Shown here: positions 1 through 38,330 of the stretch, in pieces | Numbering within the stretch: the first letter of the stretch is position 1 | Layout: every line of letters begins with the position of its first letter | DNA from: Candidatus Gastranaerophilales bacterium | GTDB lineage: Bacteria > Cyanobacteriota > Vampirovibrionia > Gastranaerophilales > Gastranaerophilaceae | Assembly (NCBI GenBank): GCA_944325115.1 | Contig: CALUYX010000004.1 | Span: 1-38,330 of the forward strand | Direction: 5' to 3' | DNA length: 38,330 nucleotides | Made by a program: the position numbers and the translations under genes | The notes under the pieces: generated by a model | Database searches by the model: none | Told to the model about the DNA's origin: nothing | Seen by the model: only the letters and a program-made list of their open reading frames with translations

Positions 1-474
1 GCTATTGTACTTATAGGGCTTTCTATGATTTTAACTTTCTATACTATGTCACCTGTTTTTGACCAGATGGTAAAAGCGGGACAACCTGCATATAAAAACG
101 GAAACCTTGTAATGTGCATACAAGAGGGTTCTAAACCTTTGAAAGAATTTATGCTAAAACAAACACGCCAGAGCGATTTGGCATTTTTTGTGGAGAAAAC
201 AAGGAAACAACCGCCTGCGACACCGGATGAGCTGACACTGTGGGAGGTAGCGCCCGCTTATATAATAAGCGAGTTAAAAACCGCTTTTGAAATAGGTTTT
301 ATAATATTCATACCTTTTATTGTCCTTGACCTTGTTGTGGCAAACATTCTTCTTGCACTTGGTATGTTTATGTTATCACCGACAATTATCTCACTTCCCT
401 TTAAACTGCTTATATTTATCGCAGTTGACGGGTGGAGTCTTATTGTCAAAGGACTTGTGGAGAGCTTTAACTGA
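1..474 (+). CDS. fliP: FliP, flagellar export apparatus membrane protein (5' partial)
   Basis: The reading frame is open to base 1, so the gene starts outside the window and about 157 C-terminal residues are seen. FliP with FliQ and FliR forms the export gate of the flagellar type III secretion system in the inner membrane. Seen here: the KPLKEFMLKQTRQSDLAFF segment of the FliP periplasmic region, then AYIISELKTAFEIGFIIFIP and the closing membrane helices with LPFKLLIFIAVDGW, all hallmarks of the FliP C-terminus. The stop TGA shares its A with the fliQ start (TGATG), so the two are probably translationally coupled. A type III secretion homologue (SctR) is the only alternative; the fliQ and fliR neighbours do not separate the two systems, but FliP is the closer match. 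Confidence 0.95.
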   Translation, partial: AIVLIGLSMILTFYTMSPVFDQMVKAGQPAYKNGNLVMCIQEGSKPLKEFMLKQTRQSDLAFFVEKTRKQPPATPDELTLWEVAPAYIISELKTAFEIGFIIFIPFIVLDLVVANILLALGMFMLSPTIISLPFKLLIFIAVDGWSLIVKGLVESFN

Positions 475-965
475 TGGAAATAATGGTAGAATATCTTGCA
501 AAAGGTTTTATGGTGATGCTTATGGTATCACTGCCTTGTGTTCTTGTTGCAGCGGGCATTGGTCTTGTTGTAGGTATCTTGCAAGCAGTAACTCAAGTAC
601 AAGAACAAACTATAGCAGCCGCACCAAAAATTCTTTTGGTGTTTTTAACAATTGTAATCCTTGGCATGTGGTATATTAAGATACTGACAGAATTTGTAAT
701 CGAGGGTACGGCTATAGCCTTTAACGTAGTTCCTAAAAACGATGAATATGTACTTGATTCAAACTACTACAAATACACCCGTCCTTTTACAAATGAAATG
801 TATGACAAAGTTGACGGTTCACAAAAAGACTTAAATGAAATAATGAAAAACCCCGGAAAGCTTCCTTGGGTCGATAAAGCAGAAAAGAATCTTTACGGTC
901 CGACAAGAAGAGGAGCAAATCCGACACCTAATTTCATAGAAAGAAATAAAATCATGGGGAGGTAG
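474..965 (+). CDS. fliQ: FliQ with a long hydrophilic C-terminal extension
   Basis: FliQ is a small two-helix subunit of the flagellar export gate. Residues 1-85 are recognisably FliQ: two hydrophobic helices around the GLVVGILQAVTQVQEQTI segment, with the usual conserved Q-x-Q-E-Q-T core. The family is normally about 90 residues, but this protein is 163. Residues from about 85 to 163 form a charged, Tyr/Asn/Pro-rich tail without hydrophobic segments. The tail is in frame with no sign of a frameshift, and the next gene's ribosome binding site (GGGGAGG) lies within its last codons. The tail has no counterpart I recognise. The start overlaps the fliP stop by one base. Confidence 0.93.
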   Translation: MEIMVEYLAKGFMVMLMVSLPCVLVAAGIGLVVGILQAVTQVQEQTIAAAPKILLVFLTIVILGMWYIKILTEFVIEGTAIAFNVVPKNDEYVLDSNYYKYTRPFTNEMYDKVDGSQKDLNEIMKNPGKLPWVDKAEKNLYGPTRRGANPTPNFIERNKIMGR

Positions 966-970
966 ATGAA

Positions 971-1354
971 ATGAAAAAGATATTAGCTACACTTGGAATC
1001 CTTTTACTTGCAAGCTCAACTCAAGCATATGAAATTGACGCAAACAGCATATTTCGTCAAGGCAACAGCGTTGGGCTAAGACCTTATGCAAGATACACTT
1101 TAAGTTGTCCTTCAATAATTGAAAACGTAAATCTTGGCGACAGAAGCAACTTGAGATTTTTCTTTATGGACAACGAACCCTTTGAACAAGGAAAAAGAGC
1201 AGCAAGCACCCTTGTTATAAGAACATTTAATACATCAAACTCATCTTTTGAAGTATTTACACAAGACGGTAACTCAACTTCCATAAACTATACAATTGAT
1301 AACAACAACAAAAAAATGGGCGCAATAGTTGGTAACTGCAGAATAGAACCCTAA
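971..1354 (+). CDS. Exported small protein of unknown function between fliQ and fliR
   Basis: A 127-residue protein with a clear N-terminal signal peptide: Lys-Lys, a hydrophobic core around ILATLGILLLASS, and a probable cleavage after TQA near residue 19. The mature part is about 108 residues, polar and Asn/Ser/Thr/Phe-rich. It has two cysteines (in LSCPS and GNCRIEP) that could form a disulfide, and a pattern suggesting beta structure. The ribosome binding site GGGGAGG lies at the end of fliQ. Its place inside the fliP-fliQ-fliR cluster, five bases before fliR, suggests a periplasmic role linked to export or the flagellar basal body. That is inference; I recognise no family. Confidence 0.8.
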   Translation: MKKILATLGILLLASSTQAYEIDANSIFRQGNSVGLRPYARYTLSCPSIIENVNLGDRSNLRFFFMDNEPFEQGKRAASTLVIRTFNTSNSSFEVFTQDGNSTSINYTIDNNNKKMGAIVGNCRIEP

Positions 1355-1359
1355 AAACC

Positions 1360-2139
1360 ATGGATTTATTTTTAGCACAATTTGCAAAACTTTTCCCTGA
1401 GCTTAATCTTGCATTAGGCGCAGGGATAATGGTTTTCAGCCGTTTGCTTGGAATGATGCAGTTTGCTCCGCCCTTTAACAGAAAAGAAGTGCCCTCTATG
1501 GTAAGGCTTTCACTTGCGCTCATCGTAACTGTTATTGTTACTATGCTTATAAAACCGCAGAGCATACCTCCAAACACTTCCATTTTGCTTGCGATACTGC
1601 TAAACTACGCTTTTGGTGCAATACTTGGCTACATTGCAAACTGCATACTTGCGGCAATAAGTGCCGGAGGCGATATGATTAATATGCAGATGGGTCTTTC
1701 TTCCGCTATGGTCTTAGACCCGACAACACGTTCTCAAACGTCAATTCTTGGTAACTATTTTACGATTTTAGGGTTGATTATTTTTATCAGCGCAGGGGGT
1801 ACTTATTGGCTGATAAACGCTTTTATAAGGAGTTTTGACGTATTTGGAATTTACCAAACAATAATGCCCTTATCTCAGGTTATAAACCCCGATTACCTTG
1901 TTTTACTTACATCAAATGTTCTCTACTTTGGTATGCAGCTTGCAGCACCTGTTTTGCTGGCAACTTTAGGACAGGATATAATCCTTGGTATTATTTCAAA
2001 AACAGCCCCGCAAGTAAACGTATTTCAATTGAGCTTCCTTTTTAAACCCATTATGGGCGCACTGATTTTAATTTGGATTTTACCTATGTTAATAAACGTC
2101 ATTACTGATTATATGACCTCATATGCAAACATTTTCTAA
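1360..2139 (+). CDS. fliR: FliR, flagellar export apparatus membrane protein
   Basis: FliR is the third core subunit of the flagellar export gate. The 259-residue length is normal for the family. It shows the N-terminal helix with FSRLLGMMQFAPPFN followed by KEVPSMVRLSLALIV, matching the FliR pattern of a Pro-rich turn then an R-x-x-LA helix. The GDMINMQMGLSSAMVLDP motif is the FliR signature (G-x-x-I-d-x-q-x-G-l-x-x-a-x-x-x-dP). Several further membrane helices follow, ending before residue 259. The ribosome binding site is weak (the upstream sequence is A-rich), consistent with coupling to the gene ending five bases before. No flhB follows; about 80 bases of AT-rich sequence come next. Confidence 0.95.
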   Translation: MDLFLAQFAKLFPELNLALGAGIMVFSRLLGMMQFAPPFNRKEVPSMVRLSLALIVTVIVTMLIKPQSIPPNTSILLAILLNYAFGAILGYIANCILAAISAGGDMINMQMGLSSAMVLDPTTRSQTSILGNYFTILGLIIFISAGGTYWLINAFIRSFDVFGIYQTIMPLSQVINPDYLVLLTSNVLYFGMQLAAPVLLATLGQDIILGIISKTAPQVNVFQLSFLFKPIMGALILIWILPMLINVITDYMTSYANIF

Positions 2140-2220
2140 AAACTTTTAAGCTCGGAATATATATTAGTATTTTTTAAAAAAATCATATTAAAATCTTAAT
2201 CGTAAAAGTTGAGGTTTGAT

Positions 2221-2454
2221 ATGTACAAATTGAAATTACGGGAAACAAGCATTAAAAAATGTGTAAAAGTTAAGCACCACGGCAGGGTTTATTTTGTAAA
2301 CAAAGCAAAATTGAATTATACACTCAACAAAATGGGTATGTTTGCAAAATTTAACTACACAGATGAAGATTTAAGAGAATATCTTTTTAGGCAAAGACTT
2401 CTCTATACGGAATTTTTAGAACACATCAGCGACAGTTTTAAAGCGGTCAGATAA
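2221..2454 (+). CDS. Small basic protein of unknown function
   Basis: A 77-residue ORF starting at the ATG at 2221, chosen because GAGG (2211-2214) lies six bases upstream. A TTG at 2209 would add four residues but overlaps this ribosome binding site. The protein is rich in Lys, Arg, Tyr and Phe, with a central YFVNKAKLNYTLNKMG segment and an acidic-aromatic end (DEDLREYLFRQRLLYTEF). It has no signal peptide or membrane helix. Its last eight bases overlap the 3' end of kdsA on the other strand. Family not recognised; coding is supported by the ribosome binding site and residue composition. Confidence 0.65.
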   Translation: MYKLKLRETSIKKCVKVKHHGRVYFVNKAKLNYTLNKMGMFAKFNYTDEDLREYLFRQRLLYTEFLEHISDSFKAVR

Positions 2455-3268
2455 TTTTTTGAGTCAGGTCAAAAAGCGTTTTAAGATTTTTAAATAAATC
2501 ATAAGCATCATCCAACGCTATCATATTGTCACCGTCGCACTTGGCACAATTCGGACACGGATGGATTTCAAAAAATAAAGCTCTTGCACCTGAAGCTACC
2601 GCACTTCTTGCAAGAAGAGGGACAAATTTTCTCTCACCGCCTGAAGATTCCCCCCTGCCACCGGGCAATTGTACGCTGTGAGTAGCGTCAAATACGACAG
2701 GATAGCCCATCTCTTGTATTATCTGAATAGAGCGCATATCTACAACAAGGTTATTGTAACCAAAGCTTGTACCACGCTCGGTGATTAAAATTTTATCATT
2801 TCCGCAATCAAGAACTTTTTTAGCCAAAGACTCCATTTGATACGGAGATAAAAACTGCCCTTTTTTAATATTAACAATTTTGCCTGTTTTAGCGGCAGAA
2901 GTCAGCATATCAGTTTGCCTGCACAAAAAAGCGGGAATCTGCAATACATCAGCGACTTTGGCTACCTCAGATGCTTGATTTGGCTCATGAAAATCAGTCA
3001 CTATGGGCACTTGAAACTCTTCTTTTATTTTAGAGAGCATTAAAAGCCCCTCTTTAAGCCCCGGACCTCTGTATGATGTAATTGAAGAGCGGTTTGCCTT
3101 ATCAAAAGAAGCTTTAAAAATGTAGTTTATATCAAGCTCAAGACAAATTTCTTTAAGCCTTTTGGCACACTCTTGTAACATGTCAGTGTTTTCTATAACG
3201 CAAGGACCTGCAAAAATTGTGAGTTTGTCTTTACCTATTTCAAAATTGTTAAGTTGTACAGTTTTCAT
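2447..3268 (-). CDS. kdsA: 3-deoxy-D-manno-octulosonate 8-phosphate synthase, metal-dependent type
   Basis: KdsA condenses phosphoenolpyruvate with arabinose 5-phosphate to give Kdo 8-phosphate, precursor of the Kdo sugar of LPS, in the cytosol. At 273 residues it is of normal size. Seen motifs: FAGPCVIE near residues 19-26, KASFDKANRSS, FLCRQTDML, TERGTSFGYNNLVVDMRS and FDATHSVQLPGG. The Cys at residue 23 in the AGPC motif, where the E. coli enzyme has Asn, marks the metal-dependent subclass typified by Aquifex. Its presence implies an LPS-type outer membrane. Upstream, a TATAAT box (reverse of 3276-3281) ends seven bases before the ATG with no ribosome binding site, suggesting a leaderless mRNA. 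It is divergent from recA. Confidence 0.96.
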   Translation of the reverse strand: MKTVQLNNFEIGKDKLTIFAGPCVIENTDMLQECAKRLKEICLELDINYIFKASFDKANRSSITSYRGPGLKEGLLMLSKIKEEFQVPIVTDFHEPNQASEVAKVADVLQIPAFLCRQTDMLTSAAKTGKIVNIKKGQFLSPYQMESLAKKVLDCGNDKILITERGTSFGYNNLVVDMRSIQIIQEMGYPVVFDATHSVQLPGGRGESSGGERKFVPLLARSAVASGARALFFEIHPCPNCAKCDGDNMIALDDAYDLFKNLKTLFDLTQKII

Positions 3269-3275
3269 GGGTTTT

Positions 3276-3285
3276 ATTATATAAT
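3276..3285. promoter_or_regulatory. Overlapping divergent -10 boxes for kdsA and recA
   Basis: The sequence ATTATATAAT is its own reverse complement. It gives TATAAT on the plus strand (3280-3285, towards recA) and on the minus strand (3281-3276, towards kdsA). The recA side has a leader of about 27 bases with an AGAGGAA ribosome binding site. The kdsA side reaches its ATG after seven bases. No well-spaced -35 box is visible on the recA side (a TTGTAC lies about 20 bases away). I see no LexA-type operator. Confidence 0.55.
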
Positions 3286-3319
3286 ATTTTTATAGATTAG
3301 GGAAGTAAGAGGAACAAAA

Positions 3320-4390
3320 ATGGCAGAAGCTGTTAAAGATAAAGAACTGGATGAGATAAAAGCAGGTAAAGACAAAGCTCTTAAACTTGCACTTGATAAA
3401 ATTGAAAAAGATTTCGGCAAGGGCTCAATTATGCGCCTTGGCGATAAGTCAACTCTAAATGTAGAATACATACCCACAGGCGCTTTGGCTCTTGATATAG
3501 CGCTTGGTATAGGCGGTGTACCAAAAGGCAGAGTTATAGAAATATATGGTCCTGAATCAAGCGGTAAAACTACCCTTGCTCAGCACATAGTTGCAGAATC
3601 ACAAAAAAGAGGCGGTATAGCAGCATTTATCGATGCAGAGCACGCCCTTGACCCTGAATATGCAAGAAATTTGGGTGTTAATGTAGATGAACTTTTAATA
3701 TCTCAACCCGACACAGGTGAACAAGCTCTTGAAATAACGGAAGAACTCGTGCGCTCAGGCGCTATTGACGTAATTGTCATAGACTCCGTTGCAGCTCTTG
3801 TACCTAAAGCAGAAATTGAAAAAGCTATGGACGAGCAGCAAATGGGTCTTCAAGCAAGACTTATGTCAAAGGCATTGAGAAAATTAACAGGTATTGTGGG
3901 TAAAACAAACACAACCGTTATTTTCATTAACCAATTAAGACAAAAAATCGGTATAATGTTTGGCAACCCTGAAACTACAACAGGCGGTAACGCTCTTAAA
4001 TACTACGCTTCGGTAAGACTTGATATAAGAAGAATTGATTCGGTTAAAAACAAAGACGGCGAAGACATCGGTAACAGAGTTAAAGTTAAAGTTGTTAAAA
4101 ACAAAGTAGCTCCGCCATTTAGAATTGCAGAGTTTGACATCGTATACGGAAAAGGTATCTGTGCTATCGGCAATATACTTGATGTTGCGGTTAATATGGA
4201 TATAGTTAAAAAAGCAGGCGCTTGGTTTAGCTACAACGATGAAAAATTAGGTCAAGGCAGAGATAAGTCAAAAGAATTCTTGGAAGCTAATCCCGATATT
4301 TTAAATGAAATAGAACAAAAAGTAAGAGAAAAACTCGCCGCCGCAAAAAACGCTGCAGCTAAAGATACAAAAGAGGAAACTAAGGAATAA
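3320..4390 (+). CDS. recA: Recombinase RecA
   Basis: RecA forms ATP-dependent filaments on single-stranded DNA for homologous recombination and triggers SOS self-cleavage of repressors. The 356-residue protein has the Walker A motif GPESSGKTT at residues 77-85, the MAW-type segment [16 protein letters not shown], the L1 loop region [19 protein letters not shown], the QLRQKIG motif and L2 with [17 protein letters not shown]. The C-terminal tail is Ala/Lys/Glu-rich. The start is supported by AGAGGAA upstream. It is followed after two bases by rfbA, so the two are probably cotranscribed; the combination of recA with a sugar nucleotide gene has no obvious functional logic. Confidence 0.98.
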
Positions 4391-4392
4391 AT

Positions 4393-5292
4393 ATGAAAGG
4401 CATAGTACTTGCAGGAGGCGCAGGTTCAAGATTATACCCTGCTTCGCTGCCCATATCGAAAATACTTCTTCCGGTTTATGATAAACCGATGATTTACTAC
4501 CCTATTACAACTCTTTTACTTGCAGGAATAAGAGATATTCTTGTCATCACAAATACTTTGGATATGCAAAATTTTGAAAAAGTACTTGGTGACGGCTCGC
4601 AAATAGGTGTAAAATTTTCCTATATGGTTCAGGATGTACCTCGAGGTATTGCAGATAGCTTTATTATTGCCGAAAAATTTATTGATAATGAGCCTTGTGC
4701 GCTGATACTTGGCGATAATATCTTCCACGGGTTTGGTTTTTCATCCATGCTAAAACGTGTAGGTCAAAAAACCTCGGGCGCTACCGTTTTTGGCTATGCG
4801 GTAAATGACCCGCACCGCTTTGGCGTTGTAGAGTTTGATGAAAACAACAGAGCAATCTCAATTGAAGAAAAACCCCAAAACCCTCGTTCTAACTACGCTG
4901 TTACGGGTTTATATTTTTATGACAGCAATGTCGTAGAATATGCAAAAACACTTAAACCCTCACAAAGAGGGGAGCTTGAGATTACCGACTTAAACAATAT
5001 TTATCTTAAAAATAAAAAACTTGATGTTGAAATATTGGGACGAGGCTTTGCTTGGCTTGATACGGGAACTTTTGAAAGCTTACTTCAGGCTGCAAATTTC
5101 ATTAAATCAATGGAACTTAATACCGGTATGAAAATTGCCTGTATTGAAGAAGTTGCTTGGAGAATGGGATATATAAGCGAAAAGCAGCTTTTGAATCTTA
5201 GCGACAATTACAACAATGACTACGGACAATATATAAGAAAAATTGTCGAAGCAAATGCAAATAAACACCTAAATTGCAATGCAGTTGTTTAA
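4393..5292 (+). CDS. rfbA: Glucose-1-phosphate thymidylyltransferase
   Basis: RfbA (RmlA) makes dTDP-glucose from glucose 1-phosphate and dTTP, the first step to dTDP-rhamnose and related O-antigen sugars. At 299 residues it is of normal size. Seen motifs: the nucleotide-binding loop LAGGAGSRLYP at residues 6-16, SKILLPVYDKPMIYYP, LGDNIFHG with its metal-binding Asp, VVEFDENNRAISIEEKP and FAWLDTGTFESLLQA. The ribosome binding site AAGGA lies in the recA stop region. The companion genes rfbB, rfbC and rfbD are not in the window. The 3' end overlaps by 24 bases an unknown gene on the other strand. Confidence 0.95.
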   Translation: MKGIVLAGGAGSRLYPASLPISKILLPVYDKPMIYYPITTLLLAGIRDILVITNTLDMQNFEKVLGDGSQIGVKFSYMVQDVPRGIADSFIIAEKFIDNEPCALILGDNIFHGFGFSSMLKRVGQKTSGATVFGYAVNDPHRFGVVEFDENNRAISIEEKPQNPRSNYAVTGLYFYDSNVVEYAKTLKPSQRGELEITDLNNIYLKNKKLDVEILGRGFAWLDTGTFESLLQAANFIKSMELNTGMKIACIEEVAWRMGYISEKQLLNLSDNYNNDYGQYIRKIVEANANKHLNCNAVV

Positions 5293-5577
5293 ATAGTTTA
5301 TTGTTTGTACTTTTATTTCATACAGGTATCTTACAAAATTCAAAAAACATACGCTTTTTGAAGAAAGAGTAAGACTTATCTCAAAACCGTCCGAACAAAA
5401 CGGCTCGTAGTCGTACACAACATAGTTGTTGTACTTGCTTCTCCATTCCTTTTTTTCGACTTTACAGCGGTACTCCAACGCCAAATCCTCCAGCCAAGGA
5501 AGAAAGTCTTTGTTTACATCTCTAAATTCCATAAATACACATTCTTCATTTTGTGAACATCTTTTTTCTATTAGCAT
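5269..5577 (-). CDS. Small acidic protein of unknown function
   Basis: A 102-residue ORF with a strong ribosome binding site (GGGGAG, eight bases before the ATG at 5577) that fixes the start. It is rich in aromatic and charged residues, with DFLPWLEDLALEYRCKVEKK and DYEPFCSDGFEISLTL segments, four cysteines and no membrane helix or signal peptide. The pattern suggests a small alpha/beta fold. The last 24 bases overlap the 3' end of rfbA. A competing plus-strand ORF over 5426-5677 is Ser/Phe-rich, lacks a ribosome binding site and looks like a shadow. Family not recognised. Confidence 0.68.
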   Translation of the reverse strand: MLIEKRCSQNEECVFMEFRDVNKDFLPWLEDLALEYRCKVEKKEWRSKYNNYVVYDYEPFCSDGFEISLTLSSKSVCFLNFVRYLYEIKVQTINYLNNCIAI

Positions 5578-5719
5578 TGAACACTCCCCTTTTATATCTA
5601 ATGTTCCTTTCTCTTTTTATAAGTCTATATGTTTTAAGAAACAAAAAAAATACCTCAATCGGCAATTTAGGGATTAGACTTTTTAGCCAATAAAATTGAA
5701 ATATTACTCTTTTAAAATA

Positions 5720-6100
5720 TTAAACGGCAGCTTTTATGTATGATAATAAAGCTCTTATAATCGAATATGAAAATAATTTGCGTATAAATTTAAGCTTTGA
5801 AAGACCTTTATAAGTTTTGAAAGACTTAAACAAAAACACCATGCCCACTATATCGGCAACAAAAACCAAATGGCGCAGAGCGGCAAATTTCTTGGCTTTT
5901 ATTATAATAGCAGAGATTTTATTAAACTTTTTAATTGCACATCTTAAATTTGTAATAACAGGAACTATTTCCTTACCCACAAGAGAAATGTCGTTATTCA
6001 GCGCAACTACTTTCTTGTCAAAGTCGTTAATTGCACGACAAAACTGAACACAAACAATTATTTCAAGTATTATTGTAAAAATGTATATGTATTGCTCCAT
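5720..6100 (-). CDS. Single-pass membrane protein of unknown function
   Basis: A 126-residue protein. Residues 1-22 are a hydrophobic helix (YIYIFTIILEIIVCVQF) that may be an uncleaved anchor. An amphipathic helical stretch follows, containing an NDFDKKVVALNNDISLVGKE segment, then a second hydrophobic segment (VFVADIVGMVFLF) and a basic C-terminus. The topology resembles the small DUF948-like cell-envelope proteins with an N-terminal anchor and coiled-coil region, but the match is only general. No ribosome binding site is present; a TATAAT box (6107-6112 on the minus strand) ends six bases before the ATG, so a leaderless mRNA is likely. Divergent from murT. Confidence 0.75.
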   Translation of the reverse strand: MEQYIYIFTIILEIIVCVQFCRAINDFDKKVVALNNDISLVGKEIVPVITNLRCAIKKFNKISAIIIKAKKFAALRHLVFVADIVGMVFLFKSFKTYKGLSKLKFIRKLFSYSIIRALLSYIKAAV

Positions 6101-6108
6101 TTGTGTAT

Positions 6109-6114
6109 TATAAT
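6109..6114 (+). promoter_or_regulatory. -10 box for murT, overlapping the divergent -10 box of 5720-6100
   Basis: ATTATAAT at 6107-6114 is self-complementary and gives a TATAAT box in each direction. On the plus strand it leaves a leader of about 35 bases before murT; on the minus strand it ends six bases from the ATG at 6100. No convincing -35 box is seen. Confidence 0.5.
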
Positions 6115-6157
6115 TTATCTGTAGGAATTATTCCATACGCAGAGCGGGCGATTTTAA

Positions 6158-7549
6158 ATGGACTTTAAACAAGCAATAGATTATACAAATAAATTTCATA
6201 TTTTACTAAGGAAAATCAACTCCGAAGGCACATCGCTTCCGGGGAAATATTTGAGGAAATTTTATCCTGATTTTTTGAGCGAATCACAAAACTACGTAAC
6301 GGGACAAAAATTTGCCATAACGGGCACTAACGGAAAAACAACAACCGCAGGCATCTTGGCGCAAATTTTAAAAGAAGCGCAAAAAACCATCATCCACAAC
6401 GAACTCGGCGCTAATATGCCAAATGGCATTGCAACGGCAATTGCAGTGGGGCTTTATCGCAACTTTAAAGACAACGGCGAAGACGCCTCAGTTGATAATT
6501 TTATAATTGAATCCGACGAAGCATATTTAAGAGAAATTTTTGAAAATATAATTTTTGATTACTTGCTTGTAACAAATTTATTCCGTGACCAATTGGACAG
6601 ATACGGAGAATTAGACATAACCAAAAAGAAGATTCAAGAAGGAATAAGGATTAACCCGAATCTGAAATTAATAATAAACGCAGATGACCCGAGTTTATAT
6701 GATATTGAAAAAAATATCGCAAATGACATGATTGCAAGCAGAAAAAAAAGAAAAGTTTACTACTTTGGTTTTGAAAATGTAGAGTTCTGCGACTTTGACT
6801 CAAAATCAAACAGCCCGAGCGAAGTTATATACTGCCCGATTTGCAAAAATCCTCTTAAATACTCTAAAAGGTTCTACTCTCAACTCGGTCTTTGGAGCTG
6901 TGATTGCAGAGTAAAAAGACCCCGTCCGGATGTTTGTGCGGAAGTTAAAGTATTTAGAAATTACTCCATTTTAAATGTCAAATTTGAAGGCAAAAGCATT
7001 ATGTACAAGCTCAATCTATCAGGGCTTTATAATGCTTACAATGCGCTTGGAGCAATAACTTGCGCTTATGTAGCGGGAATTGACAGAAAAATAATCGCTC
7101 GTGCGCTTGATAACTATAAACCGGTATTTGGCAGAGCACAAAACACCTTAATTAACGGCAGAGAAGTTGCACTTTACCTGATAAAAAACCCGACAGGAGC
7201 GTGCGAAGTTTTAAGAGGCTTAAAAAACATCAAAAACACAAAGCTTATGATTGCAATTAATGATGAATATGCAGATGGCAGAGATGTTTCGTGGCTTTGG
7301 GATGCCGATTTTGAGGTGTTGAAAAACTTTAACAACAAAATATACGTAAGCGGAACACGTGCCGATGATATGGCGCTCAGACTAAAATATGCCGGAGTTA
7401 ATCTGGGGCTGCTTGTAATAGACAATAACATCAAAAAAACTTTTGACTTTGCGCTCAAATCAATGGAGGAAGATGAAAAGCTCATTGTTCTTCCAACTTA
7501 TACGGCACTTTTAAAATTAAACAAAATAATTAAAGATAAAACTAGATAA
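6158..7549 (+). CDS. murT: MurT-type Mur ligase (lipid II isoglutaminyl synthase subunit)
   Basis: MurT works with the glutaminase GatD to amidate the D-Glu of lipid II in peptidoglycan. The order of parts is right: Mur ligase P-loop ITGTNGKTTT (residues 54-63), central domain with ESDEAYL and LFRDQLDRYGE, a Cys-based zinc ribbon inserted in the central domain, and a C-terminal DUF1727 region. In that region NPTGACEVL and YADGRDVSWLWDADFE contain Asp376, which corresponds to the MurT Asp that completes the GatD catalytic triad. The ribbon has C226-x2-C229 and C248-x-C250, so the second pair is spaced C-x-C, where the Staphylococcus and Streptococcus proteins have C-x-x-C. No gatD follows; the next gene is convergent with an eight-base stop overlap. 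Confidence 0.9.
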   Translation: MDFKQAIDYTNKFHILLRKINSEGTSLPGKYLRKFYPDFLSESQNYVTGQKFAITGTNGKTTTAGILAQILKEAQKTIIHNELGANMPNGIATAIAVGLYRNFKDNGEDASVDNFIIESDEAYLREIFENIIFDYLLVTNLFRDQLDRYGELDITKKKIQEGIRINPNLKLIINADDPSLYDIEKNIANDMIASRKKRKVYYFGFENVEFCDFDSKSNSPSEVIYCPICKNPLKYSKRFYSQLGLWSCDCRVKRPRPDVCAEVKVFRNYSILNVKFEGKSIMYKLNLSGLYNAYNALGAITCAYVAGIDRKIIARALDNYKPVFGRAQNTLINGREVALYLIKNPTGACEVLRGLKNIKNTKLMIAINDEYADGRDVSWLWDADFEVLKNFNNKIYVSGTRADDMALRLKYAGVNLGLLVIDNNIKKTFDFALKSMEEDEKLIVLPTYTALLKLNKIIKDKTR

Positions 7550-8990
7550 CACCGAGTATTTTAAGCTCAAACTCGGGAGAAATTTCTTCTAAACATAAAA
7601 CGGGAATGTCCGTATAAATCTGAGAAATAAGCACAAACAAAAGCTGACGCAGATGTTGAGGTGCAACAAGAACGGTTTTTGGCTCAGATAAGATATCCGT
7701 CAATTTCTTTTTAAATTTAGAAAACTTGCTGCCGTCAATTTTTACAACTCCGCCTGATTCTTCTTCAGAGTTATCCTCAAGCAGGTTAATAAGTTCTTGA
7801 GATACTTCATAACCAAAAATCTGCTTTTGCTCATTAGCATATGAATTACAAATTTGACGAGAAAGCGCAACTCTTAACTTGTCCAACAAATCCGATTTAG
7901 TGGATTCGTCTGAAAAATCGTTTATTTTCTCAAAAATAAACACAACATCTTTTACACTTACTCTTTCTCTTATTAAACTGCAGAAGATGTATTTTAGCTC
8001 TGATACCGATATAAAATCTCCCAAAATTGAATCTATAAGGAAAGAATTTTGCTCTGAAACAAGCTCTATATAGCGGTTCATATCACTATAGTTAAAGATT
8101 TCCTGAACATGGCTTATAGCGTAGTATTTAAGGTATTCAACCACATACTCGCAAGGTGTGATGCCTCTTGTCCAAAAGTCTTTGCAGTGCTCTTCTTCTA
8201 TCCAAACGACTTTTCTTCCGGAAAGCTCGTCAAAGGCTTTTATTGTGTTTTTGGGGTATTTATCGATGTTTAGTTCATCTTCAAAAAACATTAAGTGGTT
8301 TGGATACGCACAAGCGCTCACAACAGGAACGGCATGGATTGAAATTGTAAAAACATTTTCATCTAACTCGGGATTCTCAACAAATTGAACTTTTGGAATA
8401 ATATAACCTAATTCCTGAGTCAACTCCTGACGGACCTTTATTGTTTGAGCAAGAAGATTTTGCTCTGAATTAGAGTTGTTAAGACAATAAAGCTCCTCGC
8501 TTAAATTGATGGAAAGTCTTTCTTCGCCAAGGTTTTGAACCATTTTTGAGGGAGAAAGCAGGCTCTTTAATTCTTTTTTTAAGCTGTTTAGTTTGTCTAT
8601 TTCTTTTGAGATTTCCTCGTTTAAAAAATCTCGCTCTTCATCTTTAGCTGTTTCTAGAAATTTTTTAATTTCTTCAATTTTTTCTCGTTTTTCACGAATT
8701 TTCTTTTGAATATTCAGGCAAAGCTCATAGGGCTGCTCTTTTGAATAGAGCATTTTTTCCATTTGAGATTTAAAGCCCAAAATATCTTCAAACTCGCTCT
8801 CGTCATAGAAATTTTCAACCTCACGCATAAAAATGCAATTGTAGACCAATTTTTCACCGGTATCCGATTCATATATGGAATACAAATCCCAGCCCTCTTT
8901 AGACATTGAGTTCAGAGTGTTTTCAAGAAGAGTAATCTCATCGCTCGGGCATACTTTTATGGAAAATTCCTGACGTGTTGGTTTATACAT
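7542..8990 (-). CDS. Soluble FlhA cytoplasmic-domain protein with DUF4177-like N-terminus
   Basis: The 482-residue protein has three parts. Residues 5-57 (with EGWDLYSI and CIFMREVE) resemble the small DUF4177 domain. Residues about 90-145 are a charged coiled coil. Residues about 152-482 match the cytoplasmic part of FlhA, the export-gate protein that binds chaperone-substrate pairs: ELGYIIPKVQFVENPEL (193-209; compare the FlhA GY-x-x-P-x-V-x-x-x-x-N pattern), VVWIEEEHCKDFWTRGITP, YVVEYLKYYAISHVQEIF, SVSELKYIFCSLIRERVSVK, and the end with TVLVAPQHLRQL and IPVLCLEEI. FlhA's eight membrane helices and its FHIPEP motif are absent, and no signal or membrane segment replaces them. The start is supported by a TAAAAT box six bases upstream (leaderless). 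It may be a soluble chaperone-docking protein, a regulator or a decoy for the export gate; the function is not known. Confidence 0.85.
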   Translation of the reverse strand: MYKPTRQEFSIKVCPSDEITLLENTLNSMSKEGWDLYSIYESDTGEKLVYNCIFMREVENFYDESEFEDILGFKSQMEKMLYSKEQPYELCLNIQKKIREKREKIEEIKKFLETAKDEERDFLNEEISKEIDKLNSLKKELKSLLSPSKMVQNLGEERLSINLSEELYCLNNSNSEQNLLAQTIKVRQELTQELGYIIPKVQFVENPELDENVFTISIHAVPVVSACAYPNHLMFFEDELNIDKYPKNTIKAFDELSGRKVVWIEEEHCKDFWTRGITPCEYVVEYLKYYAISHVQEIFNYSDMNRYIELVSEQNSFLIDSILGDFISVSELKYIFCSLIRERVSVKDVVFIFEKINDFSDESTKSDLLDKLRVALSRQICNSYANEQKQIFGYEVSQELINLLEDNSEEESGGVVKIDGSKFSKFKKKLTDILSEPKTVLVAPQHLRQLLFVLISQIYTDIPVLCLEEISPEFELKILGVI

Positions 8991-9026
8991 ATTCTAATTT
9001 TAACACATTATTTAAAAAAATATAAT

Positions 9027-9281
9027 GCCACGCCCTGCCTATCGTCACTTCAAACATAAACATCCGCAAAAAATACCTCCCTTGCAAAGTATCGCACCCG
9101 TTAACCTCGATTTAGTGCTGCTATGTTTCCATCCTGACACGGTTCACCGCATAATCGCCGCAACAAATCGCACAATCAACAGTATTTTTTGTTTCAATTT
9201 ACATCTAAAGCGCCTCATAGCAGGCTTTGCACCCGACATAAGCTTTCGGTCGAGGGCTTGCAACACCCCGTGAAGCGTGGC
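9027..9281 (-). ncRNA. ffs: Signal recognition particle RNA, large bacterial type
   Basis: Read on the minus strand, the RNA begins GCCACGC and ends GGCGTGGC, which pair to close the molecule. The domain IV hairpin is clear: GGTGAACCGTGTCAGGATGG followed by AAACATAGCAGC, with the conserved GTCAGG / GGAA / AGCAGC elements that bind Ffh. At about 255 nt and with a 5' domain (GGGGTGTTGCAAGCCC, then stems with CGACC and GTCGGG) it is the large type with an Alu domain, as in Bacillus, not the ~100-nt 4.5S type. A run of T residues follows the 3' end. A plus-strand ORF over this region is spurious. Confidence 0.93.
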
Positions 9282-9287
9282 TATAAA

Positions 9288-9296
9288 ATAATAGCA
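9288..9296 (-). promoter_or_regulatory. Extended -10 promoter of the SRP RNA
   Basis: On the minus strand TGCTATTAT, an extended -10 element (TG-n-TATTAT), ends seven bases before the first base of the SRP RNA at 9281. The -35 region is poor, as is common with extended -10 promoters. Confidence 0.65.
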
Positions 9297-9416
9297 CAAA
9301 TAAGTGTATAATTTCCATTATTAAATATTATTACAATATTTATATAAAAATAATATACATGCCGTTTTTTATTATAAAAAGCATTTATAATAGAAATAGA
9401 GAATAAAGGGAAGGCT

Positions 9417-9749
9417 ATGAGAGTTACTAGTGTAGAAGCGACAGCGCCCAACGGCAGAAAGTACGAAATGACAAGACTCGGCAGAATAATAGGCACAGGC
9501 AGTCTTGGCGCATACGGCTACTATAAGGCGCAACAATTATTAAGAGATGATACTTACGTCAAAGAACTTTTGAAAAACAGTGCAGATGAAGCAGAAAAAC
9601 AAATGAAAAGTCTAAGCAAGTCAAGAAAGGTTGCATACGGTTTGACTACTGTGGCAATTACTTCTCTGTGCGGCTTTTTGCTTGGCGGTGTAGTTGACTT
9701 CTTTGCAAACAAAGCAGCTAAGAAAAAAGCAATGAACTCTGAAGATTAA
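9417..9749 (+). CDS. Small membrane protein of unknown function
   Basis: A 110-residue protein with a good ribosome binding site (AAAGGGAAGG just before the ATG) and a TATAAT box at 9386-9391. Residues about 1-20 are polar (with EATAPNGRKYEMTRLGR). A Gly-rich weakly hydrophobic stretch, IIGTGSLGAYGYY, follows. A charged helical middle with DDTYVKELLKNSADEAEKQM leads to a hydrophobic helix near residues 74-95 (TTVAITSLCGFLLGGVVDFF) and a Lys-rich tail. Family not recognised. It abuts the convergent glycosidase-like gene with no bases between the stops. Confidence 0.78.
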   Translation: MRVTSVEATAPNGRKYEMTRLGRIIGTGSLGAYGYYKAQQLLRDDTYVKELLKNSADEAEKQMKSLSKSRKVAYGLTTVAITSLCGFLLGGVVDFFANKAAKKKAMNSED

Positions 9750-11582
9750 TTATCTTTTATCTTCACTTCTGCATTGATTAGCAAATACGCATGTCTTTAG
9801 CACATCTGAGTATTTTTTGTCCATATGTGCCCAATCAAAAAGCACAATGCCCTCAAGGTTTTGATTTCTTATTATATGGATTTGCTTAAGCAAATCTTCG
9901 CTCTCGCCTTCCATAAACCCTACAAAAAGTCCGGGGTAAATTTTTGTTTTTGAAGATGACTTTCTCTTTAATTCAACAAGCATACTGTCAGCAAGATTAT
10001 AATCAGCCGTCAAAACCAAAGGTGTAAGCGCATCAACGTAATTATAAGAACTCCATCTTTGCCAGTTTTGTTGTTTTGTTTCAAGACTTGTTTTGTAATC
10101 GGGGAAAACAACCGCCGACAAAACAACTCCACGGTCTTTTAGGGCGTCCTTAATTCCCGCTACGTATTTTGTAATTCTATCTTGTCTGTATAAATCCCAT
10201 TTATTCCACAAAGAAGTATTTGGTGCAATATCAACGGGGTCAACACCGTAGATACTCTTAAACTCTTCTCTTGCATACGGCGTATAGCCCCAGTTTGAAG
10301 CGGAATAATTTGATGATGAGGCTTTTGCCGAAACCGGATACCTTACATAATCGAGGTTAACGCCATCTATATCATATTTAGCACATATTTCAAGGATTAA
10401 TTTTGTCAAAAAGTCCACTACCTCAGGGTTTGCAGGGTCTATAAAATATCCCCTGTGTTCGCTTATGTGCGCCACAGGCTCATTTGAGCGGTAATTTTCC
10501 TTGTTTCTGTTACCCCAAGCAGGTCTTAGCGCAAGTATATTATATGCATCTTCCTGAGGGAGCTTGTTACCTATATAAAAAGACTCAAACCAAATATGCA
10601 AAGTCATATTTCTCTTATGAGCACCTCTTACCCAGCAAGAAAGAGGGTCAAAGCCCTTAAAATTAGGATTCTGACCTTCAAAGCCGTAACTTCTCATAGT
10701 GTCAGAGGGAAAAATTGTTTTGCCATGGAAATATGTTTCAAGAAATATTGTATTCAGACCCAATTGCGCCATTTCATTGAGCGTGCGCTCAATTTCAGCT
10801 TCACTTTTCTCGGTTGGTCTTACCCACACACCTTTTAATTCATTTTCTAGATAAGGAAGCGTGTAGCTGAGGGCAATTTGAGCGGAAACAATTGCATTTT
10901 TTGCCTCTTGCAAAGAAGTATTAGAGTTAGAAGCACATGAGCGCTTCAGTTGTTTTCTGGCTTTTTTAAGGTATTCTTTAACCTTTTTTTCATCTCTGTT
11001 TGCGTATTGTTTTTTTGTTTTTTCTAAAATCTGCTCAACTTCTTCGATTTTAACCTTAGCGCAGTAGCGATAGGAGTTAATTGTCGTAAAAGAATGCAAA
11101 ACATTATTTTGTGTATCAATTTTAACTTTTGTGCCTACTTTTAAATTGTCGCTAATCCATTTTTTTGCGCTGCCATGACCGCTTATTACAAAGCCGTCAT
11201 GAGGAATTATGGAATCTGCTCCTGTTAAGCGCACAACCGTATCGCCCACAACAACTGCTTCTTTACCAAACTCGTTTGTGAGGGTTCTTCTGCCGTATTC
11301 TCTTTTGTAAATTACAAGCTGATTTGGTCCTCTATTTCCGGGGAAAGATATTCCAAGCTTGTTTGTCTTTGTACTTGGGTAAATAGCGTCAATTTTTCTT
11401 GATGATTTTGCAATAATTCTGTCTTTTTTGGACAATTTTGCATATTCAACACCTGACTCACTTTGTTCCTCAAGCTTTAGAGGAGTTGTGTCAGAAACCT
11501 GCAAAAGAGCGTCTTTTGCAGCGTGTGCAGGCGCATTAATAAGTAATACCAAAAATAAAACTATCGCAAAATATCTTTTCAT
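9750..11582 (-). CDS. Secreted family-10-like glycosyl hydrolase (GHL10/DUF187)
   Basis: A 610-residue protein with a signal peptide (KRYFAIVLFLVLLINAPAHA, cleavage near residue 21). The N-terminal third holds a region with RRTLTNEFGKEAVVVGD and DGFVISGHGSAKKWI, resembling the N-terminal part of phosphodiester glycosidase-like proteins, then a Lys-rich helical linker. From about residue 255 the GHL10 barrel begins: ELKGVWVRPT, LGLNTIFLETYFHG, RNMTLHIWFESF, DPANPEVVDFL, YDIDGVNLDYVRYP and EGIVLFDWAH. Such proteins are thought to act on cell-wall or surface glycans; YngK is an example. I chose the ATG at 11582: the GTG at 11588 adds two residues, and a TAAAAT box (11592-11597) ends nine bases from the ATG. 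Substrate unknown. Confidence 0.88.
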   Translation of the reverse strand: MKRYFAIVLFLVLLINAPAHAAKDALLQVSDTTPLKLEEQSESGVEYAKLSKKDRIIAKSSRKIDAIYPSTKTNKLGISFPGNRGPNQLVIYKREYGRRTLTNEFGKEAVVVGDTVVRLTGADSIIPHDGFVISGHGSAKKWISDNLKVGTKVKIDTQNNVLHSFTTINSYRYCAKVKIEEVEQILEKTKKQYANRDEKKVKEYLKKARKQLKRSCASNSNTSLQEAKNAIVSAQIALSYTLPYLENELKGVWVRPTEKSEAEIERTLNEMAQLGLNTIFLETYFHGKTIFPSDTMRSYGFEGQNPNFKGFDPLSCWVRGAHKRNMTLHIWFESFYIGNKLPQEDAYNILALRPAWGNRNKENYRSNEPVAHISEHRGYFIDPANPEVVDFLTKLILEICAKYDIDGVNLDYVRYPVSAKASSSNYSASNWGYTPYAREEFKSIYGVDPVDIAPNTSLWNKWDLYRQDRITKYVAGIKDALKDRGVVLSAVVFPDYKTSLETKQQNWQRWSSYNYVDALTPLVLTADYNLADSMLVELKRKSSSKTKIYPGLFVGFMEGESEDLLKQIHIIRNQNLEGIVLFDWAHMDKKYSDVLKTCVFANQCRSEDKR

Positions 11583-11667
11583 TACCACATAATTTTACAC
11601 AAAAATTTTACATAGTGCAAAAAATAATATATTATATATAATAATATTAAAAGGAGTTAAGGAAAAA

Positions 11668-12018
11668 ATGGCAAACGACAGCACGCAAACAATGCCCATA
11701 GAGGTTTGTATTTTAACAAAAGACCACGACATCAAAGGAACTGTTCACGTTTCAAAACTTACAAAGGCAAACCGTGAATTGACAGAGCTTTTAAACGACA
11801 AAGAAAGACGTTTCCTCGCTGTTACAAATGCCGAAATTATGGGCAAAAACTCCTCCAGCGCTCCTCGAAGATATGACTTTTTGGAAGTTCATATGGACGC
11901 TATCGTCATTATTCACCCTGCAACTCAGGTATTGTTTAAAGAAACTTCAAAAGCTCAGGAAGATATCGCAAGGTTTAGAGAACTAAGGAATAAACTCTCT
12001 CAAACTAAACCTTTTTAA
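11668..12018 (+). CDS. Small cytosolic protein of unknown function
   Basis: A 116-residue protein with a strong ribosome binding site (AAAAGGAGTTAAGG upstream). The N-terminal 90 residues alternate hydrophobic and polar residues in a beta-rich pattern: IEVCILTKDHDIKGTVHVSK, RRFLAVTNAEIM and YDFLEVHMDAIVIIHP. A short charged helix with FRELRNKLSQ ends the protein. There is no signal peptide or membrane helix. A strong terminator follows directly, so this is a single-gene transcript, in the orientation opposite to the glycosidase upstream. I do not recognise the family with confidence. Confidence 0.8.
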   Translation: MANDSTQTMPIEVCILTKDHDIKGTVHVSKLTKANRELTELLNDKERRFLAVTNAEIMGKNSSSAPRRYDFLEVHMDAIVIIHPATQVLFKETSKAQEDIARFRELRNKLSQTKPF

Positions 12019-12025
12019 AACTTTT

Positions 12026-12052
12026 AAAGCCCCTTTGAAAGGGGCTTTTTTG
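12026..12052 (+). terminator. Intrinsic terminator after the 116-aa gene
   Basis: AAAGCCCC at 12026-12033 pairs with GGGGCTTT at 12041-12048 around a seven-base loop, followed by a T run. It lies eight bases after the stop codon. Confidence 0.9.
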
Positions 12053-12078
12053 TATGGTTGGGGATGTCTGAAAATAAG

Positions 12079-12300
12079 TCAGCTATTCCTTATTTCGTCA
12101 ATATAGTCACAAATATTATCTCTTACCATTGCAATTTTTTCTTTTATAACACTAAGTGCCAAATTCAAATCAACAACATTTGTCGAGGTACATTTATTGT
12201 CCATAGCCTCCATAGCTCCAAGCGTCACGGTGCAAAGCCCTTCTGCTGCAGAGAGTTCATCTGTATCTTTTATAAGCTTTTGCAAAAACTGTTCTTTCAT
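12079..12300 (-). CDS. Small helical protein of unknown function
   Basis: A 73-residue protein starting at the ATG at 12300, chosen because GGAG lies seven bases upstream. A longer frame to 12387 would run through the promoter region of the divergent regulator gene. The sequence is mostly helical and acidic, with FLQKLIKDTDELSAAEGL, then CTVTLGAMEAMDNKCT and an end containing IAMVRDNICDYIDEIRNS. It carries three cysteines. It is divergent from the first Xre-type regulator, a common arrangement for a regulator and its target. Family unknown. Confidence 0.7.
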   Translation of the reverse strand: MKEQFLQKLIKDTDELSAAEGLCTVTLGAMEAMDNKCTSTNVVDLNLALSVIKEKIAMVRDNICDYIDEIRNS

Positions 12301-12361
12301 TTTTTTCTCCATTCTATAATAATACATTTTCTGGTGTTTCGTACCAGTTAATAAATAATAA

Positions 12362-12375
12362 ATAACATTAAAATT
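12362..12375 (+). promoter_or_regulatory. Promoter box of the first Xre gene, shared word with the second
   Basis: The 14-base word ATAACATTAAAATT occurs here and again at 12691-12704, each time just upstream of an Xre-type gene. It includes TAAAAT (12369-12374), ending seven bases before the ATG at 12382. No ribosome binding site is present, so the mRNA is probably leaderless. Confidence 0.5.
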
Positions 12376-12381
12376 ATTATC

Positions 12382-12603
12382 ATGCAAGACGAGAACAAAA
12401 AATTGTTACAGTCGCTCGGAAAGAGAATTTTTGACTTAAGAAAATCCAAAAACCTTACCAGAGAAAACTTTTGCTACAAAAACTTTCTCGACCCTTCTAA
12501 TTTAGCAAAATACGAAAAAGGTCTTGTTGAACCTAAATATTTAACCCTTGTTAAAATTGCAAAAGCTTTTGATATCACAGTTTCAGAACTTTTAGATTTT
12601 TAG
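12382..12603 (+). CDS. Xre-family helix-turn-helix regulator, copy 1
   Basis: A 73-residue protein made of a single Cro/C1-type HTH domain: LGKRIFDLRKSKNLTRENF (helices 1-2), the recognition region with FLDPSNLAKYEKGLVEPK, and the closing TLVKIAKAFDITVSELLDF. It is a paralogue of the gene 108 bases downstream, sharing the MQ-x-ENKK start, CYKNF and the identical end AFDITVSELLDF. There is no second domain, so it likely dimerises through the HTH fold alone. Like its paralogue it lacks a ribosome binding site and has a -10 box seven bases upstream. Targets are unknown; autoregulation is likely. Confidence 0.88.
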   Translation: MQDENKKLLQSLGKRIFDLRKSKNLTRENFCYKNFLDPSNLAKYEKGLVEPKYLTLVKIAKAFDITVSELLDF

Positions 12604-12661
12604 TATTTTACCCGCTTTCTAGCTTTTTAATTTTATGCAATTTTGTAATAATTCTTATTTT

Positions 12662-12675
12662 TTGCATGTATGCAA
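12662..12675. promoter_or_regulatory. Operator candidate 1, TTGCATGTATGCAA
   Basis: A 14-base inverted repeat (TTGCAT-GT-ATGCAA) placed just upstream of the -35 position of the second Xre gene. An identical copy begins 41 bases later, about four helical turns, so both lie on the same face of the DNA. Confidence 0.65.
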
Positions 12676-12702
12676 TAAATTATGCCCATCATAACATTAA
12701 AA

Positions 12703-12716
12703 TTGCATGTATGCAA
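12703..12716. promoter_or_regulatory. Operator candidate 2, over the start of the second Xre gene
   Basis: An identical TTGCATGTATGCAA overlaps the end of the TAAAAT box (12698-12703) and the ATG at 12711. A repressor bound here would block transcription directly. The first Xre gene has only a half-site, ATCATGCAAG, at its start. Confidence 0.65.
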
Positions 12717-12932
12717 GAAGAGAATAAAAAATACACAAAAGCACTGGGCGAAAGGATACATAAGCTCAGAAAAGACAAAAATTTAACTTTACAGAATATT
12801 TGTTACAAAAATTTCATTGAACCCTCAACCCTCTCAAGGATAGAAAAAGGGACGGTTGAGGCTAAATATGTAACTTTAATTAAAATTGCTCAAGCCTTTG
12901 ATATCACGGTTTCTGAGCTTTTAGACTTTTAA
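12711..12932 (+). CDS. Xre-family helix-turn-helix regulator, copy 2
   Basis: A 73-residue single-domain HTH protein, close paralogue of the gene before it: LGERIHKLRKDKNLTLQNI, FIEPSTLSRIEKGTVEAK and TLIKIAQAFDITVSELLDF. I chose the ATG at 12711 because its MQEENKK start aligns with copy 1, and because a start at 12666 would place the promoter box inside the gene. Two copies of a palindrome flank the promoter, which supports autorepression. The recognition helices differ between copies (NLAKYEKG against TLSRIEKG), so their targets may differ. The stop overlaps that of the convergent SIS gene by four bases. Confidence 0.88.
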   Translation: MQEENKKYTKALGERIHKLRKDKNLTLQNICYKNFIEPSTLSRIEKGTVEAKYVTLIKIAQAFDITVSELLDF

Positions 12933-13990
12933 GATACAACCTTATTAAGCCCCTGAGGCTTGTCTACATCTCTTTTTAATTTGAGTGCAATTTTTAGCGC
13001 CAATAACTGCGACACAATAAGAACACCCAAAACCCGAACAAGCATATCTTCGCAATGGGGCATAAGAATAGAGATTTTTTCTTCAAAATATTCATCACAA
13101 TCAGTAATAACAATGCTTTTAGGGTTGTAGTCCTTTTTAATCTTTGTTAGCGTCTTTAATTCAAATTCACAAAAATCACTTGTAATAATTTCTATCAAAG
13201 TATCGATTTTATTCAAAACAGCCACATGCCCATGGACAAATTCGCCCATAGAATAGGCATTTACGTCTATGTAAGATGTTTCTTTTATCTTAAGCGCGCA
13301 CTCTCTTGCAAGTGCATAATTTACCCCCTGCCCCACAACCGGAAACGCAGCGTATTTTGCAAGGAAATCTGCAGCTTTGTCGATGTTTTTAGTTTTATTA
13401 ATAATATTTTGTATGTTTTCTTGCGTTTCTTTGATGTTTTTCATATATCCCGTAACATCTTTTAGCTTATTTTGGGCAATTTTTATTGCACATAAATACA
13501 GTACGCACAAAGAGGCGCTAAAGGATTTTGTTGCGGCAATGGAGTTTTCAACCCCTGCGTTTATGTTTATTTTGTAATCGCACAACTCCCACAGGGTAGA
13601 GTTTTCATTATTTACAATGGCAAAAGTTTTGCAGCCTGATTCTTTTATAATTTTTGCGGCAGATGTTGTGTCATAGGTTTCGCCCGATTGGCTTATGAAA
13701 AAATAAAGAGTGTTTTTATCGATTATTCTTGACTTTTCGCACAAAAATTCACCCGAAAATTCGACATCTGTTTTAACGCCTGAAATGAGTTCGAAAAATC
13801 TTTTGCCCAAAAGTGCACAATTGTATGAAGAACCACTGGCTATGATTTTGATATTATCAACATTTAAAGGAATATCAAGCACAAGCACGTAGTTTTTAAC
13901 ATATTTATCTATCAGAGCAGCAATAACTGCAGGCTGCTCCAGTATTTCCTGTTCCATATTTATTTTTTTATTTTTCTGCCAAAAAGCCAT
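12929..13990 (-). CDS. GlmS-like SIS-domain sugar-phosphate protein without glutaminase domain
   Basis: A 353-residue protein matching the isomerase half of glucosamine-6-phosphate synthase. It has two SIS domains: IIASGSSYNCALLGKRFFE, FISQSGETYDTTSAA and AATKSFSASLCVLYL in the first, and ARECALKIKETSYIDVNAYS and MGEFVHGHVAVL in the second. The C-terminal end VDKPQGLNKVV resembles the GlmS end. The N-terminal glutaminase domain with its Cys2 is absent. Proteins of this plan (AgaS, FrlB, NagB-II/GlmD) are ammonia-dependent or deaminating isomerases, or deglycases. I chose the ATG at 13990 because GGTGA lies four bases upstream and the TATAAT box (14018-14023) would put an ATG at 14017 before the transcript start. 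Substrate unknown. Confidence 0.85.
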   Translation of the reverse strand: MAFWQKNKKINMEQEILEQPAVIAALIDKYVKNYVLVLDIPLNVDNIKIIASGSSYNCALLGKRFFELISGVKTDVEFSGEFLCEKSRIIDKNTLYFFISQSGETYDTTSAAKIIKESGCKTFAIVNNENSTLWELCDYKININAGVENSIAATKSFSASLCVLYLCAIKIAQNKLKDVTGYMKNIKETQENIQNIINKTKNIDKAADFLAKYAAFPVVGQGVNYALARECALKIKETSYIDVNAYSMGEFVHGHVAVLNKIDTLIEIITSDFCEFELKTLTKIKKDYNPKSIVITDCDEYFEEKISILMPHCEDMLVRVLGVLIVSQLLALKIALKLKRDVDKPQGLNKVVS

Positions 13991-14017
13991 AAAATCACCG
14001 TTCTTACTTATATCCAT

Positions 14018-14025
14018 ATTATAAT
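14018..14025. promoter_or_regulatory. Self-complementary -10 box for the SIS gene and hemW
   Basis: ATTATAAT reads the same on both strands, giving TATAAT in each direction. Towards hemW it ends six bases before the ATG (leaderless). Towards the SIS gene it leaves a leader of about 20 bases with the GGTGA ribosome binding site. The two promoters cannot be used at once. Confidence 0.6.
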
Positions 14026-14031
14026 ATTAAT

Positions 14032-15117
14032 ATGCCCAAAAGTGTCTACATTCACATACCCTTTTGTTTAAAAAAATGTGCCTATTGTTCTTTTTTATCA
14101 GGCTTAAAACTTGATTACGCAAGCGTTTATGTAGAAAAGCTCATAGAAGAAATTAACTTTTTTTATAAAGGCGAAAAACTAAACACAATATATTTTGGAG
14201 GCGGAACTCCCTCGTTACTTGAAATTAAAGACATAGAGAGGATTTTGACCTGTTTTAATTTTGATAAAAAAACAGAAATTACACTTGAGGCTAACCCTAA
14301 AACGGTTGATTTAGAAAAACTAAAACAGCTGCGCTCTTTGGGCATTAACCGCATAAGCCTTGGCGTGCAGTCTTTTGATGATAATTTGCTAAAAATTATA
14401 AACCGTGCCCACAATTCAAAAGAAGCACTAAAAACCATAGAAAACATAACCCTTGCAGGCTTTGACAACTACAGTATAGATTTAATTTATGGTTTACCCG
14501 AGCAAGACCTTAAAAACTGGCAAAAAACCCTAAAAATTGCAAAAGACATAAACCCGCCTCACATCTCGCTATATGGGCTTAAAATCGAGAAGGGGTGCGA
14601 CTTTTACTTAAATCCGCCAAAAAATTTGCCCGATGATGACATGCAAGCTGACATGTATGAAATGGCGCTTAATGAGTTTGAAAGCTACTATCACTATGAG
14701 TTTTCAAATTTTGCACGCAAACAAAAATACATTTCAAAACACAACATGACATACTGGAACATCAAGCCCTACTGGGGTTTTGGACTTGGAGCGTCGGGGT
14801 TTATCAGAAATAAACGCTATCAAAATGAAATTGATATTGAAAAATATTTGAAAAATCCAACCGAAAAAAAGCACTATGAAAGCTCAAACCTGCTTGAGGA
14901 GCATATTTTCTTGGGCTTTAGAAAAACAAAAGGTATCAGAACAGATAAAATAAATAAAATTTTTAATATAGATTTTGATAAAAAATATAAAAATCAGCTT
15001 GAAAAATTTCAAAAATTAAACTGTATTCAAAAAACTTTACATGGATACAAACTGACAAAAAGGGGCGTAATGCTTTCTAATTGCGTGCTTTGCGAATTTT
15101 TAGACGATGAGATATAG
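14032..15117 (+). CDS. hemW: HemW-like radical SAM protein
   Basis: HemW is a heme-binding radical SAM protein, thought to act as a heme chaperone and long misnamed oxygen-independent coproporphyrinogen III oxidase. At 361 residues it is of the usual size. The cluster motif is C12-x3-C16-x2-C19 followed by S-F, in HIPFCLKKCAYCSF; HemN enzymes have a fourth Cys (CxxxCxxCxC), so this is HemW rather than HemN. Also seen: YFGGGTPSLL, EITLEANPKTVD, GINRISLGVQSF, IDLIYGLPEQ and the C-terminal HemN_C-like end with FLGFRKTKGI. TATAAT lies six bases before the ATG and there is no ribosome binding site. Confidence 0.92.
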   Translation: MPKSVYIHIPFCLKKCAYCSFLSGLKLDYASVYVEKLIEEINFFYKGEKLNTIYFGGGTPSLLEIKDIERILTCFNFDKKTEITLEANPKTVDLEKLKQLRSLGINRISLGVQSFDDNLLKIINRAHNSKEALKTIENITLAGFDNYSIDLIYGLPEQDLKNWQKTLKIAKDINPPHISLYGLKIEKGCDFYLNPPKNLPDDDMQADMYEMALNEFESYYHYEFSNFARKQKYISKHNMTYWNIKPYWGFGLGASGFIRNKRYQNEIDIEKYLKNPTEKKHYESSNLLEEHIFLGFRKTKGIRTDKINKIFNIDFDKKYKNQLEKFQKLNCIQKTLHGYKLTKRGVMLSNCVLCEFLDDEI

Positions 15118-15163
15118 TCACCCTTAAGTTGCCAAAGAAGAAAAATAAGTCTAAGATTGTTGT

Positions 15164-15526
15164 ATGATGACAGGTTCGCAAAATTTCACAAAAAAACGCT
15201 GGTACGACGAGCAGCCTTGGACAAACGAAGTTCTTGACGTGCTTCAAACGCTCTCTATACGCTCACATTATGAAATTGCAAGAGAAGTCATAAAAGTAAT
15301 TGACGTTATAAAGTCCAACAACCGCGAGCGCGATGAAATACCCCTCAGCATTGGTCTGGATAGAGTTTTGGGGCTATATAAAGAAGAAAATAAGCGCAGA
15401 TGGTATGACAGGTCACTGCCGCTTTCAAGGGTGTTCAAAACAGCTTCTTGCCTGCCTGATGAAGATTTTCAAAACATCATGCAGGGAATATCAATGAGTT
15501 TAAGGAATGACACAAATGACAAGTAA
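15164..15526 (+). CDS. Small cytosolic protein of unknown function
   Basis: A 120-residue protein with two Trp-rich spots (KKRWYDEQPWTNEVLDVLQ and NKRRWYDRSLPLSRVF) and a helical middle containing YEIAREVIKVIDVI. The repeat of RWYD at the two ends suggests an internal duplication or two similar binding surfaces. There is no membrane helix. The start is uncertain by one codon (ATG-ATG); a TAAGAT box lies six bases upstream, so it may be leaderless. The 3' end overlaps the next gene by 11 bases, suggesting coupled translation. Family not recognised. Confidence 0.75.
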   Translation: MMTGSQNFTKKRWYDEQPWTNEVLDVLQTLSIRSHYEIAREVIKVIDVIKSNNRERDEIPLSIGLDRVLGLYKEENKRRWYDRSLPLSRVFKTASCLPDEDFQNIMQGISMSLRNDTNDK

Positions 15527-15830
15527 AGAAGAAATTGTTGCAAATATGCAACAGGTTGTAGAGCAAATGTTTAAAGATGATGTCGATGAGAATCCCGACT
15601 CATTAAACGAATACTTTGACTGCAGCGCTTGCGGAAAAAACGCACCTCTTGCAGGCTCCATTCAATACGGCAAATACCGTTTGTGCAACTCCTGTGTGCT
15701 TTTGGCGGAAACCGGTTTTGCGCTTAAAAAGTTTGATGACATTCAAGCGCTCATTGACGCTATGGAAGATAAGCGCCTCGAAGAGCTTTGCGACTTCATT
15801 AAAAAAGATGAAGCATCAGAGAATAATTGA
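15516..15830 (+). CDS. Small zinc-ribbon-like protein of unknown function
   Basis: A 104-residue protein. The ATG at 15516 is chosen over the one at 15507 because AAGGA (15502-15506) is nine bases upstream of the first and adjacent to the second. The middle holds two Cys pairs, C-S-A-C (in FDCSACGKNAPL) and C-N-S-C (in YRLCNSCVLL), about 20 residues apart: a likely zinc ribbon. Acidic helical segments flank it (EQMFKDDVDENPDSLNEY and FDDIQALIDAMEDKRLEELC). The preceding gene overlaps it, so they may act together. Possibly nucleic-acid or protein binding; not recognised. Confidence 0.78.
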   Translation: MTSKEEIVANMQQVVEQMFKDDVDENPDSLNEYFDCSACGKNAPLAGSIQYGKYRLCNSCVLLAETGFALKKFDDIQALIDAMEDKRLEELCDFIKKDEASENN

Positions 15831-15869
15831 TTTTGCATGAAAATAATTTGTTTTAAACCCTGTTTTTAA

Positions 15870-15875
15870 TATAAT
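15870..15875 (+). promoter_or_regulatory. -10 box of dxr
   Basis: TATAAT ends six bases before the dxr ATG (15882), and no ribosome binding site is present. This implies an mRNA starting at or next to the start codon. Confidence 0.6.
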
Positions 15876-15881
15876 GCTTTT

Positions 15882-17009
15882 ATGAAAAAGATTACTCTGT
15901 TAGGTTCAACCGGTTCAATCGGCACACAAACTCTTGAAGTGCTTGATTACCTTAAAGATTATGAAGTCTTAGCACTTGCTGCAGGCAAAAACGTCACACT
16001 TTTGTCTAAACAAATAGAAAAATATCACCCTAAGCGTGTAAGTGTTCAAAGAGAAGAGGATGTTAAATTTATAAAATCTAAATTCCCTCAAATTGAAGTC
16101 CTGTGCGGAATTGAGGGGTTAATGGAGTTGTGCTCTGATACTCAAAACGACATCATTCTTGTTGCAACATCAGGTAAAATCGGCTTAAAACCTACACTTT
16201 GCGCTATAGAAAACAAAATAAACATTGCCCTTGCAAACAAAGAAACCCTTGTTATGGCAGGGGATATTGTGATGAAAAAAGCGCGTGAAAATAATGTAAA
16301 AATTCTACCCGTGGACTCTGAGCACTCGGCAATTTTGCAGTGCTTGGGAGATAAAAATAATCAAGCCTACAAGCTTATTATAACAGCCTCTGGCGGACCG
16401 TTTTTGTATAAAACTCGAGAAGAAATGGGGCACACTAACGCACTTGAGGCGCTTAAGCACCCAAGATGGCATATGGGAAGAAAAATCACAATCGACAGTG
16501 CAACCCTTATGAATAAAGGCTTAGAGGTCATAGAGGCACATCATCTTTTTAATATGGACTACAGTGACATAAAAGTTGTAATCCATCCGCAGAGCCTTGT
16601 ACACTCGTTTGTAGAGTTTGTTGACGGCTCAATGCTTGCGCAAGTGGGCTTTCCCTCTATGCACATACCTATTCAATACGCTCTAACATACCCCATAAGG
16701 CAAAAGGGTATTAAAACAGACGGTTTTAGCCTCTACGGGCAGCAAATGAGCTTTGAAAAGCCTGATTTTAATAAATTCCCCTGTCTAAAGATGGCTTATG
16801 AAGCGGGAAAAATAGGCGGAAGTGCGCCTGTGGTGCTAAACGCTGCAAATGAAGTTGCCGTAAATAATTTCCTTGAGGGCAAAATAAGCTTCCTTGATAT
16901 TGAAAAAACGGTAGAAAAGGCACTTTCAAACCATAATGTAATATCTGAGCCGTCACTTGAAGAGATTTTTGAAATAGATACCGAAACAAGAAAAACATAC
17001 GGCGTATAA
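15882..17009 (+). CDS. dxr: 1-deoxy-D-xylulose 5-phosphate reductoisomerase
   Basis: Dxr (IspC) makes 2-C-methyl-D-erythritol 4-phosphate with NADPH, the committed step of the non-mevalonate isoprenoid pathway. The 375-residue length is slightly below the common ~390. Seen: the NADPH-binding GSTGSIGTQTLEV at residues 7-19, ALANKETLVMAG, the metal site DSEHSAILQCL, ITASGGPF, HPRWHMGRKITIDSATLMNK and EAHHLF, and near the C-terminus PVVLNAANEVAV. It stands alone, with no other isoprenoid gene in the window. No clear terminator is visible in the 170 AT-rich bases downstream. Confidence 0.96.
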   Translation: MKKITLLGSTGSIGTQTLEVLDYLKDYEVLALAAGKNVTLLSKQIEKYHPKRVSVQREEDVKFIKSKFPQIEVLCGIEGLMELCSDTQNDIILVATSGKIGLKPTLCAIENKINIALANKETLVMAGDIVMKKARENNVKILPVDSEHSAILQCLGDKNNQAYKLIITASGGPFLYKTREEMGHTNALEALKHPRWHMGRKITIDSATLMNKGLEVIEAHHLFNMDYSDIKVVIHPQSLVHSFVEFVDGSMLAQVGFPSMHIPIQYALTYPIRQKGIKTDGFSLYGQQMSFEKPDFNKFPCLKMAYEAGKIGGSAPVVLNAANEVAVNNFLEGKISFLDIEKTVEKALSNHNVISEPSLEEIFEIDTETRKTYGV

Positions 17010-17178
17010 GGCTTTTAACAAATTATATTAAGTTTTATTACAAAAAATATACTAAATATATCTTTTTTAGTCAATTTTTCGATAAATATATTTTTTATAT
17101 AAGTACGAGAGCACAATAAACAGTAAACCCCCATTATAGAGAAGAAATTAGAAAACAGATAATTTAAAGGAGAAAAAA

Positions 17179-17367
17179 ATGGCCAGAGTACTTATTTCAA
17201 TGCCCGAAAAATTCTTAGACGAAATCGATCATGTGGCAGATACGGAAAATCGTTCACGCAGCGAACTTATTCGTGAGGCATTGAGAACTTACATACAACG
17301 TACTAAAATCAGAGAAAATTCATTCGCAAGTAAAAACGCAGCAATTCTTGAAGCGCTACTAGACTAA
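17179..17367 (+). CDS. Ribbon-helix-helix (CopG-type) DNA-binding protein
   Basis: A 62-residue protein with a strong ribosome binding site (AAAGGAG). The N-terminal strand RVLISMPEKFLDEID, helix A and the turn NRSRSELIREALRTYIQR give the RHH fold in which dimeric strands bind the DNA major groove. The C-terminal tail with FASKNAAILEALLD may hold a partner. RHH proteins are often antitoxins or nickel-type regulators, but no toxin ORF follows. The repeat-rich stretch after it is followed by a terminator, so it seems to be transcribed alone. Confidence 0.87.
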   Translation: MARVLISMPEKFLDEIDHVADTENRSRSELIREALRTYIQRTKIRENSFASKNAAILEALLD

Positions 17368-17380
17368 AGGCGTAAGCCGA

Positions 17381-17421
17381 TGCTCCCAATGACAGCGGCG
17401 ATGAGCCGGTGGAATGGAGCA
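17381..17421 (+). repeat. GC-rich direct repeat, copy 1
   Basis: A 41-base unit beginning TGCTCCCAATGACAGCGGCG and continuing ATGAGCCGGTG then GAATGGAGCA. It recurs at 17494-17534 with two mismatches, 113 bases later. It lies right after the RHH gene and is much richer in G and C than the surroundings. Short related words (GCGTAAGCC, GCGCAAAGCC, GCGCAAGCGG) are scattered around both copies. Confidence 0.85.
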
Positions 17422-17493
17422 TAATAAAAAGCGCAAAGCCGGTGCGATAGGGTCAAACGATGAGTTTGAGCCGTGCACTACGGGCGCAAAGCC

Positions 17494-17534
17494 TGCTCCC
17501 AATGACAGCGGCGATGAGCCGGTGTAATGAAGCA
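17494..17534 (+). repeat. GC-rich direct repeat, copy 2
   Basis: Second copy of the 41-base unit, differing in the last ten bases only (TAATGAAGCA against GAATGGAGCA). It is preceded by GGCGCAAAGCC, like copy 1 (GGCGTAAGCCGA). The two copies could be units of a larger interspersed repeat family of this genome. Confidence 0.85.
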
Positions 17535-17583
17535 CACAGGCGCAAGCGGGGCTACGTAAGATTAGAGTTTAAGGAGGTTTTAC

Positions 17584-17610
17584 AAAAGCGAGCTTATAGC
17601 TCGCTTTTTT
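17584..17610 (+). terminator. Intrinsic terminator after the RHH gene region
   Basis: AAAAGCGAGCT (17584-17594) pairs with AGCTCGCTTTT (17598-17608) across a three-base loop, followed by more T. The A run on its 5' side would also allow function on the minus strand. Confidence 0.85.
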
Positions 17611-17858
17611 GCTGACAATTATAATTCCATGCCAAATTTGGCATGGAAATTTAAGGTAAAATGTCAAATGTTTACACTTTTTAATAATTTTTTCTACACT
17701 TAAAATCATGAAATCATGCGCCACACATGGGTTTTGCATGGGTCTAATCATGGAAAGCATGATACAGGGCACAAAAGAGGGGTCTAAGACCCGCCAAAGA
17801 CGCACCATGTAAGCTATTGCAACTTTGTAATAAAGCGTAATATTTACACCAAATTCCC
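17611..17858. other. Gene-poor stretch with CATG-rich sequence and a possible 34-codon ORF
   Basis: No recognised gene. CATG occurs nine times between 17628 and 17812. A small inverted repeat, GGGTCTAAGACCC, lies at 17780-17792. An ORF of 34 codons (17708-17812, plus strand) begins MKSCATHGFCMG and ends KTRQRRTM; it lacks a ribosome binding site, although a TAAAAT lies just before its ATG. I do not call it a gene. A minus-strand frame of 79 codons here reads through the terminator and looks spurious. Confidence 0.4.
17625..17648. repeat. Perfect 24-bp palindrome
   Basis: The halves TTCCATGCCAAA and TTTGGCATGGAA are exact reverse complements with no spacer. It lies 15 bases after a terminator and has no T run, so it is more likely a protein-binding site or part of an element than a terminator. 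Confidence 0.8.
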
Positions 17859-17886
17859 TTGATTAAACGCTCTCAGGCGTTATAAT
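17859..17886 (+). promoter_or_regulatory. Promoter of the Cys-rich 74-aa gene
   Basis: TTGATT (17859-17864) and TATAAT (17881-17886) are separated by 16 bases. The transcript would have a leader of about 70 bases with a small hairpin (AAGCC / GGCTT near 17910) before a strong GGGGG ribosome binding site. Confidence 0.7.
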
Positions 17887-17963
17887 AATATTAAATTCAA
17901 TACAGACAAGCCTTTAGGGCTTATGAGCTTATAGCGGATACAGATTTATTTGGGGGAAATAAC

Positions 17964-18188
17964 GTGCTGAAAAGTAGGGATTTTGGGCGTGCAGTTGCCG
18001 TGAGAAGATGGACAACAACGGCAATGGAATGCTACAAAAGAGGTTGTAATTGTGAAGGGTGCTTTTATACTGATTTTTTCAATAACTCATCACAAAAATG
18101 TCAGATGAAAGCTTCCGTTTTGGAGTTAGTGAGAGTTCTGGGTAAACCGGATATAGAAATGCAACAAATAATAGCAGATGAAATGTAG
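17964..18188 (+). CDS. Cys-rich small protein of unknown function
   Basis: A 74-residue protein starting at GTG with GGGGGAA seven bases upstream. Four clustered cysteines (MECYKRGCNCEGCFYTDFF) and a fifth in KCQMKASVLELV suggest a metal or Fe-S site. The rest is helical with VLELVRVLGKPDIEMQQI. The C-terminal motif KASVLELVRVLGKP seems familiar from conserved small proteins of low-GC bacteria, but I cannot name a family. Its own promoter and terminator make it a single-gene unit. Confidence 0.8.
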   Translation: MLKSRDFGRAVAVRRWTTTAMECYKRGCNCEGCFYTDFFNNSSQKCQMKASVLELVRVLGKPDIEMQQIIADEM

Positions 18189-18209
18189 TTGCTAATTAGA
18201 AGTTTTTAA

Positions 18210-18237
18210 GAGGTATAAAATTTATACCTCTTTTTTT
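18210..18237 (+). terminator. Intrinsic terminator of the Cys-rich gene
   Basis: GAGGTATAAA pairs with TTTATACCTC around a single A (18210-18230), followed by seven T. It lies 21 bases after the stop codon. Confidence 0.9.
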
Positions 18238-18243
18238 GTGACT

Positions 18244-18268
18244 AAAAAGGCGCTTATAAAGCGCCTTT
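18244..18268 (-). terminator. Intrinsic terminator of the pyr-car operon
   Basis: On the minus strand, just past the carB stop, AAAGGCGCTT pairs with AAGCGCCTTT around TAT, and a T run follows. It closes the eight-gene operon. Confidence 0.9.
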
Positions 18269-18269
18269 A

Positions 18270-21200
18270 CTAAAATATACCAAGAAATTTCTTTTTCCTG
18301 TAGTTTGTTATGGTGTCAACCTCAAGATTTACTTTTTTATCAAAAGTCCTGTAAGCGCTCAGGTAAGCTCTTGCAGTGTCAATCGATGTAAAACAGGGTA
18401 CACCGTACATCTCGGCAATTGTACGAATCTGAAAACCGCTTGTCTGAGAGTTTTTGCCCAAAGTAGGCGTATTTAAAATAAAGCTCAGACGTCCGTTTTT
18501 CATACGTTTTTGCAATTTATCAATCATAAATTTCTCAATCATTTTAGAGGGCACACCGTTTTGTTCAAGAAATTTATGCGTTCCCCACGTTGCCATAATG
18601 AAAAAGCCTTGCGAGAACATCTTTTTAACAATTTTAAGAGCAGGTTTTTTGTAGTGGTCGTTAAGAGAAACAAGCACCCTTTGTTTTCTGCCGCCAAATT
18701 TGTATCCTGCTGCGATAAACGATTTTAAAAGCGCTCTTTTAAAGTTCGTATCAACGCCTAAAACCTCGCCTGTAGACTTCATCTCAGGCGCAAGCGCAGG
18801 GTCTATTCTGTTTAATTTTTGGAAAGAGAACACGGGCATTTTGACGCAAACAAGATTTGTCTTGCGATACAACCCGACACCAAAGCCAAAAGAGCGAATA
18901 GACTTGCCTAGGGCAGCATTAATTGCCATTTTTACCATAGGCACGCCTGTTACTTTTGACATAATAGGCACGGTACGAGAGGCTCTGGGGTTAACTTCAA
19001 TTACATAAACAACATCATCTTTTATGATAAATTGAATGTTCATCAGCCCTTTAATATTGAGCTTGCGCGCGATTAAACGAGCATATTTAACAAGTTTTTT
19101 CTCATTTTTGCGAGATATATTTCTTGAAGGGTAAATGCTCATTGAGTCCCCGCTGTGAACTCCCGCACGCTCAATGTGCTCGCAAATACCGGGGACTAAT
19201 ATGTCCTTACCATCTGAAACAGCGTCCAGCTCAACCTCTAAGCCCTCAATATATTGGTCTATTAATACAGGGTGTTCGCTTGAGAATTGCAGCGCTTGGT
19301 TAATGTATGTCAAAAGTTCATCATCATTATAAACTACCTGCATGCCTCTGCCGCCAATGACATAAGACGGACGAACCAAAACGGGATACCCCAGCTCGCG
19401 AGTTGTTTCAAGCGCCTCTTGAGCACTGTGAACACCGCGCCCTTTGGGTTGAGGGATTTTCAGTTCTTTTAAAAGTTTTTCAAAAACTTTCCTGTCTTCA
19501 ACAGCATCAATGCTCTCAAGAGAAGTACCTAAAATCTTTACCCCTCTTTGCGCTAATTTTGGCGCAAGGTTAATAGCCGTTTGTCCGCCAAATTGAACCA
19601 TAACCCCTTTTGGGTTTTCTTTTTTGATAATGTTCATAACATTTTCAATATTCATCGGCTCAAAATACAACCTTGTAGCCACGTCAAAATCTGTTGATAA
19701 AGTTTCGGGGTTAGAGTTTATCATAACAGACTCATAGCCGTTTTCATTCAATGCCCAGCTTGCATGTACCGAACAGTAGTCAAATTCAATACCCTGACCA
19801 ATTCTGATAGGTCCTGAACCTAGCACTACGACATTTTCTTTTTTTAAGGCGTTACCTTTTTTGTCTGTTGTTTCTTTCTTGTGCTCATCAAGCTCGCACT
19901 CCTCAGAGTATGTTGAGTAAAAATAAGGAGTAGATGCGCTAAATTCGCCTGCGCAAGTATCAACAATTCTAAAAGACGCCTCAAGGTTAAAATTCTCGAG
20001 AGTTTTTTCATCAACCTTAGCATAGGTACTTATTTCAGAATCTAAAAATCCGTATTCCTTAGCTTTTTTATAGAGTTCATAATTTAGCGGTTTTATCTCA
20101 AGCTCACGCTCAACATCGGTTATATCTTTGATTTTGTTTATAAACCACTTATCAATTTTTGTAATTTTATTTAATTCATCGACATCAACATTGCGTGATA
20201 GCGCCTCAGACAGTCTGAAAATTCTTCTGTCATCTTGAATATGAAGTTCTTCCAGCAATTGCTCAAGTGACATATTTTCAAACTTATGGTGCAAAAGTCC
20301 CGTATTTTTAGCCTCAAGGGAAGTTATAGCTTTTTTAAAGCTTGAGCAAAAAGTTCTGCCTATTGCCATTACCTCGCCCGTGGCTTTCATTTTTGTACCT
20401 AAAATCCTATCTCCTGTTGCAAACTTGTCAAAAGGCCACTTTGGAATTTTAACTACAACATAGTCAAGTGCAGGCTCAAAAGCCGCAACTGTTTTCTTTG
20501 TAACAGAGTTTTTAATCTCATGCAAATTGTAGCCTATGGCGATTTTTGTAGTTATTTTTGCAATAGGATAACCCGTCGCCTTGCTTGCAAGCGCCGATGA
20601 ACGACTTACGCGGGGATTAACCTCAATTACATAGTATTGATTTGATTTTGTATCAAGCGCAAACTGCACGTTGCATCCGCCCTCAATTTTAAGCGCGCGG
20701 ATTATTTTTATTGCAGATGTTCTTAACATCTGATATTCGTTGTTGGTAAGGGTTTGAGATGGCGCAACAACAAAACTGTCACCCGTGTGAATACCAATGG
20801 GGTCAATGTTTTCCATATTACAGATGATTATACAGGTATCGTTTGAATCACGCATAACCTCGTATTCAACCTCTTTAAACCCTGCGATTGATTTTTCTAC
20901 AAGCACCTGATTTATGGGAGATTGAGTAAGACCGGAGTGCACAATTTCTTCATATTCTTTTTCATTATGCGCTATACCGCCCCCTGCACCGCCTAAAGTA
21001 AAGGCAGGACGGATGATTATAGGAAAACCTATTTTATTTGCAAATTCAAGAGCCTCATCGTAACTTGAAACAATTTCACTGTCAGGAATCGGCTCACCTA
21101 TTTCATTCATAAGGTTTTTAAACATTTCTCTATCCTCTGCCATTTTAATAGATGAAATGTTCGTACCTAAAACCTTGACACTATATTTTTCAAGCACGCC

Positions 21201-21512
21201 CGTATCATTTAATTCACAAGCCAAATTTAGCCCCGTCTGTCCGCCAAGAGAAGCTATAAGCCCGTCGGGGCGCTCTTTTTCAATTATTTTTGTTAAAATA
21301 TCAACATTTAGGGGCTCAATGTAGACTTTATCCGCTATGTGCTCATCTGTCATAATTGTTGCGGGGTTAGAGTTTACAAGGACAACCTCAATACCTTCCT
21401 CTTTAAGCGCGCGACATGCCTGCACACCTGCATAGTCAAACTCTGCCGCCTGACCGATTACAATAGGACCTGAGCCTATTACAAGAACTTTTTTTATAGA
21501 ATTATCTTTCAT
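18270..21512 (-). CDS. carB: Carbamoyl-phosphate synthase large subunit
   Basis: CarB makes carbamoyl phosphate from bicarbonate, ammonia passed from CarA, and two ATP, for pyrimidines and arginine. The start at 21512 gives 1080 residues, close to the usual ~1070. It is supported by GAGGG seven bases upstream and by the TAATG overlap with the carA stop; a start at 21554 would lie well inside carA. The two homologous halves are seen: VLVIGSGPIVIGQAAEFDYAG at the N-terminus and VVLGSGPIRIGQGIEFDYCS in the second half, each with ATP-grasp motifs (RPAFTLGGAGGG and RPSYVIGGRGMQ) and EVNPR. The MGS-like regulatory domain ends the protein. Confidence 0.97.
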   Translation of the reverse strand: MKDNSIKKVLVIGSGPIVIGQAAEFDYAGVQACRALKEEGIEVVLVNSNPATIMTDEHIADKVYIEPLNVDILTKIIEKERPDGLIASLGGQTGLNLACELNDTGVLEKYSVKVLGTNISSIKMAEDREMFKNLMNEIGEPIPDSEIVSSYDEALEFANKIGFPIIIRPAFTLGGAGGGIAHNEKEYEEIVHSGLTQSPINQVLVEKSIAGFKEVEYEVMRDSNDTCIIICNMENIDPIGIHTGDSFVVAPSQTLTNNEYQMLRTSAIKIIRALKIEGGCNVQFALDTKSNQYYVIEVNPRVSRSSALASKATGYPIAKITTKIAIGYNLHEIKNSVTKKTVAAFEPALDYVVVKIPKWPFDKFATGDRILGTKMKATGEVMAIGRTFCSSFKKAITSLEAKNTGLLHHKFENMSLEQLLEELHIQDDRRIFRLSEALSRNVDVDELNKITKIDKWFINKIKDITDVERELEIKPLNYELYKKAKEYGFLDSEISTYAKVDEKTLENFNLEASFRIVDTCAGEFSASTPYFYSTYSEECELDEHKKETTDKKGNALKKENVVVLGSGPIRIGQGIEFDYCSVHASWALNENGYESVMINSNPETLSTDFDVATRLYFEPMNIENVMNIIKKENPKGVMVQFGGQTAINLAPKLAQRGVKILGTSLESIDAVEDRKVFEKLLKELKIPQPKGRGVHSAQEALETTRELGYPVLVRPSYVIGGRGMQVVYNDDELLTYINQALQFSSEHPVLIDQYIEGLEVELDAVSDGKDILVPGICEHIERAGVHSGDSMSIYPSRNISRKNEKKLVKYARLIARKLNIKGLMNIQFIIKDDVVYVIEVNPRASRTVPIMSKVTGVPMVKMAINAALGKSIRSFGFGVGLYRKTNLVCVKMPVFSFQKLNRIDPALAPEMKSTGEVLGVDTNFKRALLKSFIAAGYKFGGRKQRVLVSLNDHYKKPALKIVKKMFSQGFFIMATWGTHKFLEQNGVPSKMIEKFMIDKLQKRMKNGRLSFILNTPTLGKNSQTSGFQIRTIAEMYGVPCFTSIDTARAYLSAYRTFDKKVNLEVDTITNYRKKKFLGIF

Positions 21513-22600
21513 TATGCCCTCACTTTTTGATATTTTTTCATTAATTCTATCCATTCATCAAAAATCACTGCCGCATCATCAGGTCCGGGGGCTGCTTCAG
21601 GGTGGAACTGCACGGCGTGGATTTTTAGAGAATCAATTTTAAAACCTTCAAGCGTGTCATCGTTTAAGTTTTTATATGTAGGGGTCATAAGCTCGCTCAA
21701 TGATTCAACATCGACCGCATAACCGTGGTTTTGAGATGACATCATTACTTTATTTGTTTCAAGATTTATTACAGGGTGGTTTCCGCCTCTGTGACCATAT
21801 TTAAGCTTATATGTCTTTGCGCCCGATACTATGGCTAAAAGCTGATAACCGAGGCATATTCCAAAAATCGGGAGTCTGCCTACAAGTTGCTTTATTGTTT
21901 CTATTTCCAAGTGACAATCCTTAGGGTCGCCAGGACCGTTGGATAAAAATACCGCGTCAAAATCTCCGTCTAAAATTGAGTCGGCACTCACGTTTGCGGG
22001 GTAGACTTTGACCTTGCAGCCTCTTTTTACAAGGCTTTTCACTATACCATATTTTGCACCGTAGTCAATAAAAGCAAGTTTTATTGGGTTATCCTCGCCT
22101 TTTATGTATGATTCTCTTGTTGTAACATCAAAAACTATATCGGGGTTGGGCTTGTAGTTTTTTGTTTCTTCGATTTTTTGTTTTATTTCTTCATCACTTA
22201 AATCTCTTGTTGTAATAAAGCAGTTCATAGTACCTGCTTCACGGATTTTTTTGGTTAAGCTTCTTGTGTCAACTCCCTCAATTCCTAAGACATTTCTTTC
22301 TTTAAGGTAATTACCGAGAGTAATTTTGCTTTTGTAATGAGATTCGTTTTTGCAGTACTCTTTTACAACAAGCGCACGAAGTGCGGGATTTAGAGATTCA
22401 AAGTCGTCGTTATTTATACCGTAGTTGCCTATTTCAGGGTATGTCATAACAATTACCTGACCTGCATAACTTGGGTCGGTTATTATTTCTTGATATCCTG
22501 CCATTGAGGTGTTAAAAACAATTTCCCCAAAAACATCTCCCTGTGCGCCAAATGACTTAGCGTACATAACGGTTGAGTCTTCAAGTATTAATGTAGCCAT
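21512..22600 (-). CDS. carA: Carbamoyl-phosphate synthase small (glutaminase) subunit
   Basis: CarA releases ammonia from glutamine and channels it to CarB. At 362 residues it is of usual size. Seen: the N-terminal domain with FNTSMAGYQEIITDPSYAGQ, then the class I amidotransferase domain with LSNGPGDP, FGICLGYQLLA (nucleophile Cys249), KYGHRGGNHPV and the catalytic His in AVQFHPEAAPGP. The gene starts directly at the end of pyrF (no bases between) and shares one base with carB, so translation of the three is likely coupled. Confidence 0.96.
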   Translation of the reverse strand: MATLILEDSTVMYAKSFGAQGDVFGEIVFNTSMAGYQEIITDPSYAGQVIVMTYPEIGNYGINNDDFESLNPALRALVVKEYCKNESHYKSKITLGNYLKERNVLGIEGVDTRSLTKKIREAGTMNCFITTRDLSDEEIKQKIEETKNYKPNPDIVFDVTTRESYIKGEDNPIKLAFIDYGAKYGIVKSLVKRGCKVKVYPANVSADSILDGDFDAVFLSNGPGDPKDCHLEIETIKQLVGRLPIFGICLGYQLLAIVSGAKTYKLKYGHRGGNHPVINLETNKVMMSSQNHGYAVDVESLSELMTPTYKNLNDDTLEGFKIDSLKIHAVQFHPEAAPGPDDAAVIFDEWIELMKKYQKVRA

Positions 22601-23329
22601 CTATATAACTCCCATTTCTTCATAAATCTTTTTCATAGCTTCAATTCTATCTGGTGCTGATGTAACGGCTCTGCCTATTACAAGATAATCTGCTCCGTCT
22701 TTAAGCGCTTGAGCAGGTGTTGCAATTCGCTTTTGGTCATCTTTCAGTGACCAAAGGGGGCGAATACCGGGGCATAAGACTTTAAAGTCCTCACCACAAG
22801 CTTCTTTTATTGCACGAAGTTCATGCACTGATGCTACAACGCCATCCAGTCCTGCTTGTTTTGCAAGTTTTGCAAGGTTAATTGCAAGACCTTTAACCTC
22901 AGCGTTTACTTTTAATTCATCATCCAAAACCTCTTGAGAAATGCTTGTTAATACAGTAACTGCAAGGATTAAAGGAGGTTTTTTGCCAAGTTTTTGCGCT
23001 GCAGTACAAGCGCCCTCTTTTGATTGTTTCATCATCTCTAAACCGCCTAAAGCGTGAACATTGTAGAAATTTGCACCTCTTAGAACTATATTTTCACTTG
23101 CTTTTTTAACAGTATTTGGTATATCCATTAACTTTACATCAAGGAAAAAGTTTGAGTTTTTGCTTTTAATATAGTCTATAATTTCATTTCCAAAGCCCGT
23201 GTATAGCTGCAAACCGACTTTGAAAGTCCCGACATAAGGACTCAGTTCATCAACAAGTTCTTTTGCCTGCTCAAATGTCTCAACATCAAGCGCAAGGACA
23301 ATTTTTTCTTTTATTTTTTCATCAATCAT
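22601..23329 (-). CDS. pyrF: Orotidine 5'-phosphate decarboxylase
   Basis: PyrF removes CO2 from OMP to give UMP, the last step of the pathway. The 242-residue protein has VLALDVETFEQA with its active Asp, the core FFLDVKLMDIPNTV (D-x-K-x-x-D), and the end CPGIRPLW with the phosphate-binding ADYLVIGRAVTSA. I chose the ATG at 23329, nine bases after AAGGAG; a TTG one codon earlier is the only alternative. The gene overlaps the pyrC stop by eight bases. Confidence 0.95.
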   Translation of the reverse strand: MIDEKIKEKIVLALDVETFEQAKELVDELSPYVGTFKVGLQLYTGFGNEIIDYIKSKNSNFFLDVKLMDIPNTVKKASENIVLRGANFYNVHALGGLEMMKQSKEGACTAAQKLGKKPPLILAVTVLTSISQEVLDDELKVNAEVKGLAINLAKLAKQAGLDGVVASVHELRAIKEACGEDFKVLCPGIRPLWSLKDDQKRIATPAQALKDGADYLVIGRAVTSAPDRIEAMKKIYEEMGVI

Positions 23330-24299
23330 CAATTCTTACTCCTTTTAGCTTCATTGCCTCATATGCCGTTACTTTGCACTTGGATAACAGGTTTTCGCCT
23401 TTTACTATCCAAGTTTTATCAAGGTCAAATTTAACCTTTGTGTCGTTTTTTATACCTAAGATTTTTCTTGGGTTATACGCCATAAGTTCAAGCGTTTTAT
23501 CAAGCCCGAATTTTTCATAAGTAAGAGAAAAAGCAAACTCAAGCCCTACAATGCCGTTTGGCGAATCTTTGTATGGCAGAAGCTTTTCTTCCACACTGTG
23601 AGGCGCATGGTCTGTTGCTATAACATCAATTGTCGAATCTAAAATCGCATCAATTACAGCCTGCCTGTCCTCTTTAGTTCCTAACGGAGGATTCATTTTG
23701 TATATGCCGTTATCGGTAACATTTTCTTTTGTAAAAGTAAAATAATGCGGTGCGCTCTCGCAGGTGATTTTTAAACCCTTATTTTTTGCAGCCCTTATTA
23801 AATCAAGGCTTGCTTTTTTTGATATGTGACAAAAATGCAGACGGGGGGTTTTTCCCTCTCTTATAAGTTCTTCAAAAATATCAATCTGCCATTTTACCTC
23901 TTTTGTTTCATCCTCGCAGTGAGAAAGTATTAGATTTTCGCTTTTAAGAGCATTATAAAATACACTGTGGTTTAATATGGGCAAACCGTCATTTGAAAAA
24001 GCTATCGCGCCTGAGTTTTTTAAAGTTTCAAAATCAACAAGCTCATCTGTGTTTAAGTTTTTTGTAACGGCACAAACCTGATACAGGTGGCATTTATGAC
24101 CTTTTGCTTTATCTAAAATATATTGAAGAGTTTGAGGGTTATCACAAACAGGTTTTGTATTCGGCATAGCGCAAACTGCACCAAAACCGCCTTTGTAGGC
24201 GCTATTTAGTCCCGTTTCAATTGTTTCTTTGTATTCATACCCGACTTCCCTTAAATGAACGTGCATATCAATAAGCGAGGGTATTTCTACAATATTCAT
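23322..24299 (-). CDS. pyrC: Dihydroorotase
   Basis: PyrC closes carbamoyl-aspartate to dihydroorotate with a zinc centre. At 325 residues it lacks the N-terminal part of the usual ~425-residue class I enzyme: the zinc motif DMHVHLREVG falls at residues 11-20, where it commonly lies near 60. What is present looks complete: AVCAMPNTKPVCD, HFCHISKKASLDLIRAAK, CESAPHYFTFT, YKMNPPLG, ATDHAPHS with the catalytic Asp, and PRKILGI. The usual Pro of HVHLRxPG is replaced (REVG). It overlaps pyrB by four bases (ATGA). The start is the first ATG, and the shortened N-terminus is real in this sequence. Confidence 0.93.
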   Translation of the reverse strand: MNIVEIPSLIDMHVHLREVGYEYKETIETGLNSAYKGGFGAVCAMPNTKPVCDNPQTLQYILDKAKGHKCHLYQVCAVTKNLNTDELVDFETLKNSGAIAFSNDGLPILNHSVFYNALKSENLILSHCEDETKEVKWQIDIFEELIREGKTPRLHFCHISKKASLDLIRAAKNKGLKITCESAPHYFTFTKENVTDNGIYKMNPPLGTKEDRQAVIDAILDSTIDVIATDHAPHSVEEKLLPYKDSPNGIVGLEFAFSLTYEKFGLDKTLELMAYNPRKILGIKNDTKVKFDLDKTWIVKGENLLSKCKVTAYEAMKLKGVRIDD

Positions 24300-25195
24300 C
24301 TTTCTACCCCTTTATACAATAAGTTTAGAATTGCCATTCTGACAAAGACTCCGTTTCTTGCCTGCTCAATAATAATTTTTCCCCTTGGCGAATCTAAAAT
24401 AGAGCCCTCGATTTCAACATCACGATTAACAGGACCGGGGTGCATTAAAATCGCACTTTGGGGCAGATTATCATTTGTAATTTGATAATCTTCAATATAT
24501 TGAGCATAAGGTATGCGAGTTTCTATGCGTTCTTTTTGAATCCTTAAACCCATAACCGCATCAGCGTCTTTTAGAGCGGTTTTTAAATTAGGTTCATACT
24601 TAGCATCAGTAAGCGTCCAGTCTTCAAAATAGCTTGGTGAGCAGCATACAACATGCGCTCCAAAGCGATTTAGAAGCTCTATGTTTGACTTTGCAACACG
24701 AGAGTGGATTATATCACCTACTATTACAACCTTTTTGCCCTCAACGGTTTTTAGATGTTTTTGCAGCGTATAAAAATCCAAAAGCGCCTGTGTCGGGTGA
24801 GATGCCTTGCCAACTCCTGCGTTTACCAGCGACAAATTATAATCATAATGTTTTTCTGAAAGCTCTTGCAAAAAGTCTTCTCTTGAATGTCTTATGACAG
24901 CTATATCACAACCTATTGCATTCAAGTTGTTTAAAGTATCATAAAAGCCTTCACCCTTTAGGATTGAGGATTTTTGAGCGTCAAAGTTAAAAACATCAAA
25001 GCCAAGTTTTTTTGACGCCATTTCAAAAGAAAATCTCGTGCGGGTAGAGTTTTCAAAAAACAAAAGTGCAACCGAGCCTGTGTTTTTTCTCTCAAGAGTA
25101 CCTTTTAGGGTTTGCTCTTCATAGAATTTCGCAAGCTCTGTTATTTCAAGAATTTCATCATTTGTAAGATGTTTAATGTCAATAAGGTGTTTCAT
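24296..25195 (-). CDS. pyrB: Aspartate carbamoyltransferase catalytic subunit
   Basis: PyrB joins carbamoyl phosphate to aspartate. The 299-residue protein has FFENSTRTRFSFE (residues 46-58) that binds carbamoyl phosphate, GVGKASHPTQALLDFYTL, the KKVVIVGDIIHSRVAKSN segment, and the closing MHPGPVNRDVEI. No regulatory subunit gene pyrI is in the window, as is usual outside enteric bacteria. It is three bases downstream of pyrE. Confidence 0.96.
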   Translation of the reverse strand: MKHLIDIKHLTNDEILEITELAKFYEEQTLKGTLERKNTGSVALLFFENSTRTRFSFEMASKKLGFDVFNFDAQKSSILKGEGFYDTLNNLNAIGCDIAVIRHSREDFLQELSEKHYDYNLSLVNAGVGKASHPTQALLDFYTLQKHLKTVEGKKVVIVGDIIHSRVAKSNIELLNRFGAHVVCCSPSYFEDWTLTDAKYEPNLKTALKDADAVMGLRIQKERIETRIPYAQYIEDYQITNDNLPQSAILMHPGPVNRDVEIEGSILDSPRGKIIIEQARNGVFVRMAILNLLYKGVER

Positions 25196-25198
25196 TTT

Positions 25199-25774
25199 CT
25201 ACTTTCCAACCCTGCTTCCGGGTTTAGTCAACTCTATTCCCAATTTGCATAGCGGGCAGTCTTCGGGGTTATATGTAACAGGTTCAACCTGAAGAAGTGA
25301 TATTATATTTAATTTATCTTTTAATTTTCCTGCCGACCTGTCTACAATACAGGCAACACCTGCTACTTCAATTTCAAACTCTTTTAGAGCGTCCATTGTT
25401 TCAAAAATAGTTCTTGCAGTTGTAATAACATCCTCTACAAGCAGAACTTTTTCACCTTTCTTTAAAATATAGCCGCGTCTTAGCTGCATTTGCCCGTCTT
25501 TTCTCTCAACAAAAAGATTTCTCTTATCTGTAGCGGCTGCAACTTCATAGCCAAAAATTATCGCCCCTATGGCAGGAGATACAACAGTGTCAAACTCAAG
25601 TCCTTTGAGTTTTTTTGCAAGTTCTTGAGCAAGAGTCTTTACAACAGGCGGGTATTGGTATAATTTTGCACATTGAAAATAAGTATCCGAGTGCAACCCC
25701 GAAGTTAAGCAAAAATGCCCGTTTAAAAGACCGTCAAAGTCTAAAAGAAGCTGTTTTACATCCGCTTGTTCCAT
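25199..25774 (-). CDS. pyrE: Orotate phosphoribosyltransferase
   Basis: PyrE makes OMP from orotate and PRPP. The 191-residue protein carries the PRPP-binding motif VLLVEDVITTARTIFE and the orotate-specific N-terminal region with FCLTSGLHSDTYFQCAKLYQ. The C-terminal segment with CPLCKLGIELTKPGSR holds two cysteines; similar ends occur in several PyrE proteins. Its start shares a base with the pyrD stop (TAATG). Confidence 0.94.
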   Translation of the reverse strand: MEQADVKQLLLDFDGLLNGHFCLTSGLHSDTYFQCAKLYQYPPVVKTLAQELAKKLKGLEFDTVVSPAIGAIIFGYEVAAATDKRNLFVERKDGQMQLRRGYILKKGEKVLLVEDVITTARTIFETMDALKEFEIEVAGVACIVDRSAGKLKDKLNIISLLQVEPVTYNPEDCPLCKLGIELTKPGSRVGK

Positions 25775-26685
25775 TAATTTATCTCCTTTATTGCCATTTT
25801 TAAATCTTCAAAAGTATTAAATTTATTTTCTCTCATAAATTCTTCAAGCTCTAAGGCTAAAGACACACAAGCATCACACTGAGTAAAGTTATGTGTGCCA
25901 ACTTCAAAAGCGTCAGCGCCTGCGCTTATAAATTCAAACAAATCAGAGAGTCGAGAAATGCCGCCCATGCCTATAATAGGCAATTTTACAGCAGAGCGTA
26001 TTCTTTTAACCATTGCAAGGGCAACAGGCTTAATGCACTTACCCGAAAGTCCGCCCTGAACTTCTTTTTTGTAGAATTTTCCGTTTATATAATCTATTTT
26101 TATGCCAAGACCCTTTAGTGTGTTTATGGCGCTTATAGCGTCAGCACCTGCTTTTTCAACCGCTAAGGCTAAAGATTCAATGCTTGTGACATTAGGGGTT
26201 AATTTTACTATCAGACATCCTTCATAATTTTTTCTTACCTTTAAAACAAGCTCATAGAGAGAATTTGAATCTACTCCAAACTCCAGACAGCCTGATTTTA
26301 CGTTAGGACAAGAAACATTAAGTTCAATTGCTTCAATTCCCGCTTTATTTGCAATTGAGGCAAGTTGAGCATAATCTTCTAGGGTACTTCCTGCGGCGTT
26401 TAGAATATATGTAATATTTTTCTTATTTAAAACAGGGATTTTTTCTTCTATAAATCGCTCTATACCGATATTTTCAAGCCCTATGCGATTTATCATACCG
26501 CAATCGGTTTCAAAGATTCTATCTCCCTCGTTACCCAATCTCGGTTCAAGAGTAATGCCTTTTGTTGCTATAGCGCCTATTTGAGATACGTCGCAAAAGT
26601 CCTCGTACTCATCTGCGTAGCCAAAAGTCCCTGAGGCTGCAATTATCGGGTTTTTCATTTCAAAATCAGCTATTTTTATTCCCAT
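25774..26685 (-). CDS. pyrD: Dihydroorotate dehydrogenase class 1B catalytic subunit
   Basis: PyrD oxidises dihydroorotate to orotate with FMN and passes electrons through PyrK to NAD+. The 303-residue protein shows PIIAASGTFGYADEYEDF, ATKGITLEPRLGNE, the catalytic Cys126 in ELNVSCPNVKSG, and the FMN phosphate region PIIGMGGISRLSD. Class 1B is inferred from this Cys (class 2 has Ser) and the neighbouring pyrK. The ribosome binding site is GAGGT. It overlaps pyrK by ten bases. Confidence 0.96.
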   Translation of the reverse strand: MGIKIADFEMKNPIIAASGTFGYADEYEDFCDVSQIGAIATKGITLEPRLGNEGDRIFETDCGMINRIGLENIGIERFIEEKIPVLNKKNITYILNAAGSTLEDYAQLASIANKAGIEAIELNVSCPNVKSGCLEFGVDSNSLYELVLKVRKNYEGCLIVKLTPNVTSIESLALAVEKAGADAISAINTLKGLGIKIDYINGKFYKKEVQGGLSGKCIKPVALAMVKRIRSAVKLPIIGMGGISRLSDLFEFISAGADAFEVGTHNFTQCDACVSLALELEEFMRENKFNTFEDLKMAIKEIN

Positions 26686-27392
26686 ACTACCTCACTTGAC
26701 TTAAACACCGGTCCATCGTGGCAAATTGTCGCATTTTGAACTTTGCCGTCTTTTTTCACCTTAATAACGCAACCCCTGCAAACACCGACCTGACAGGCAA
26801 AAACTTTTTCCATAGCAACAAAAGCGTCTATATTATGCTCAAATGCCTTTTGATTAACAAGTTTTAAAACAATCTCAGGTCCGCAAGAATATATCAGCTG
26901 AGGTTTAAATTCTTTTATTATTTCATCCAGATAATCAATCACAGAGCCGCCTATGACTGTTTTATCAGAACCTTCTATAACTTCATTTTGCGCCTTAAAA
27001 CCTGTAATTAAAAAGTTTTCGATACCTTTTGAATTCAGTTCGTCTTTTAAAAACAACATAGGCGCTATACCGATGCCTGCGCCCACAAGGAGGGATTTTT
27101 TGTTTTCAATATTAAAACCCGTACCTAAAGCACCCATAAAATCTACACTATCGCCGACTTTAAGAGATTTTATGTAATTTGTTCCCTCGCCTTTTAATTT
27201 AAAGAAAACTTGAATTTTCCCGTCTTTAAAGCCTTTAATGCTAAATGGGCGTCTTAGGGTCTTTGGAGGGCATAAAATTGAGATAAACTGCCCTGCGTGA
27301 GCCTCTTTAACATCTGATGAAATCTCAAGAGCATATGTGTCTTGAGCTATTTTTTCAATTTTTTCTACTGTACCTTTTTTAATCTTTTTCAT
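26676..27392 (-). CDS. pyrK: Dihydroorotate dehydrogenase electron-transfer subunit
   Basis: PyrK carries FAD and a [2Fe-2S] cluster and links PyrD to NAD+. The 238-residue protein has the FAD domain with KTLRRPFSIKGF and VDFMGALGTGFNI, a nucleotide-binding region with VGAGIGIAPMLFL, and the cluster motif EKVFACQVGVCRGCVIKV followed by ATICHDGPVF, giving the four expected Cys. It is the first gene of the operon. The ribosome binding site is weak (GGG). A leader with a terminator precedes it. Confidence 0.95.
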   Translation of the reverse strand: MKKIKKGTVEKIEKIAQDTYALEISSDVKEAHAGQFISILCPPKTLRRPFSIKGFKDGKIQVFFKLKGEGTNYIKSLKVGDSVDFMGALGTGFNIENKKSLLVGAGIGIAPMLFLKDELNSKGIENFLITGFKAQNEVIEGSDKTVIGGSVIDYLDEIIKEFKPQLIYSCGPEIVLKLVNQKAFEHNIDAFVAMEKVFACQVGVCRGCVIKVKKDGKVQNATICHDGPVFKSSEVVWE

Positions 27393-27403
27393 TTTTTACC
27401 CAT

Positions 27404-27432
27404 AAAAAAAGAAAGGCAAAAACCTTTCTTTT
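27404..27432 (-). terminator. Leader terminator before pyrK (attenuator candidate)
   Basis: On the minus strand AAAAGAAAGG (27432-27423) pairs with CCTTTCTTTT (27416-27407) around a TTTTTG loop, followed by T through 27404. It lies between the promoter and the pyrK ATG at 27392, so it would stop transcription before the operon unless prevented. Confidence 0.8.
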
Positions 27433-27469
27433 AAGCTATATATTTAGTTTTTAACTTCTTTAAATTCAT
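27431..27469 (-). CDS. Possible leader peptide of the pyr operon
   Basis: A 12-codon ORF (MNLKKLKTKYIA) begins at 27469 and its TAA stop touches the 5' base of the leader terminator stem. An AGGA lies about 12 bases upstream of the ATG. It is too short for ordinary gene finding. Its position, ending at the hairpin, is what a translation-coupled attenuator needs. An inverted repeat, AATTCA-GA-TGAATT, overlaps the ATG and could hide or expose it. Confidence 0.45.
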   Translation of the reverse strand: MNLKKLKTKYIA

Positions 27470-27493
27470 CTGAATTAAGTTCCTTTTGAGATA

Positions 27494-27531
27494 ATTATAA
27501 CCTAAATAAAATTAATTTGTGTAATTTGTGT
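27494..27531 (-). promoter_or_regulatory. Promoter of the pyr operon with a tandem repeat over the -35 region
   Basis: TATAAT (27499-27494 on the minus strand) is the -10 box. Further upstream ACACAAATT is repeated twice in tandem (27531-27514), covering the -35 position (ACACAA). No better -35 is seen. The repeat could be a regulator site. Confidence 0.55.
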
Positions 27532-27624
27532 AAACATATGTAACAAATAAACTTTAAAACCTAAATGTTGAAAAAAATCTGTCGATAAGTAAAACATAAG
27601 AACAATGGAGTAGAAAGAACTCAA

Positions 27625-28128
27625 ATGAGTGTATCAGGACTTGGATTAAATCAGAATTTATTTGCAGGCATCGACAGCGTAAATGCCGCAAAAGTATCAG
27701 GCGAAATTTTCTCACGTGCCGCAGAAAAAACAATCGACCTTTCTAAAGCTGATTTATCTCAATTCAAACGCCCTACATTAGGTGTTGACCTTTACAGCCC
27801 TAAAACAAGCATTGAATTACAAAGACAAATTGCCATTACTCAATCAGGTCTAAACACTCAAAACATCAACACAACTTACCTAAACTCTCAAGCAGCAAGC
27901 GCACTTTACGGCGGAAACAATGTTGCAAAGAGCGTTGAAGGAAAACTTTTTGTACCAACCAACTCAGAAGTTGAAGCAATCAACATCGTTGAACCTCAAA
28001 CTCAAAGAGTTGACTTGTATCAAATAGCTAACCTCAACAAAGACGCAAAAGGCTCTAACCCGTTTGCATACAGACCACAACAATCAAGCGAAAAAGAAGA
28101 AAAAGAACCTCTTAACTTCATCGCTTAA
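27625..28128 (+). CDS. Ser/Asn/Gln-rich protein of unknown function
   Basis: A 167-residue protein without signal peptide or membrane helix, starting at the ATG after an imperfect ribosome binding site (GGAGTAG upstream). It begins MSVSGLGLNQNLFAGIDSVN, is rich in Ser, Asn, Gln and Ala, and has a helical middle with IELQRQIAITQSG. The C-terminus is charged (SSEKEEKEPLNFIA). The composition and disordered start resemble proteins exported by type III or flagellar systems, but I have no direct evidence. It is a single-gene unit with a terminator. Confidence 0.72.
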   Translation: MSVSGLGLNQNLFAGIDSVNAAKVSGEIFSRAAEKTIDLSKADLSQFKRPTLGVDLYSPKTSIELQRQIAITQSGLNTQNINTTYLNSQAASALYGGNNVAKSVEGKLFVPTNSEVEAINIVEPQTQRVDLYQIANLNKDAKGSNPFAYRPQQSSEKEEKEPLNFIA

Positions 28129-28170
28129 TTTAAAAGAAGCATTATTCTCCTCCTCTATTGTTCAAATTTT

Positions 28171-28196
28171 AGCAGCCAACTTGGCTGCTTTTTATT
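28171..28196 (+). terminator. Intrinsic terminator of the 167-aa gene
   Basis: AGCAGCCAA pairs with TTGGCTGCT around a single C (28171-28189), followed by a T-rich run. Confidence 0.85.
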
Positions 28197-28226
28197 TTTA
28201 AAAACCCCTCTTTTTTTGAGGGGCTT
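28196..28226 (-). terminator. Intrinsic terminator of the GH13-like gene
   Basis: On the minus strand, just after the stop codon at 28232, CCCCTC pairs with GAGGGG around seven A, followed by T. It sits back to back with the plus-strand terminator. Confidence 0.85.
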
Positions 28227-28231
28227 TAAAA

Positions 28232-30427
28232 CTATTTAACCATTTTATAGATTTTAAATTCGGCAGGCTGGAGAATATCAAAGGTTATTGAGCCTGTAAT
28301 TTCTTGCTCCATAGGAATTTCGGTTAATGTACATTTTTGCATTTCATCTAATTTAAAATCATAAAAAGCGCTTAGTTTTTTGTTATCTTTAAGTTTAATT
28401 GTTTTATTTAAAACCGCTTTGCCTTTTTTTGTCATTCTTCTTGTGTGACCGTTTACATCAACCACATTAACTTTTTCAGTTGGCGAAAAATAATTTGCCA
28501 CGACAAAAAGGCTTTCTTTAGGGTTTTTATCGCTTATTACTTCCCAGCAGCAAAAACCGTCTTCGCTTTGAACATGTAAAATTGCCTTACCGCGAGAGAG
28601 GATTTCACTGTGTTGCGCAAAATAGTTTATAGCGTTGAATTTTTCCCAGAAGCTCCAGTTTTTATTTCTATCCATTGAAACTTCTTTACCTATAATGCGC
28701 TCTATGCCTGTTTTTGTAAAGCTTTCATCACCATCAACATATAGTGTAGAGCGTTGAGCAAATTTGCCTCCGGGGAGGAATTTGTATTTAAACCACTTAA
28801 ACAATGCCCCTGATTCGCCCAGCTGACCGGGGTATTGGTCAATTTCTCTAAATTCGCCGTCTTGATTGTTATAAGCTTTTAAAATAGAGAGCGGATTAGT
28901 CCTTGAGCCTTTTGTATTGTATATTTCAAGGCGCATATTATCATTTATTATCTGCTCGGGAGTTTTGCTGTATTGGCTTACAATATCATCACCCCATAAA
29001 AGGTCAAAGTGCATATCAGCGTGATATTCTTTAAAATAACCATCCCAGAGCATATATTCTGCAAGGGTTGCAAAGTATGGAATGCGTTTTTTTATTTTTG
29101 CATTCATTTTTGCAAGCACCTTATAAGGAGCTCTGTAGCTTATTGGCATGTTATTTTTTTGTGAAACTTCATCTACCACATGGTCTATATGGTCGACTCT
29201 AAAACCGTCAAAGTTGTATTCTTTTTGAAGATTTTCCATATAATCCACAAAAAAGTCCACAACCTTTTTGTTAAATTTGTGTTTTTCAAAGAAAACAAAG
29301 TAATAAGGCGTTTGACAATCAAGATTTGCAAAGTGAGTTACATCTTCGCCCTTGTAGTTATAGTGTTTGAAAGTCGGATATTCACCTGACTTGTGCATTT
29401 TATCATACACGGGAACTCCTGCCGAGCACCAAGCACCACCGGGCGACGACCAAAGACCTTCTTTTGTAAGGGCTTTTATTATTTCATCCTGACAAACTAT
29501 GTCTTCTTCGCATTTTGGTTTTTTACCGTTTACACGTTCTATAATTTCTTCAACACGTTTTAGAAGTTCTTCCTGTTTATCTTTAAAAGACATTTTGTAA
29601 GATATTAAAATTTTGTATTCTTTTAAATCTTCATCGTATGTTTTTGTTTTATTTGCCTTAAGGGCTTTTTCAAAGTTTTTGATATTTTCATCAAGTTCTT
29701 TAATGTCAAACCATCTTGCAACATATGGGTTTGTAAGTACTATTTTTGAAAATCTGCCCGTTTGAGGTAAAACATCATATATCACAGGGTGTCCTGCAAG
29801 TTGAGCAAGAGTGATGAAGAATCTTACCTGTTCTTTAGCGTCTAGTCCCAAGAACTTAGCTACTTTTTCATCTTCAAGATTTTTTGATACATCGGATGAC
29901 TTTGGCAGATACGCACATTCAAACTCACGAGGGTGAAAAGGTATTAAATACAAAGTCGCAGGCATGATGTTTAAGTCTTTGTTACCACAATCAAGACTCA
30001 GAAGTGCTGCCAACCAGTCGATAAATTTTCCAGCACGATTCGGGTCAGCACCAAGCCCTGCAAGGGATAGAAGTTTTATGTTATGACCTTCTTTTTTAAA
30101 CCAGTTAGAGTGTTTTACTTTTCTTCTTGCAAGAGCTGAAGGGTTAGAAAAGTGTGTAAATTTTTCCCCGTCATATGTACCTTCAAATTTTAATTTTTCA
30201 CAAAGTGCAAAAATTATCTCTCCCGCGCTTAACTCTTCAAGAGTTTTAAAGTGCGGATAAGGTAAATAGCCGTATTTTTGGATTGTTTTTGAAAGATATT
30301 CTCTTCTCTCGGGTGAAATATCGTTTATACCGTATATTTCTTTTAACTTTGCAAATTGCAAATTGATGTCAAAGTTTTGCAAAAAATCAGCTTCGACTGT
30401 TTTTTTGGGGTTGATTAAATTTAACAC
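28232..30427 (-). CDS. GH13-like (alpha-amylase family) enzyme, subfamily unclear
   Basis: A 731-residue cytosolic protein with no signal peptide. A long N-terminal region (about 350 residues) precedes a barrel whose region II is clear: NFDGFRVDHIDHVVDE near residues 405-420, where the Asp of FRVD would be the nucleophile. A Glu in TLAEYMLWDGYF (about 453) fits region III. The third catalytic residue (region IV His-Asp) is not obvious. It ends in a beta-rich part with WEVISDKNPKESLFVVANYF. This suggests an alpha-glucan acting enzyme such as an amylase or glucanotransferase; the substrate cannot be read. The start is GTG, with GGTGG upstream; an ATG nearby is out of frame. Confidence 0.8.
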   Translation of the reverse strand: MLNLINPKKTVEADFLQNFDINLQFAKLKEIYGINDISPERREYLSKTIQKYGYLPYPHFKTLEELSAGEIIFALCEKLKFEGTYDGEKFTHFSNPSALARRKVKHSNWFKKEGHNIKLLSLAGLGADPNRAGKFIDWLAALLSLDCGNKDLNIMPATLYLIPFHPREFECAYLPKSSDVSKNLEDEKVAKFLGLDAKEQVRFFITLAQLAGHPVIYDVLPQTGRFSKIVLTNPYVARWFDIKELDENIKNFEKALKANKTKTYDEDLKEYKILISYKMSFKDKQEELLKRVEEIIERVNGKKPKCEEDIVCQDEIIKALTKEGLWSSPGGAWCSAGVPVYDKMHKSGEYPTFKHYNYKGEDVTHFANLDCQTPYYFVFFEKHKFNKKVVDFFVDYMENLQKEYNFDGFRVDHIDHVVDEVSQKNNMPISYRAPYKVLAKMNAKIKKRIPYFATLAEYMLWDGYFKEYHADMHFDLLWGDDIVSQYSKTPEQIINDNMRLEIYNTKGSRTNPLSILKAYNNQDGEFREIDQYPGQLGESGALFKWFKYKFLPGGKFAQRSTLYVDGDESFTKTGIERIIGKEVSMDRNKNWSFWEKFNAINYFAQHSEILSRGKAILHVQSEDGFCCWEVISDKNPKESLFVVANYFSPTEKVNVVDVNGHTRRMTKKGKAVLNKTIKLKDNKKLSAFYDFKLDEMQKCTLTEIPMEQEITGSITFDILQPAEFKIYKMVK

Positions 30428-30578
30428 TTGTCCACCATCACTTATCTTTATTCTATCCTACAGAAATATACTAGCAAAAAACCTTTTATTTTTTAACGCG
30501 AAGTAAAGAATTGTAACGGAGATATAGGCTATATGTGTAATATAGTGGCAAAGTTTAGTACTTTTGTATTAAAATGTC

Positions 30579-30587
30579 TGGTAAAAT
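30579..30587 (+). promoter_or_regulatory. Extended -10 promoter of the coiled-coil gene
   Basis: TGGTAAAAT is an extended -10 element; the transcript would start about 25 bases before the ATG. No good -35 box. The leader carries GGGGA, rather far from the start, and GAG close to it. Confidence 0.45.
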
Positions 30588-30619
30588 AGTATTTTTTCAA
30601 AGGGGATTTTTTAGAGTTT

Positions 30620-33600
30620 ATGGCGGAGAATATTGAGTTAAAGCTGGAACAATTAACGGATGCTGTAAGGAGTTTGTATTCAAAACCCGTGATGTCAAAC
30701 AGCGAATTAAGCAACATGGTAACAAACATCTCACAAAGGTTTGAAAATACCACTGAAACAAATTCTCAAAAATTAATCGGCATCATAATCGGCGAAACAA
30801 AAAAAATTATAGAAGAAAAACAATATGAACTTCACCAACAATTAGGAGAATTTGAAAACGCCTTAAAACAAATATCACAAGATGTTTCTAACCCTAAAAT
30901 GTCCTTGGAAGTTTCAAAAATCCTCTCTGAAGTTTCTGACATATACGCAAAGCTGGGCAATCAGGAAGTTTCTCTGCAAAAGATAAATCAAAACCTTATC
31001 ACATCAAAATCATCTAACCCCATAAATGAAGTACTTAAATTAAGCAATGAATTTGCTGCATTCAGCAGAGGTTTTGACGGTATAACACATACGCTGAACA
31101 AAAACTTTACGGATTTTTTAAATCAAATAAAATCCTATAGCACAAAAGAAGAAATAACAGATATTCAACTTGAACTTGATACAATTAACGGAAATGTAAA
31201 CTCTATTATTTCCGCTATCGCAATAATAGACCATAAATACAAAGACTTAACAGGGCTTATTGAAGCTTTTGGCGAAAAAGAAACCATATTCAGTGAAAGC
31301 ATGGGACAAATCAGACAACTTAACGACAAGTTTGATTTGTTAAGCGAAGAAATGGCAAAAAAAGCTTCAAAAGAAAACATAGGTGAAATTAAAGGCTGTA
31401 TAAACCAACTAAGCGATAATGTCAAAAATCTGAGCAGCTCGGCTAATGAAACTTATGGTCAGAGTATACAAAGACTCAAAGATACACTTAACTCCATAGA
31501 AAACAAAATCAACCAAGCGCCCACCACTCAAGACATTAACGAAACAAAAGGCGAACTTAAAGTCCTTATGGACAAACTGAGTCTGCAAAGTTCTAATAAC
31601 AAAGATGAGTTAATAGGCAAAATTCAAGAAAACATCTCGTTATTGAGAGCACAAAATGATAATGAACTTAAAGGTCAGATTTTTGAATATACAAATGAAC
31701 TGAATCAAGGCATACATCATATAAATTCTCAAATAGCAAAAATACAAGACAACATTGAAAGTTCACTCTCACAAAGAACACAAAAGATGAATGACGATGT
31801 TGCATCACTAAAAGAAAAACTGGACATGTTGGCTCCTAACTTAAATAACATGTCGCAAGAAGCAATTATAAGCGAAATAAACGCTATAAATTCACAAATA
31901 TCAAGACTGCAAGACAACATTGAAAGTTCACTCTCACAAAGAACACAAAAGATGAATGACGATGTTGCATCACTAAAAGAAAAACTGGACATGTTGGCTC
32001 AAAACATGGGCAAAATATCCGGAGAAAACGTTCTAAATGAAATAAATACAATAGAAGATAATATAAGAACCATAACGAGAGATTCTCTATCAAGCATAGC
32101 AACTCTTATTGCGGGCGAATTTTCAAGTCTTGACAAGGCTCTTGAAAATAAAGAAATAAAATACAGTGAAAACCTTGACTTTGCGCTAAATAATTTAAGA
32201 GAAGATTTAAAATGCTACACTCAAAAGATTACAACTCTTAAAGACGAAGTTGCAGCAATTAATCAGGGTAACATAAAACTCTTACAAGAACCTATTGAAA
32301 ATGCTCTTAGAGATTTGAGCGAAATTACCATAAAACAACAGTTAAACAACATCAACCAAAATGTTAAAGACACAACCTCAAGCATTTTTACATCTTTTGA
32401 AAAAATCAAAGAAAATTTTGAACATACGCTCTCAGGCACAAACATTGAAATACTTTCACAACTGAAAGACACGATACCTGTTATCTCAGACAAACTGGAG
32501 GTATTAAGAAGTCAAATTACATATGTTAACAATGAAAATGCAGCGTCATTAAAACAAAATCTTCAAGAATCCTCAGAAACAATAAAAGCCTATATTGAAG
32601 ATATTAACTACAGAATAAAAAATGAAATAAAAAATTCATACAATGCGCCTTTAAATGAAATTAAAATTGATTTGCAAAATCTTTCAAATCACTTAACAGA
32701 AAGTGTTGAAAGCATAAAAGGCAACATTACAAAAGAGTTTAATTCTCACAAAGAAAACATAGAGGGACTTCTTTTAGAGCTTAAAAATTCTAACTCGGAA
32801 AATCCAAAGTCTAACGAAGAACTTCAAAACATTAAAAAAGACATTATAGAGGGCATATTAGGCTCAACACAAAACAACAAAGCAAATTTTATAATCATTG
32901 AAGAAAAAATAAATAAAATCATTGAAGAACAACTAAAACTTCAGTCTGACAACACAAACGAAGTTGTTCTTGAGATTATAAACACCGTTCTTGAAAAAAT
33001 TGAGAACAATAACCAGCAACAAATACACAACGCAAAAGAATTGCTTGAAGAAATTCAAACAAGCAATTCGCAAATAGTTGAAAAGATAGAAACAGAAGCA
33101 AAAAATGACCAAAATTCTCTTTTGGGTAATGAAATTGGTTTAAAACTGGAATCCCTTGAAGAAAAACTTTCTTATTATCCTGATAAAGAAGAAATTCAAG
33201 AATCCATATCTTCAATAAGAGAACATCTTGATTCTCTCAACAGCGATTTATTAGACCAGCTTACAGATAAGCTTAATGAAATCGCAGGGGAGAATGATGA
33301 ATTTTCAAGCGAGAAAAACTCGCAAGTGAGCGAATATTTGTCAAAAATTGATGAGTATCTTGCAAATGTTGAATATCTCAAAAACAATTTAAGCGAAGAT
33401 TTAAAAGAATCTATAGGAACTGAAACAAAAGACTTAAAAGAAAAACTCGAGTCTGCTTTTAATGCAAGAAATGATGAGATAAGAATTGAAACATTTAACC
33501 TCATACAAAAAATTGCAAATGTTGAAACAAATATAGACAAGATAACAAACAACATTTCAAAAATAACAAGTTCAACAGACGACACAAGCTATGCTTATTC

Positions 33601-34129
33601 TCTTCAAGATGTTGAATCAGACATTGCAAAATTAAGACTAAGCATAGAAAAAAATATAAAAGGTGATAATTACAAAGAATTTATCAACAGGCTTATTGAA
33701 CTTAAAAACATTAACCTTGAAAACAACAAGTTAAACCACCTGATTGAAGGGCAAATGTCCCATCTTAACGCTTGGTTTAAATCTGCAACCCAAAAACTTG
33801 AGATACTTTCTCAAAAGGTTGAAAACGCAGAACAAATGAGCATGGAAGAAATTAAAACCAGACTCATTCGCTCTGAAAAATCTCCAAGCGGGGCAAAAAT
33901 TGATGAAGTAAGCGAAAGACAAATTTCATATCTTGAAGAATTAGACGAAAAACTCTCTCTTCTTCTGCAAAAACAAAATAACGAATTTGACCCGACATCA
34001 TTTATTGATGTTACTTATCAAAACATGAAACAAACAAAAGACTTATCCTCTCGTATGGATGAGCTTGAAATCAAAATTGATAAAATCCAAGGCTACATGG
34101 AAAAAATCGTAGCCTACATAGAAGAATAG
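30620..34129 (+). CDS. Giant coiled-coil protein of unknown function
   Basis: A 1169-residue protein, almost wholly helical and without a signal peptide or membrane helix. Heptad-like patterns run throughout, with many Asn, Glu, Lys, Ile, Leu and Ser and little Pro or Gly. It starts MAENIELKLEQLTDAVRSLY and ends with helices of KIDKIQGYMEKIVAYIEE. A 91-base exact repeat encodes two 30-residue copies around residue 375-460. Such proteins often form cytoskeletal filaments or tethers, but nothing specific is seen. Its 3' end overlaps the convergent methyltransferase by 16 bases. Family not recognised. Confidence 0.85.
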   Translation: MAENIELKLEQLTDAVRSLYSKPVMSNSELSNMVTNISQRFENTTETNSQKLIGIIIGETKKIIEEKQYELHQQLGEFENALKQISQDVSNPKMSLEVSKILSEVSDIYAKLGNQEVSLQKINQNLITSKSSNPINEVLKLSNEFAAFSRGFDGITHTLNKNFTDFLNQIKSYSTKEEITDIQLELDTINGNVNSIISAIAIIDHKYKDLTGLIEAFGEKETIFSESMGQIRQLNDKFDLLSEEMAKKASKENIGEIKGCINQLSDNVKNLSSSANETYGQSIQRLKDTLNSIENKINQAPTTQDINETKGELKVLMDKLSLQSSNNKDELIGKIQENISLLRAQNDNELKGQIFEYTNELNQGIHHINSQIAKIQDNIESSLSQRTQKMNDDVASLKEKLDMLAPNLNNMSQEAIISEINAINSQISRLQDNIESSLSQRTQKMNDDVASLKEKLDMLAQNMGKISGENVLNEINTIEDNIRTITRDSLSSIATLIAGEFSSLDKALENKEIKYSENLDFALNNLREDLKCYTQKITTLKDEVAAINQGNIKLLQEPIENALRDLSEITIKQQLNNINQNVKDTTSSIFTSFEKIKENFEHTLSGTNIEILSQLKDTIPVISDKLEVLRSQITYVNNENAASLKQNLQESSETIKAYIEDINYRIKNEIKNSYNAPLNEIKIDLQNLSNHLTESVESIKGNITKEFNSHKENIEGLLLELKNSNSENPKSNEELQNIKKDIIEGILGSTQNNKANFIIIEEKINKIIEEQLKLQSDNTNEVVLEIINTVLEKIENNNQQQIHNAKELLEEIQTSNSQIVEKIETEAKNDQNSLLGNEIGLKLESLEEKLSYYPDKEEIQESISSIREHLDSLNSDLLDQLTDKLNEIAGENDEFSSEKNSQVSEYLSKIDEYLANVEYLKNNLSEDLKESIGTETKDLKEKLESAFNARNDEIRIETFNLIQKIANVETNIDKITNNISKITSSTDDTSYAYSLQDVESDIAKLRLSIEKNIKGDNYKEFINRLIELKNINLENNKLNHLIEGQMSHLNAWFKSATQKLEILSQKVENAEQMSMEEIKTRLIRSEKSPSGAKIDEVSERQISYLEELDEKLSLLLQKQNNEFDPTSFIDVTYQNMKQTKDLSSRMDELEIKIDKIQGYMEKIVAYIEE
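31745..31835 (+). repeat. 91-base exact direct repeat in the coiled-coil gene, copy 1
   Basis: Identical to 31910-32000 base for base, offset 165 bases (55 codons), so the frame is kept. It encodes QDNIESSLSQRTQKMNDDVA and the following SLKEKLDMLA. Confidence 0.95.
31910..32000 (+). repeat. 91-base exact direct repeat in the coiled-coil gene, copy 2
   Basis: Second copy of the unit at 31745-31835. The next base differs (A against C). The segments just upstream of the copies are only loosely similar (HHINSQIAKI against NAINSQISRL), so the exact part is the recent one. Confidence 0.95.
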
Positions 34130-34935
34130 TTCTTAATATATGAACTTGCACCCATAAGCTCCGAGCTTTCAAACTCAGCTTGTCTTGCTTTTAGCATTTC
34201 ATCGGCGCTTGCGTTCAGGTTTTTATCTCTGTAGGGGATAGCTGCTTTTGTGTTTAACATGCCTAAATCAAAATCATCAAGCGGAAGTTTTATGTATTTT
34301 TTATCAAACGCACAAACGCTGGCGCAAGAGTGGTTTTTTTCATCTAAAATTTTGCCTAAATAAAACCCTGCTATCTGCATAGCCTTTCTTACAGGCTGAG
34401 CGGAACAATAGGTCACAAGAACGCCCGTGTCTTTTAAAAGTCTTTTTAATTCATAAAAAAACTCCACACTCCACAGCGTGGGCAGTTTATTTGGCGCAAA
34501 AGCATCAAGGAATATGACATCATAGGGCTCTGTTAATTTTTTTATGCTTTTTCTGGCGTCATCAATATAAAAATTTATTTTTGAATTACCAAGTTTTCTC
34601 TCACCTCTTAAGAACTCGTTAATCTCAGGGCTATAAAAATCGCACGTTTTTGAATACTCAACAAGTTCTCTGTCCCATTCAAGCGCGTCAATTATAATAT
34701 CGCAATTTTTATAAAAAGAAAGGGCGTTTTTTGAGTTGTAGCCTATGCCGTAGCAAACATCCAAAACCCTCACAAGAGAAGAATTTTTAGTTCTTTGTTC
34801 AAAATCGCTCGGGATGATGAATTTTTCTATACTTTCTTTTTGCGCACCCTCTCTTGAGTGATAAATTTCATTTAATTCTTTGTTAAAAAGCCCCACTGAG
34901 CCGTCTTTTGTTGTAAAAATTTCTATATTTTTCAT
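34114..34935 (-). CDS. MnmC-like methyltransferase (DUF752 domain)
   Basis: A 273-residue protein matching the methyltransferase half of MnmC, which methylates aminomethyl-uridine at the tRNA wobble base; single-domain versions are called MnmD. Seen: SAM site VLDVCYGIGYNSKNAL, acidic LEWDRELV, and the typical VIFLDAFAPNKLPTLWS followed by YCSAQPVRKAMQIAGF. The FAD-dependent oxidase domain of full MnmC is absent. I chose the ATG at 34935, because TATAAT (34942-34947, minus strand) ends six bases before it; a start at 34959 would contain the promoter box. Leaderless mRNA likely. Confidence 0.88.
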   Translation of the reverse strand: MKNIEIFTTKDGSVGLFNKELNEIYHSREGAQKESIEKFIIPSDFEQRTKNSSLVRVLDVCYGIGYNSKNALSFYKNCDIIIDALEWDRELVEYSKTCDFYSPEINEFLRGERKLGNSKINFYIDDARKSIKKLTEPYDVIFLDAFAPNKLPTLWSVEFFYELKRLLKDTGVLVTYCSAQPVRKAMQIAGFYLGKILDEKNHSCASVCAFDKKYIKLPLDDFDLGMLNTKAAIPYRDKNLNASADEMLKARQAEFESSELMGASSYIKNYSSM

Positions 34936-35030
34936 AAAAATATTATACAAAAAACGCAAAATATAATTCGCACATGCAAATTTTTTTGTTTACAAGTTTT
35001 GTCCACTAGCAACACAAGGAGAGATGAAAT

Positions 35031-36077
35031 ATGTTTATACAACCGGTCAGACTTTTCTGCAATTTTAAAGGAAATATAAATTCAGAAAAAACTAATAGTT
35101 TAGAACCAAAAGAAAGTTCAAATAAAGAAAAAATTATGAACAGTACCGACGCAATGAGCATTTTAGGTGCAAATAATGCTGCTGCAATAAAAAATAATAA
35201 AGCAGCCGATAAGGTAAAATTTGCTCTTGCAGATGTAGAAGCTACGCGCAAAAATATAGACGCTTTTGTTCAAAATATGCGAAATGAAATTGATGAAACA
35301 GCAAAAAGCGCAAAAGAATTATTCAATGAAACAATGGAACAATACGCCAAAGGAGATGAAACAGCTCCCGATGGCACTGTTTTAAGGAAAATTACAACTG
35401 ATAACACAAAAAAAATTATGAAAGAATTTAACAAAGACGGCAAAGTTGTAAGAAAAACCACATTTCTTAAAGGTGAACATATTATCATAGAAGATGGTTT
35501 AGAAAAATTTCCCGATAAATCTTGGAAAGCCGACAGAATAGTTTATTACGATACAAAAGGAACTCCAACATGGTACAAAGAAGGTCTTGAATATTTTCCG
35601 GATAAGTCATGGAGTACAAAAAAAGCAATAATTTTTAGTGATGAAAAACCCTTTTCATACATAAAAAACTACCGAGGGGTAGATGATTATGTAATAGAAA
35701 AAGAAGAAGAAGTAATGTTTCAAAACGGCAAGCCTGACAAATATATGAAAGGCTTGGAAAATTTTCCCGATGGTTCAAGAAAATTTGCAGTATATATCTG
35801 GTTTTTCGATGGAAATCCGGCGCGATATTTAGAAAACTTTATAGAACAAAATGACGGCGCATATCAAGCCACAAAAGACATGTTGTTTTTTGCCACAGAG
35901 CCTCGCTGGTATCGAATAAACAGTAAATATTATGCCGATAATTCAAGAAAAGCAGAAAAAGAAATAATGTTTGAAAACGGAGAGGCACAAAACTACAGAG
36001 AAAACTGCAAAGCATCACCTGAAGGCAAAATACAAGCCGAAGAACAATACGAACTAACAGATAACGGCTGGAAATAA
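35031..36077 (+). CDS. Protein of about six ~29-residue repeats, function unknown
   Basis: A 348-residue protein. AAGGAG lies about nine bases before the ATG. Residues 1-120 are helical and charged, with NAAAIKNNKAADKVKFALA. From about residue 150 the protein is a chain of ~27-29-residue units of the form GLExFPDxSWxxxxxIxF, then DxxPxxYxxN. Examples are GLEKFPDKSWKADRIVYYD, GLEYFPDKSWSTKKAIIF and GLENFPDGSRKFAVYIW. This resembles MORN-like or YwqK-like beta repeats in character, but the unit differs. There is no signal peptide. A terminator follows. Possibly a partner-binding protein. Confidence 0.8.
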   Translation: MFIQPVRLFCNFKGNINSEKTNSLEPKESSNKEKIMNSTDAMSILGANNAAAIKNNKAADKVKFALADVEATRKNIDAFVQNMRNEIDETAKSAKELFNETMEQYAKGDETAPDGTVLRKITTDNTKKIMKEFNKDGKVVRKTTFLKGEHIIIEDGLEKFPDKSWKADRIVYYDTKGTPTWYKEGLEYFPDKSWSTKKAIIFSDEKPFSYIKNYRGVDDYVIEKEEEVMFQNGKPDKYMKGLENFPDGSRKFAVYIWFFDGNPARYLENFIEQNDGAYQATKDMLFFATEPRWYRINSKYYADNSRKAEKEIMFENGEAQNYRENCKASPEGKIQAEEQYELTDNGWK

Positions 36078-36090
36078 ATTAAATGCAAAA

Positions 36091-36130
36091 TAAAAACCCC
36101 TAAAACCTTTATCAGGTCTTAGGGGTTTAA
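36091..36130. terminator. Hairpin serving as terminator between convergent units
   Basis: AAACCCCTAA (36094-36103) pairs with TTAGGGGTTT (36119-36128), with an inner ACCT/AGGT pair. On the minus strand it is followed by a T run, ending the transporter unit; on the plus strand it follows the repeat protein but has no T run. Confidence 0.75.
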
Positions 36131-36146
36131 TTATACTACATTACAT

Positions 36147-36248
36147 TTATGCCAAAAGATGAGCTAAAATAGCCATAAATATAACCATTACAACAAACAT
36201 GACACATCCTATTATCACGTCTTTGTTGTTGTGTTTAAATTCATTCAT
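36147..36248 (-). CDS. Small single-pass membrane peptide (33 aa)
   Basis: Below the usual size limit. The ORF starts at 36248 with AAAGG six to seven bases upstream. It starts MNEFKHNNKDVIIGC and continues as one hydrophobic helix containing VMFVVMVIFMAILAHLL. It begins 11 bases after the transporter stop and is followed by the hairpin terminator, so it is the last gene of that unit. Small membrane peptides in such places often tune a transporter; that is inference. Confidence 0.7.
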   Translation of the reverse strand: MNEFKHNNKDVIIGCVMFVVMVIFMAILAHLLA

Positions 36249-36259
36249 TTTTAACCTTT

Positions 36260-37585
36260 CTACCTTAAAAATCTAAGGTATACATAAACACTGCTCAGTA
36301 TTAATGAAATAGCAACGCAAATTACACCGTATTTCATAAAATACAAAAATCCAATAGGATAACCCTTATTTGCAGAGTTTTCAGATACATAAACATTTGC
36401 CGCAGCGCCTATTATGGTTAAGTTGCCGCCAAGGCAAGCACCTAAAGATAAGCACCACCAAATAGGATAAGCATACGCCGCACCAAGTTCACGCTGAATT
36501 TCCGCAATCAAAGGCGCCATAGTTGCAGTGTACGGAATGTTATCTATAATACCTGAAGCTATGCCTGATATCCAAAGCACAAGGCCACATGTCATAGCTT
36601 TTGAACCTTGTGTTACATCAATCAGCCACTGCGCCATAAGTTTAATACCGCCTGAAGCTTCAAGAGCACCTATTATTACAAATAAGCCGATGAAGAAAAA
36701 TATAGTGTTCCACTCAACATCGCGCAAAATTTGGTCAGGTTTTTCAAAAAGCAAAAGAATGCTCGCACCAAGCATAGCTACTATACTTGTTTCAAGGTGA
36801 ATTTTATCATGCAGTACAAAACCTAAAATTACAAAGAATAATACGGTCAATGAACGAAACATCAAAGGCATATCTTCGATGGTTTTTGAGTTGTCTATTT
36901 CCATTACCGATTTCATTTTCTCTTCACTTGTTACAAGTTTTTTTCTGAAAATAAAATACATAACGCCGATTACCGCAAGCAAAATTAGCGCAACAATGCC
37001 TGTTAATTCTTTTATAAAGTCCATAAAAGAAAAACCTGCAGCAGAGCCTATAATGATGTTTGGCGGGTCACCGATAAGAGTTGCCGTTCCGCCTATATTT
37101 GAAGCAAAAATTTCAACTATTAAATATGGCAGAGGATTTATGTCCAATTTTTTTGCAATTGCAAAAGTTACGGGCAAAATCAAAATAACCGTTGTAACAT
37201 TATCCAAAAGCGCACTTACAGCAGCTGTGAATATGCCGAGCATAAAAAGTATTTTAACAGGATGACCTTTTGTAAATTTCAAAAGTTCATTTGCTATCCA
37301 GCTAAATACACCGCTCCTTGTAGTAATAGCAACGATAATCATCATTGACACAAGCAAAAATATTACGTTGAAATCTACAAAATTGATAAAATAATGCGGA
37401 TTTATCATGCCGTCTGATATTTTTGTCTGACTTACAAGACCAAGCAAAATAACCGCCGTAGCGCCAATTAGCGCTATTGTAACTTTAGGAATTTTCTCAA
37501 GTGCAATAAAAATATACGCTAAAATCAAAATGGCGGCACTCAGCGCAACCGCATGGGTTGAAACAAAAGTCTGAATCATCTCCAT
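36260..37585 (-). CDS. ArsB/NhaD-type ion transporter
   Basis: A 441-residue inner-membrane protein of the ion transporter (IT) superfamily with 11-12 helices. Seen: VALIGATAVILLG-like first helices, DFNVIFLLVSMMIIV, the conserved SALLDNVTTVILILPVTFAI, ASNIGGTATLIGDPPNIIIG in the first half and the matching SGIIDNIPYTATMAPLI and GGNLTIIGAAANV in the second. These DN and GG-x-x-T-x-I-G pairs are the family hallmark. It could carry sodium or a dicarboxylate or arsenite anion. A Na+/H+ or sodium-linked role is suggested by the OadG-like gene just upstream. The ribosome binding site is GGGGAG. It starts three bases after the OadG stop. Confidence 0.87.
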   Translation of the reverse strand: MEMIQTFVSTHAVALSAAILILAYIFIALEKIPKVTIALIGATAVILLGLVSQTKISDGMINPHYFINFVDFNVIFLLVSMMIIVAITTRSGVFSWIANELLKFTKGHPVKILFMLGIFTAAVSALLDNVTTVILILPVTFAIAKKLDINPLPYLIVEIFASNIGGTATLIGDPPNIIIGSAAGFSFMDFIKELTGIVALILLAVIGVMYFIFRKKLVTSEEKMKSVMEIDNSKTIEDMPLMFRSLTVLFFVILGFVLHDKIHLETSIVAMLGASILLLFEKPDQILRDVEWNTIFFFIGLFVIIGALEASGGIKLMAQWLIDVTQGSKAMTCGLVLWISGIASGIIDNIPYTATMAPLIAEIQRELGAAYAYPIWWCLSLGACLGGNLTIIGAAANVYVSENSANKGYPIGFLYFMKYGVICVAISLILSSVYVYLRFLR

Positions 37586-37588
37586 ATT

Positions 37589-37843
37589 CTATCTCCCCGT
37601 TCTTTGCAGGTTAAGTATAGACGCTATTGCAACAGCCACCATTTCTTCTTCGCCTGTTTGTGTTTTCTTCTTAGAAGGAGTTGTTTCAACAACTTTTGGA
37701 GGGAATTTTTTGTTCAGATAAGCAACAATGCTTGATGTTATGTTCATGGCAAAAATCATAATAGTTAAGAATGCAAATACGACAAGCATACCTACAATAG
37801 TAATTATAACGCCGTCAGATATGGCGCTTACAAAATTTTCCAT
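37589..37843 (-). CDS. OadG-like decarboxylase gamma subunit
   Basis: An 84-residue protein with one N-terminal membrane helix (GVIITIVGMLVVFAFLTIMI) and the OadG end EEEMVAVAIASILNLQR. OadG is the small subunit of sodium-pumping decarboxylases (oxaloacetate or methylmalonyl-CoA), where it joins the OadA and OadB subunits. Neither alpha nor beta gene is in the window. AAAGGAG gives a good ribosome binding site. The tight coupling to the transporter gene suggests a joint role in sodium balance. Confidence 0.8.
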   Translation of the reverse strand: MENFVSAISDGVIITIVGMLVVFAFLTIMIFAMNITSSIVAYLNKKFPPKVVETTPSKKKTQTGEEEMVAVAIASILNLQRTGR

Positions 37844-37892
37844 TATTATTCTCCTTTATTTTTTAACTGACTTTTAAAAAACAAAGGAAAAA

Positions 37893-38264
37893 CTAAGGCG
37901 CTCGCCTGTTTATTTCGGTTGAGTATGCGAGTTTAGTGCAATTTATTTTGAGAAATGAATTATCGTAAATATATTTTATGAGAGCTTGAAACTGGCTGTA
38001 TCTAAATTCCAGAGGAAAATTAGAAACATATTGGTTGTTTGACTCTCTCTGAGATGAAACCGATTTTGTAGAAATATTCTGACATACAAAATGAGAATCA
38101 TTTTGAGATTTGTTCAACATGCCGTTTTGAGAACTGTTTAAAACAAAATCCTTATGTGAGATTTTTGCGCTGTGGTAATACTGCGCATTATCAGCGCAAA
38201 GCGCGGTATATGCAAAAAGCTGCACGCATATGAATATGAAAGTAAATAAAATTCTCAAATTCAT
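37893..38264 (-). CDS. Secreted small protein of unknown function
   Basis: A 123-residue protein with a signal peptide (MNLRILFTFIFICVQLFAYT, cleavage near residue 23 at LCA). The mature part is Ser/Asn/Gln-rich with SSQNGMLNKSQNDSHFVCQN and a helical, aromatic stretch, FRYSQFQALIKYIYDNSFLK, then cysteine in INCTKLAY. TAAAAT (38271-38276 on the minus strand) ends six bases before the ATG, so the mRNA is probably leaderless. It precedes the OadG-like gene by about 50 bases. Family not recognised. Confidence 0.72.
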   Translation of the reverse strand: MNLRILFTFIFICVQLFAYTALCADNAQYYHSAKISHKDFVLNSSQNGMLNKSQNDSHFVCQNISTKSVSSQRESNNQYVSNFPLEFRYSQFQALIKYIYDNSFLKINCTKLAYSTEINRRAP

Positions 38265-38330
38265 AATTGTATTTTATACACAAAATATCACTCTTGCAAG
38301 GCAAGACCGTCAACAAGGACAAAACGCCCT

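Follow-up and report, generated by a model that had tools for sequence, protein, structure and literature searches.

FlhA and SctV are treated as homo-nonamers, and the cytoplasmic ring of each is part of a membrane protein. What, then, is the role of a gene that encodes the cytoplasmic half of FlhA without the membrane half? Such a gene lies in the window, the whole stretch of 38,330 nucleotides of a Candidatus Gastranaerophilales contig that was analyzed here (Table 1).

Table 1. Features of the soluble FlhA_C-type gene, of the export genes in the window and of related genes at other loci (prefix L).
Feature	Position	Strand	Basis
Soluble FlhA_C-type gene, 482 aa	7542..8990	−	ORF; Pfam FHIPEP 1.3e-45; dN/dS 0.03–0.07 vs. 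close relatives
Orphan N-terminal domain, aa 1–59, beta-alpha-beta-beta	8814..8990	−	AlphaFold2, alignment
Linker, aa 60–86, low confidence, then helical hairpin, aa 87–144	8559..8813	−	AlphaFold2
FlhA cytoplasmic domain SD1–SD4, aa 147–482	7545..8552	−	Pfam, phmmer, alignment, Foldseek
SD3, ring-forming subdomain, aa ~313–396	7803..8054	−	37% identity to FlhA2
Equivalent of the Salmonella D456–L461 part of the dimple, aa 254–259	8214..8231	−	Alignment
fliP of the second system, truncated 5' by the contig edge	1..474	+	Pfam FliP 1e-49
fliQ of the second system, 163 aa, long C-terminal extension	474..965	+	Pfam Bac_export_3 over aa 5–75 only
ORF of 127 aa, no family, conserved between fliQ and fliR in relatives	971..1354	+	Profile search, neighbourhood
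fliR of the second system	1360..2139	+	Pfam Bac_export_1 1.9e-51
Extra FlhA_C-derived proteins	L170:5042–6823; L173:5472–7001; L171:5037–5684 and 6804–7520; L174:4851–5501; L175:4567–5424		

A Soluble Protein Carrying the Whole FlhA Cytoplasmic Domain

The Pfam FHIPEP profile (PF00771) matched the 482-aa protein with E = 1.3e-45, aa 130–474 corresponding to positions 321–656 of the 657 in the profile, and phmmer aligned aa 128–482 with B. subtilis FlhA_C (3mix; E = 4.8e-23). The NCBIfam model of FlhA gave 143 bits over aa 129–482 and that of SctV 97 bits; both scores miss the curated equivalog cut-offs (772 and 692 bits, respectively), which is expected since these are set for full-length proteins and the cytoplasmic half alone is present. 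The AlphaFold2 model, built from an alignment of 50 homologues (mean pLDDT 82), placed FlhA_C 6ch2 at rank 1 in Foldseek (E = 4.8e-22, TM 0.81–0.84 by target length), and the TM values against FlhA_C structures were mostly 0.75–0.84. All these searches agree with the sequence-only reading, which had taken the C-terminal ~330 residues for FlhA past its membrane part and had proposed the profile and AlphaFold comparisons as checks. The segments that it quoted are present as GYIIP, SELKYIFCSLIRERVSVKDVV, TVLVAPQHLRQL and IPVLCLEEI at aa 195, 330, 439 and 462, respectively.

Neither the FHIPEP motif nor a membrane helix was found in the 482-aa protein, so the reported loss of both from FlhA was confirmed. 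Its highest hydropathy over 19 residues is 1.65, compared with 3.26 for FlhA2, a full-length paralogue described below, and does not exceed 1.70 in the homologues, which indicates a soluble protein. Of the features of the FHIPEP family, the N-terminal membrane domain with the FHIPEP loop is missing, and the cytoplasmic homology extends over SD1–SD4 in both profile and fold. The GYXLI motif marks the start of SD1 in FlhA (PMC9431611); the alignment, inspected by eye, has SEEL or a similar sequence at this position of the soluble protein. The 482-aa protein is soluble and joins a complete FlhA cytoplasmic domain to a new N-terminus, the similarity being far beyond chance.

The homologues share the invariant residues L22, L26, N27, M29, W34, Y37, C52 and F54 in the N-terminal domain, and the N-terminal part of the protein had no significant match among PDB folds. 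DUF4177 scored E = 0.015 and 15.9 bits against aa 1–60, below the Pfam gathering threshold of 25, and reached E < 0.01 in 2 of 50 homologues; together with the fold search this lends no support to an ordinary DUF4177 fusion. Of the DUF4177-like domain and coiled coil suggested earlier, the new N-terminus stood, the DUF4177 assignment stayed weak and below the cut-off, and the coiled coil is predicted by AlphaFold2 as a hairpin of two helices (aa 87–114 and aa 117–144). The linker in front of it contains a low-confidence helix at about aa 64–81 in the same model. The linker–hairpin stretch was the slowest-evolving part of the protein in the two closest pairs (dN/dS ~0.01).

Distribution, Selection and Gene Neighbourhood

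Scanning of genome contigs revealed 80 loci with the soluble protein, among them records of Candidatus Gastranaerophilales and Melainabacteria. Nearly all matched over the entire protein at 39–95% identity, and the length was mostly 481–501 aa. In a class-wide sample, 143 of the 144 Gastranaerophilales genomes had a soluble copy with E better than 1e-145, the copy of one of them (G066) being a cut frame of 379 aa. The sole exception was the near-complete G002. No soluble FlhA protein was seen outside the order: the best match in other families of the class (1.9e-68) is at the level of full-length FlhA, and the PF00771 proteins there are of ~700 aa apart from a few short fragments. FlhA2 occurs in related orders without the soluble protein. 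Presence throughout the order, steady length and a dN/dS of 0.03–0.07 against the nearest relatives demonstrate that the soluble protein is under selection. It is found in flagellated and non-flagellated Gastranaerophilales alike and follows the second export system, not flagella.

The search for a conserved operon uniting the soluble gene with T3SS genes was negative; the genes usually found next to it are bamA, skp and a nucleoside phosphorylase gene. It follows these three in 43 of the 68 loci with enough flank (e.g., L053:4522–9464) and lies directly downstream of the phosphorylase gene on the same strand in 49 of 80 loci, most gaps being −32 to +14 bp. The window's own genus and several others lack this linkage.

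Second Export System and Its FlhA2

The genome of the organism contains three FHIPEP genes, encoding the flagellar FlhA beside fliR–flhB (C43, L001), FlhA2 on C16 (L002/L130) and the soluble copy. The predicted separate membrane FlhA thus exists, in two full-length versions. FlhA2 gave 689 bits with the FlhA model and 598 bits with the SctV model, under the respective cut-offs of 772 and 692 bits, so that by the curated rule it is neither FlhA nor SctV. We used the name FlhA2 for full-length proteins outside both equivalogs that are present without flagella; the soluble protein, devoid of the membrane half, falls outside this group.

FHIPEP proteins were detected in 190 of the 191 genomes of the family sample, mostly at least three in genomes with the flagellar type and mostly two in the others. 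In the 23 genomes examined, flagellar FlhA went along with two sets of FliI, FliP, FliF and, except in the incomplete G000, FlhB; genomes without it had one set. Flagellin was found in all four tested genomes with flagellar FlhA and in none of the 11 tested genomes without it; rod-type proteins persist in genomes without flagellin. The second set includes FliE, FliF, FliH, FliO, FliP, FliQ, FliR, FlhB and a FliN/SctQ-like protein, as well as FliK-like and FlgE/F/G-like proteins and one protein that is FliG-like by eye and has no family match.

All Gastranaerophilales tested have this second flagellar-type T3SS, beside a flagellum or without flagellin, and its genes are scattered over several loci (window 1–2139; L130, L132, L135, L136, L139). 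The fliPQR genes of the window were assigned to it on the basis of their neighbours and of a FliP class matching that of the flagellin-free genomes. The second-system FliQ is about twice as long as its Pfam domain. Behind the gene for the second-system FlhB lies one for a FliA/WhiG-like sigma factor (L135:7459–8136, L139:7830–8492), a candidate regulator. In G125 (97% complete), the soluble protein and FlhB2 were detected and FlhA2 was not, probably due to an assembly gap.

Relationship to FlhA2 and Fate of the Subdomains

The maximum-likelihood tree of the cytoplasmic domain comprised the soluble proteins, FlhA2, flagellar FlhA and other FlhAs of the class. The soluble proteins formed one clade (bootstrap 100), which joined FlhA2 and was separated from flagellar FlhA and the other FlhAs (bootstrap 99). 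The soluble protein is a paralogue of FlhA2; because of long branches, the order of branching inside this group is uncertain, and the soluble clade may be sister to FlhA2 or descended from it. The tree rules out an origin from a truncated flagellar FlhA.

With approximate subdomain limits, the identity between the soluble protein and FlhA2 was 32% and 27% in the two parts of SD1, 22% in SD2, 37% in SD3 and 16% in SD4; the corresponding values among FlhA2 proteins were 83%, 77%, 55%, 81% and 82%. The soluble protein evolves far faster than FlhA2. Of the 29 positions conserved in both, 13 fall in SD3, which makes up 84 of 339 residues. Circumferential SD3–SD3 and SD3–SD1 contacts hold the nonamer together (PMC8223533). 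A comparison of FlhA2 with flagellar FlhA, however, likewise has SD3 as the most conserved region. Taken by itself, the retention of SD3 therefore says little, and the signal lies less in a gain of SD3 than in the loss of SD4 and SD2.

In four genera, we found further, lineage-specific proteins derived from FlhA_C: those of 593 aa and 509 aa carry a new membrane segment, and the others are pieces of 215–285 aa. Their FHIPEP match consists of SD1 and SD3 parts; most have a gap at SD2, and most stop before SD4. The N-terminus of the 593-aa protein resembles the second-system FliG-like protein (E 3e-8). That SD1 and SD3 were kept again would fit a role in ring contacts.

The chaperone-binding dimple was analyzed with the numbering of a 6ai2 alignment. 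Asp456 of FlhA hydrogen-bonds a tyrosine of the chaperone, and T490 is taken as the fourth dimple residue of Salmonella FlhA, in view of a T490M structure among the fold matches. The other residues binding FliS/FliT-type chaperones are D456, F459 and L461 (PMC5932034). In the soluble family, the D456 equivalent (D254) is nearly invariant, the F459 position (aa 257) is Thr or Ser, the L461 position is Lys, Arg, Glu or His, and the T490 position is mostly Arg, Glu or Lys; the flagellar FlhA of the same group retains F, L and T at the latter three. With Asp alone retained, the hydrophobic chaperone dimple is lost in the soluble FlhA family. These replacements do not bear out the idea that a free copy could hold cargo in the manner of membrane FlhA.

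Proposed Role and Alternatives

The order-wide presence of a membrane-free copy that keeps the ring piece best suggests a soluble partner of a little-noticed export machine. We consider the soluble protein, with a probability of about 0.45, to be an accessory subunit or adaptor of the FlhA2 gate and not a chaperone–cargo dock of the FliS/FliT kind. As a cytosolic paralogue serving the gate of the second T3SS-like machine, it would have arisen from or beside FlhA2 by losing the membrane half and gaining the beta-alpha-beta-beta domain and the helical hairpin. We propose a contact with FlhA2 in which the SD3/SD1 face would pack on its cytoplasmic ring, whether by subunits interspersed in it, by a cap or by a second layer; the N-terminal domain together with the hairpin could be an arm that recruits or regulates another component. 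The computation shows the fold and family, the paralogy to FlhA2, the conservation and selection and the lost dimple, from which the contact, its stoichiometry, the place in the machine and the role of the N-terminus are inferred. The accessory-subunit role draws on the complete FlhA_C fold, the grouping with FlhA2, the near-universal occurrence in the order, the tracking of the second system, the constancy of length, the low dN/dS, the retention of SD3, the extra SD1 and SD3 pieces and the loss of the dimple. Counting against it are the position of the gene outside any T3SS operon, an evolution much faster than that of FlhA2 and unlike that of a strict ring subunit, the related orders with FlhA2 alone, G002 without the soluble protein and G125 without a detectable FlhA2.

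The gene position is the main counter-evidence and keeps alive a repurposing of the FlhA_C fold outside export, e.g., in outer-membrane biogenesis or nucleoside metabolism. The nucleoside phosphorylase, bamA and skp genes upstream on the same strand in most species, the rapid divergence and the lost dimple would all suit such a role, but the linkage fails in the window's genus and several others, SD3 was preferentially kept, and every checked genome of the lineage carrying the soluble protein has the second T3SS; we regard it as unlikely. Slightly less probable still is a free cytosolic cargo or chaperone platform that collects chaperone–substrate pairs off the membrane or competes with the gate. 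The complete FlhA_C fold including SD1–SD2 and the nearly invariant D254 speak for it, yet the other dimple positions are polar or charged across the family, and the subdomains bordering the substrate cleft, SD2 and SD4, show the lowest conservation relative to FlhA2; a platform for a different substrate class is still conceivable.

A spare C-domain able to complement the gate, as reported of HP1575 for FlhB in Helicobacter, has a precedent there in the free C-domain of a different gate subunit (Wand et al. 2006, by its title as cited in PMC3040844), but a backup should keep a functional cleft and resemble FlhA2, whereas identity is just 16–37% by subdomain and the new N-terminus is conserved, so this explanation is very improbable. 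A decaying pseudogene or annotation artefact could appeal to the shortening relative to FlhA; the ORF, intact across the order, its near-constant length and its dN/dS of 0.03–0.07 refute it almost completely.

The best retention in SD3, the worst in SD4 and the lost dimple together argue against a cargo–chaperone dock and for an accessory subunit contacting the FlhA2 ring. Mixed rings remain the best of the three activities considered in the sequence-only reading, the others being cargo holding and competition with the gate, and the tree points to FlhA2, not the flagellar gate, as the probable partner. Going further, we tentatively suggest, as a possibility somewhat less probable than the accessory role itself, that export gates may be hetero-oligomeric, a ring-competent soluble paralogue with a recruiting arm inserting into or stacking on the FlhA2 ring of the flagellin-free machine. 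If so, the genes of a machine present throughout the order had been mistaken for those of a flagellum or for what was left of one. The soluble paralogue, old and selected, kept the ring subdomain and not the chaperone site; it makes ring building separable from cargo docking, and both can be tested. It further flags a second, flagellin-free T3SS-like machine in uncultured bacteria that are common in the gut, for which reason "incomplete flagella" in Gastranaerophilales should be re-read.

Comparison with Known Systems

The soluble protein shares with flagellar FlhA_C the four-subdomain fold, the full domain length, the conserved SD3 and the Asp456 equivalent. It differs from flagellar FlhA in the absence of the membrane half, the FHIPEP motif, the GYXLI motif and the hydrophobic chaperone dimple, and it alone possesses the new N-terminal domain and hairpin. 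The injectisome gates SctV, CdsV and EscV have the same fold (Foldseek E ~1e-20), but the sequence of the soluble protein is nearer to FlhA (143 vs. 97 bits) and the membrane part is missing from it. In Chlamydia, the flagellar-type gate proteins FlhA, FliF and FliI likewise occur beside another T3SS; the FlhA there, unlike the soluble protein, has kept its membrane half with seven predicted helices (PMC2830194).

The same group of organisms was studied by Di Rienzi et al. (2013), who listed two flhA in the gene set common to all their Melainabacteria genomes and treated them as flagellar (PMC3787301), and by Soo et al. (2014), who considered that Melainabacteria with a subset of the genes could not make a flagellum (PMC4040986). 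The soluble family may account for one of these two flhA. The genes were published as flagellar or as incomplete flagella, and we found no description of the soluble architecture or of the coexistence of two systems. The open-access literature searched contained no soluble FlhA paralogue and no T3SS of Gastranaerophilales, in line with the earlier remark that no described protein of this plan was known.

HP1575 of Helicobacter is the nearest precedent in concept, a free homologue of the FlhB C-terminal domain described as a spare part (Wand et al. 2006, by its title as cited in PMC3040844). In both cases, a free C-domain copy of an export-gate membrane protein exists next to the full-length one; HP1575 derives from FlhB and not FlhA, whereas the soluble FlhA protein has diverged and carries conserved new domains.
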